From positions 1-42,282 of the forward strand of contig JAQUVV010000003.1 of assembly GCA_028693195.1 (NCBI GenBank): 42,282 bases of DNA. The letters run 5' to 3'. Source of the DNA: Lachnospira sp. (GTDB lineage: Bacteria; Bacillota; Clostridia; Lachnospirales; Lachnospiraceae). The notes under the pieces were generated by a model, which was given only the letters and a program-made list of their open reading frames with translations, had not been told where the DNA came from and ran no database searches. Positions 1 through 42,282 of the stretch are shown here, piece by piece (the stretch's first letter is position 1; every line of letters begins with the position of its first letter). The position numbers and the translations under genes are program-made.

Positions 1-3
1 CGT

Positions 4-33
4 TTTGAGATTCCACAAAAAGCACTACCTTTG
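4..33 (+). promoter_or_regulatory. Bacteroidetes-type promoter of the tRNA-Arg gene
   Basis: A TTTG box (4-7) and TACCTTTG (26-33) are separated by 18 bases, matching the Bacteroidetes -33/-7 consensus TTTG and TAnnTTTG. Transcription would start around 38-42, just before the tRNA at 51. Confidence 0.75.
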
Positions 34-50
34 CAACCGCAATTAAGGAT

Positions 51-124
<74 letters not shown>

Positions 125-130
125 CTTGTA

Positions 131-172
131 AAAACCGCAAATAGCTGATTATCAGGCTTTTGCGGTTTTCTT
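131..172 (+). terminator. Terminator behind tRNA-Arg
   Basis: Perfect 11-bp inverted repeat (131-141 with 159-169, core ACCGCAAA/TTTGCGGT) ending in a T-rich 3' side. It has A-runs on the left arm, so it could also stop minus-strand transcription from the lysogenic block. Confidence 0.8.
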
Positions 173-233
173 GTTCTAAAAATTGTCCCCGTTTTGTCCG
201 CATACTTATTTTCACGGGAATTCAGAACACTTT

Positions 234-678
234 CTATAGCCATCTTGCAACTCCACCATGATGTGAGCATGTTCCTCGTCGGCTTCTACTAAAACTATAC
301 GTTCCATCTCGGCAAAGAGCTGTTGCACCGGATGGGGGTGAGTTATAATGAGTAGGGGATTGCACTCTTTCACCACTTGAGTTTGTATAATACTTTATCG
401 GTGAGCTATAGGGGACTTTTATAGAGGTTTTCTCTTTGCTGAGGTATTTGGTAGAGACGTACCCTATTTGTCCGTTGTAAGTGACAGGAATCCACTTGCA
501 GTCGCAATCTTCGTCTATAGTAACAGATGTGCCTTGAGGAATAACCAATATAACTTCTGATGAAGTATTGGCTTGGGAGCGCATATTCAGGTTGCACGTT
601 GTGTACCTGATATTGTCTTGACCGTGTAGATTTAAGACAAAAGCAAATTGGAGTAATAGAAATAAAAGTTTTTTTCAT
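234..678 (-). pseudogene. Secreted SH3 / DUF3761 protein, frameshifted at its start
   Basis: The readable frame (584 to 234) contains a bacterial SH3-like stretch (TSVTIDEDCDCKWIPVTYNG, then QIGYVSTKYL) followed by a C-terminal module ending CRDGTYSFS..RGTCSHHGG, which looks like DUF3761. The frame continues upstream as a signal-peptide-like sequence (KKLLFLLLQFAFVLNLHGQ) but its ATG at 678-676 is out of frame because the codons after it contain seven A (T run 669-675 on the plus strand); six A would restore one protein of about 148 residues. It sits 22 bases downstream of the previous minus-strand gene and is the last gene of the lysogenic block. The extra A could be a sequencing error, a true mutation, or a slippage/phase-variation site. 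An internal ATG at 584 would give a protein without a signal peptide. Confidence 0.65.
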
Positions 679-700
679 TTGAGTAGATTTTAAGGGTTGA

Positions 701-1459
701 TTACCAATCATCTTTTTTAATCATTTCAATATATATGTTTTCTAAAATTACTTTTTCAGTGTTTAATCCTGAATTTAGAATTGCTTTTGGGTTAAGTTCG
801 TTATAGGAATATTCATTTTTTATGAAATTATTCCATACTTTATTGAATTCCCAACTGCTTTGTTTATTAAAATAATTCTCTGAAATTGATACTATATCTT
901 GTAATTGAGATTGAATCGCGGTTAGTGTTGAAGTAGAAAGATCTTTTAGGTTTTCGCCTCTTTTTAATCTTATTTCAGATTTTCTTGACGATATTATATA
1001 TCTAAATTTTTTATCCTTACAATCAACTTGTATTGTAAATAAATAGTACAATTTTATGTGTCCAGTTCTCTCAGCGTCATTATCAATTGAAATAGGACAT
1101 TTGATTTGAAAATAAATTCTGCCGGTATCTTTATTTTCACTTATGATAGATAATCCATATTTGTTTTTATTTACAGAATACCAATTAACGATATTATTCC
1201 ATAGTATGTTTTTGGTATTATTGACTTCAAATGATTTCTCGTATGTGCTATTGTTGATTAAATCATATATAGTTAGTTTATAGTCATTTACTTCTTTGGC
1301 TCTATTTAGCTCTTCAGATTCTTTTTTTATTCTATTATCTTCATTCTGTATAGCCGAATTCATACCTATAGGTTTTGAATTGATGCTTGGCACTTTCTTT
1401 ATTTGTCCAAATACTATTACTGGGATTAATAAAAATATGGTAAATAGAATTTTTTTCAT
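701..1459 (-). CDS. Secreted protein, possibly DUF4468-like
   Basis: 252 residues with a clear signal peptide (MKKILFTIFLLIPVIVFGQ). The mature part has a charged helical stretch (residues ~45-60) followed by an alpha/beta region (Y-E-K-S-F-E-V ... W..I..W ... G.I.F) reminiscent of the TBP-like DUF4468 fold common in Bacteroidetes; that family call is tentative. The DNA is very AT-rich. It lies between a lipoprotein gene and the SH3 gene on the same strand with short gaps, so the three probably form one transcript of envelope-directed lysogenic-conversion genes. Function unknown. Confidence 0.7.
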   Translation of the reverse strand: MKKILFTIFLLIPVIVFGQIKKVPSINSKPIGMNSAIQNEDNRIKKESEELNRAKEVNDYKLTIYDLINNSTYEKSFEVNNTKNILWNNIVNWYSVNKNKYGLSIISENKDTGRIYFQIKCPISIDNDAERTGHIKLYYLFTIQVDCKDKKFRYIISSRKSEIRLKRGENLKDLSTSTLTAIQSQLQDIVSISENYFNKQSSWEFNKVWNNFIKNEYSYNELNPKAILNSGLNTEKVILENIYIEMIKKDDW

Positions 1460-1513
1460 AATATAATGTTAATTAAATGCTTTTCCTATTCGTTTCCCTA
1501 AAACTGAACCTTT

Positions 1514-1801
1514 TTAAAATTGGCAGTTCTTTGAATCTACAATATAAACGCCTTTTAGTCCTATAACACCTTCGCTTTTGGCTTCATCTAAAAACTGAGA
1601 TGCAAGACCATCATAATTTGACCCTTCAATAGCATCGATAGCTACAATTAAATGTCCGCTATTAGTTACAGCCGCTTTTTCGCATGTAAATCCAGTAATC
1701 GTTTTAATATATTTATCCGCACCAGCTACTGTAGTGTTACTTTTATCACTGCATGATACTGCAAAAATAAAAAATGTAGTTACAAATAAAATCTTTCTCA
1801 T
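1514..1801 (-). CDS. Small lipoprotein
   Basis: 95 residues. The N-terminus MRKILFVTTFFIFAVSC followed by SDKSN is a signal peptide with a lipobox-type ending at Cys17, so the protein should be lipidated. The remainder (DKYIKTITGFTCEKAAV..., ending SKNCQF) is compact, with two further cysteines that might form a disulfide. Family not recognised. Small prophage lipoproteins expressed with the repressor often act at the cell surface, for example in superinfection exclusion; here that is only inference from position. Confidence 0.7.
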   Translation of the reverse strand: MRKILFVTTFFIFAVSCSDKSNTTVAGADKYIKTITGFTCEKAAVTNSGHLIVAIDAIEGSNYDGLASQFLDEAKSEGVIGLKGVYIVDSKNCQF

Positions 1802-1839
1802 AGTCTTAAATATTTAGTTTCTTTTTCAATTCATAGATA

Positions 1840-2970
1840 TTAATCATTAAGCATTTCTAAATGCCCGTTCTCGATCCATTTTTGTTGCCCAGTATTTTTT
1901 AATAAACCAAAGAGTTTTACATTTGCTCCGCTTTCAAAAGCAGTATTAACCACCGAGTAATATTTATTATAATCTAGTTTGGCCTGAATAGTAATTTTCT
2001 TAAGGTCATCTCCAATGGCTGCTAATCTAATTTGTATATATTCTCTATTTTCAATATCAGGATTTGCATTGATGTTATATATTTTTCCGTAAAATGGTCT
2101 TTTAATATTCTCTTCTTTTTTAGGTCTATACTTATCTGCGATAAAGCTCACTTTTTCCATAAATATAGGTTCTAATTTAATGGAGGATATTGGAGCCTCA
2201 CTAACGAATTTTACATCTTTGCACCAGTCAACAATTATATTCATCTCTGAATCTTTGGTTTCATCATAAATATCGACTAATGCATCTAGGAAATTTACGC
2301 TGTATAGTCCTTGATCTACGTCTTCGTCAACTTTGTTGTTGTTGTTATTTCCTAGTTCTTTTTGGATATTGTCTATTGAGGATAATAGCCGCATATTGAT
2401 TTTACGGTTTAATGGAATCTTTTGTTCTGTTGGATTGAAAAGAGTGTATTGATAATCTCCAAGAGGGCATAATATATTAAGAATATAACTTCCTATTTCA
2501 GTTTGTCCAAAAGAGCATTCTGAAATATTTTTGTTCACATCTGTTGTGTAGACTTTCCTGTGAAATTTTGCAGGGTTTAATGTGTCCAAGTAGGCAGCAG
2601 CTAAAACGTCTTTTATTTTTTCTATAGTATCTGCCATACTAAAAAATGGAATTTTCCCATCTGAAGTATAACTATTCGCTATGCGCCATTTTTGAATGTC
2701 GTACGATGGATTTAACATCCTATTGACCAATGCTTCTATGCTTCTATTTTCAAAAGATGCAATGGATTGTAAGGTGTCTCCCATTATTCTATAGTAATCG
2801 GAAAACTCTTTAACAAGTGGAATCAATGCTACGTATTCATCGTCAGGAGATACAAATTGGCGTACTCTTCCGCTCATTAGAACATTTAGTTCATGCCATC
2901 CTAAAAAAGAAAGAACTTTTTCAAGCTTTTCTACTGTAATTAGGTCTATAGCTTTTTTTAAGTCTTTCAT
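1840..2970 (-). CDS. Unknown protein partnered with a DUF4365 nuclease-like protein
   Basis: 376 residues, no signal peptide or membrane segment. An asparagine run (GNNNNNKVDEDVD, ~residues 208-220) looks like a flexible linker between an alpha-rich N-terminal part and a C-terminal beta-rich part (FYGKIYNINANPDIENREY ... KLFGLLKNTGQQKWIENG). Its ATG overlaps the stop of the upstream DUF4365 gene by 4 bases (ATGA), indicating translational coupling and probably joint function. I do not recognise a characterised family. Its place in the repressor-driven block supports expression in the lysogen, as expected for a defence module; the mechanism is not visible from sequence. Confidence 0.75.
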   Translation of the reverse strand: MKDLKKAIDLITVEKLEKVLSFLGWHELNVLMSGRVRQFVSPDDEYVALIPLVKEFSDYYRIMGDTLQSIASFENRSIEALVNRMLNPSYDIQKWRIANSYTSDGKIPFFSMADTIEKIKDVLAAAYLDTLNPAKFHRKVYTTDVNKNISECSFGQTEIGSYILNILCPLGDYQYTLFNPTEQKIPLNRKINMRLLSSIDNIQKELGNNNNNKVDEDVDQGLYSVNFLDALVDIYDETKDSEMNIIVDWCKDVKFVSEAPISSIKLEPIFMEKVSFIADKYRPKKEENIKRPFYGKIYNINANPDIENREYIQIRLAAIGDDLKKITIQAKLDYNKYYSVVNTAFESGANVKLFGLLKNTGQQKWIENGHLEMLND

Positions 2971-3488
2971 AACTCTTCTTCCTTTGAGACTTTTATCATT
3001 AACTTTTTAAGGCATTCGCATGATAGAATATTTTCTTTGGGTATAACGACGCTTATGCTGCTTCCATTGTTAGTTGGTTGATGATTCTTAAGATTTACCC
3101 AATATGCACATTTGGCTATTTTTAAAGCTGACTTTGAATGTTTTACCCACTTTTTTCTATCCCTATCCATGTGCAAAACTACTAATATTATAGGAATCAT
3201 CCTATTACCCATGATAAGATTATGATAATTTTTAGTCTCCAATACAAAGATTAAATCCCCATTTCTTTTTTGTTTGAATTTTGCATATGATGCTTTTAAC
3301 TGTATATCAATGGATGGCGAGCATAATTTGCATGATGTGTCAATAGGATAACCTTTGCACTTAATAGTAGCATCTACACCGTCATTGTCCCTTTCTGCTT
3401 TTGATATAGTATAGCCATTATATGCACATAATCCTTGCATATAAGCAAAGCTAACATCCTCCATGCTCTCTTGTAATGTATTTGGCAT
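2967..3488 (-). CDS. DUF4365 (PD-(D/E)XK-like) protein
   Basis: 173 residues. The N-terminus (ESMEDVSFAYMQGLCAYNGY) followed by DNDGVDATI and then SIDIQLKASYAKF matches the DUF4365 layout, in which a conserved E, D and Q-x-K form a PD-(D/E)XK-type site. Here D (GVDATI) and the Q-L-K of IQLK are present. DUF4365 proteins are generally predicted nucleases of defence and mobile loci. The gene follows the repressor gene by 42 bases and overlaps the next gene by ATGA. Predicted role: nuclease half of a two-gene system. Confidence 0.72.
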   Translation of the reverse strand: MPNTLQESMEDVSFAYMQGLCAYNGYTISKAERDNDGVDATIKCKGYPIDTSCKLCSPSIDIQLKASYAKFKQKRNGDLIFVLETKNYHNLIMGNRMIPIILVVLHMDRDRKKWVKHSKSALKIAKCAYWVNLKNHQPTNNGSSISVVIPKENILSCECLKKLMIKVSKEEEL

Positions 3489-3530
3489 GGCTATTTATTT
3501 TTTTTTATTCTATGCATATTGGAACCCATT

Positions 3531-4229
3531 TTACATTTGCGTTCTTGCTAACTTTCCAACAACTTTATATAAATGAAGTATTTGACTGCCATCAATCTCC
3601 ATATCAGGATATCTTCGACGTCCATCGGGATTGCATATTGGGTTGTACGAAACCAGCTTTAATCTTGTTTTTTCAATATAAACCAGTTTCAATAATCTAT
3701 CTTCCTTTGTTATTACTACATAAGGCTGTCCGTTATCAATTAATGTTTTGTCTTTTATTTCACGAACGAATATTGTGTCTCCTAACATGTATTTATCATG
3801 CATTGAATCTCCATATACAGTTATTCCATAGCATCCTGTGAAATCTGGAATGTTCACATATCCTACAACCTTATTTTCGTCTCCATCAAAACCTATTCCA
3901 TGCCCTGCGCAAACACGAATATCTAATATTTTGATGTCTTTTTCGGTTGACGGGTGTTCTAATATGATTGAAGATGGGCAATTGCTTTTTAATGGCTCTC
4001 CTCTTCCTGTTAAGATAAAATCGGGATTTACATTTTCAAATTGGGTGCAAAAGGGAGATAATATCTTAATGGACACTTCCTCTGTTTCTCCATTTCGAAG
4101 TTTTACCATCATGTTTTTTGTTATACCTTCAATATCTGTATAAACACGATAATCAGTCAATCCCAATATCTCCATAACTTTATGGAATCGTTCTCTTGCA
4201 GAATTATTCATAAAAATAGAATTAAACAT
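3531..4229 (-). CDS. CI/LexA-like prophage repressor (S24 peptidase)
   Basis: 232 residues. The N-terminal ~60 residues form a small DNA-binding helical domain (ARERFHKVMEILGLTDYRVY). The C-terminal half is a LexA/CI S24 domain: a likely cleavage-site region around CAGHG, catalytic Ser in YGDSMHDKYMLGD and catalytic Lys in RLLKLVY. This implies RecA-stimulated self-cleavage and SOS induction. Three GTATC-N6-GATAC sites (4235-4250, 4942-4963, 4975-4990) lie at its promoter region and at the rightward early promoter. The start could be Met at 4229 or 4211. The minus-strand genes downstream are probably co-transcribed, so they would be on in the lysogen. Confidence 0.88.
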   Translation of the reverse strand: MFNSIFMNNSARERFHKVMEILGLTDYRVYTDIEGITKNMMVKLRNGETEEVSIKILSPFCTQFENVNPDFILTGRGEPLKSNCPSSIILEHPSTEKDIKILDIRVCAGHGIGFDGDENKVVGYVNIPDFTGCYGITVYGDSMHDKYMLGDTIFVREIKDKTLIDNGQPYVVITKEDRLLKLVYIEKTRLKLVSYNPICNPDGRRRYPDMEIDGSQILHLYKVVGKLARTQM

Positions 4230-4259
4230 TTTAAGTTTCTAAAAAGATACCTATATTTG
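4229..4259 (+). promoter_or_regulatory. Plus-strand promoter overlapping an operator
   Basis: TATATTTG at 4252-4259 is a perfect -7 element. TTTT at 4229-4232, 19 bases upstream, is a near match to TTTG. The spacer contains the operator at 4235-4250. It would drive the small membrane-protein gene at 4378. Confidence 0.5.
4235..4250. promoter_or_regulatory. Putative repressor operator (GTTTC-N6-GATAC)
   Basis: Half-sites GTTTC (4235-4239) and GATAC (4246-4250) are separated by TAAAAA. One mismatch to the sites at 4945-4960 and 4975-4990. It ends six bases before the repressor start and overlaps the spacer of a plus-strand promoter, so it could serve autoregulation and block that promoter. Confidence 0.65.
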
Positions 4260-4377
4260 CATCGAAATCAAGTTGCGGATGATTTCGACTAATAAGTTTA
4301 ACTGCTCCCGTAAGGGATTATATAGGCGATTTAACTTCAAACCGCAACTTTGGAGTTGGTCGCTTTACTTTATTGCT

Positions 4378-4575
4378 ATGATACAAGAACTAAAAGATGG
4401 TGGTCTTGAGTTAACAGACCCTGAGAACGATAGAAAAATAATTAATGAGATGCTCAATAAAAATAGAGCAAAGCTCAACTATTTAATAGGCAAAAAAGCT
4501 CTAAGAGCATCTTATATAGCCATTTCAGTAAGTATTGCGGCAATCCTGTTGCAGCTAATACGGATATTGCTATAG
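4378..4575 (+). CDS. Small membrane protein, repressor-controlled
   Basis: 65 residues from ATG 4378 (MIQELKDGGLELTDPENDRK). A hydrophilic N-terminus precedes one C-terminal transmembrane helix (ASYIAISVSIAAILLQLIRI). It lies behind an operator-containing promoter, opposite the repressor, where Cro-like or early genes usually lie, but it has no DNA-binding features. Its last 101 bases overlap tail-to-tail with the minus-strand gene ending at 4475, which also encodes a membrane helix there. Function unknown. Confidence 0.55.
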   Translation: MIQELKDGGLELTDPENDRKIINEMLNKNRAKLNYLIGKKALRASYIAISVSIAAILLQLIRILL

Positions 4576-4888
4576 CCCATTTGGATATCTTATTGGCATT
4601 GATAGCGGCATGTTTGCTATTATTATCCAGTTCTCTGTCATATTCTTCTTTTTCAATTCTTTCTATTTCATCTTTACATACTGCTTTGTAAGCAAGCATT
4701 GGTTTTGGGAATGGAGATGATGCGCCATATTTTCCATATTGAACATGGGCGTTTTCTGCCAAATCTTTTCTGATGATGTCCCAATAATCTCCAGTAAATT
4801 CTCGTGCTATTTCATCATCTATTTTTCTGTGTTCGATTAAATAATCAAGCACCTTAATAGTGTACTCTAACTGTTTTTTACTTTTCAT
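4475..4888 (-). CDS. Membrane-anchored protein of unknown function
   Basis: 137 residues. N-terminal helical region (KKQLEYTIKVLDYLIEHRKI..EIAREFTGDYWDII) resembling a small winged-helix type domain, a charged coiled region (DEIERIEKEEYDRELDNN), then a C-terminal transmembrane helix (WAIAISVLAATGLPQYLLKW). It lies between the repressor gene and the rightward operators on the repressor strand. Its 3' end overlaps the convergent gene ending at 4575. Family not recognised. Confidence 0.6.
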   Translation of the reverse strand: MKSKKQLEYTIKVLDYLIEHRKIDDEIAREFTGDYWDIIRKDLAENAHVQYGKYGASSPFPKPMLAYKAVCKDEIERIEKEEYDRELDNNSKHAAINANKISKWAIAISVLAATGLPQYLLKWLYKMLLELFCLLNS

Positions 4889-4941
4889 CCATAGTCTTAT
4901 ATAATAAAGTATAAACTACTTCAATGGTTAAATAATGTTAT

Positions 4942-4963
4942 CTAGTATCCAAAAAGATACTAG
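4942..4963. promoter_or_regulatory. Repressor operator (perfect palindrome)
   Basis: CTAGTATC (4942-4949) and GATACTAG (4956-4963) are perfect 8-bp inverted arms around a 6-base spacer. The core GTATC-N6-GATAC is shared with two other sites. It lies just upstream of the -33 box at 4968. Confidence 0.75.
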
Positions 4964-4967
4964 ATTG

Positions 4968-4998
4968 TTTGCTGGTATCTTTTTAGATAGTATTTTTG
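4968..4998 (+). promoter_or_regulatory. Rightward early promoter (PR-like)
   Basis: TTTG (4968-4971), 19-base spacer, TATTTTTG (4991-4998): a full match to the Bacteroidetes consensus. An operator fills the spacer, so repressor binding would exclude RNA polymerase. It is expected to drive the early genes from 5083. Confidence 0.8.
4975..4990. promoter_or_regulatory. Repressor operator inside the early promoter
   Basis: GTATC (4975-4979), spacer TTTTTA, GATAG (4986-4990); one mismatch to the perfect site. It lies between the -33 and -7 boxes of the rightward promoter. Confidence 0.7.
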
Positions 4999-5082
4999 CA
5001 TTATCAATCAATCAAGTAATGCAGCAAAGGTAAGCAATGCTTATTTGAATTGCAATAGTATAAATCTATTATTTACACGATT

Positions 5083-5415
5083 ATGAGCACGAGTTTTAGA
5101 AATCAAATGAGAGAGGTTATGAATCTCGCTTGGCAAATGGTGAAAAAAAACGGTTTTTCAATGAGTGAAGCTTTAAAAACAGCTTGGGCGAATGTGAAGT
5201 TGAAAGCGGTTTTACACAAAAAGGTGGTGGAGTTTTTTTTCAAAAAAACTGATGGCACACTAAGACAAGCATTCGGTACATTGATGGCTGACAGAGTGCC
5301 TGAAACAAAAGGCAAAAAAAAGGCAGCTGATAATTGTCAAGTATACTTCGATTGTGAGAAAGAAGAATGGCGTTGCTTCAAGAAATGTAACCTTATTAAA
5401 ATAGTAGAAAGATGA
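5083..5415 (+). CDS. WYL_2 / DUF2693-like small early protein
   Basis: 110 residues. Helical N-terminus (FRNQMREVMNLAWQMVKKNG, FSMSEALKTAWANVKLKA) then a beta region (VVEFFFKKTDGTLRQAFGTL) with a conserved-looking F.KKDGT.R.A.GTL signature of the DUF2693/WYL_2 Sm-like barrel family found in Bacteroides phages. The C-terminus has three cysteines (NCQVYFDCEKEEWRCFKKC). First gene behind the repressor-controlled promoter, so it is an immediate-early protein. Biochemical role unknown. Confidence 0.65.
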   Translation: MSTSFRNQMREVMNLAWQMVKKNGFSMSEALKTAWANVKLKAVLHKKVVEFFFKKTDGTLRQAFGTLMADRVPETKGKKKAADNCQVYFDCEKEEWRCFKKCNLIKIVER

Positions 5416-5434
5416 ATGATAAGAATCAAAATAT

Positions 5435-5494
5435 ATGAGGCTTAATAGAGGTTGGGATGCCGAGAAAGCATTTTCAAAAAAGCGAACCTTTTAA
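5435..5494 (+). CDS. Possible 19-residue ORF
   Basis: ATG 5435 to TAA 5492-5494 encodes MRLNRGWDAEKAFSKKRTF, a basic peptide in the gap between two early genes. There is no further evidence of translation; it may be a remnant. Confidence 0.25.
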   Translation: MRLNRGWDAEKAFSKKRTF

Positions 5495-5506
5495 AAATTG
5501 TATGAT

Positions 5507-5749
5507 ATGACACGTTACGAATTAGAACAAGGACTAAATGCTCTCTATCGAGATTTGGAAAACGTCAATAACATGGATGAAGAAACTGCATGTAAAGTCT
5601 ACAATGTCGATTACAAAGCTGAAATAATAGAGGTGATTGAAGAAGAGATTAAAACTTATGAAGCAATTCTTCAACCAGAAGAGACGAACGATGACGGCAT
5701 GGATTACGATGCTCTTTGTGAAGTTCTAGGGCTAAGTAGGTATGCTTAA
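5507..5749 (+). CDS. Small acidic early protein
   Basis: 80 residues from ATG 5507 (MTRYELEQGLNALYRDLENV); an in-frame TTG at 5498 is a weaker alternative. Strongly acidic and helical (YKAEIIEVIEEEIKTYEAIL). Similar short proteins are common in Bacteroides phage early regions, but no function is known to me. Confidence 0.65.
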   Translation: MTRYELEQGLNALYRDLENVNNMDEETACKVYNVDYKAEIIEVIEEEIKTYEAILQPEETNDDGMDYDALCEVLGLSRYA

Positions 5750-5750
5750 C

Positions 5751-6060
5751 TATACACCCCGTTGACGGATTGAACGCTAACTGTGAGCGAGACACAGGCG
5801 GGGTACTTTGATTAGTTCTTTGACATGCTGATAAAGCTTGTTCGGTGTAATTCATAAGCCGTGAACGAGTGAACAAAAGATAACGCACACAAGCAAGTCG
5901 GGGCTTGCAAAATGTGCAATGTATAACAATTAATAGAAAACACCGCAAAATCGTCTTTGAGCAGTAAGCATACGAGTTAGGCGTTCGTACTGTTTTCGAT
6001 CTAATATAACCCGTGCCGAGCTTGTGATAAGGGTTCTGCTCTTCGATGAGAGCACGGGTA
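5751..6060 (+). other. Non-coding region with several hairpins
   Basis: About 330 bases between genes show no convincing ORF but repeated base-pairing potential. Examples: ACCCCG (5756-5761) with CGGGGT (5799-5804) enclosing CTGTG (5781-5785)/CACAG (5793-5797); GCAAG (5893-5897)/CTTGC (5904-5908) inside GCAC (5885)/GTGC (5914); and an 8-bp perfect stem ACCCGTGC (6009-6016)/GCACGGGT (6052-6059) enclosing GAGC/GCTC, 22 bases before the next start codon. None has a terminator T-run. It could be one or more phage RNAs or leader elements. Confidence 0.5.
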
Positions 6061-6081
6061 CGAATTTTAATATCTACAATT

Positions 6082-6249
6082 ATGATTAAAAGAATGATTA
6101 ATTATTTCAGAAAGCGCAATGATATGAGGTTGCGCAAATGGTGTGCAGAGTTGGCGGTAAAAACATACGATGTTCATCATGAAGATATGTACAATGCCGC
6201 CAACAAAATCTACGAATGGGTTAAAGGGCTGCCTGAATCAAACCCTTAA
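6082..6249 (+). CDS. Small basic protein
   Basis: 55 residues from ATG 6082 (MIKRMINYFRKRNDMRLRKW). The longer frame from 6046 would run into the 6009-6059 hairpin and is less likely. Lysine/arginine-rich N-terminus, then a helical segment (YNAANKIYEWVKGL). Its end overlaps a convergent minus-strand gene by 29 bases. Unknown function. Confidence 0.55.
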   Translation: MIKRMINYFRKRNDMRLRKWCAELAVKTYDVHHEDMYNAANKIYEWVKGLPESNP

Positions 6250-6412
6250 TCTCTTCATAGGTTTGAAGAACTAAAAGGGAACGTGATTGATTTTCGCCTT
6301 GAGGTAAAAGTACAATTGTTGTTTTCTCTTTCCCTTGGTAGATGTAGCTAATGGTATTTACATTTAGTAAATATTTCTTTGTACTGGAAGTCACTTCAAT
6401 AAAATGTTTCAT
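6221..6412 (-). CDS. Small beta-rich protein
   Basis: 63 residues: MKHFIEVTSSTKKYLLNVNT followed by ISYIY, TTIVLLPQG and TYEEIKGLIQAAL. The pattern (I.VT, LLN...I..I, T.I.L, TYEEIK.LI) resembles small FlbD-like/regulatory proteins common in Bacteroidales. It is transcribed against its neighbours; CAAAGTTA at 6439-6446 (reverse complement of TAnnTTTG) lies just upstream as a possible -7 box. Confidence 0.6.
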   Translation of the reverse strand: MKHFIEVTSSTKKYLLNVNTISYIYQGKEKTTIVLLPQGENQSRSLLVLQTYEEIKGLIQAAL

Positions 6413-6438
6413 ATTTCTTGATTTTTAGTTTGGCATCT

Positions 6439-6446
6439 CAAAGTTA
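6439..6446 (-). promoter_or_regulatory. Possible -7 box for the minus-strand gene at 6412
   Basis: CAAAGTTA reads TAACTTTG on the minus strand, matching TAnnTTTG, 27 bases upstream of the ATG. No good -33 box is seen. Confidence 0.35.
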
Positions 6447-6518
6447 AGAAAAACCCCTGATAAAGACGTGATGTTGTCAATCGAATTGGCTCAGGGGCAC
6501 AAACAAATACATATCATT

Positions 6519-6689
6519 ATGAAAGTAACATCACTATTGTCTATTTGGTGTATATCATTCGCTGTAATGGTTATCACCTGTATGAGTTTCAGTGTAGTCT
6601 TTTGGTTATCTTTTATTGCCTTTGTACTTACATCCTTATACATAGGGAAAAATTCTAAGCGACTTGAAAGAGAATTAAAGAATAAATAA
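6519..6689 (+). CDS. Small two-helix membrane protein
   Basis: 56 residues from ATG 6519 (MKVTSLLSIWCISFAVMVIT). Two adjacent transmembrane segments (LLSIWCISFAVMVITCM and VVFWLSFIAFVLTSLYIG) and a basic tail (KNSKRLERELKNK). No lysis motif is evident and the location is early, so holin is unlikely. Unknown. Confidence 0.55.
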   Translation: MKVTSLLSIWCISFAVMVITCMSFSVVFWLSFIAFVLTSLYIGKNSKRLERELKNK

Positions 6690-6784
6690 GATCCTACAAA
6701 AAGGTAGTCCTGTAATCCGACATAAGGCACCTACGATGTTCAGCGCTGATAGTAAGGAAAACCAGTCGGGTAGGTTCATCATAA

Positions 6785-6818
6785 ATGAGGGTATTTATTT
6801 AAGTATCCTCATTTTTTT
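6785..6818 (+). terminator. Rho-independent terminator
   Basis: ATGAGG (6785-6790) pairs with CCTCAT (6807-6812), followed by seven T (6812-6818). It separates the small early genes from the next group. Confidence 0.75.
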
Positions 6819-6844
6819 AATGATAAATTATAAACTAAAGAGAT

Positions 6845-7087
6845 ATGATAAAAGAAGTAGTAATCGATGAGAAATTTCAGCCTACTAAGGTTTTTGATGG
6901 GTTGAATGTTGGGGATATGATTAAAATCCCGTATGAAAAGGGGAGGCATGCCTCTTTAAGGTCTATTGCATCTCGAAAAAATAGAGATGAAAGATTGATG
7001 AAAAATTTAAAGGGTAAGATGGATAAAATGTATTGTGTGTCTAAGGAAGAGTTTCCAGGCTATACCACGATAATGAAAATAAAATAA
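6845..7087 (+). CDS. Hypothetical basic protein
   Basis: 80 residues (MIKEVVIDEKFQPTKVFDGL). Contains a short beta-type stretch (LNVGDMIKIPYE) and a lysine/arginine-rich helix (SIASRKNRDERLMKNLKGKM), compatible with nucleic-acid binding but not diagnostic. Positioned directly upstream of the LuxR-type regulator. Confidence 0.6.
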   Translation: MIKEVVIDEKFQPTKVFDGLNVGDMIKIPYEKGRHASLRSIASRKNRDERLMKNLKGKMDKMYCVSKEEFPGYTTIMKIK

Positions 7088-7104
7088 CCCCTGATTATGC
7101 GATT

Positions 7105-7470
7105 ATGGAAAGGATATTAACAGAATTAACTCCTGAATGCGAAATTACCGCACGACTTTATGCACAGGGGTATGAGAAAAAAGAGATTGCAAGTATGAAA
7201 TGCAGGGCTGTAAGTACTGTAAATAATCAACTGCAAAAAGTCTTTGAAACTCTACGGATAAGAAACGGCAGAGAATTAACGACTATGATTTATGAGAGAG
7301 TTACAGGTGTGAAACTAATGGATCTCTCTCCTTCAATGCGTGCAGCTGTTGCCTGCTGTTTATTATGTGTGTTTTCTCTCACATTCTTGCACCAGCAAGA
7401 TGTACAAAGAGCAAGAAGAATCAATAATCGAACGGAGACAAGGTATGACTATAGAAGAAATATTAAATAG
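7105..7470 (+). CDS. LuxR/GerE-type HTH protein with membrane segment
   Basis: 121 residues. Residues ~6-65 form a LuxR C-terminal helix-turn-helix (LTPECEITARLYAQGYEKKE, then IASMKCRAVSTVNNQLQKVF). A hydrophobic segment follows (AAVACCLLCVFSLTFLH, ~79-95), then a basic tail. A phage LuxR-type regulator anchored in the membrane is a recurrent design in Bacteroides phages. Its 3' end overlaps the start of the next gene. Target unknown. Confidence 0.78.
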   Translation: MERILTELTPECEITARLYAQGYEKKEIASMKCRAVSTVNNQLQKVFETLRIRNGRELTTMIYERVTGVKLMDLSPSMRAAVACCLLCVFSLTFLHQQDVQRARRINNRTETRYDYRRNIK

Positions 7471-7735
7471 TGGGGCGAATATCACTTTAGCAATCAAGTC
7501 AAACGACTTGAAAGAGTTTGCCGACTGTCTTGTAAAGAGGACTGCCGGAACAATAAAAGAATCCTTTATCAGACAGGATGAAGATTACCTTACTGTACAT
7601 GAAGCAAGCAAACTTCTTCATGTTGATAAGTCTACATTGTGGAGGTGGTCTAAAAATGGTTATTTATCTCCTATAGAAATAGGAGGAAGGCGGTTGTATC
7701 GAAAAAGCGATGTAGATACATTGTTGAATAAATAA
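7445..7735 (+). CDS. Excisionase/MerR-type helix-turn-helix protein
   Basis: 96 residues from ATG 7445 (MTIEEILNSGANITLAIKSN); an in-frame ATG at 7400 would add 15 residues. The C-terminal half is a HTH_17 winged-helix domain: YLTVHEASKLLHVDKSTLWR, then WSKNGYLSPIEIGGRRLYRK. Such proteins are excisionase-like DNA-binding factors. It overlaps the LuxR gene in another frame, suggesting coupled translation. Possible Xis or transcription factor; no integrase is seen nearby to decide. Confidence 0.75.
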   Translation: MTIEEILNSGANITLAIKSNDLKEFADCLVKRTAGTIKESFIRQDEDYLTVHEASKLLHVDKSTLWRWSKNGYLSPIEIGGRRLYRKSDVDTLLNK

Positions 7736-7764
7736 TAGAATAATTAATTTATAATTATGCGATT

Positions 7765-8352
7765 ATGAGCACTCCAATGATTTATACTAAAATTGCTAAT
7801 ATATTGAAAGAGACGAAGGCTATTTCTAAGACTGAAAGAAATCAGCAGCAGGGGTTTAAGTTTCGTGGAATAGATAACGTAATGAATGAGCTTCACGAAA
7901 TATTTTCAAAGAACGAAGTATTTATTCTACAAGAAGTTCAGGCGTTTACGACAGAGAACCGAATTACCAAGAATGGTGGTACTAACACTTTTACCAGAGC
8001 TACCATTAAGTTTAAATATACCACAACAGACGGCTCTTTTGTTGAAACAATTAATGTAGGAGAAGCTATGGATAGCGGGGATAAGGGAATGAATAAAGCG
8101 ATGAGTATTGCCTTGAAGTATTCATTGTTGCAAATGTTTCTTATTCCAACAGAAGAACAAAAAGATCCGGATGCCGAAATACCTGAAGAAACTGATTATA
8201 TGGCGATGGCTATTCAAGAAATAGACGGTGCGCAGAGTATTCAAACACTTACTTCTATCTATAATAGCTATGCTATGTTTCAATCAAATAAGGATTTTGT
8301 CTCTCGATTAAGTGTGAAACGTAAAGAGCTGGAAGCACATGGAGCTAAGTAA
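7765..8352 (+). CDS. erf: ERF-family single-strand annealing recombinase
   Basis: 195 residues. The N-terminal two thirds carry the ERF pattern: QGFKFRGIDNVMNELHEIFS near the start and GEAMDSGDKGMNKAMSIALK followed by YSLL. ERF proteins anneal complementary ssDNA in phage recombination and replication. The start is at a GATTATG context. The neighbouring exonuclease gene overlaps by 14 bases, giving a classic exonuclease-annealase pair. Confidence 0.9.
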   Translation: MSTPMIYTKIANILKETKAISKTERNQQQGFKFRGIDNVMNELHEIFSKNEVFILQEVQAFTTENRITKNGGTNTFTRATIKFKYTTTDGSFVETINVGEAMDSGDKGMNKAMSIALKYSLLQMFLIPTEEQKDPDAEIPEETDYMAMAIQEIDGAQSIQTLTSIYNSYAMFQSNKDFVSRLSVKRKELEAHGAK

Positions 8353-9241
8353 ATCAAATGTCATTTTTGACCAAGAGGCACACACATATGAATTATGCGG
8401 AGTGCCTCTTTCCGGTATAACGAGTGTTATAACAAGACATTTGTTTCCAAGGAAGTATGATAATGTCCCGAAATATATTTTAGATAATGCAGCGCAAAGA
8501 GGTTCTTTCATTCATGAACAAATAGAATTGGCTGATAGTCTGGGCATTGTTCCACCTTGTGATGAAGCCCAAAACTATCTTGAGCAGATCAAGAAAGAAG
8601 GGCTGGTGGTTGAAGACAGTGAATACCTCGTTTCAGACAACAAACACTATGCTAGTTGTATAGATAAGGTTTTTCGCAAAAATGAGACGACTTTTCATCT
8701 GGGTGATATTAAGACTACATACAAGTTGGATAAAGAGTATGTCCGTTGGCAATTATCAATTTGCGCATACCTTTTTGAATTGCAAAATGCAGGTGCAAAG
8801 GTTGAGCGATTGCTGGGGATATGGCTCAGAGGTGACAAAGTTGATTTTGTAGATGTAGAAAGAATACCTAATGAAATAATAGTCCATTTATTGGCTTGTG
8901 ACTTAGCTGATACGCAATTTATTAATCCTTATGCTTTACCGGAGAAGGAAGGTAATTTACCTGCAAAATACCAAGATATGGAACAGGCTATTTTGGAAAT
9001 TGATGAACAGGCAAAGTTTTGGGCAGATAAAAAGAAAGAGCTTATTGAAGGCGTTATGAAAGAAATGATTGCTGCGGGTGTGTATAATTGGAAAGGTGAG
9101 AATATTCAATTTGTACGTAAAAAGGATAGCATCAGAAATGACTTTGATAAGAAGGCTTTTGAAAAAGACCATTCTGATTTGTATAAGAAGTATTTGAAGG
9201 AAACTCCTGTCGTTGGGAGTGTAACATTAAAGATAAGTTAG
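8339..9241 (+). CDS. PD-(D/E)XK exonuclease (RecB/Cas4-like)
   Basis: 300 residues. Nuclease motifs in order: GSFIHEQIE (~residues 58-66), CIDKVF (D), LGDIKTTYKL (D-x-K) and VRWQLSICAYLFE (Q-x-x-x-Y helix). This arrangement is typical of phage exonucleases that make the 3' ssDNA used by the ERF annealase encoded just upstream. The C-terminal third is helical and charged. Confidence 0.85.
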   Translation: MELSKSNVIFDQEAHTYELCGVPLSGITSVITRHLFPRKYDNVPKYILDNAAQRGSFIHEQIELADSLGIVPPCDEAQNYLEQIKKEGLVVEDSEYLVSDNKHYASCIDKVFRKNETTFHLGDIKTTYKLDKEYVRWQLSICAYLFELQNAGAKVERLLGIWLRGDKVDFVDVERIPNEIIVHLLACDLADTQFINPYALPEKEGNLPAKYQDMEQAILEIDEQAKFWADKKKELIEGVMKEMIAAGVYNWKGENIQFVRKKDSIRNDFDKKAFEKDHSDLYKKYLKETPVVGSVTLKIS

Positions 9242-9243
9242 TT

Positions 9244-9555
9244 ATGAGTAATTTATTCGGCAGTATCTGTTTGAGCGAGATACCTCGTGAGCAGATGAAA
9301 AAAGTGATTTGCAAAGATGGTAAAGAACGCATCTTTGTGAATGTATGGGTGGGTGAGAGAAAAGAACCTGCCACATTTGGAAACAATACTTACACCCACT
9401 ATGTCTCTTGTGCACCGAAGAAATGGGAAAGAGTAGAAGGCACAAACTATTTCTTAGGTGATTTACAGACTTATAATCCACAGCCGAGCACACCGACGGT
9501 TGAACAGGTCGCAAATGCACCAAGTGTGTCACCGGAAGATGATTTACCATTTTAA
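9244..9555 (+). CDS. SSB-like ssDNA-binding protein
   Basis: 103 residues. A compact beta-rich body (ICLSEIPREQMKKVICKDGK ... YTHYVSCAPKKWERVEG) is followed by a proline-rich linker and an acidic tip EDDLPF. That tip closely resembles the SSB C-terminal interaction tail (DDDIPF). Not a canonical OB-fold by eye, but context (recombination cluster) and the tail support ssDNA binding. Confidence 0.65.
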   Translation: MSNLFGSICLSEIPREQMKKVICKDGKERIFVNVWVGERKEPATFGNNTYTHYVSCAPKKWERVEGTNYFLGDLQTYNPQPSTPTVEQVANAPSVSPEDDLPF

Positions 9556-9574
9556 TAACTTAAAAATAATCAAT

Positions 9575-9886
9575 ATGGACTTTTTTAAAACAATTGAGAG
9601 CCAATCAAACATTCTCAAAAAGGAAGTTTTAGAGAAAGAGGATATATCATTTCTTACTGTAGCTGATGATGGTGAGCATGTTTTTTGCGCAGGTGCCGGA
9701 GATCCTAATAGGATAGCACGTTCGATATTGAATGTGCTGAAACGTGATAAGTTGCTACAGCGAGCATTTAGAGAAGAAATTGAAGTTGATAATCAGCGGA
9801 AGAGCAAAGTTAAAGTTATGGTTGTTAAAACGAATAATGTTGAAGATATAAAGAAAGTGATAGATGAGATTAAGAATAGCTTATGA
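9575..9886 (+). CDS. Hypothetical protein of the recombination cluster
   Basis: 103 residues from ATG 9575 (MDFFKTIESQSNILKKEVLE); the upstream in-frame extension overlaps the SSB-like gene and is unlikely. Alpha/beta composition (FLTVADDGEHVFCAGAGDPN). Its stop overlaps the next start by ATGA. Unknown function. Confidence 0.65.
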   Translation: MDFFKTIESQSNILKKEVLEKEDISFLTVADDGEHVFCAGAGDPNRIARSILNVLKRDKLLQRAFREEIEVDNQRKSKVKVMVVKTNNVEDIKKVIDEIKNSL

Positions 9887-10320
9887 TTTTCGATTTAAGA
9901 AACGAATATCAGATACCCAAGTTTAAGGAATATGTAGATAAGCTGTTAGCAGACAAGTCGGTAGTTGAAATAAAGAAAAAAATACCAAACAGAACTTTAG
10001 CGCAAAATAGCTACTTACATCTGCTTCTAGGGTATTTTGGTAGTGAATACGGTTGCAGTCTTAATGAAGTCAAAATAGACTTTTATAAAAGGACTTGCAA
10101 CCGTGATTTATTTGAGAGAAAGTGTATCAACAAGAAGGGTAAAGAAGTAACCTATTTAAGAAGTTCAGCAGAGCTGACAACAGATGAAATGAAGCTTACT
10201 ATTGATCGCTTTCGTAATTGGAGTTCATCAGTTGCCGGTATCTATTTACCTGCGGCGAACGAACATCAAATGTTAATCTACGCCCAACAAGCAATTGAAT
10301 ATAATAAAGAATTTATTTAA
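9883..10320 (+). CDS. NinB-like recombination protein
   Basis: 145 residues. The RTLAQNSYLHLLLG motif (~residues 37-50) corresponds to the R-S-L-x-Q-N signature of NinB/Orf proteins, which bind SSB-coated ssDNA in lambda. The C-terminal helices (SSAELTTDEMKLTIDRFRNW) match the general NinB layout. A NinG homologue is encoded shortly downstream, as in lambda. Assignment by pattern only. Confidence 0.65.
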   Translation: MIFDLRNEYQIPKFKEYVDKLLADKSVVEIKKKIPNRTLAQNSYLHLLLGYFGSEYGCSLNEVKIDFYKRTCNRDLFERKCINKKGKEVTYLRSSAELTTDEMKLTIDRFRNWSSSVAGIYLPAANEHQMLIYAQQAIEYNKEFI

Positions 10321-10330
10321 TAATTAGCTT

Positions 10331-10384
10331 ATGGAAAAATTTTTAGGTCAAGCAATCTTGGAAAAAGATAGATGGCAATTTTGA
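10331..10384 (+). CDS. Possible 17-residue leader ORF
   Basis: ATG 10331 to TGA 10382-10384 encodes MEKFLGQAILEKDRWQF and overlaps the ATG of the next gene (10372) in another frame. It could couple translation. Low confidence. Confidence 0.3.
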   Translation: MEKFLGQAILEKDRWQF

Positions 10385-10701
10385 AGAATTTCAAAGCAAA
10401 AGTCAATCAGGACATTAAGAGGAATAAAGAAGAGAATGGGAGCAGGGTAGATAACTATTCGCAAGTTGTTGATTCTAACCTGCCAAAGTCTTTCAAACTG
10501 TTTATCCCGCTTTTTAAAGGCTTTGCCTGTGAAGAGATAGAAGTCGAGATTTATGCAGATGTAGACGGACGTAATGTTTCTCTGTCTCTAGTCTCTGCCG
10601 GTGCTAATGAAGCGATTGAGGAATATAAAAACAGAGTCATTGATGAGCAGCCTGATGCTATCAGAGACATTGCTCCTGATATTGTGATTATTGAAGTATA
10701 A
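10372..10701 (+). CDS. Hypothetical protein
   Basis: 109 residues. Basic N-terminus (MAILKNFKAKVNQDIKRNKE), beta-type middle (KLFIPLFKGFACEEIEVEIY) and acidic C-terminus (DIAPDIVIIEV). No recognised family. Located between the NinB-like and NinG genes. Confidence 0.6.
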   Translation: MAILKNFKAKVNQDIKRNKEENGSRVDNYSQVVDSNLPKSFKLFIPLFKGFACEEIEVEIYADVDGRNVSLSLVSAGANEAIEEYKNRVIDEQPDAIRDIAPDIVIIEV

Positions 10702-10727
10702 AGGAGGTGTTTCCATTGAATTAGTTA

Positions 10728-10785
10728 GCAGCCCCGAAAATGAGAATTATAAAATGTAGAAGTATTACTTAGTACTCGGGGCTGC
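10728..10785 (+). repeat. 10-bp perfect hairpin
   Basis: GCAGCCCCGA (10728-10737) is perfectly complementary to TCGGGGCTGC (10776-10785), enclosing a 38-base AT-rich loop. No T-run follows. It ends four bases before the tRNA-like element and may be part of the same RNA. Confidence 0.7.
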
Positions 10786-10789
10786 AAGC

Positions 10790-10870
10790 GGGCGGTTATA
10801 TTTTCGTTGGCTGAAATTACGGTGAGGTGAGCAATATTCCGTGAGGCTGGTTCGACTCCGGCACCGTCCA
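10790..10870 (+). tRNA. tRNA-like element, amino acid undetermined
   Basis: The 7-bp acceptor stem GGGCGGT (10790-10796) pairs with ACCGTCC (10863-10869), directly abutting a 5-bp T arm GCTGG-TTCGACT-CCGGC, with discriminator A. The antisense frame reads DGAGVEPAS, a well-known signature of spurious ORFs over tRNA genes. The D arm is weak. The anticodon-arm position forms TACGG/CCGTG but encloses 16 rather than 7 bases, so no anticodon can be assigned. Interpretation: degenerate tRNA, tRNA with a 9-base insertion, or tRNA mimic. Confidence 0.5.
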
Positions 10871-10887
10871 CACTATACAGATTTATT

Positions 10888-11352
10888 ATGCTATACAAGT
10901 ACAAGAAGAAAAAAGACAAACCTTTGTCTGATAAGGCAGGGGTGAGAGTTAAGAAGAAGCCGGATTATAAGAAGAAGCTGGATGAAGTTTTCTCAAAATA
11001 TATCCGGCTTAAATATGCAATGCCGAACGGGATGTGCAAGTGTATAAGTTGTGGCTCTTTCAAGCATTGGAAGGAAATTCAAAACGGGCATTATATGTCA
11101 AGGCGGTATATGTCAACCCGTTTTGATGAAGATAACTGCCGACCGCAATGTGTGGCTTGCAATATATTCAATCAAGGTAATGCGCAGATGTATAGACGTG
11201 GGCTTATAGCCCAGATCGGAGAACAGCGGGTGGACTTAGTAGAATATAAAGCAAAGAACACTTCTAAACATTATACATATTTTGAGTATAAGGAATTATT
11301 TAAATACTATTCCGTTTTAGTGGATAAATTAAGAAAGGAGAAAGGAATATGA
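10888..11352 (+). CDS. ninG: NinG-like recombination protein
   Basis: 154 residues. Basic N-terminus, then zinc-binding-like CKCISC (~49-54), the NinG/Rap core QNGHYMSRRYMSTRFDEDN and QCVACN, followed by GNAQMYRRGL. NinG (Rap) nucleases resolve recombination intermediates in lambda-type recombination. It fits the ERF/exonuclease/NinB set upstream. It overlaps the next gene by ATGA. Confidence 0.85.
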   Translation: MLYKYKKKKDKPLSDKAGVRVKKKPDYKKKLDEVFSKYIRLKYAMPNGMCKCISCGSFKHWKEIQNGHYMSRRYMSTRFDEDNCRPQCVACNIFNQGNAQMYRRGLIAQIGEQRVDLVEYKAKNTSKHYTYFEYKELFKYYSVLVDKLRKEKGI

Positions 11353-11546
11353 AACTAACAGATGAAAGCCCTATGCCTTTTGGAAAGTATAAAGGTGAGA
11401 AGATGGCCAATGTACCTGCATCATATCTAAAGTGGATTTATGACGAATGGACATTACCGAATCCGCGTTCTGGGTTTGTTAATAACGATGTAAAAGAATA
11501 TATTGAAGAAAATCTTGATGTTATTCAAGAGGAGATAATAGAGTAG
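11349..11546 (+). CDS. DUF3820 protein
   Basis: 65 residues. The core PMPFGKYKGEKMANVPASYL followed by KWIYDEW is the DUF3820 signature; the motif is also found attached to exonucleases. It lies between NinG and the helicase with overlapping ends. Predicted accessory DNA-metabolism protein. Confidence 0.8.
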   Translation: MKLTDESPMPFGKYKGEKMANVPASYLKWIYDEWTLPNPRSGFVNNDVKEYIEENLDVIQEEIIE

Positions 11547-11551
11547 TGGGC

Positions 11552-13759
11552 ATGTTTAAGCTTCGAGATTATCAGCAGGCTGCATCCGATAAGGCTGTAG
11601 CCTTTTTTATGGACAAAAAGAAAGACCATAACGCTATCATGGTTTTGCCTACAGGATGCCATGCAAAAGGTTCTAAAATCCTAATGTATGACGGTTCAAT
11701 CAAGTATGTTGAAGATGTAAAAGTCGGAGATGAACTTGTTGGCGATGATGGTAGTAAACGCACAGTATTGGAACTTCATAGAGGGGTAGATAAGCTTTAT
11801 GAGATTACACCAATAAAAGGTGAGTCATTTATCGTAAATGGAGGTCACATACTTTCTTTGTATAAAACGAATGAGGGTAAGAACTTCCCATCATGTATGC
11901 CGAGGGTTGACGAAATTTCCGTAGATGAATATCTTAAAACAAGCAACAATTACAAACATCTTCATAAGTTAAGAAAACCGGAATTTGTAGATTTCGGCAA
12001 CGAAACAAAGTCTGTGATTGAGCCTTATTTCCTTGGTCTTTATCTTGGTGACGGTTGTTCTGTTAATGGTATTGATATAACCTCTCAACGGAAAGAAGTG
12101 GAGGGTTTTCTATATTCTTTCGCTGCAAGGTATGGTATGAAAGTAAGAAAAGCCACAAAGAAAAATAATTTAGCTTCTACTTACAGCCTTTCAAATATTA
12201 AAGTCAGCCGTTCAAATCCTAACCCAATTATAGTATTCTTGGACGAATTGGGGCTTACAGGATTGACTTCTGCGTTCAAATTCATACCAACTCATTATAA
12301 GACGGCTTCAAAATGCGATAGATTAGAATTGCTTGCAGGATTGCTTGATACAGATTCCTATTACGATAACAACAAAAACACCTATGAATATTGCACCAAA
12401 TCAGAGCAACTGGCAGATGATATAATATTCTTATGTCGTTCTCTTGGTCTTTTCTGCGGAAATAAAACATGGAAAATAGTAAATGGTGAAACGTATTATC
12501 GTATGTCGATAACTGGAGAACTTGACATGATACCTACCAAAGTTAAAATCAGAAAAGGAAAGCCACGTTTACAAAAGAAAAATGTTCTTGTAACAGGATT
12601 TACAGTAAAATACTTAGGACGTGGTAATTATTATGGCTTTACGATTGATGGTAATCATTTATACTGCGATGGTCAATTTTTCATACACCATAACAGCGGA
12701 AAGAGCCTTATTATAGCAGATATAGCTTCTAGGCTTAAAGGTCACACTTTAGTATTTCAGCCGTCACGTGAAATTCTGGAGCAGAACTACAAAAAGCTAT
12801 GTTCTTATGGAATACTAGACTGCTCTATTTATTCAGCTTCTTTTAACTCTAAGCAAATAAATAGAATAACATTTGCCACGATAGGAAGCGTTAAAAGTAA
12901 ACCTGACCTGTTTACTCATTTTGAAGCTATAATCATAGATGAATGCCATTTAGTCAACCCTAAAGATGGAATGTATAAAACATTCCTAGAAACAGTTACA
13001 TGCAAGGTATTAGGGCTTACAGCCACTCCTTATCGTTTAAGTTCATCACAAGGATTTGGTTCAATGTTGAAGTTTATCACCCGCACCCGTCCGGCCATCT
13101 TCAAAGAGGTGATTTATCAGGTGCAAATATCTACCCTTTTGGATATGGGGTATCTCTCAAAACTGAACTATTATCCGATGAATCCGATTGGATGGAACGA
13201 ACTCAATTTAAAGGTGAATACTACCGGTGCCGATTATACGGACAAATCAGTACAAAAAGAGTATGAACGAATAGACTTCTATAGCTATCTTGTTCATATT
13301 GTCCAGAGACTGATGAATCCTAAAACAGGAGGAAAACGGAAAGGCATATTGGTATTTACTCGGTTTCTGAAAGAAGCGGAGCGATTAACGTGGTCCATAC
13401 CTGGTTGTGCTATCGTCTCAGGAGATACCCCTAAGGGTGAACGTGAAAGAATTTTGGAGGCGTTCAAATCAGGTGAAATACAGGTAGTGGCGAATGTCGG
13501 TGTATTGGTTTGCGGATTCGATTACCCAGAGCTAGACACAATTGTTATTGCACGTCCTACCATGTCATTAGCACTATATTACCAAATAGTAGGCAGAGCC
13601 ATTAGGCCACATCCGGACAAGAAAGAAGGCTGGATAGTTGATTTGGCCGGAAACATAAATAGATTTGGGAAAGTAGGAGATTTGAAGTTGGTAGATGGTG
13701 GTAATGGAAAATGGGCTGTTTACTCTAGGGGCAGACAGTTAACTAATATAAGATTTTAA
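11552..13759 (+). CDS. SF2 DEAD/DEAH-like helicase, interrupted by an intein
   Basis: Precursor of 735 residues from ATG 11552 (MFKLRDYQQAASDKAVAFFM); a GTG at 11546 would add two residues. The intein occupies residues 36-381; splicing would give a 389-residue helicase. Extein motifs: Q-like motif and Walker A (LPTG^SGKSLI, interrupted after PTG), DEAH box as IIIDECH, motif III LTATPYR, and motif VI YYQIVGRAIRPHP. Compact UvsW/RecG-like SF2 helicases of this size act in phage recombination-dependent replication. Because Walker A is split, the protein cannot bind ATP until the intein is removed. Confidence 0.9.
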   Translation: MFKLRDYQQAASDKAVAFFMDKKKDHNAIMVLPTGCHAKGSKILMYDGSIKYVEDVKVGDELVGDDGSKRTVLELHRGVDKLYEITPIKGESFIVNGGHILSLYKTNEGKNFPSCMPRVDEISVDEYLKTSNNYKHLHKLRKPEFVDFGNETKSVIEPYFLGLYLGDGCSVNGIDITSQRKEVEGFLYSFAARYGMKVRKATKKNNLASTYSLSNIKVSRSNPNPIIVFLDELGLTGLTSAFKFIPTHYKTASKCDRLELLAGLLDTDSYYDNNKNTYEYCTKSEQLADDIIFLCRSLGLFCGNKTWKIVNGETYYRMSITGELDMIPTKVKIRKGKPRLQKKNVLVTGFTVKYLGRGNYYGFTIDGNHLYCDGQFFIHHNSGKSLIIADIASRLKGHTLVFQPSREILEQNYKKLCSYGILDCSIYSASFNSKQINRITFATIGSVKSKPDLFTHFEAIIIDECHLVNPKDGMYKTFLETVTCKVLGLTATPYRLSSSQGFGSMLKFITRTRPAIFKEVIYQVQISTLLDMGYLSKLNYYPMNPIGWNELNLKVNTTGADYTDKSVQKEYERIDFYSYLVHIVQRLMNPKTGGKRKGILVFTRFLKEAERLTWSIPGCAIVSGDTPKGERERILEAFKSGEIQVVANVGVLVCGFDYPELDTIVIARPTMSLALYYQIVGRAIRPHPDKKEGWIVDLAGNINRFGKVGDLKLVDGGNGKWAVYSRGRQLTNIRF
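11657..12694 (+). mobile_element. Intein with LAGLIDADG endonuclease in the helicase P-loop
   Basis: 346 residues from Cys1 (CHAKGSKILMYDGSIKYVED) to a terminal His-His-Asn, followed by extein Ser. Splicing blocks visible: A (VKVGDELVGDDG), B-like (FIVNGGHILSL), F/G (GFTIDGNHLYCDGQFFIHHN). Two LAGLIDADG-type motifs, FLGLYLGDG and LLAGLLDTDS, keep their aspartates, so homing activity is plausible. It is colinear with the intein at 22298-23323 (shared KVGD, VN..HILSL, LGL.LGDG, LELLAGLLDTD, ..HN). Confidence 0.93.
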
Positions 13760-13794
13760 GATAAATGATTATAGCTGTTTGAATAAATGAAATT

Positions 13795-13905
13795 ATGATT
13801 ATGGATTATCAAAAACAAATAAAGATACTATACGGGAGAAGAAAAGCATTAAAAAAGCCATACTTTGATAATATACAGAAAGAAAATAATGAAAATCCTT
13901 TTTGA
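13795..13905 (+). CDS. Small basic protein
   Basis: 36 residues (MIMDYQKQIKILYGRRKALK, then KPYFDNIQKENNENPF), starting in the local GATTATG-type context and ending two bases before the next ATG. Lys/Arg-rich. Unknown; too short for a family call. Confidence 0.45.
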   Translation: MIMDYQKQIKILYGRRKALKKPYFDNIQKENNENPF

Positions 13906-13907
13906 TT

Positions 13908-14804
13908 ATGGCAAGACCAACGAAACAAGGTCTTGAATACTTTTCATTTGATACGGATTTTTTTTCAGATGTGAAAATTCGAAGAATATCAAGGGCATGT
14001 GGCCCAGCTTCGACTTCTATACTAATCTGCCTGCTGTGTAATATCTACAGAGATAAGGGGTATTATATTTCGTGGGATGAGAATTTACCTTTTGTAGTGG
14101 CTGACACTGTTGGTACTACCGAGGGTGCTGTAGAAGAAGTGGTAAAGAAAGCTATACAGGTAGGATTCTTCGACAAAGAACTGTTTGATAAATACCAAAT
14201 CCTTACTTCAAACGGTATTCAAAACCGATTTAAAAGTGCAGTTACAAGACGTCAGGAAATTGAATATGTAGTAGATTATTTAGTTTCTGAACGCAAAAAT
14301 GAAGTTATTGCATACAAAAACGAAGTTATTGATGACAGAAGTACACAAAGTAAAGTAAAAGTAAAGAGAAAGAATAATATATCCCCCTCACCCCCTTTAA
14401 AAGGGGGATGTCGAATAAAAAAAAGCGATCCTAAGAAAATAAATTCTAAAGCTCGCTTTCTTTTTGAGGAACATTTTAAAAGTGTTTTTTCCGATACTTA
14501 CTACTGGACGGCTAAAGATGCCGGTGCAATGTCTCAATTACTTAAGAAACTTACATTCTCACGTGAGCAAAAGAACTTGCCCGTGGATGATGATTCTGTT
14601 TTGTACGCGCTTGAATACTTCCTTTCCCAAATCAAAGAGGGGTGGATATTTGAAAATTTCAGCGTAACTAATATCAATTCAAAGTTTAACGAAATCGTCT
14701 CGCAGGCTAAAAAGTCTCATTCTGCCAAGCCTGATGTCGGCATTGTCCTTAGAGACAATTCGGTTGACAAATATTCAAATGATGATGAAAAATGGAAACG
14801 ATAA
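13908..14804 (+). CDS. Lin1244/DUF4373-type replication initiator (DnaD-like)
   Basis: 298 residues from ATG 13908. The N-terminus MARPTKQGLEYFSFDTDFFS then ILICLLCNIYRDKGYYISWD is the Lin1244/Lin1753 N-terminal domain (DUF4373) of Bacteroides phage replisome organisers. A basic linker carries a duplicated KNEVI motif and an SPSPPLKGG segment. The C-terminal region is helical and would contact the loader. The helicase-loader gene overlaps its end by 13 bases, supporting an initiator-loader pair. Confidence 0.8.
   Translation: MARPTKQGLEYFSFDTDFFSDVKIRRISRACGPASTSILICLLCNIYRDKGYYISWDENLPFVVADTVGTTEGAVEEVVKKAIQVGFFDKELFDKYQILTSNGIQNRFKSAVTRRQEIEYVVDYLVSERKNEVIAYKNEVIDDRSTQSKVKVKRKNNISPSPPLKGGCRIKKSDPKKINSKARFLFEEHFKSVFSDTYYWTAKDAGAMSQLLKKLTFSREQKNLPVDDDSVLYALEYFLSQIKEGWIFENFSVTNINSKFNEIVSQAKKSHSAKPDVGIVLRDNSVDKYSNDDEKWKR
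14294..14331 (+). repeat. Tandem 17-base repeat inside the initiator gene
   Basis: CAAAAAYGAAGTTATTG occurs at 14294-14310 and 14315-14331 with one mismatch and 21-base period (exactly seven codons). It could be iteron-like, since phage origins often lie within initiator genes, or simply a short coding duplication. Confidence 0.6.
14381..14409. repeat. C/G palindrome inside the initiator gene
   Basis: ATCCCCC (14381-14387) and CCCCCTTT (14391-14398) can each pair with AAAGGGGG/GGGGGAT (14400-14409), giving two alternative hairpins. It encodes the linker SPSPPLKGG. The composition is unlike the surrounding AT-rich DNA and resembles dispersed palindromic repeats seen in many bacteria. Confidence 0.65.
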
Positions 14805-15373
14805 ATTTTCAGCAAACATTAGAAAGTTTAAAGGATACAGGCTTTAATCCCGTACCCAATCTGGTGAATATCGGAGTTCCTAATGCAAAAAATAATCTTT
14901 GGCGTGGTATAAGCTATTTCTGCAAACAACCTGTATGGTTGTCTGAATACGATCAAATAGTAGCATGGCTTACGTCAAATGATGGGCGAGGGTTATTCTG
15001 TTACGGAAACTGTGGACTTGGCAAAACGCTAATTTGTGGGAAAGTGATTCCTGTACTTCTCAATTACTATTGTCACAAGATAGTTTCATGTTATGACGCC
15101 CAGCAAATGAATGCTAATCTTGACACTGTTAAGTCAAGGCATATCATTTACATTGATGACATTGGTACAGAAAACCTATCAGTGAAGTATGGAGAGAAAA
15201 GACTGGCTTTCTCTGAAATAGTGGATGAAGCGGAGAAGAGAGGTAAATTGCTTATTGCTACAACAAATCTTTCTTTAAACGAAATTAGTGAGAAGTATGG
15301 AGAACGTACTATGGATAGACTTGTAGCCATAACTAAGCGAGTTAATTTCATCGGTAAAAGTCTTCGAAAATGA
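14792..15373 (+). CDS. dnaC: DnaC-like helicase loader (AAA+ ATPase)
   Basis: 193 residues. Walker A GNCGLGKT (~residues 73-80), Walker B IIYIDDIG, sensor-1 LLIATTN, and an arginine-finger region YGERTMDRL near the C-terminus; the order matches DnaC/DnaI loaders. It would load the host DnaB helicase at the phage origin. It overlaps the initiator gene by 13 bases and the following gene by ATGA. Confidence 0.88.
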   Translation: METINFQQTLESLKDTGFNPVPNLVNIGVPNAKNNLWRGISYFCKQPVWLSEYDQIVAWLTSNDGRGLFCYGNCGLGKTLICGKVIPVLLNYYCHKIVSCYDAQQMNANLDTVKSRHIIYIDDIGTENLSVKYGEKRLAFSEIVDEAEKRGKLLIATTNLSLNEISEKYGERTMDRLVAITKRVNFIGKSLRK

Positions 15374-15564
15374 GAGTTACTATTTATTGGGGAAGAGAAA
15401 CACAACCAATCATCCGAAAGAAAATAAGAGAGAGATTCAATATCTCGGACTACTTGTCTGTGAATGGTGAAACTCCAGCAGATATACGAGAGGAAGATCT
15501 TCCGCTACTGAGAGAAACAGAGAAAAGAGGGTTTATTCAAATAAGAAATAAGCCTGAGAAATAG
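15370..15564 (+). CDS. Small hypothetical protein
   Basis: 64 residues (MRVTIYWGRETQPIIRKKIR), basic N-terminal half and acidic C-terminal half. ATGA overlap with the loader gene suggests co-translation. Unknown role. Confidence 0.6.
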   Translation: MRVTIYWGRETQPIIRKKIRERFNISDYLSVNGETPADIREEDLPLLRETEKRGFIQIRNKPEK

Positions 15565-15611
15565 TTGAAGTAAACCTTAAAACCAGCCACAGTAAAACAG
15601 AATATAAATCT

Positions 15612-15627
15612 TATCCGGTAACGGATA
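15612..15627 (+). other. GNRA-type hairpin before 15647
   Basis: TATCCG and CGGATA form a perfect 6-bp stem closed by GTAA, which in RNA is a GNRA tetraloop. It lies 20 bases before the ATG of the next gene. Could protect the mRNA end or regulate translation. Confidence 0.45.
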
Positions 15628-15646
15628 GCATAAAAAGAAGATAGCT

Positions 15647-15919
15647 ATGAAAGCAGAAGAATTAATAACGAAGAATTTATTAGGTATGCAAAATCTACCT
15701 GATATGTTGAAACCGGACGGAACAGTTCAAAAAGTAGTGTTTAAAGAGATTGCATTAGCAGCCGTCAAAATGGCACGCATTGAAGCCACTGAGACAACAA
15801 TCGAAGAGTTTACTCGTTTTGTAGATACGTATTGCAGGGGAGCCGGCCATCGTGAAATCTCTAAAGACGCTGAATATTATATCAAGGCATTCAAAAAACA
15901 ATTAAAAGTGAAGCAATGA
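15647..15919 (+). CDS. Hypothetical protein
   Basis: 90 residues (MKAEELITKNLLGMQNLPDM). Mostly helical, no motif recognised. Last gene of the replication transcript before the accessory region. Confidence 0.6.
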   Translation: MKAEELITKNLLGMQNLPDMLKPDGTVQKVVFKEIALAAVKMARIEATETTIEEFTRFVDTYCRGAGHREISKDAEYYIKAFKKQLKVKQ

Positions 15920-15963
15920 AAGAGATTATTCAGAGATGGAAGTATATGTTGGCGATTGGATGA
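15916..15963 (+). CDS. Possible 15-residue ORF
   Basis: MKEIIQRWKYMLAIG, starting with ATGA overlap to the previous stop. It may be the truncated start of a longer membrane protein. Low confidence. Confidence 0.25.
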   Translation: MKEIIQRWKYMLAIG

Positions 15964-16065
15964 ATAAAAAAACGAAGTGAACTGCATGGTTATTGCTATG
16001 ATTTGTGCTAATTCAAAAAAAAACAGTAATTCTGGACGGTGTATAATAGTAAAAATTATAAAGAT

Positions 16066-16824
16066 ATGAAACGTTATTATTTTACAGAAGTTTTATTTTC
16101 TCTAGTGATACTAGGAATTACTATTTGCGGATGTGACAATAAATCAAAAAAAACATCCGACGTTGACATTGCAGGCAACATGGGAATGTATGTTGCCACA
16201 TTGCCTTGTGCTGACTGCCCTGGCATCTTTACCCACCTTACACTGAATGCCGACAGCACTGCTTATCTGACCACGTTGTATATGGATTCTGACAACACGT
16301 CTGAAACAATAGATGGTAGGTGGATCTTTACAGATAGCATCTTTACTGTTAAGGCATCAAACGGTGAAGTTACAATGTACAAACTGTTATCTGAAAATCA
16401 ACTGGTACAGGTAGGCGAAACTAAAGAAGTGAAGAAAGAGTATATTCTTACCAAAGAAGCTGAGATGTTAGCCGATAGTTTTGTAGGAACTTACAGTTTC
16501 GGTTCAGACGAAAAAGGTGCTTACAGGCAAACACTCAAGATTGCCAAAGTAGACGACAGGCATGTAGAAGTTGCTATCACTAAAACAGGCGGCAAAGCCA
16601 AAGGGTGTGAATTCAAGGCGCAAGGTTATATCGTAAACAACCAGATCGAGGTCAACCTAAAAGATGTGAACCCTGATATGAAATCAGTAATGACCATTTG
16701 CCCGCTTAACAGTGGGGATGGCCTGAATGTCTTTACTTCTAAGTTTGATGATCGTTACGATCTGATGTTTTTCTGTGGTGGCGGTGGTAGCTTGGCAGGA
16801 GACTATATTAAAGAGAACCACTAG
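16066..16824 (+). CDS. NlpE-like lipoprotein
   Basis: 252 residues from ATG 16066. Signal peptide with lipobox ICGC. The N-terminal domain has the NlpE signature LPCADCPGIFTHLTLNADST; a second beta domain follows (SFVGTYSFGSDEKGAYRQTL), ending with a glycine run GGGGS. NlpE proteins are outer-membrane lipoproteins that signal envelope or copper stress in Enterobacteria; Bacteroidetes relatives are mostly uncharacterised. It is isolated, with a strong terminator behind it, in the middle of a phage replication/accessory region, which is typical of a moron. Confidence 0.8.
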   Translation: MKRYYFTEVLFSLVILGITICGCDNKSKKTSDVDIAGNMGMYVATLPCADCPGIFTHLTLNADSTAYLTTLYMDSDNTSETIDGRWIFTDSIFTVKASNGEVTMYKLLSENQLVQVGETKEVKKEYILTKEAEMLADSFVGTYSFGSDEKGAYRQTLKIAKVDDRHVEVAITKTGGKAKGCEFKAQGYIVNNQIEVNLKDVNPDMKSVMTICPLNSGDGLNVFTSKFDDRYDLMFFCGGGGSLAGDYIKENH

Positions 16825-16879
16825 CTGAATTATCAGTTGTGATTTGCCTACAGCCGCTGGCTGGATAGGCTATAAAGGT

Positions 16880-16914
16880 AGAGTTCCTTACATACAATGA
16901 GGAACTCTTTTTGT
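16880..16914 (+). terminator. Terminator behind the NlpE-like gene
   Basis: Perfect 9-bp stem AGAGTTCCT (16880-16888)/AGGAACTCT (16900-16908) followed by T-rich sequence. A smaller CAGCC/GGCTG hairpin precedes it. Confidence 0.85.
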
Positions 16915-17053
16915 ATATAGGCGCTATCTGTTTTGCAATGGTGTGGGGTAGGGTATTGGTGAAAAGAATAATAGATTCAGGAGAGAGGATAGATATGTAA
17001 AATAAAAAGGGAACACCATCCGCACGACCAGATTAGTATTCCCATACACGATT

Positions 17054-17530
17054 ATGATACAAATATACTATTTATTTTTTATAAATCGTGCTATGGTGAA
17101 AGATTTTTCTACTATTTCGGAGCTAAAAACTATTCGTGAACAAAAGTCAAGACTTTCAGAACGTGAAAGTGAATTATCAATCCCTATATTGGAAGATTTA
17201 GGGCTTATCCCAGAACTTTATAAATGGTTTGCAGATATACTTGCAGGTATGGATTTCCCACCCAGTTTAGAGAGCGTTACGCAGCGAAAGAAGTTCTTAT
17301 TTATTATTCTCTTTCTATACTGCCCAAGTGTACTAGCAGGTGGTAGAATGCCCAACGGAGTGAGAAAGGCTTTAGAGGATGTTTTTTCTAATATTAGTCC
17401 AAGTCGAATATCGCACAATATCGAAGATGTTACCTTTTCATATCAAATATACAAGGACTTTCGTAAAGATGTTGACTATCTTTACACAGAAGTTATAAAT
17501 CGACTTAGAGTCAAAGAGCTAATCAAATGA
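17054..17530 (+). CDS. Conserved-looking hypothetical protein, possible late regulator
   Basis: 158 residues from ATG 17054, which has the CGATTATG context; ATG 17093 (MVKDFSTISE) is an alternative. Hydrophobic stretch FLFIILFLYCPSVLAGG in the middle and helical C-terminus (DFRKDVDYLYTEVINRLRVK). No motif identified. Its position before the inverted cassette and packaging genes is where a late transcription factor may sit; that is inference only. Confidence 0.6.
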   Translation: MIQIYYLFFINRAMVKDFSTISELKTIREQKSRLSERESELSIPILEDLGLIPELYKWFADILAGMDFPPSLESVTQRKKFLFIILFLYCPSVLAGGRMPNGVRKALEDVFSNISPSRISHNIEDVTFSYQIYKDFRKDVDYLYTEVINRLRVKELIK

Positions 17531-17581
17531 ACGTGCTACAATAGCACAACAATAAAGCCGGGAGAGGCTATTCGATTTATG

Positions 17582-18277
17582 TTATTCTTTATTTCTATTA
17601 ATAATAACATTCATAAGCCCTACAATTTCATTTACTTTTGCTCCATCTGCCTCAAGAGGGATTTTTAATATCGGTTCTGATAAGCTATTTATATTAATAA
17701 TAACAGTATAGTCATGTATAACTTTGTCATTCTCTTGTTTAACGCTGGTCTCTTTTCTCGCAGTAGCTCCACCTACAACAGCACCGACACCACCAGTTAA
17801 GACGCCTCCAATAATTGCACGCTTAGCCATATTGCCTGTGCTTGTTTTAGTTTCATAAGAAACACTGCCTTTTTCAATGCGTTGGTTATCGTTGAAACTG
17901 CAACTTAATACATCGCTCATTGGCAAATCTTTTCCTAAAAGCCAGATGCGATTTACTTTTCCAAAGACAATTATTTCTTTCTGAAGATTAAGTTCTTCAA
18001 AAATGATAGTTTTGTCTGGCTCCCCATATTTGGATATAAGATCGTTGCGAGAAGTGTTGTAAATAGAGATTTTAGCTTCTTTTTCAGCCATTTTCCTTAT
18101 AACTGCTTTTTCTCTTATCTGCTTTCTGTTTTCTTGTTTCTTTTGATTCTCATCGTATGCCCATATAAGAGCAATTCCAACGGCAACGAAAAATACTACT
18201 AAAATCCATCCTAATATAGTCCATCCTGACATGAAAGATATGATACATAGAAATATAAGAAAAAGAACCCATCCCAT
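17582..18277 (-). CDS. Membrane protein with glycine zipper
   Basis: 231 residues. Two N-terminal membrane segments (WVLFLIFLCIISFMSGW and LGWILVVFFVAVGIALIW), a charged coiled region (ENQKKQENRKQIREKAVIRK), and a C-terminal domain with a glycine-zipper stretch (IIGGVLTGGVGAVVGGATA) followed by HDYTVIININSLSEPI. Similar proteins recur in Bacteroides genomes without known function. With the XRE regulator upstream it forms an inverted two-gene cassette; possible roles are superinfection exclusion or toxin-like membrane action. Confidence 0.7.
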   Translation of the reverse strand: MGWVLFLIFLCIISFMSGWTILGWILVVFFVAVGIALIWAYDENQKKQENRKQIREKAVIRKMAEKEAKISIYNTSRNDLISKYGEPDKTIIFEELNLQKEIIVFGKVNRIWLLGKDLPMSDVLSCSFNDNQRIEKGSVSYETKTSTGNMAKRAIIGGVLTGGVGAVVGGATARKETSVKQENDKVIHDYTVIININSLSEPILKIPLEADGAKVNEIVGLMNVIINRNKE

Positions 18278-18373
18278 GATCGTATGTTTTTAAAGGTTAA
18301 ACGACACACAAATATATATACTATTTTAACCACTCAATTGTTTTTAAGCAATTTTTTAAGTCAGAACGTGATT

Positions 18374-18628
18374 TTATTCTCCTTTCTCTATTTTTATTTT
18401 CTTGCCACAATGAGGACACGTTATTGTGTCTGAATTTCTTTTGAATAGATCAGGAATTTCCACATCTAGAGCATCCGCTATATCAGCAAGTCTATCAATA
18501 CTAAACTTATTTCTTGCAATAGCCTGTGAAAATGAAACAGCCTGTATGCCGAGTCTGTCAGCAAGTTGAGCTTGTGTAACACCTTTCTCTTTACAAAGCT
18601 CTTTAATTCTTAATTCTGTATTTACCAT
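18374..18628 (-). CDS. XRE regulator with zinc-ribbon tail
   Basis: 84 residues. The XRE HTH (RIKELCKEKGVTQAQLADRL ... FSQAIARNKFSIDRLADIAD) is fused to a C-terminal CPHCGKKI zinc knuckle. It reads leftward against its neighbours and has its own promoter. Likely repressor of itself and of the divergent plus-strand gene at 18862, or control gene of the membrane protein downstream. Confidence 0.82.
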   Translation of the reverse strand: MVNTELRIKELCKEKGVTQAQLADRLGIQAVSFSQAIARNKFSIDRLADIADALDVEIPDLFKRNSDTITCPHCGKKIKIEKGE

Positions 18629-18645
18629 ACTCCATCTATTTTTTG

Positions 18646-18676
18646 CAAATATATATAATTTAGCTTATGTGCGAAA
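18646..18676 (-). promoter_or_regulatory. Promoter of the XRE gene
   Basis: On the minus strand TATATTTG (18653-18646) is a perfect -7 box; TTCG (18675-18672), 18 bases upstream, is a one-mismatch -33 box. The leader to ATG 18628 is very short. The divergent region 18655-18815 holds several related TTTAGC/GCTATA half-sites that may be XRE operators. Confidence 0.6.
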
Positions 18677-18806
18677 TAATGTATGATAAAACATTTATTT
18701 ATGCTATGTTTTTGTAGATGAGTGTGGATTTAGCGTTTGTGTTATGAAATAATCTAAAATATATCATTTGTGCTATATAAATTTATTATAGTTTAGTTTT
18801 TATGCT

Positions 18807-18814
18807 TATATTTG
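18807..18814 (+). promoter_or_regulatory. -7 box of the DUF3560 gene promoter
   Basis: TATATTTG matches TAnnTTTG, 47 bases before ATG 18862. The -33 region is not well matched. It is divergent from the XRE promoter. Confidence 0.5.
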
Positions 18815-18861
18815 TGGTGTCAAAATCAAACTAATTAATAGCTAATTAAACATATACTATT

Positions 18862-19503
18862 ATGAATACATACGTAAAATATGTGCCAAACGTGTTTTTG
18901 GCAAAGTGCGAAGAAAAGCATGAAAAGGGTGAAGTCATTGACGTAACAACAAAATACGGCAAAGAAAATGAGAGCATAGTCTTTAATCTCATGTTTGAGA
19001 AAGATGGTTTTTACTACTACTCAATAGTTCGTGCAGACGGTTTCAATGTACAAGAATGGGCAAAGCAACGAGCAGAGCGCAGACTTGAATGGGCAGCTTC
19101 AGCAGAAAGAAAAAGTGAAGAGTACTTTAATGCTTCAAACAAGCATGCTGATTTTCTTTCGTTGGGTGAACCTATTAAAATCGGGCACCATAGCGAAAGA
19201 CGTCACAGAAGGATCATAGAAGAGGCTCATAATAACATGGGTAAATGCGTAGAATTTAGTAACAAAGCAGAAAAATATGAGAGTAAAGCTGAATATTGGG
19301 CAAGAAGGGCTAACACAATAAACCTGTCTATGCCTGAAAGTATCGAATACTATGAGCATAAATTAGAGGTTGCAAAAGAACGGCATGAGGGGTTAAAATC
19401 AGGCAAATACCCACGTGAACACGCTTATTCTTTGACTTACGCTAAGAAAGGCGTAAACGAAGCTCAAAAGAACTTCGATCTAGCTAAGAAATTGTGGGCG
19501 TAA
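18862..19503 (+). CDS. DUF3560 protein
   Basis: 213 residues. The DUF3560 core spans ~70-155: AERKSEEYFNASNKHADFLS, GEPIKIGHHSERRHRR and SNKAEKYESKAEYWARRANT. The domain is rich in charged helices and conserved His/Arg residues and occurs in plasmids and phages, sometimes fused to defence or anti-restriction domains; biochemical function is not established. Divergent from the XRE regulator. Confidence 0.8.
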   Translation: MNTYVKYVPNVFLAKCEEKHEKGEVIDVTTKYGKENESIVFNLMFEKDGFYYYSIVRADGFNVQEWAKQRAERRLEWAASAERKSEEYFNASNKHADFLSLGEPIKIGHHSERRHRRIIEEAHNNMGKCVEFSNKAEKYESKAEYWARRANTINLSMPESIEYYEHKLEVAKERHEGLKSGKYPREHAYSLTYAKKGVNEAQKNFDLAKKLWA

Positions 19504-19517
19504 TGTAATAATAACAA

Positions 19518-19549
19518 TTCATGGCATATCAAAGTTGGTATGTCATGAA
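19518..19549 (+). repeat. Imperfect 13-bp inverted repeat
   Basis: TTCATGGCATATC and GGTATGTCATGAA pair with two mismatches around a 6-base loop, just after the DUF3560 stop. No T-run. A second small hairpin (about 19627-19643) lies directly before the tRNA. Both may process or terminate the transcript. Confidence 0.55.
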
Positions 19550-19644
19550 AATCATCTAAATAGCGAACAATTGGCAAAAGGTGCGCTATGCACGTTTTAA
19601 TAATTAGCCCTTGGGCTTGGTATGTAGTATCTTTGAGGTACTAT

Positions 19645-19717
19645 CGCGGGGTAGAGCAGTGGTCAGCTCGCTACTTTGACTTGGTAGAGGTCGGTGATTC
19701 GAATTCATCCCCCGCAA
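19645..19717 (+). tRNA. Initiator-like tRNA with anticodon GAC
   Basis: Complete 73-base cloverleaf. Acceptor CGCGGGG/CCCCGCA leaves C1 opposite A72 unpaired, with six GC pairs. The D stem GAGC/GCTC has A11:U24. The anticodon stem CTACT/GGTAG has loop TTGACTT (U33 present, anticodon GAC, valine codons GUC/GUU, unusual U37). The T arm is GGTGA-TTCGAAT-TCATC, discriminator A, followed by CTA. The C1xA72 mismatch and purine11:pyrimidine24 pair are hallmarks of bacterial initiator tRNA; the three G:C pairs of the initiator anticodon stem are missing. Possibly a converted copy of the host tRNA-fMet. Confidence 0.85.
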
Positions 19718-19747
19718 CTATTAAATTATAGACTAAATATCACGATT

Positions 19748-20113
19748 ATGGAAATATTGACCCTCTCAATAAAACAGAAGTTTTTTGATGAGATTTTAGC
19801 AGGCACCAAGAAGCAAGAGTTTAGAGAGATTAGGCCTAATTCTCAATCTAAATATTGTGAGCTTGATGAAGACGGCTATGTGAAAGAGATTGAAGGCGTT
19901 TTGCAACCTCGCAAATATGATGCTATTAAATTCTTAACAGGCGAATATAAGGGCAAAAGACCTTTTATTGTCGTAGAGGTCAAAGACGCTAAAATAGAAC
20001 TCTTTGAAGATGAGAATCATGAATTAGTAACCTATACCTATCAAGGTGAGCAGTATATAGCCGCTCAGGTGGTTTATGATCTAGGTGAGGTCTTAGAGAG
20101 ACATATAGATTGA
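19748..20113 (+). CDS. ASCH-domain protein
   Basis: 121 residues from ATG 19748 (CACGATTATG context). ASCH/PUA-like features: LTLSIKQKFFDEILAGTKKQ with following EFRE, YDAIKFLTGEYKGKRPFIVV and YIAAQVVYDLGEVLE. ASCH domains bind RNA and some hydrolyse N4-acetylcytidine. Being next to a tRNA gene makes RNA binding or tRNA-related action attractive, but this is inference. Confidence 0.78.
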   Translation: MEILTLSIKQKFFDEILAGTKKQEFREIRPNSQSKYCELDEDGYVKEIEGVLQPRKYDAIKFLTGEYKGKRPFIVVEVKDAKIELFEDENHELVTYTYQGEQYIAAQVVYDLGEVLERHID

Positions 20114-20139
20114 TTGTTTAATTAAAATTGATTTGCTGA

Positions 20140-20283
20140 GTTAGAATTAAAGTAGGTACAAGCGCAACGTCAAATAAAGGCGTTGTTGGTCGCAGAAGTT
20201 TTACTGGTGGTAACGGCCAGTTTATGAACCGTAGACAGAAATACGGTGAAGTTCGTAGGGGATTAGGTTTATCCGGAGGTTAG
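20140..20283 (+). CDS. Mini-ORF without a canonical start codon
   Basis: Open frame of 47 codons between an in-frame TGA (20137-20139) and TAG (20281-20283). It reads VRIKVGTSATSNKGVVGRRS then FTGGNGQFMNRRQKYGEVRR and GLGLSGG, a low-complexity but protein-like basic sequence that resembles a short protein recurrent in Bacteroides phages. The only ATG is at codon 29. Possible starts are GTT (20140, directly after the stop) or ATT (20146). It ends just before the next gene and fills an otherwise unexplained gap. Confidence 0.5.
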   Translation, partial: VRIKVGTSATSNKGVVGRRSFTGGNGQFMNRRQKYGEVRRGLGLSGG

Positions 20284-20288
20284 TGTCT

Positions 20289-20957
20289 ATGCTAATCGAG
20301 GATACATATCGCAGCATTGACCGAATTCGTGAAAAGACGAGTTCGGCTTTGCTGTTTTTATCTTTTGGTAAGGATAGTCTTGTTTTACTAGATCTCATCT
20401 ACCCGAAGTTTGACAGGATTGTATGTGTCTTCATGTATTTTGTCCCCGAACTGGGGCATATTGAACGCTGGATAAAGTGGACGAAAGCAAAGTACCCGAA
20501 AATAGAGCTCGTCCAAATACCGCATTGGAATTTAACCTACATACTTAAATCAGGCATGTACTGTGTTCCTAATCCCAAAGTAAAGCTATTGAAGCTTGCT
20601 GATGTAGTTAAATCCATGAAACTGAAATACGGTATTGATTATGTCTTTTTAGGTATGAAGAAAGCTGATTCCATGAATAGACGTTTGATGTTGAACAGAA
20701 TGGGTTTTCCGTATGAGAAAAACGGGATTGTTTACTCTCTGGCTGACTGGACGCAAAAGGATATTCTTGCTTATATGAAGCAAAAAGGACTACCTGAGCC
20801 TGTAAGGTATTCCAAGAATGCCAGTGGCGGGGTTGGCTTTAATCCCGAATGCTTTTTATGGTTAGAAAAGAACTACCCTGAAGATCTTGAGAAGATTTAC
20901 GGGGTATTTCCTATGAGTAGAAGAATATTATTTGAGCACTATAATGGAACTAAGTAA
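20289..20957 (+). CDS. PAPS-reductase-like PP-loop protein (IbrA-like)
   Basis: 222 residues from ATG 20289; a GTG at 20283 is an alternative. PP-loop SFGKDSLVLLDLI near residue 28 is the ATP-pyrophosphatase motif of PAPS reductase-family enzymes; later LGMKKADSMNRR and SLADWTQKDILAYM match the family. Phage versions are commonly paired with a ParB-like protein, as here and in IbrA/IbrB. No reductase C-terminal ECGLH-type motif is seen, so sulfate reduction is unlikely; nucleic-acid modification or regulation is possible. Confidence 0.8.
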   Translation: MLIEDTYRSIDRIREKTSSALLFLSFGKDSLVLLDLIYPKFDRIVCVFMYFVPELGHIERWIKWTKAKYPKIELVQIPHWNLTYILKSGMYCVPNPKVKLLKLADVVKSMKLKYGIDYVFLGMKKADSMNRRLMLNRMGFPYEKNGIVYSLADWTQKDILAYMKQKGLPEPVRYSKNASGGVGFNPECFLWLEKNYPEDLEKIYGVFPMSRRILFEHYNGTK

Positions 20958-21684
20958 GTATATAACATCGGAATCGGTAGAGCTTAAACGCTCTGTGATT
21001 CATCTAGCAGGGTATAATCCCCGTAAAATATCCGAAGAAGCGAAGAAAACGCTTAAACGAGGGATAAAGAAATTCGGGCTTGTAGGCGGTTTGGTCGTAA
21101 ACAAGCGTACAGGTATGACACTTGTATCGGGGCACCAGCGTTTATCCGTTATGGATGAGCTGAATAAGTATCCGGATAATGATTATCTAATTCGCGTTGA
21201 GCTTATTGATGTTGACGAAAAACGGGAAAAGGAACTAAACATCTTAACGAATAATCCAAATGCTATGGGCTCATGGGATTATGACGCTTTACGTGAGCTT
21301 ATTCCCGATATAGATTGGAAAGATGCCGGACTGACAGATGTAGATTTGAATCTCATCGGCTGTGACTTCTTACTCCAGACAGAAGAGGAAAGCTCACTCG
21401 CTGATGCACTAAGTGATATGATGGCACCTGTTACCGAACAGAAAGAAGCCGAGAAAGTTGCTAAGCAATTGGAAAAGGCGGAAAAGGTCGCTCACATGAA
21501 AGAAGTTAAAGAACAGGTAAAGCAGTCAGCACAAGAAAAAGCAAACGATATGGATGCCTATCTGATGTTATCCTTTTCTTCCTATGAGGAGAAAGCTGCT
21601 TTCTGTGAAAGGTTTGGATTTGACCCCAACGAGAAGTTTATAGTAGGTTCAGTATTTGATGAAATGATAGAAAGGATAGATTGA
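20944..21684 (+). CDS. ParB-like nuclease-domain protein (IbrB-like)
   Basis: 246 residues from ATG 20944, overlapping the previous gene by 14 bases. ParB/Srx-like motifs: LAGYNPRKISEEAKKTLKRG, GLVGGLVVNKRTG and LVSGHQRLSVMDEL. A long lysine/glutamate-rich helix (~165-210) and a small C-terminal domain follow. Directly upstream of the small terminase gene, a position frequent for ParB-like phage proteins; may bind DNA near the packaging site. Confidence 0.82.
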   Translation: MELSKYITSESVELKRSVIHLAGYNPRKISEEAKKTLKRGIKKFGLVGGLVVNKRTGMTLVSGHQRLSVMDELNKYPDNDYLIRVELIDVDEKREKELNILTNNPNAMGSWDYDALRELIPDIDWKDAGLTDVDLNLIGCDFLLQTEEESSLADALSDMMAPVTEQKEAEKVAKQLEKAEKVAHMKEVKEQVKQSAQEKANDMDAYLMLSFSSYEEKAAFCERFGFDPNEKFIVGSVFDEMIERID

Positions 21685-21686
21685 TT

Positions 21687-22220
21687 ATGGCAAGAAGTGA
21701 ATCTAAAGATACAGCAAAGAGCAATAAGGGAAGAAAACCCAAATTTGATTACACAGGAGAAGAGTTCCTTTCCTCTGTGGAATCATTTGCAAAGAAAGGA
21801 TTCACGGATAAAGAGATTGCTTATGCTTTGGGTATAGCTCCGCAAAGATTTTGTGAGAAGAAGAGTTTGCACCCGGAATTACGTGAAGTCTTAGCGCGCG
21901 GGCGGGCGACAATTAACGCAGCGGTAAGGGCAAAATTCCTTGCAATGGCTATTGGTGGTATTAAGACAAAGAGTGTTACTAAGCGTAAACTGAAAGATAT
22001 TAATGGGGATTATACGGGCGATGAAGAAATCCAGAGTGTAGAAAGTGAGCTGGCTCCAAGTCTTCAGGCTATGTCGGTCTGGTTATACCATCATGACGAA
22101 GAGTGGAGAAAGATTGAACGAAAGCAGGATGAAGATGCCAGCGATATTCCTACAGATATAAAGCAAGGCGTTGATATTGATTCTTGGATTAAGGAGCAGG
22201 TGAAAGGAGACGGAAAATGA
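21687..22220 (+). CDS. terS: Terminase small subunit
   Basis: 177 residues from ATG 21687 (MARSESKDTAKSNKGRKPKF). A helix-turn-helix region (GFTDKEIAYALGIAPQRFCE) and helical core, basic/acidic tail. It overlaps the large-subunit gene by ATGA. Role: recognition of packaging DNA. Confidence 0.82.
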   Translation: MARSESKDTAKSNKGRKPKFDYTGEEFLSSVESFAKKGFTDKEIAYALGIAPQRFCEKKSLHPELREVLARGRATINAAVRAKFLAMAIGGIKTKSVTKRKLKDINGDYTGDEEIQSVESELAPSLQAMSVWLYHHDEEWRKIERKQDEDASDIPTDIKQGVDIDSWIKEQVKGDGK

Positions 22221-24511
22221 TTACCCCACAGGCAATTTACCATCCGTTATACAATGACAAGGAGAAGTTTATAATTCTTATTACCGGTGGTCGTGGGTGC
22301 GAGACTCCTACGCAAGAAATCATAATGTCTGATTTGACAATAAAGCAAATCAAGGATATTAAAGTTGGAGATTGTGTCATGGGTGACGATGGAACACCTC
22401 GCAATGTTCTTGCTACTATAAAAGGAAGAAGTGAAATGTTCCGTGTCAGACAAACAAGTGCAGAAGATTACCTTGTAAATGATGCGCATATCCTTAGTTT
22501 AAAGAAAAGCCAAGCATCTATAAACCAAGGGAGATACAATGAATTTAAAGAATACACAGATATGCGTGTTACTGACTATTTAAATCGCAGCAATCGTTTC
22601 AAGGAGCACTTTAGAGGGTACAAGGCAAATTCAATTCCTTATGAGGAGAGATTAGTTGAATTAGATCCATATTTGCTCGGCTTATGGTTGGGTGACGGTA
22701 CAAGCATATTTCCGCAAATAACAACACCGGATGTTGAGATTGAACAATACCTTAGAGAGTATGTAGAAAATCACAATCTACATCTTTCAATCAACGGAGT
22801 AAAAGGTAAAGCAAAGACATTCCGACTTGCTAAAAACGGAGGACTGACGAATCCTATCATGGAAATTCTTCGCCATTATGATTTGATTGGGAATAAACAT
22901 ATTCCACAAGAATACATATCAAATAGCGAAAAAGTACGTCTTGAATTACTTGCAGGGCTGCTTGATACCGATGGAACAATGTCTTTTAATGGGTACGAAA
23001 TTACGCAAAAGAGTGAAAAACTTGCAAGGCAAATAAAGTATGTTGCAGATACTCTTGGCTTCAGAACAAGCATCAACGAGAGGAATGCGCGTTGTAACGT
23101 GAAAGATTGTGGTAAGGTTTTTCGTGTACATATCAATGGTGATACATGGAAAATACCTTGTAAGGTGAAAAGGAAAATTGTGAATAAGACTGATGTTCAC
23201 AAGAATAAAGATTGGCATTTATCACAATTAACGATAGAATATGCAGGAATTGGAGATTGGTGTGGTATTTATCTTGACGGGAACCAACGCTATTTGCATT
23301 CTGATGGAACAGTCACGCATAATTCAGGCAAATCATTCAATGCATCTACCTTTATCGAGCGTCTGACATTTGAAATGACTCCTGCCGAGAAGATAGTTCA
23401 TCAGATTCTTTATACCCGTTACACAATGGTTTCCGCTCACATGTCTATCATCCCCGAAATGATGGAGAAGATAGAGCTGGATGGAACAACGAAATATTTT
23501 AAGACTACCAAGACGGATATAGTCAACAGAATGACTAACAGCCGTATCATGTTTCGGGGTATCAAAACCTCATCAGGGAATCAGACGGCAAAGCTGAAAT
23601 CCATTCAAGGCATAACGACTTTTGTCTGTGATGAAGCGGAGGAGTGGACTAATGAGGAGGAATTTGATAAGATCATGCTCTCCATTCGTAAGAAGGGTAT
23701 TCAGAACCGGATTATCATCATAATGAACCCTTGTGATTCCAATCACTTCATCTATAAAAAATACATTGAGAAAACTCATAAACAGGTAGAAATTGACGGT
23801 GTTCAGGTGCAAATCTCCACTCATCCAAACGTATTACACATTCACACCACTTACCTTGATAATATGGAGAATCTTTCTCCTGAGTTCTTGAAAGAGGTTC
23901 AGGATATGAAGGTGAGCAACCCCGAAAAGTACGCCCATGTGGTTATCGGTCGTTGGGCAGATGTTGCCGCGGGTGCTGTGTTCAAGAAGTGGGGTATTGT
24001 TGATGAATTTCCACCTTATGCGAAAAAGGTTGCTATAGGTCAGGACTTCGGTTATACGCACGATCCGTCGGCTTCCATTCGTTGCGGTATCGTTGACAAT
24101 GCTTTGTATCTGGATGAAGTTGACTATCGAACTGGATTATTGTCTTCTGACATTATTAAAACGCTCCGTCCGTGGGGATTGAAAGTATATGCAGATAGTG
24201 CCGATCCCCGGCTGATTCAGGAAATACACAACGGTGGTATTACCATCTATGCAACGGAGAAAGGTGCCGGATCAATCAATGCCGGTATTGACAAAATGCA
24301 AAGCATGGAGATATTTATCACTAAGAGGTCTTATAATCTGATAAGAGAGTTTAGAAACTATGTATGGGCAAAGGACAAAGACGGGAACTATATCAATGAG
24401 CCGGAGGATCACGATAACCACGGGATCGACGCTGCCCGATATTATTGTTTGTGTGCCCTCTTAGGTAAGATTCAGAAGCCTAAAGATTTAACAGGAATAT
24501 TCACACATTAA
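22217..24511 (+). CDS. terL: Terminase large subunit, interrupted by an intein
   Basis: Precursor 764 residues; the intein spans residues 28-369 and the spliced protein would be 422. Extein motifs: Walker A ITGGRG^SGKSFN interrupted between G and S, Walker B TFVCDEAEEW, coupling motif IIIIMNPCDSNHF, then RNase H-like nuclease residues in IGQDFGYTHDPSASIR, VYADSADPRLI and DNHGIDAARYY. This is the Terminase_3 type. It is the packaging motor and nuclease. As in the helicase, ATP binding requires intein excision. Confidence 0.93.
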   Translation: MITPQAIYHPLYNDKEKFIILITGGRGCETPTQEIIMSDLTIKQIKDIKVGDCVMGDDGTPRNVLATIKGRSEMFRVRQTSAEDYLVNDAHILSLKKSQASINQGRYNEFKEYTDMRVTDYLNRSNRFKEHFRGYKANSIPYEERLVELDPYLLGLWLGDGTSIFPQITTPDVEIEQYLREYVENHNLHLSINGVKGKAKTFRLAKNGGLTNPIMEILRHYDLIGNKHIPQEYISNSEKVRLELLAGLLDTDGTMSFNGYEITQKSEKLARQIKYVADTLGFRTSINERNARCNVKDCGKVFRVHINGDTWKIPCKVKRKIVNKTDVHKNKDWHLSQLTIEYAGIGDWCGIYLDGNQRYLHSDGTVTHNSGKSFNASTFIERLTFEMTPAEKIVHQILYTRYTMVSAHMSIIPEMMEKIELDGTTKYFKTTKTDIVNRMTNSRIMFRGIKTSSGNQTAKLKSIQGITTFVCDEAEEWTNEEEFDKIMLSIRKKGIQNRIIIIMNPCDSNHFIYKKYIEKTHKQVEIDGVQVQISTHPNVLHIHTTYLDNMENLSPEFLKEVQDMKVSNPEKYAHVVIGRWADVAAGAVFKKWGIVDEFPPYAKKVAIGQDFGYTHDPSASIRCGIVDNALYLDEVDYRTGLLSSDIIKTLRPWGLKVYADSADPRLIQEIHNGGITIYATEKGAGSINAGIDKMQSMEIFITKRSYNLIREFRNYVWAKDKDGNYINEPEDHDNHGIDAARYYCLCALLGKIQKPKDLTGIFTH
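22298..23323 (+). mobile_element. Intein with LAGLIDADG endonuclease in the terminase P-loop
   Basis: 342 residues from Cys1 (CETPTQEIIMSDLTIKQIKD) to THN, followed by extein Ser. Splicing blocks: IKVGDCVMGDDG, DYLVNDAHILSL, and YLDGNQRYLHSDGTVTHN. LAGLIDADG motifs YLLGLWLGDG and LLAGLLDTDG retain the acidic residues. Homologous along its full length to the helicase intein at 11657-12694. Confidence 0.93.
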
Positions 24512-24522
24512 GATATTGGATT

Positions 24523-26016
24523 ATGACATTAGAAGAAATATTAGCATTGGAGGATATTGATAGAAAGATTCAGTATCTCAAGAAAGGGAGAAAAACCGAA
24601 CTTCCAGACAGGAGAAAATTATGGGAAGATTGGAATCCGGATCTACATGAGATAATGACGGATAAGAATAAATATCCCGACCGCAAAGTGCTAAAGGAAG
24701 AAGCGAAAAAGGAGTTTGATGAGAAGACAGGTAAAACCTACAATATTGAGGCTAAATACGAAACAGAGCCTGTAAATCGTATTGTCATTCCTCTGGAGCA
24801 GGATATTGTGAATATCCAAACAGCCTTCACGGTAGGCACTGAGCCATCAATGGATTGTACTCCTTCCGATGAAGGTGAAAAGAATTTGTTCGCTGCTTTG
24901 AAGTCTGTCTTGCAGAAAAACAAAATCAAATACCAAAACAAAAAGATTGTTCGTGCCTGGTTGAGTGAACAGGAGGTGGCCGAGTATTGGTATGTGACCG
25001 ATGATGATTCTTTTTGGGCTAAATTTTGGGCAAAGGTAAAGATAACTTTCGGGGGTAAGGTAAAGCCTACAAAGAAACTAAGAAGCGTTATATGGTCTCC
25101 GTTCAGAGGGGATAAGCTCTATCCGTTCTTTGATGATTATGGCGACTTTGTTGCAATGTCTCGCGAGTATAAAAAGAAAGATCTGGATGATAACGAGATA
25201 GATGTTTTTATGACAGTGACTAAGAATGCCGTTTACCAATGGGAGTTAAATAAAACGTGGAATATGCCTGAAGGCAAGACTTTTAAGCACGGTTTTACTA
25301 AGCTTCCTGTTATATACGCCTACCGGCCTGAAACATATTGCCATAAGATTAAGACGTTTCGGGTAAGGTTGGAGAAACTTCTATCAAACTATGCCGACTG
25401 CATAGATTATCATTTCTTCCCGCTTCTAAAACTCATTGGTGATGTAAGCGGTTTTGCAGGCAAGACTAAGGATAGAATGGTAAAGTTGGAAGGAGAGGGG
25501 GCAGACGCTCAATACTTAACGTGGTCTCAGGTGCCTACAACTATTGAGCTTGAGATGAAGACACTCTTTGAGAAAGCCTATTCTATGACTAATACACCTC
25601 AGATTAGCTTTGAGAGCTTGAAAGGTGCCGGTAATGCTTTATCGGGTGTCGCTTTTGATTATGTGTTCTTATCTACTCATTTGCAGGTCGAAAATCATGC
25701 AGAGGTGATCGGAGACTTTATGCAACGAAGAGTTAACTTCTTAGTTTCTGCATTGGGAGCTATCAATCCTTATGAGTTTGATAAAGCATCCAAAACGATA
25801 GATATAGACGTGGAGATTGTTCCATACCGATTGGATAATGTAGATGATAAAGTCTCTACCGCAGTGAAAGCTGTCGAAGGTGGGGTCTGGTCTCAAAAGA
25901 GAGGCGTAATGTTTGCTGGTATAACAGATCAGATAGAAGAAGAGCTGGCTCAAATTAAAGAAGAGCTAGAAGAAAGACAAAGTCTTGAGACACAGAAACA
26001 AAATATGAAGAAGTAG
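24523..26016 (+). CDS. Portal protein (SPP1 gp6-like)
   Basis: 497 residues. Layout of the SPP1 gp6 family: N-terminal helices and linker (VNRIVIPLEQDIVNIQTAFT), beta region, the long helical stem region (YADCIDYHFFPLLKLIGDVS) and the typical FESLKGAGNALSGVAFDYVF segment, ending in a glutamate-rich coiled tail. Located directly after terL. Forms the DNA channel at the capsid vertex. Confidence 0.85.
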   Translation: MTLEEILALEDIDRKIQYLKKGRKTELPDRRKLWEDWNPDLHEIMTDKNKYPDRKVLKEEAKKEFDEKTGKTYNIEAKYETEPVNRIVIPLEQDIVNIQTAFTVGTEPSMDCTPSDEGEKNLFAALKSVLQKNKIKYQNKKIVRAWLSEQEVAEYWYVTDDDSFWAKFWAKVKITFGGKVKPTKKLRSVIWSPFRGDKLYPFFDDYGDFVAMSREYKKKDLDDNEIDVFMTVTKNAVYQWELNKTWNMPEGKTFKHGFTKLPVIYAYRPETYCHKIKTFRVRLEKLLSNYADCIDYHFFPLLKLIGDVSGFAGKTKDRMVKLEGEGADAQYLTWSQVPTTIELEMKTLFEKAYSMTNTPQISFESLKGAGNALSGVAFDYVFLSTHLQVENHAEVIGDFMQRRVNFLVSALGAINPYEFDKASKTIDIDVEIVPYRLDNVDDKVSTAVKAVEGGVWSQKRGVMFAGITDQIEEELAQIKEELEERQSLETQKQNMKK

Positions 26017-26069
26017 AATATATTTTAAAATTTATTTCTCTGTATAGGCGTTGTTTATATATTTATTTT

Positions 26070-26077
26070 TACTTTTG
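26070..26077 (+). promoter_or_regulatory. Possible -7 box of an internal promoter
   Basis: TACTTTTG fits TAnnTTTG, in the 138-base gap after the portal gene; GTTG at 26050-26053 is a weak -33 candidate with short spacing. It would give the next gene its own transcript. Confidence 0.45.
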
Positions 26078-26154
26078 TTTTGCGATCTGTAGATATGGAC
26101 TAAAGTCTGCGGAGGATATAAATAAGTTAGCTGGAAAATTATAATTTGGAATAT

Positions 26155-27093
26155 ATGAAATTAGAAATAAAAGCTATCATAAAGGGGGACTTTGTTTTAG
26201 ATAAACCTGTTAAAGCTATGTTTCCACCTTGCGAATGTGTAATTTATGAAGAAAAGGGAACATATTATATTAGCATTTTCAAGAAAATTGTTGATTATAG
26301 AAATTACATACCTCGATATTATACTGATAGTGGTAATACAATATCTGGTTTTACCGTTACTAAAGTTGAAATATATGAAGATATGATTAATCTACTTCAG
26401 TATATCGAATCAATGGGAGCTTTTAATTTTGGTATTCATAGCATTAGTTGGGATGAACCTCAAATTATATGGATTCCTCAGGCAGATGAAGAAAGAGGTA
26501 TAATGCCTATTTTATCTCATCAAAAAAAATACCGTCGTGATAGTTCCTCTAAAATCTTGAAAGATTCTAATTTAATGAATTTGTCAATATATAGGGAAGG
26601 GTTAAATGGTGTTTATATTCCATTTACATATTATAGGCAGGGGAGAATTTTATTTGATTTGAGGCAATATTATTTTGCATATATCAATTTTTTTATGATG
26701 CTAGAATATTGCTTTGCTAACGGAAAATTCAAAAAAGATACAATGTTGCGTGAATTTACTTCTTGTCATATATTAAGGCAATCTATAGAATCTACTCTTA
26801 AAATGATAAAAGAAGACACAAATAAGACTCATTTTGAATGGCTAAAGCAGGAGTGTGAAAATCGTCATAAAGAAGTTGATGTAGAAGGTATATTATATGT
26901 TCTTGTTGAGTTTAGAGGGCTTTTATCTCATGCAACAAAACTATCCGAAAAATATTTATTTCATAGCAATGAACTTTTTTCTTTGGCATTAATCATTAGT
27001 TGTATTTGTTTTTATGTATGTGGTCATTTGCAAATTGGTAATTGCTTATTTGGAAAACAGAAGGAAGAGTATTTATTTGGAACAGGCCGTTAA
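26155..27093 (+). CDS. HEPN-like protein, candidate defence moron (ApeA-like?)
   Basis: 312 residues from ATG 26155. The N-terminal ~170 residues are beta-rich (KGDFVLDKPVKAMFPPCECV). The C-terminal ~130 residues are helical and contain EFRGLLSHATKLS, which has R-x4-H, the catalytic motif of HEPN ribonucleases. The architecture (beta N-terminus, C-terminal HEPN) resembles ApeA-type abortive-infection proteins, but the match is by pattern only. It sits between portal and scaffold genes, more AT-rich than its neighbours, with its own terminator and possible promoter, so it is an inserted moron. Confidence 0.6.
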   Translation: MKLEIKAIIKGDFVLDKPVKAMFPPCECVIYEEKGTYYISIFKKIVDYRNYIPRYYTDSGNTISGFTVTKVEIYEDMINLLQYIESMGAFNFGIHSISWDEPQIIWIPQADEERGIMPILSHQKKYRRDSSSKILKDSNLMNLSIYREGLNGVYIPFTYYRQGRILFDLRQYYFAYINFFMMLEYCFANGKFKKDTMLREFTSCHILRQSIESTLKMIKEDTNKTHFEWLKQECENRHKEVDVEGILYVLVEFRGLLSHATKLSEKYLFHSNELFSLALIISCICFYVCGHLQIGNCLFGKQKEEYLFGTGR

Positions 27094-27138
27094 AAACAAT
27101 TAAATCGGAAATAAGAAATAGGCAAATAGGACATTAAG

Positions 27139-27172
27139 GCGGTGATTCTTCGGGGTTACCGCTATTTTTTTT
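27139..27172 (+). terminator. Terminator behind the HEPN-like gene
   Basis: GCGGT (27139-27143) pairs with ACCGC (27158-27162), extended by weaker pairs, followed by TATTTTTTTT. It isolates the HEPN-like gene from the toxin-antitoxin operon. Confidence 0.75.
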
Positions 27173-27201
27173 GCATTTAATTATAATTATTGGAATTTAA
27201 T

Positions 27202-27232
27202 TTTGAAAAATAGAATTTAGTTATTATCTTTG
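27202..27232 (+). promoter_or_regulatory. Promoter of the HigBA operon
   Basis: TTTG (27202-27205), exactly 19 bases, TATCTTTG (27225-27232): full consensus. GAATTTA is repeated at about 27192 and 27214, flanking the -33 box, and may be part of the HigA operator. Confidence 0.78.
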
Positions 27233-27254
27233 TCACATGAAAATTGAGTAAGCA

Positions 27255-27548
27255 ATGAGAATATTTACAGAACAAGCTTTAAAAGAATATGCTGAGAATC
27301 ACCCTGATTCAAAGGTGGCTTTGCAAGAATGGACTATGATTGTTAAGAAAAGTGAGTGGGCTTGTTTTGCTGATGTCAAGAAAACCTTTAATAGTGTTGA
27401 CAATGTAGGTAATCAGCACTATGTTTTCAATATCAAAGGCAATAATTATCGCTTAGTAGTCGTTATAAAATTTACTGTAAAGTTTGTATATGTTCGTTTT
27501 ATTGGTACTCATAAAGAATATGATAAAATAGATTGCGCTAATATTTAG
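27255..27548 (+). CDS. higB: HigB-type toxin (mRNA interferase)
   Basis: 97 residues. HigB_toxin family pattern: ALKEYAENHPDSKVALQEWT, then ADVKKTFNSVDNV, YVFNIKGNNYRLVVVIKF and VYVRFIGTHKEYDKI. Such toxins cleave mRNA on the ribosome; the conserved NYRL...I, FIGTH-EYD segments are intact. Toxin-first gene order with an XRE antitoxin six bases downstream is the standard HigBA arrangement. Confidence 0.88.
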   Translation: MRIFTEQALKEYAENHPDSKVALQEWTMIVKKSEWACFADVKKTFNSVDNVGNQHYVFNIKGNNYRLVVVIKFTVKFVYVRFIGTHKEYDKIDCANI

Positions 27549-27553
27549 AGCTT

Positions 27554-27919
27554 ATGACAAAGATAGAAAATCAAGCCCAATATGAATGGGCAGTGAAAAG
27601 AGTAGAGGAGCTTCTTCCATTAGTGAAAGATGATACCCCTTTGAATGATCCTAACAGCATAGAGTTAGAGCTTCTTTCCAATCTTGTTGCTGATTACTCA
27701 GAGGAGCACTTTGCTATTGGAGAGCCTTCATTAGTGGATGTTCTCAAACTTCGTATGTTTGAAATGGATCTGAATCAGAAATCTCTATCTAAGTTGATTG
27801 GCGTTAGCCCTTCACGTCTTAGTGATTATATTTCTGGCAAATGTGAACCGACATTGAAAGTTGCTCGTGAGATTAGTCGAAAGTTGAATATTGATGCTAA
27901 TATCGTGTTAGGGGTATGA
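27554..27919 (+). CDS. higA: HigA-type antitoxin (XRE)
   Basis: 121 residues. Acidic N-terminal region (toxin-binding) and C-terminal HTH_XRE: LKLRMFEMDLNQKSLSKLIG followed by VSPSRLSDYISGKCEPTLKV. It would neutralise HigB and repress the promoter at 27202-27232. Its stop overlaps the next start by ATGA. Confidence 0.88.
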   Translation: MTKIENQAQYEWAVKRVEELLPLVKDDTPLNDPNSIELELLSNLVADYSEEHFAIGEPSLVDVLKLRMFEMDLNQKSLSKLIGVSPSRLSDYISGKCEPTLKVAREISRKLNIDANIVLGV

Positions 27920-28287
27920 TAGATATTAAAGAACTAAGAATAGGAGACATAGTCCGTTGCGAATCAAGAGTTTTGCGTATAGAAGAAATAAATAACGATG
28001 TTATAAAAACAATATGGGGAGAGTATTCTATAGGGGATATAAAACCTATAGAAATAGGAAGTGGGTGTGATGCGAATATTATCTTGAAATCACGTATCCC
28101 TATAATGGCTACTTATGTTAGAGATGGAGATCCTATACCTGTACATCAAGATTATTATTTCATGCGATATAGAATTGATGATATTGACATATCAACTATT
28201 GTGGAGAAGAACAATATAAAATATGTTCATAAACTTCAAAGGTGGCTTGAAGATAATATGCCAGATTACTATTTATATACTTTTTAG
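27916..28287 (+). CDS. Third gene of the HigBA operon, unknown
   Basis: 123 residues. LRIGDIVRCESRVLRIEEIN, then SIGDIKPIEIG, and a C-terminal VHKLQRWLEDNMPDYYLYTF. The IGD-V ... DIKPI ... HKLQ pattern is a short beta-barrel-type protein recurrent in Bacteroides phages. It is translationally coupled to higA (ATGA) and ends at a strong terminator, so it belongs to this operon. Whether it modulates the toxin-antitoxin pair is unknown. Confidence 0.68.
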   Translation: MIDIKELRIGDIVRCESRVLRIEEINNDVIKTIWGEYSIGDIKPIEIGSGCDANIILKSRIPIMATYVRDGDPIPVHQDYYFMRYRIDDIDISTIVEKNNIKYVHKLQRWLEDNMPDYYLYTF

Positions 28288-28318
28288 GCGTGATTCCATT
28301 CGGTTTCACGCCTTTTTT
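28286..28318 (+). terminator. Terminator closing the HigBA operon
   Basis: AGGCGTGA (28286-28293) and TCACGCCT (28306-28313) form a perfect 8-bp stem followed by six T. Confidence 0.88.
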
Positions 28319-28322
28319 CTTT

Positions 28323-28347
28323 AATAACGCACCTTTCCCTACTTGTT
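28323..28347 (+). repeat. Intergenic repeat, copy 1
   Basis: AATAACGCACCTTTCC, then CTACTTGTT, is nearly repeated at 38959-38983 with two one-base indels. Both copies lie in short gaps before a structural gene. Possible late-gene regulatory element. Confidence 0.6.
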
Positions 28348-28440
28348 AGCTTTCCCACCTCTAAAAAATTCCCACAGCAATACACTATAAGTACTTTTAT
28401 ACCACTGAATTTCAATTTAACAATTTAATATTCATACGGT

Positions 28441-29073
28441 ATGAAAGAAAAAATCTTAGCAGCATTGAAAACGAAATTTGTCGGTGTCGATGATGCTATT
28501 CTTGACCGGATAGCGACCAAGAAAGCTGAAGGTCTAACGGACGAGAGCCAAATACCTGCCATTGTGGAGGGAGTTAGTTTTTCGTACGTGTTGACAAGTT
28601 ACGGTGATTTCCGTGCCGGGGATGCTACTCAATCAGCAATCAGAAACTATGAGAAGAAGCATAACCTTAAAGACGGTAAGCCAATCGAGAATGCCAGTCC
28701 TAATCCACAACCAGAAGAAAAGAAAGATGATGTTCCCGCATGGGCACAGGTGTTGATTGAGTCCAATAAGGCTCTCTCAACTGAACTTTCTACTTTGAAG
28801 CAAGAGAAGTTGCAGGCCACACGCCAAGAGCAGATTCTTGCAAAGGCAAAGGAGTATGGTATTCCTGAGAATTACGCTAAGAGATGCGCCATTAAAGAAG
28901 ATGAGGACTTGGATGTCTATTTCAAGGACTTGAAACAAGACTTTGCTAATGACGGATTCAAAGGCGTACAAGCTCCCGAAACACCGGAGCAAAAGCTTGA
29001 GAAAGAAAGTACCGAAATCGCCAATATGATTAATAAAGGTACTGAAGAGATTGTTGAACAAAACAAAAAGTAA
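28441..29073 (+). CDS. Head scaffold / assembly protein
   Basis: 210 residues. N-terminal domain (KILAALKTKFVGVDDAILDR), a proline-rich linker, and a long charged coiled-coil (LIESNKALSTELSTLKQEKL) ending in acidic helices. Its position directly before the decoration and major capsid genes and its composition are typical of phage scaffolds; no protease domain is seen. Confidence 0.68.
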   Translation: MKEKILAALKTKFVGVDDAILDRIATKKAEGLTDESQIPAIVEGVSFSYVLTSYGDFRAGDATQSAIRNYEKKHNLKDGKPIENASPNPQPEEKKDDVPAWAQVLIESNKALSTELSTLKQEKLQATRQEQILAKAKEYGIPENYAKRCAIKEDEDLDVYFKDLKQDFANDGFKGVQAPETPEQKLEKESTEIANMINKGTEEIVEQNKK

Positions 29074-29075
29074 AA

Positions 29076-29663
29076 ATGAGTGCAGGATTTAAGTACAACT
29101 TAACCCCAGAGCCATCGATAGAGGAAAGATACGATGTAAGTACGGGTATTCGTCGTAGAGGGCCGTATAAACTCGATACGACAAATCTGAACGTAGGGGA
29201 TGTTCTTCCTTCATTTATTCCAATAGCTGCCGATTTGAAATACAAGACATGCAAGGTAGTGAGAAACGTGAAGGTGGTAGAAGCCTATACCTCGGGAGGC
29301 ACGAGCCTTAAAATCCAGAAGGGATCTTATGCTTATTCTGGTATGTTTTTAGGTAATGGAACTAAAGGTACCACAGTTTCAGGAGTTGATAAGTCGAATT
29401 CTGATTATGATGTGTTGACCATATCAGACTTTGGTACCAGCATCGCAAAAAATGCCGTTCTTTTCGAGGCTAGTGAAGTTGGCGGAACAACCCCTAAGAA
29501 CGTTGCAAATTCAGCTCTTTATGAGAGCAGGAAAGTAGAGGATGGTATCAATCTGGTTGCGCTGTTATCGGCAGCTCGTGAGATTGAACCGGATAAGTTG
29601 GTAGTTCCTTTCTCCGATACGGACAAAGCGAATTTGGGTAAAGATTTTCAATTTAACGAATAG
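29076..29663 (+). CDS. Head fiber / decoration-like protein
   Basis: 195 residues. Beta-rich with a glycine/threonine-rich middle (YSGMFLGNGTKGTTVSGVDK). N-terminal GIRRRGPYKLDTTNLNVGDV. Two bases after the scaffold and 12 bases before the major capsid gene. Interpreted as capsid decoration or head fiber by context. Confidence 0.6.
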   Translation: MSAGFKYNLTPEPSIEERYDVSTGIRRRGPYKLDTTNLNVGDVLPSFIPIAADLKYKTCKVVRNVKVVEAYTSGGTSLKIQKGSYAYSGMFLGNGTKGTTVSGVDKSNSDYDVLTISDFGTSIAKNAVLFEASEVGGTTPKNVANSALYESRKVEDGINLVALLSAAREIEPDKLVVPFSDTDKANLGKDFQFNE

Positions 29664-29675
29664 GAGGATTAAGAT

Positions 29676-30776
29676 ATGATGTTGACTATTGAAACTCTTT
29701 TTAATGATGCGAATATAATCTCCGCTATCATTAATCGTGTCTCTCAGACGAGAGACGATAAGATATACTGGCAGCAGTATCTTGACTTCCGTCGTACTAC
29801 TACACGTGTGTTCAAGGACTATATAGGTTCTGTAACTGGGGTCATGGCCGGTTCTATCAATTCACGCTATGGTGAGAAACCTATCCGTGAACGTCGGAAC
29901 ATCGGTTCTGGGTATGGTGAAATAGCCTATCTTGGTGATGCCTACCAAATATCAATTGACCGTTTGTCTGAGTTACAGGACCTGATTGATAAATTCAACG
30001 CAGCCAAACCCGCTAATCAAAATACTGCTTTGAATGAGATTATCAATTTCGTTTATGATGATTTCCGTCAGGTGATGTTGGCAGCTCACAAGCGTATGGA
30101 CTTGGTTGTAGGTTCTTTGTTGATGACGGGTTCTGCAAATGTGAAGAACAAAGATAATCGCTCAGACATAAACACTCCGGATGTGTTAGAAATTGATCTT
30201 CCGTTCAAATTTATCACTCCCGAAGCCGCTGTAGCAGATAAGCTTATTTCTTATCTGCAAGCACAGATCAATTCTTTGAAGCCTCAATACGGTGCGTTTC
30301 AAAAGATGGTTATGTCTCGTGGAACGTTCGTTAAGTATATCGTGGGCAGTCCCGAATTAGGAGATAAATTCAAGATGATTCTTGGGCAGCGTGAAGTCAT
30401 GGCAAGTGCCGCTTTGGTTACTTCCGATCTTGCATCGCAAGTGTTCACTGGCATTGGGCTTCCTGCTATTGATATTAAGGAAGATTACGTTGAGGATCAG
30501 CAAGGTATTAACCATCAGGTTTATGCCGATGGTCGTATAACTCTGCTTCGTCAGGACAAAATCGGATATATGCGCTTCCATACTCCGTATGAGGCTACCG
30601 ATCCCATACCAGGACGTGCTTATACACAATCAGACGGGAACATGCTTATCTCACAATACAGGGATAAAAATGGGCGTTATCTGGAGTACACAGCTGAGTG
30701 GATTCCGCAGATTAGTAATCCTACGCGGATTGTGAACTTTGATTTATCACTTATTAATGCAGTTCAGGAGGGCTAA
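29676..30776 (+). CDS. Major capsid protein
   Basis: 366 residues. N-terminal arm then RRTTTRVFKDYIGSVTGVMA; a helical spine (LNEIINFVYDDFRQVMLAAH); C-terminal beta region with GRITLLRQDKIGYMRF and QYRDKNGRYLEYTAEWIPQI. The arrangement is that of the HK97-fold phage major capsid protein E-type family. Highest-expression structural gene expected in the late operon. Confidence 0.82.
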   Translation: MMLTIETLFNDANIISAIINRVSQTRDDKIYWQQYLDFRRTTTRVFKDYIGSVTGVMAGSINSRYGEKPIRERRNIGSGYGEIAYLGDAYQISIDRLSELQDLIDKFNAAKPANQNTALNEIINFVYDDFRQVMLAAHKRMDLVVGSLLMTGSANVKNKDNRSDINTPDVLEIDLPFKFITPEAAVADKLISYLQAQINSLKPQYGAFQKMVMSRGTFVKYIVGSPELGDKFKMILGQREVMASAALVTSDLASQVFTGIGLPAIDIKEDYVEDQQGINHQVYADGRITLLRQDKIGYMRFHTPYEATDPIPGRAYTQSDGNMLISQYRDKNGRYLEYTAEWIPQISNPTRIVNFDLSLINAVQEG

Positions 30777-30778
30777 AG

Positions 30779-31111
30779 ATGAAAGTAAAAGTTATTGGTA
30801 TTTTTCGTGATAAGTTCACCAAAGAACTGTATCAGGTTGGCACAGAGCTTGAGATGACTGATGAGGATCGTGTAAAAGACTTAGTGTCTCGTGGTCTGGT
30901 TGAAGCTCTTGAAGAGAAGAAAGAAGAAAGCAAAGAAACTCTTTCTCTCTTTGAACAGGAGTTTGAGAAAAAAGCAGTTGTTGATGCATTGAAGGCTATT
31001 GGTGAAAAAGCAACGATGAACATGAAAGGGGAAACTCTGATTGCAAATATTGTCGCTTTGGATGAAGAGAAGACAATGACTCTAAAAACAGCTTTGGGAA
31101 TTGAAGCATGA
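30779..31111 (+). CDS. Head-region hypothetical protein
   Basis: 110 residues. A short beta domain (MKVKVIGIFRDKFTKELYQV) with a D.. .G motif, then an acidic linker (EEKKEESKETLSLFEQEFEK) and a SAP-like C-terminal helix pair. It may be a minor head or connector protein; it overlaps the next gene by ATGA. Confidence 0.6.
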   Translation: MKVKVIGIFRDKFTKELYQVGTELEMTDEDRVKDLVSRGLVEALEEKKEESKETLSLFEQEFEKKAVVDALKAIGEKATMNMKGETLIANIVALDEEKTMTLKTALGIEA

Positions 31112-31410
31112 TAGTAGGTGACTACATAAAACAGAAGTTTCAGACCTTCGGCATTCAGTTGTCGGAGGCTGACCTTTTGGATATTTCTCTTGAAGTGGAT
31201 GATGAAGTAACCGAAGATAATAAGCTGAAAATCAGTGTGTCGATTGCGAAGTTTATTCCTTCTCTCTTACTCCGTGCGCAGTCCATCTCAGAAAGCGGGT
31301 TTTCAATGTCTTGGAACATTCAGGGCGTTAAGGACTACTATTCATGGGCTTGCAAAGAGTACGGATTAAAGGATGAGTTAAGCAATAAACCTAAAGTAAC
31401 ATTCTTATGA
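31108..31410 (+). CDS. Head-tail connector protein
   Basis: 100 residues (MIVGDYIKQKFQTFGIQLSE, LLLRAQSISESGFSMSW). Helical, of the DUF6706/gp6-type connector size. It occurs at the connector position after the capsid gene with ATGA overlaps on both sides. Confidence 0.65.
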   Translation: MIVGDYIKQKFQTFGIQLSEADLLDISLEVDDEVTEDNKLKISVSIAKFIPSLLLRAQSISESGFSMSWNIQGVKDYYSWACKEYGLKDELSNKPKVTFL

Positions 31411-31730
31411 TTTTTTCCCCTCATATATTGCAAGTTAAAGTCATTACCAAACCAAAAAAGGATGAGTTTGGCAGACCTATTCCAAATACAGGTAGAGAAG
31501 ATTGGGAAACGGTATGCGGATGTCGGTGCGATGATAACACTACAAAAGAGTTTACCTCTGATAATGGTTCTGTGTTCAGGCCAAACTATCACGTTGTATG
31601 CGAGAAGAAAGTTTTTCTGAAAGCGGGTGACGAAGTCAGATGTATGGATGGCGAAACGGTGAGGGCATGTGGGACGATTTACACTGTGAAATCTACAAAT
31701 TATTTTAATTATTCAGAGTTATGGATGTAG
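31407..31730 (+). CDS. Head completion / stopper-like protein
   Basis: 107 residues, beta-rich (LQVKVITKPKKDEFGRPIPN ... YTVKSTNYFNYSELWM). Size and position fit a head-tail stopper (SPP1 gp16-like). Overlaps the next gene by 10 bases. Confidence 0.62.
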   Translation: MIFSPHILQVKVITKPKKDEFGRPIPNTGREDWETVCGCRCDDNTTKEFTSDNGSVFRPNYHVVCEKKVFLKAGDEVRCMDGETVRACGTIYTVKSTNYFNYSELWM

Positions 31731-32017
31731 ATTTTGACTTTTCAGATGTGGCTTCTTGGTTTGATGACGAGAAATCCCGTGTTCTTGCAAAAGAGCATGA
31801 AATAGCTAATGAATCAGTTCAATACGCTAAAGATAACGGTAGTTATCAAGATCGTACAGGCGTTCTAAGAGCATCCAATGAGGGAGAAGTTGACGAAGAG
31901 GGGATATTGCTGAAGAATGAAACAGAATATGCTTCATATGTGGAATCCAAAGAGTTTGATGTTTTAAGTGGTGCCGCTCTACATGCGGAAAAACGAGCTA
32001 AAGAAGAATTTGAATAG
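31721..32017 (+). CDS. HK97 gp10-like tail completion protein
   Basis: 98 residues. AKDNGSYQDRTGVLRASNEG and YASYVESKEFDVLSGA match the Y-x-x-RTG-x-LR ... YA-x-xVE pattern of gp10-like tail completion proteins. Confidence 0.72.
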   Translation: MDVDFDFSDVASWFDDEKSRVLAKEHEIANESVQYAKDNGSYQDRTGVLRASNEGEVDEEGILLKNETEYASYVESKEFDVLSGAALHAEKRAKEEFE

Positions 32018-32410
32018 ATGATAGTAAGTAGCGACATAGCGAACATCCTTTATCGTGATTGCAAGGCTTTCGGGATTGATAGAGTACCTGACGGAGAAAC
32101 TCTTACGGGCGAGATTACAACCGAAAGAATTGTCATTCATGCCAAGAAGCAAGAAGCGGGTACTTATTGGAAGAAAGGTTTTGTAGAGGTGAACCTATGT
32201 GTTCCTGATTCAAGCAAGAATTCCGCTAATTTCACTCGTTTGGGTGAACTTGAAAGACAAGCTCAAGAACTACTGGATGATGTGGTAAGTTCTTACGACG
32301 GTACTACCTATCGCTATGGAATTTCTTCTATCGGGCGAGAGAAAGACGTTTATTTGAAGTGTCATTATGTAAATGTAAGAATTTTGTTTGAAGTTTTAAA
32401 TGTGAAATAA
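32018..32410 (+). CDS. Tail terminator-like protein
   Basis: 130 residues. VEVNLCVPDSSKNSANFTRL and LERQAQELLDDVVSSYDGTT. Size, alpha/beta content and location between gp10-like and major tail genes fit the tail terminator. Confidence 0.62.
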   Translation: MIVSSDIANILYRDCKAFGIDRVPDGETLTGEITTERIVIHAKKQEAGTYWKKGFVEVNLCVPDSSKNSANFTRLGELERQAQELLDDVVSSYDGTTYRYGISSIGREKDVYLKCHYVNVRILFEVLNVK

Positions 32411-32412
32411 TT

Positions 32413-32955
32413 ATGAGTAAGAAGTTTATCGGAATTAAAAGGTTATGGTATGCTGATCCTATAACTAGTATTGCAGGGACTTCCTTAACCGGTGCTGAAA
32501 TTAAAACTCTATTAGCTAAAGAAACTACCAAAGAAGTTAAGAATTCCCATCAGGATACATGGGGATATACGGAAGATGATCCATCTGTTACGAATTACAT
32601 AAATGAGTTGACAGGCCAGATCTATTATAAGGATATAACCCAAGCCGGAGCCGTGTCTATCGCTTTCACTTTAGGTGAATATGAATATGCAGACAAGGCA
32701 GCCTTGCAGGGTGGTACAGCCACTACAACAGGCTGGGACAGGGGAGACGTTCAGAATATCAACAAATGTATCATTGCTCAAACCAATAGCGGAAACTACA
32801 TTGTATTTCCAAACGCCTCTATTGTGGGCAAAGGGAATTTTGTCGAGAAGAATATCGGTTTAGGAGTAACGGCCGTTGCCATGGAAACTGGTGTTGCCAA
32901 TTTAGCTGCCGAGGTATGGAGAGATCAAGCAGAAGTAGAGGCCGTAGAGGGGTAA
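32413..32955 (+). CDS. Major tail tube protein
   Basis: 180 residues. Beta-rich (GAVSIAFTLGEYEYADKAAL, GLGVTAVAMETGVANLAAEV). It is followed by a terminator and by the tail-chaperone gene, as usual for tail tube proteins of long-tailed phages. Confidence 0.72.
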   Translation: MSKKFIGIKRLWYADPITSIAGTSLTGAEIKTLLAKETTKEVKNSHQDTWGYTEDDPSVTNYINELTGQIYYKDITQAGAVSIAFTLGEYEYADKAALQGGTATTTGWDRGDVQNINKCIIAQTNSGNYIVFPNASIVGKGNFVEKNIGLGVTAVAMETGVANLAAEVWRDQAEVEAVEG

Positions 32956-32982
32956 TATAAGGTAGAAAGATTGTATAACGTA

Positions 32983-33018
32983 AAGGGTGGAGTGGGTGAT
33001 ACCACCCCATCCTTTTTT
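32983..33018 (+). terminator. Terminator behind the tail tube gene
   Basis: GGGTGG (32985-32990) pairs with CCACCC (33002-33007), extended by AAAGG/CCTTT, then T6 (33013-33018). Attenuation here would favour tail tube over downstream products. Confidence 0.75.
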
Positions 33019-33031
33019 AATTTAAAATCGT

Positions 33032-33448
33032 ATGAATGAAGCTGCTAAACTAGTATCTGACAGCGTGTTAGGTGAAGATTTTATCACTATAAAAATCGGA
33101 AAGAAGGCCTATACAGTCTATCCTCCGGCAATAAAAACGCTTTGTCGGGCTGTTTCCGAGTTTTCAAAGATAGGCATGGATGGAGAATACAATCAGTTAA
33201 CCGTTTTAGCCGAACTACCAGAAAACGTACCTCATATAATTAAGGGCATTTCTACTTTGATCGTAGGTGACGTGAAGTGTTGGCGCTGGAAATCTCACAG
33301 GGTAGGAAAGACTCTTAAGTCATTAAACCTTCACGAATTAAAGAAAGTCATTGAGGATGTTCTTCCACTGTTAGGAGGAGATGCTTTTTTCGCCTGTGCC
33401 GCTTCTCTGAAGTCCATGTCAAAGATAGCGGCACATCCCAAGTTGTAG
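33032..33448 (+). CDS. Tail assembly chaperone (G-like)
   Basis: 138 residues. Mixed alpha/beta N-terminus (EDFITIKIGKKAYTVYPPAI) and helical C-terminus ending KSMSKIAAHPKL. Directly upstream of the tape-measure gene, with an open -1 frame after it, which is the lambda G/GT arrangement. Confidence 0.78.
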   Translation: MNEAAKLVSDSVLGEDFITIKIGKKAYTVYPPAIKTLCRAVSEFSKIGMDGEYNQLTVLAELPENVPHIIKGISTLIVGDVKCWRWKSHRVGKTLKSLNLHELKKVIEDVLPLLGGDAFFACAASLKSMSKIAAHPKL

Positions 33449-33642
33449 GTAATGATACACTTTTAGGGCAGATAGCCTCTTTTATGGAAAATCTTCATTT
33501 AAACTATAAAGAAGTGATTGAAGTAATACCTTATAGAAATCTCATTATCATGCAGAAAGATAAACTTCATACTTTAAGTGGTGAGGTGATGGAAGAAGTG
33601 TCAGAAGAAGAGTATTTTAAGAATAAATCAAAAAGTAGATAG
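33385..33642 (+). CDS. -1 frameshift extension of the tail chaperone (GT-like)
   Basis: The -1 frame is open from before 33385 to TAG 33640-33642, running through KDSGTSQVVGNDTLLGQIAS and FMENLHLNYKEVIEVIPYRN to a charged end (KNKSKSR). The best slippery site is T-TTT-TTC (33385-33391, reading GCT TTT TTC in the G frame). Slippage would make a G-T fusion of about 203 residues; an ATG at 33484 is an alternative start for a short protein. It ends two bases before the tape-measure ATG. Confidence 0.7.
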   Translation, partial: FFRLCRFSEVHVKDSGTSQVVGNDTLLGQIASFMENLHLNYKEVIEVIPYRNLIIMQKDKLHTLSGEVMEEVSEEEYFKNKSKSR

Positions 33643-33644
33643 AT

Positions 33645-36600
33645 ATGCCTAAATTATACTTTCGTGTAGAATCAGACTGGGAAAAAGTTCTAAGACTTCG
33701 TGAAGAGATTATTAAGTTAGAATCTCAATTAAAGTCGATGGATGCCAATAAAGCACCTGCGGCTGTGGCAACGTTAAACAGACAGATTAACGAGGCTCAA
33801 TCACAACTCAAGGGAATGGTCAGCGAGGCTGCAAAAACGGCTGTAATGATGGATGGAGATTTTAAAAGTAAGATATATAAAGGCTCTCAGGCTGTTAATG
33901 ATTTCACGCAAAAAATAATCAGCCAGAAAGCAGTAGTCAAGGATGTAGAGGCTGATGTAAGACGGCTTACCGATGCTTATCGTTCCGTCCGTATGAATCC
34001 TTTGAAGGGGAACAATGCGCTAGGTGAACTAAACGCAGCTAAACGAGTACTCAACGAAGAGAGAGCGGCTCTATTCGACCTTACTCAGCAACAAGCAAAC
34101 GCTCGTTTATCGGTGAAAAAGCTCAAGGACGAATACGCATTATACAATACAGAAATAAAGGATAGCACATCCTCTACATTCTCACTAGGAAAAGCATTGG
34201 GCATTATCGGTGGGATAGCGACTCTTAGACAACTAGGCTCACAAATACTAGATGTTCGCAGTCAGTTCCGTTCTGCAGAAGTATCACTAGAGACAATGGT
34301 AGGCGAAGAGCAAGCTAAAAAACTCTTATCTAAGAATAAACAGTATGCCAAAATATCTTCTTTGGAGTTCATGGATATACAATCCTCAACCGAGATGATG
34401 ATAGGCTTTAATATTGAAGCTGAGAAAGTGCCTAGATACATAGAGGCTATTGGGGATATATCAAGGGGAAACAGCCAGAAATTTCAGTCTCTTTCGTTGG
34501 CCTTTAGTCAGATGTCGGCAGCGGGTAAGCTTATGGGGCAGGACTTGAATCAGATGATTAATGCCGGTTTCAACCCGCTACAATTTATAGCAGAGAAGAC
34601 GGGCAAAACAATTGCGCAACTCAAAGATGAGATGTCAAAAGGTGCTATCTCCGCAGAGATGGTACAGCAAGCATTTATCGATGCCACAAGTGCAGGAGGG
34701 AAGTTTTATGGCATGTCACAGAAGCAAAGTGAAGAGGTAGCCGGACAGATGTCTATCCTTTCAGATACAATCTCAAACAAATTGAATGAGATTGGAGAAA
34801 GCAATGAAGGGCTTATAAAAGCAGGAATCAAGGGAGCTACTGCTTTAGTCAATAACTATGAAGAGATTGGTAAAGCTATCACTATTCTGATAACAACTTA
34901 TGGCACGTATAAAACCGCTCTGGTGTTGAGTACCCTATTGGAAGAGGGAGGTAGCAAGGCGTTATGGGGTAAGATAGCAGCTACGAAGGCAGCTACAGTC
35001 GCACAGGCCACTTACAACAAGGTTTTATTAATGAATCCTTATGTGGCCGTTACGGCTGGGGTAGTAGCTCTAGGAGTAGCTTTATATACCTTGAGCGATT
35101 CAACAAGCGCACAAGAAAAGGAATACAAAAAACTGATAGACAGACAAGAAAAATATGATAAATATTTAGAAAACGAGAAAAGAAGGATAGATGATTTATT
35201 GTCAATTTTACAAGACGAGCTATCTACCAGAGAAGCCAAACTTAAAGCCTTTAACGAACTTCAAAAAATATCTCCATCTGTTTTTGGCACGTATGAAACA
35301 GAGAAGCAACTTGTAGATAACTTAACAGAAGCGAGGAAAAAAGAGAACGAACAACTTCTTATAAAGCAAAAAATGACGACCTCATATAATCAGATCAATG
35401 ATATAAATAGTCTGAAAGGTCTTAAAAGATTGCAAGAATTAGAGCGTGTTGGTGAAGCTGGCAGGATAAGGCAGGGTACGCAGGCTGAATATCAGTCGCT
35501 GTATCAGCAATTCAATGTAAGAAGAGACAAAGGGGCATTTGAAACTGATGCAGAGGTGATAAAAGGTAAAATCAGGGCTATCACATCCATAATTGGAGCT
35601 GATCAAGAAAAGATGCGTCAATCTCAACAAATAGCATGGGCTTTATCACTGGAAGGAATGACTAAAGAGTCTGCAAAGGCCTATCTGAAAATGTACGAAG
35701 GGTATAGGATAATATTAAGAGATTCAGGTAAGGAATGGCTTCAGATACAAGGTGAAGAGGCACCATTAACAGATAAAATGTTAGTAAGTAGAATCCAATC
35801 TCTTAATGATAAAATTATAAATATCGAGGAGAAATCAGCCAAAGATTATATCAATGAAGCTAAGTCTGCATGGGATAAGGCCAAAAAAGATGTAGAGGAT
35901 ATAAAAACATCCGCTAAAACATATACATCAGCAGATCAGTATGAGAAAGAGCTTAAAAAGGCAGATGATGCAGAAAAGGCAGCAAAAGAACGGTATGAAA
36001 AACTAGGCGGCAGTACTACTAAGAAAGAGACTGAATCCGAGAAGCTAAGGAAAGAGACCGAAAAGTATAACGTTCTCCTCACTAAGCAAGCCTTAGAGGA
36101 AAAACGAAGAGCCGAAGACTTACAAATGTCAGTTGTAGAAGATCGTATTAAAGCAATGGATGAAGGCTCAAAAAAAACAATCGCTCAAATGGAATACAAC
36201 TTCGAAAAGGAGATGCAAACCATTGACAGAGAAAAAGAGGATGCTCTAAGAAGGAAGATAGAAGATGCGCGCTCTGCTTTTGAATCCAATCCTAAGAATA
36301 AAGGCAAATCTTTTGATTCATCAGGCATCACTTTATCCGATAAAGATATTGAGATGTACGACAGTCGTTATAAGTCAGCCATATTGAGTTTTGAGAAAGA
36401 ACAGGCTGCTTTCAAGCAGAGATCAAAAGATTCATGGAATAACTATTTAAAAGAATGGGGTACAGTGATGGAGAAAAGGAAAGCTATCACTGAATCTTAT
36501 TCTGATAAAATTGCTAAAGCGGAAACAGAGGGGGAAAAGGAATCTCTTAAAAAGCAGATGCAAGAAGAACTGTCTAATATAGACCTTAGCGAGTTGAAGC

Positions 36601-38540
36601 AGTCTATCAATTGGGAGGCTATATTCGGGAACTTATCTGCTTTGACTAAGAAGCAACTTCAAGATGTAAAGAAGCAACTGGTTGCTTTTAAAAACAGTCC
36701 TGAATTCAAAAAGAATGAATCTCCAGAAAATGTGAAGATCATAGAAGAGGCTATTAATAACCTTAATACGGCTATTGCCGACAAAGGCGGCTTATTTGGT
36801 GGAATTGAATCCTCATTAATGGAATACAAGAGGGCTGTAGACAGTGTTACCGAAGCTCAAAAGAAGCTAGAGGAAGCTCTAAAGTCTGGCGATGATGCAG
36901 CGATTGAAAAGGCGAAAAAAGACTTGAATAACGCTAAGAACTCACAAGTTAACGCACAGGGTAACGTAAATAAGTCACAAGATAAGGCTATTGATAACAT
37001 TACCTCAATCACTAATGCCATATCTCAACTAGGGGAAGCCGATGTATCATTGACTAGTTTTGGTAATACAGTAGGTACGCTGGTAGATGCGCTAAGTGAA
37101 TCAGGTAGTCAGGTAGGCGGGATCATTTCTGCTCTTATCGCTGTTATGGATCAGATCGGGCAGAAAGGTTTGGGTAATTTCGTAGGAGATATATTTGACG
37201 CTAGTTGGCACTCAACGGGTGGAATTTTAGATACCGTCGGAGAAATATTCGGAATAAAAGGAGCCGGAGGATTCTTCAAAGGTGCGGACTATTCCAGTTA
37301 TAACGAGATGGTTGCTCAATATGATAGGTTGAACGATATATGGGATGAACTTATTGATAGCAAGAAAGAGTATATCGAAATGTCATACGGTGAAGAAGCG
37401 TACAAGGCGAGCAAAGAAGCCGAGGAGTTGATCAATAAAAGCATTGCAAGCTATCGTACTCTAGGTGTCGAAAGGCTTAATTCAGGTGCTAGTACAGGCT
37501 CTCATAGTATTGGTGTAAGACAAAGGAAAAGAATGTCTTCATCTGATTGGGAAGAAGCGCAAAAAGCATTAGGTTCTGCTTACGATAAAGCGACAGAAGG
37601 GCGAATGGTAGGGCTGTTTGATTTATCAGTAGAACAACTAGAGAAACTAAAGTCAGAAGCTCCGACTTTCTGGGCTAAACTAGATGATGATGTACGTGGG
37701 TATCTGAATAGTATTATTGAAGGTCAGGAACGTATTGAAGAGATACAGGAAACACTTAAAGAGTCAGTTACAGGTATTTCTTTTGATTCCTTTTTTGATG
37801 GAATACTGGATTCACTGTACGATGTTGAAACTACATACGAGGATATAGCCGATAATATGTCTGAGTATATAAGAAAATCTCTCATTAAGGCATTCGTTAT
37901 TGAAAACTACAAAGATGATATAAGGAAGTGGTACGATATGTGGGCTCAGTCGCTTGAAGACAATACTATTTCCTCAGACGAAAGAAAAGCCCTTGATGAT
38001 TTAAAGAGTAGTATTATAACCGGTGCCGTAGAATCAGCCAAGCTGATAAACGATCAATTTGATACAGCTGCTTCATCTCAAAAAAACACATCTAAAGGTT
38101 TCAACACGATGGATCAGGATACTGGGAATGAACTTAAGGGTCGTTTCACTGCTTTACAGATTTCAGGTGAAGAAAGTAAAACTCAACTAGTCCAACAAAC
38201 GGCTTTACTTGCTTCAATTAATGAGAAAATGTCTCTGCTCAATTACATGAAAGGTGAAGCGATTTTGTCTACTCCAAGTGCTCCTGATATTGCAGATCAG
38301 AACAGAGCTGTTATCTCAAACAGTTATCAGCCACATATAAACATCAACTTTCCTACCGATAAGATCGATTCGTTAGCGTCTGATGTTTTTGCTATGAAAG
38401 GAATAATTGACGAGATGCGTACTTTGCAAGTTGAGCATATTCCGGATATTGCAGGTAATATTTCAAGAGTAGTGAAAAACTCGCCTAAAATAAACGATAA
38501 ATTAGACAATATAAATGATAACATTAAAAAAGCATTATAG
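33645..38540 (+). CDS. Tape-measure protein
   Basis: 1631 residues. N-terminal coiled coils (LREEIIKLESQLKSMDANKA); the tape-measure domain around residues 200-390 (RSAEVSLETMVGEEQAKKLL, MGQDLNQMINAGFNPLQFIA); hydrophobic segments near 410-485 (VAVTAGVVALGVALYTL); very long charged coiled coils (residues ~500-1180), a glycine-rich region (FGGIESSL and GAGGFFKGADYSS) and helical C-terminus. At about 1.5 angstrom per residue this predicts a tail near 240 nm, so a siphovirus. No lysozyme domain seen. Confidence 0.92.
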   Translation: MPKLYFRVESDWEKVLRLREEIIKLESQLKSMDANKAPAAVATLNRQINEAQSQLKGMVSEAAKTAVMMDGDFKSKIYKGSQAVNDFTQKIISQKAVVKDVEADVRRLTDAYRSVRMNPLKGNNALGELNAAKRVLNEERAALFDLTQQQANARLSVKKLKDEYALYNTEIKDSTSSTFSLGKALGIIGGIATLRQLGSQILDVRSQFRSAEVSLETMVGEEQAKKLLSKNKQYAKISSLEFMDIQSSTEMMIGFNIEAEKVPRYIEAIGDISRGNSQKFQSLSLAFSQMSAAGKLMGQDLNQMINAGFNPLQFIAEKTGKTIAQLKDEMSKGAISAEMVQQAFIDATSAGGKFYGMSQKQSEEVAGQMSILSDTISNKLNEIGESNEGLIKAGIKGATALVNNYEEIGKAITILITTYGTYKTALVLSTLLEEGGSKALWGKIAATKAATVAQATYNKVLLMNPYVAVTAGVVALGVALYTLSDSTSAQEKEYKKLIDRQEKYDKYLENEKRRIDDLLSILQDELSTREAKLKAFNELQKISPSVFGTYETEKQLVDNLTEARKKENEQLLIKQKMTTSYNQINDINSLKGLKRLQELERVGEAGRIRQGTQAEYQSLYQQFNVRRDKGAFETDAEVIKGKIRAITSIIGADQEKMRQSQQIAWALSLEGMTKESAKAYLKMYEGYRIILRDSGKEWLQIQGEEAPLTDKMLVSRIQSLNDKIINIEEKSAKDYINEAKSAWDKAKKDVEDIKTSAKTYTSADQYEKELKKADDAEKAAKERYEKLGGSTTKKETESEKLRKETEKYNVLLTKQALEEKRRAEDLQMSVVEDRIKAMDEGSKKTIAQMEYNFEKEMQTIDREKEDALRRKIEDARSAFESNPKNKGKSFDSSGITLSDKDIEMYDSRYKSAILSFEKEQAAFKQRSKDSWNNYLKEWGTVMEKRKAITESYSDKIAKAETEGEKESLKKQMQEELSNIDLSELKQSINWEAIFGNLSALTKKQLQDVKKQLVAFKNSPEFKKNESPENVKIIEEAINNLNTAIADKGGLFGGIESSLMEYKRAVDSVTEAQKKLEEALKSGDDAAIEKAKKDLNNAKNSQVNAQGNVNKSQDKAIDNITSITNAISQLGEADVSLTSFGNTVGTLVDALSESGSQVGGIISALIAVMDQIGQKGLGNFVGDIFDASWHSTGGILDTVGEIFGIKGAGGFFKGADYSSYNEMVAQYDRLNDIWDELIDSKKEYIEMSYGEEAYKASKEAEELINKSIASYRTLGVERLNSGASTGSHSIGVRQRKRMSSSDWEEAQKALGSAYDKATEGRMVGLFDLSVEQLEKLKSEAPTFWAKLDDDVRGYLNSIIEGQERIEEIQETLKESVTGISFDSFFDGILDSLYDVETTYEDIADNMSEYIRKSLIKAFVIENYKDDIRKWYDMWAQSLEDNTISSDERKALDDLKSSIITGAVESAKLINDQFDTAASSQKNTSKGFNTMDQDTGNELKGRFTALQISGEESKTQLVQQTALLASINEKMSLLNYMKGEAILSTPSAPDIADQNRAVISNSYQPHININFPTDKIDSLASDVFAMKGIIDEMRTLQVEHIPDIAGNISRVVKNSPKINDKLDNINDNIKKAL

Positions 38541-38542
38541 CT

Positions 38543-38959
38543 ATGAGAGGAGAGTTAATAATAAACGGTAAAGATGCTTTCGATACATGGGGCGTTAATA
38601 TGGGTAGTGGTTTTCTGAATAATATTTTAACACCTCCACCTGTGAAAGATTATATAGAAAATAAAAGCAGGTTGGAAAATGGAAAGAGGGTTATTCTGAA
38701 TAATAAAAAATATGACGAAAGGGAATTCAATCTTATTTTTACCATAAAAGGTTCAAGCCCAAGTGATTACATATTAAAATTCAAAGCTTTTATGTCTGAA
38801 ATGTCTTCTGGCTTGGTATCTATTAATATTCCATCTATCGGAAATGAGATTTACCGCGTTTACTATAAGAATTCCACATCGTTTGCTTTTAGCTTTGATC
38901 GTACTTTTTCTAAGATAGCCATGAAAGTTTGTGAACCTAATCCGGCAAACAGAGAATAA
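38543..38959 (+). CDS. Distal tail-like protein
   Basis: 138 residues. MRGELIINGKDAFDTWGVNM then YDEREFNLIFTIKGSS and a beta-rich end. The N-terminal ING.D....WGV pattern is common in Dit-like tail proteins; position between tape measure and tail tip supports it. Confidence 0.68.
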   Translation: MRGELIINGKDAFDTWGVNMGSGFLNNILTPPPVKDYIENKSRLENGKRVILNNKKYDEREFNLIFTIKGSSPSDYILKFKAFMSEMSSGLVSINIPSIGNEIYRVYYKNSTSFAFSFDRTFSKIAMKVCEPNPANRE

Positions 38960-38983
38960 ATAACGCACCTTTCCTACATTGTT
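38959..38983 (+). repeat. Intergenic repeat, copy 2
   Basis: AATAACGCACCTTTCC then TACATTGTT; near-identical to 28323-28347, in the 83-base gap before the tail-tip gene. Confidence 0.6.
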
Positions 38984-38989
38984 CGTTTT

Positions 38990-39021
38990 GGAAGTCCATA
39001 GAAATTGGGCTTCCTTTTTTT
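38990..39021 (+). terminator. Terminator before the tail-tip gene
   Basis: GGAAGTCC (38990-38997) and GGGCTTCC (39007-39014) form a stem with one mismatch, followed by seven T. Confidence 0.75.
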
Positions 39022-39042
39022 ATCTCCGAACTTTGGTGTGTT

Positions 39043-42003
39043 ATGGTAGACATTAAAGACATACAAGGTAATATAATTCTTTCCACTCCTATCAATGAGG
39101 GATCAAAGAGAAAGTTCACGCTGCAAAAAGAAGATTATGTAACGTTGAAATTCTCGTTGGATGATCCGATCTATTTTAAACTGGGTAATTGGGTTGATAC
39201 AGACTTCGGCCTGTTTGAACTCGTGGATTTGTATAAGCCAAATTATAATCAGTCAACGGCAGCTTATGATTACGAGCTGAGACTAGATGCGTATTACTGG
39301 AAGTGGAAGAATAAGAAACTAAAATACTCTCCTGAAAGCGCAGCTAAAGAGACTTCATTCAACTTAACTGCAACACTGGATGTGCATGCAGGGATCGTAT
39401 TGCGCAACCTGTCCGCACTCGGATATAAGTATAGAGGGGTGGATTTCACTTTCTCTATTGACTCCACGGTGGAGAACAAACCGTTTTTAATGACTTATGA
39501 CAACATCAACATACTGGACGCCTGCTTTCAAATGGCGAGTAGTGCAGGTTGTGAATGTTGGGTGACGGATAATATTATTCATTTCGGGAGATGTGAATTC
39601 GGGGATCCGGTAGATTTCGAGCTAGGTGTCAATGTCGATACCATGAAGAGGTCAGACAGCCAGACGGAATACTCTACAAGAATAATTGCGTTCGGTTCTA
39701 CCCGAAATATCCCCACTAACTACAGGCCGACCGATGATAGTATGATTGTCGCAGGTGTGGTACAGAAAAGGCTTATGCTTCCCGTTGGTACTTCTTATGT
39801 GGATGCTTACGAGAACATGGCAGAGGAAGAAGCGGTAGAAGATGTTGTAGTATTCGACGATGTTTATCCAAGACGAATAGGCACAATGTCGGGTGTTACA
39901 ACTAAACAGTACATTGATAAGATAGAGAACGCAGACGGAACGACCACAAGTGAGGTCTGGAACGCATACCGATTCAAAGACAGCATTAACTTCTCAAAGG
40001 ACTATGTAATATCAGGGCAAGACCTGAAAATCAAATTTGAATCTGGACTTCTTAACGGGATGGAGTTCGGGGTAACATTCAACCCTGATGGTAAGCCCGA
40101 AAAGATAAATGGAGATTGGAATCCTGAGGCACAGATTTGGGAGATAGTTAGAAACTCAGACTATGGAGTCAATCTACCCAATGACACCCTAAAACCTGTA
40201 AATGGTGATAAGTTTGTGTTGAGCGGTTTTGATATTACATTCGTTTCTGACACATATATTCCTCTGGCCGAGCAAGAACTACTCCAAAAAGCTCAGGAAT
40301 ATGTAGCAAAGACAAAGATAGATCCGTCCACATACGACAATAAGATGATGCCAGGGGGAGCTTTGTATGAGGTTGGCGATAGAGTGAACCTTATCAATCC
40401 GGGCTATTTTGAAAATGGGCGTGTATCAAGGATTATAGGTTTTGAGTATAACCTTGACATTCCAACCGACAGTCCGATATATACAGTTGGCGAAACAGCT
40501 GCTTATTCCAGAATTGGGGATATTGAAGAGAAGCTGGAGACTATAACCTATAAAAGTCAGACATATACAGGATCAGGGGGAAGCGGTGTGTACGTAATCC
40601 GACTTAACGATAGTACAACTGCTTCCAATAGTAACGTCTTCTCTTCATTACGTCAATTGGCTATGTTCCTTCGCAAAGATATACCGGATAAGGCTTCCGA
40701 AATAATAGACTTTCTAAAAGGCTTAACGGTAAACGGAGATAAAGCCTCCATAGATAAAGACGGTATAGCAACTGTGCAGGAGCTTATTGCTTTGGTTAAA
40801 GCCCAATTAGCTGCATTGGAAGTAACTGGAAATGCAAAAGCTAAAACGGCAACTATCACACATAAAGTCACTACTCTGAATCTGCTCGTTCAAAAGCTTG
40901 CAGAAACATACGATCTGAACGTTTCCAACGTTGCTACACTTTTCCGCACGATAATCAGGGATTATGTAAGCTCCGAAACATTTATCCACGGACTCACAGG
41001 TGAAGGTTTTAAACTGTATAAAGCCCTGAACGGTGATTGGAATTTAGAGCTTGATAACCTGACCATCCGTAAGGCCATGACTATTTTCGAGCTGATCATC
41101 TCAAAAGTTCGTGCTGTTAACGGTGGTTTAGTTGTTTCTTTGGCAAACGGTCGGGTTAAGTCTGTAAGTGAAGATTCAACGAGTTATGTTTTAGGCATAG
41201 AGGGCGACATGACTTTTGTTGCCGATGACTTGGAACGCTGTCTGGTATTTAGCCCTTCCGGTGCAAAATATTACTGGGTACGTATCCTTTCGGTATCGGG
41301 GGATGCAATAACCATTCCTAAATCAGAGTTTCCGGTTGGGATTGTGCCCGCCGTTGGTGATGACCTTGTACAGATGGGTAACAAAACGTATACAGCCCGA
41401 CAAGGCGTTTTGTATCTCACCGCATCCGAAGACGGTAAGCCCCGTTTCTCTGTTTTGGACGGTGTTAACTCAACCGATATGACAGATAAATCCAAAGTGG
41501 TACTGGGTTGCCTTGACGGTATCACCGATTCCGATTTTCCGGATGGTCTGCAACCTGACGGATACGGCCTGTATGCTCAAAATGTCTTTCTCAAAGGCTT
41601 GTTTGTCCTGCGTAACGGTAAATCGGTGGAAGATGAACTAAGCACTGTTAAGACGGAACTTTCCGTCATACCGGGACAAATCAGCTCGGCAATCACCGAA
41701 AGTAAGTCATATACGGATGCAAATGTGACCATTCGTACTGAGGTGAGCAGTTCCAACGGTACGATCTTCCGCAATGACGTAATAGACTCAACGCTCACAG
41801 CGAGGGTTTACAAGGGTAACGTAGATATAACGGACACAATCAATCAATCCTGTTTTAAATGGAAAAGGAAAAGCAACAATCCGGAAAAGGATGCTGCCTG
41901 GAACCTGAAATATTCAACTTACGGCTCGAACATCATCAACATCACCAGTGAAGATGTTGACAGTAAAGCCGTTTTTTCATGCGATGTTACAATTAATTAT
42001 TGA
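39043..42003 (+). CDS. Tail tip / tail-associated protein
   Basis: 986 residues. N-terminal Tal/gp27-like region (VDIKDIQGNIILSTPINEGS, DYVTLKFSLDDPIYFKLGNW, AAYDYELRLDAYYWKWKNKK), a middle domain (GALYEVGDRVNLINPGYFEN), then coiled and beta repeats, and a C-terminal Ig-like stretch (SSSNGTIFRNDVIDSTLTAR ... VFSCDVTI). The C-terminal part is probably the interface to receptor-binding proteins. No peptidase motif is obvious. Confidence 0.8.
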   Translation: MVDIKDIQGNIILSTPINEGSKRKFTLQKEDYVTLKFSLDDPIYFKLGNWVDTDFGLFELVDLYKPNYNQSTAAYDYELRLDAYYWKWKNKKLKYSPESAAKETSFNLTATLDVHAGIVLRNLSALGYKYRGVDFTFSIDSTVENKPFLMTYDNINILDACFQMASSAGCECWVTDNIIHFGRCEFGDPVDFELGVNVDTMKRSDSQTEYSTRIIAFGSTRNIPTNYRPTDDSMIVAGVVQKRLMLPVGTSYVDAYENMAEEEAVEDVVVFDDVYPRRIGTMSGVTTKQYIDKIENADGTTTSEVWNAYRFKDSINFSKDYVISGQDLKIKFESGLLNGMEFGVTFNPDGKPEKINGDWNPEAQIWEIVRNSDYGVNLPNDTLKPVNGDKFVLSGFDITFVSDTYIPLAEQELLQKAQEYVAKTKIDPSTYDNKMMPGGALYEVGDRVNLINPGYFENGRVSRIIGFEYNLDIPTDSPIYTVGETAAYSRIGDIEEKLETITYKSQTYTGSGGSGVYVIRLNDSTTASNSNVFSSLRQLAMFLRKDIPDKASEIIDFLKGLTVNGDKASIDKDGIATVQELIALVKAQLAALEVTGNAKAKTATITHKVTTLNLLVQKLAETYDLNVSNVATLFRTIIRDYVSSETFIHGLTGEGFKLYKALNGDWNLELDNLTIRKAMTIFELIISKVRAVNGGLVVSLANGRVKSVSEDSTSYVLGIEGDMTFVADDLERCLVFSPSGAKYYWVRILSVSGDAITIPKSEFPVGIVPAVGDDLVQMGNKTYTARQGVLYLTASEDGKPRFSVLDGVNSTDMTDKSKVVLGCLDGITDSDFPDGLQPDGYGLYAQNVFLKGLFVLRNGKSVEDELSTVKTELSVIPGQISSAITESKSYTDANVTIRTEVSSSNGTIFRNDVIDSTLTARVYKGNVDITDTINQSCFKWKRKSNNPEKDAAWNLKYSTYGSNIINITSEDVDSKAVFSCDVTINY

Positions 42004-42020
42004 CTAATAGATTATAAATT

Positions 42021-42282
42021 ATGGGAGATTTAGTAACCACAGGTCAGATAACCATCGTAGATAATAACGATGCCAGACCTATCACAGCGTTTATCACCGC
42101 TTCAAACGGTGTACAACAGATTTATTCAAAAGATGAGAGCACTATCACCTCAGTACCTAACTGGGCAACATCAAACAATATTCTGACCGCCAAAGTTTAT
42201 GTCGGCGGTACGAGTGAAGCCACTGATGTGACGGATCAGCTGACCGGAAAAAAATGGTCGAATGACCTGAGTACATCCATCG
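42021..42282 (+). CDS. Tail/receptor-binding protein, cut by window end
   Basis: At least 87 codons from ATG 42021 (MGDLVTTGQITIVDNNDARP), open to the last base. Content (FITASNGVQQIYSKDESTIT) resembles the Ig-like C-terminal region of the preceding tail-tip protein, suggesting a duplicated surface domain. Partial gene. Confidence 0.7.
   Translation, partial: MGDLVTTGQITIVDNNDARPITAFITASNGVQQIYSKDESTITSVPNWATSNNILTAKVYVGGTSEATDVTDQLTGKKWSNDLSTSI

Follow-up and report, generated by a model that had tools for sequence, protein, structure and literature searches.

The use of tRNAs to punctuate genes is best known from mitochondria. RNase P also cuts mRNAs, tmRNA, 4.5S RNA and the phage C4 RNA, and the enzyme has a model substrate in an acceptor stem joined to a T stem-loop (PMC11143913). 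The element described here has its nearest known kinds in tRNA punctuation, RNase P cleavage of operon mRNAs, tmRNA and the phage C4 RNA. According to an annotation guide, anticodon loops consist of precisely seven nucleotides with very few exceptions (PMC9897764). The window, which is the whole 42,282-nucleotide stretch of DNA that was analysed, contains a hairpin and a tRNA-like element with an anticodon loop of 16 nucleotides directly upstream of a ninG gene.

All of the features lie on the forward strand in the order upstream ORF, hairpin, tRNA-like element, 17-nt leader and ninG. The upstream cistron (10372–10701) is an ORF of 109 amino acids with no Pfam match that ends 26 nt 5' of the hairpin. 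The hairpin (10728–10785) is composed of a perfect GC-rich stem, in which GCAGCCCCGA (10728–10737) pairs with TCGGGGCTGC (10776–10785) at all 10 positions, and a 38-nt loop; folded as a whole, its energy is -21.5 kcal/mol. In place of the 3' U-tract of an intrinsic terminator, the hairpin is followed by a 4-nt spacer, AAGC (10786–10789), and the corresponding gap is mostly 2–9 nt in the relatives. The tRNA-like element (10790–10870, 81 nt) extends from GGGCGGT to ACCGTCCA, with a discriminator A at 10870. Its acceptor stem consists of GGGCGGT (10790–10796) and ACCGTCC (10863–10869) with 7/7 pairs, one of which is G3.U70, and the stem of its T arm (GCTGG TTCGACT CCGGC, 10846–10862) is paired at 5/5 positions. 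Between them are a weak D arm (ATT/AAT, 10800–10817) with GG in its loop and an anticodon arm (10819–10842) made of an ACGG/CCGT stem and the 16-nt loop TGAGGTGAGCAATATT (10823–10838). The sequence-only reading had described a 10-bp hairpin next to a tRNA-like fold with a 16-nt anticodon loop, and an acceptor stem and T arm that are intact and in register; this description is correct, coordinates included. The 17-nt leader (10871–10887) begins with C and leads into ninG (10888–11352; Pfam PF05766, E 1.1e-24), which encodes a Rap-like junction nuclease with its nearest homologues in Bacteroidales phages and prophages. The promoter motif TAnnTTTG is absent from the 60 nt upstream of the element; what lies between the two same-strand cistrons is an acceptor stem and T stem-loop with no promoter motif of its own. 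Together, the hairpin and tRNA-like element make up one intercistronic module between the upstream ORF and ninG.

On the 5' side of the hairpin, a strong Shine-Dalgarno-like stretch, AAAGGAGGTG (10700–10717), is unusual for Bacteroidota. A nearby frame with an ATT start would run for 14 codons through the 5' arm of the hairpin, and the two changes that the related sequence L003 presents there are synonymous. Another genome from the same genus has a 22-nt match, which covers only the Shine-Dalgarno-like stretch (10701–10722) and includes neither the hairpin nor the tRNA-like element.

Neither the hairpin nor the tRNA-like element arises by chance. Perfect stems of at least 10 bp with a GC content of at least 7/10 and a loop of at most 45 nt occur once in the window, namely as the hairpin at 10728–10785, and not at all in each of six shuffles. 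A strict scan for an acceptor stem and T arm produced two matches in the window, the element and a tRNA-Arg at 51–124, compared to a total of two in 40 shuffled windows. The element has the 7-bp acceptor stem and the TTCRANY T arm of a canonical tRNA, and its anticodon loop has 16 nt instead of 7. It was not called as a tRNA by ARAGORN, whose tmRNA search was also negative, nor by Rfam at the gathering score (RF00005 included); the top sub-threshold match to a tRNA-type family was tRNA-Sec (17.1 bits, E 2.4). Since the anticodon loop does not have seven nucleotides, the class to which the element belongs is largely invisible to tRNA finders and easily missed in annotation.

Covariation in homologues, on which the sequence-only reading had staked its fold, is present in the hairpin, the D stem, the T stem and the anticodon stem, as read by hand from a few relatives of the window element. 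Two of the close relatives, L003 and L004, are near-identical, and in L003 one pair of the hairpin is changed on both sides from C-G to T-A. L042, L044 and L249 have the same type of element as the window. From their sequences, an A-U pair of the D stem is G-C in L042 and L249, the ACGG/CCGT anticodon stem is replaced by CTGC/GCAG in L044, and a C-G pair of the T stem is U-A in L249, which is compensatory. Because L042 and L044 came from an exact search with the T arm and 3' acceptor strand as the query, their identity in these parts is a result of the selection; the size of the loop is not affected by it. In the relatives of the window element the loops are 14–17 nt long and none has 7, the length whose presence in relatives would have counted against the sequence-only reading; the proposal of a single tRNA broken by a 9-base insertion therefore had to be abandoned. 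The other part of the earlier interpretation, a tRNA-like element with features of tRNA processing, was retained, and an intercistronic processing element is preferred over a tRNA-like 3' terminus on a larger non-coding RNA since the layout fits it better.

An automatic consensus fold of the four sequences in the window group did not predict the ACGG/CCGT stem. In a nine-member family of 82-nt elements with 16-nt loops, the acceptor, D and T arms are paired in 100% of cells with two-sided changes at six pairs, and the anticodon stem is paired in 91% with one further two-sided pair. The fold as a whole thus has seven two-sided pairs and 97.9% of cells paired, and 0/500 shuffles were as high. 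An alternative variable-arm helix, which scarcely varies, fits the anticodon region of this family equally well.

It is well supported that the window element is one member of a widespread and recurrent class in Bacteroidales phages. The class comprises 42 phage elements, no more than 70% identical to one another and 64 to about 200 nt long, in which the acceptor stem and T arm are paired and there is no usable anticodon arm; chance probably accounts for a few of the longest ones. When run on the 1.33 Mb of 80 viral ninG loci, the strict scan obtained 79 matches, 63 of them distinct, compared to 0–3 in each of five shuffles; the 79 include some ordinary tRNAs and a few long matches that are probably chance, and because the scan selected for perfect pairing, the intact acceptor and T arms are partly by construction. 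Other elements upstream of ninG, with anticodon arms that are equally abnormal, are found in L009, L024, L025, L026, L029, L032 and the Bacteroides phage BS-TP2. The element upstream of ninG in L005 has a 38-nt loop, and those of L007 and L008 are about 203 and 175 nt long. At the other extreme, L012 has elements of 67 and 74 nt with loops of 6 and 4 nt, and the L109 element has a length of 64 nt. Among the ninG loci of Bacteroides and family genomes, an element is located upstream in 15 of the 29 examined, part of these being elements already counted, and the sole canonical-looking match at the 29 loci is doubtful. Many ninG loci have no element, several have several hundred bases between the element and ninG, and elements also precede small ORFs other than ninG. 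Pattern searches of 160 Bacteroides genomes, of the genus of the window and of plasmids gave no match. No description of the class was found in Rfam or in the literature searched, the coverage of which was weak for subscription papers and preprints.

The contig is probably misbinned in its MAG given its Bacteroidales-phage homologues, the sequence upstream of its tRNA-Arg and the rarity of NinG in the phylum of the MAG. That upstream sequence is TACCTTTG, in contrast to promoters of the TTGACA/TATAAT type at other tRNA genes of the MAG, and NinG matches were obtained in just 4 out of 399 genomes from this phylum. Elsewhere in the window, a helicase ORF (11546–13759) with Hint/LAGLIDADG domains contains an intein with a homing endonuclease. 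The homologues of a terminase ORF (22217–24511) match in two pieces, which suggests an insertion such as an intein. A DUF2693-FD RNA (RF02926) at 5756–5804 is likewise present in L114 and L132.

The class was compared to host tRNAs with cut-offs (-7 kcal/mol, and 8–35 or 10–35 nt) that were set after the first examples had been seen. A compact hairpin of -7 kcal/mol or below that ends at most 9 nt upstream is present in 25 of the 42 non-canonical phage clusters and 3 of the 29 host tRNA clusters, and a comparison of upstream hairpin energies between the 42 and the 29 gave p = 7e-6. The window hairpin is outside the 25 because its loop exceeds the compact measure. Downstream, the ATG of an ORF with 40 or more amino acids is located within 10–35 nt in 20/42 phage clusters and 1/29 host tRNA clusters (p = 4e-5), the control for position being host tRNAs of which many are clustered and therefore have a lower chance of preceding an ORF. 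Approximately half of the class ends 8–35 nt before a start codon, often that of ninG, and a start codon at 10–35 nt is absent from approximately half of the 42 clusters. The Bacteroidota promoter motif TAnnTTTG occurs within 60 nt upstream of 2/21 gene-proximal elements compared to 10/19 tRNA genes of B. xylanisolvens. A C directly follows the discriminator in nearly every element, with 21/21 among the gene-proximal ones, compared to 12/12 tRNAs of B. xylanisolvens and 9/17 tRNAs of the MAG of the window; G3.U70 is present in 2/21 gene-proximal elements. In the family of the BS-TP2 13732 element, the hairpin is followed by a T-run and resembles an intrinsic terminator, so that the hairpin may lack a uniform role across the class.

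The window also contains an initiator-tRNA-like gene (19644–19718) with a C1.A72 mismatch and the anticodon GAC in the loop TTGACTT; several of the top other matches are annotated as tRNA-Met. The gene is also present in BS-TP2, G544 and L141 with an identical loop. A TAnnTTTG-type motif is found upstream in the window and BS-TP2, and with one mismatch in G544. An ORF starts approximately 17–30 nt downstream in the window, BS-TP2 and L141.

The preferred reading, which we hold at slightly better than even confidence, is that of a processing module of Bacteroidales phages that is located between cistrons, derives from a tRNA and does not decode. A single transcript would include the upstream gene and the module, whose acceptor stem, T arm and elbow would fold as in a tRNA. 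The probable mechanism is excision by enzymes of tRNA maturation: RNase P would cleave on the 5' side, at 10789/10790, and RNase Z or another tRNA 3' nuclease would cut near 10870. The upstream mRNA would be freed with a stable hairpin and a few bases at its 3' end, shielded from 3' exonucleases, and the ninG mRNA would be freed with a short 17-nt leader. The acceptor stem and T stem-loop are kept in the class and the decoding part is not; with decoding lost, the anticodon arm would be free to vary or to hold another structured RNA, as may be the case in many relatives. We infer each of co-transcription, cleavage, end protection, an effect on ninG and a function of the inserts. The same hairpin and tRNA look-alike, with differing middles, in front of genes suggests fake tRNAs that serve as RNA cutting marks or as carriers between genes. 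Weighing against a processing module are the T-run after the hairpin in the BS-TP2 13732 family, the clusters with no start codon at 10–35 nt, the ninG loci in which several hundred bases follow the element, the many ninG loci with no element, and the inserts, which would need no structure for processing alone and yet in some cases show compensatory changes.

As for the inserts, several pairs of elements have a common scaffold and unrelated inserts; in other pairs one insert is present again within a different acceptor stem. L007 and L008 are 100% identical in the 60 nt upstream, 96% in both halves of the shell and 92% in the 450 nt downstream on the ninG side, and their inserts have an identity of 55.6% compared to 55.0% when shuffled. 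L132 and L037 have about 90% of a 115-nt insert in common inside a different acceptor stem and T arm, and L114 and L142 have a 33-nt stretch in common at 94%. An alignment of L132, L037 and L250, which is of three sequences only, presents two-sided changes at three insert pairs and six pairs of the shell. Given these exchanges of scaffold and insert and the compensatory changes within inserts, at least some inserts may, tentatively, be structured RNAs that were moved between shells. Putative H-type pseudoknots were identified, by eye only, in the insert families BS-TP2/L110, L114/L142 and L132. As a tentative extension, the tRNA shell (acceptor stem, T arm and elbow) and the leading hairpin may form a socket for exchangeable structured inserts that replace the anticodon arm, with the host tRNA machinery excising them and the inserts acting in phage-host or phage-phage conflict. 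Separately, a sub-threshold match to a type-P1 twister ribozyme (40.5 bits, gathering 67.2) is located downstream of the tRNA-like element in L009 (2529–2595).

The insert cassettes that recur in different acceptor stems (L132/L037, L114/L142), the single shell with unrelated inserts (L007/L008) and the compensatory insert changes of L132/L037/L250 also argue for a trans-acting RNA, a reading that we consider rather unlikely. The tRNA shell would be a stabilizing and maturation scaffold, excision from the mRNA would be merely the way in which the RNA is made, and either the insert would be active or the mimic itself would, as a regulator or as a decoy for defence enzymes that target tRNAs. There are indeed defence enzymes with an action on the tails of tRNAs and contacts to the acceptor and T arms (PMC12851939). 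However, the window element has almost no insert, and same-strand placement just before start codons would be needless for an RNA that acts in trans.

That the elements are decayed and functionless phage tRNA genes is improbable. Their bodies do resemble tRNA-Leu and other tRNAs and their anticodon arms are degenerate, but compensatory change keeps the acceptor and T arms paired while the anticodon arm is lost, and neither the tight placement before genes nor the association with a hairpin is in keeping with decay. Still less probable is a cis-acting 5'-UTR regulator of ninG translation that, similar to the thrS operator, would bind an aminoacyl-tRNA synthetase or other tRNA-binding protein. 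The position of the element 17 nt before ninG agrees with such a regulator, as do the G3.U70 and A73 of the window acceptor stem, which we take to be an alanine-type identity, and the Leu-type shells that are common in the class. Since several types of tRNA shell and many acceptor stems precede the same gene, with G3.U70 in just 2/21, no single synthetase fits; a shared synthetase identity was rejected as the shells, G3.U70 and Leu-type ones among them, are too variable. A functional tRNA with a small intron is hardly credible: the extra length is at the anticodon loop, the usual site of introns, but several elements fall below the length of a tRNA or have loops of 4–6 nt (L012, 67 and 74 nt; L109, 64 nt), and a 9-nt insert cannot self-splice. 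Two other candidates were rejected. For a tmRNA, there was no ARAGORN call, and the element has only 81 nt with neither a tag reading frame nor the standard pseudoknots. For a remnant of an attachment site, the element is inside the phage and its stems are complete; the tRNA-Arg at 51–124 is a better candidate.

If the processing module is real, gut phages punctuate their genes with counterfeit tRNAs and borrow the tRNA-maturation enzymes of the host, and their swappable inserts would constitute a new group of structured RNAs from phages. With respect to known systems, the bodies of the elements are clearly derived from tRNA genes, and phage-encoded tRNA genes occur in the same phages; the elements differ in having no 7-nt anticodon loop and mostly no nearby TAnnTTTG. 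The tRNA-like domain of tmRNA also combines an acceptor stem and T arm with a replaced anticodon arm, and the window element has G3.U70 as well; however, the element is far shorter, no tag ORF was found and G3.U70 is mostly missing in the relatives. We know of no tRNA-derived body in the C4 antisense RNA of phages P1 and P7, which is likened to the window element by description. C4 is a phage RNA matured by RNase P (cited in PMC11143913), as predicted for the window element. In tRNA punctuation and in polycistronic mRNAs cut by RNase P, as known from mitochondria and bacterial operons (references in PMC11143913), a tRNA or tRNA-like fold is similarly located between cistrons, and its excision, predicted for the window element, frees mRNA ends. 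Compared to these, the phage element has no readable anticodon, it is preceded by a hairpin, and its relatives may carry a structured insert.
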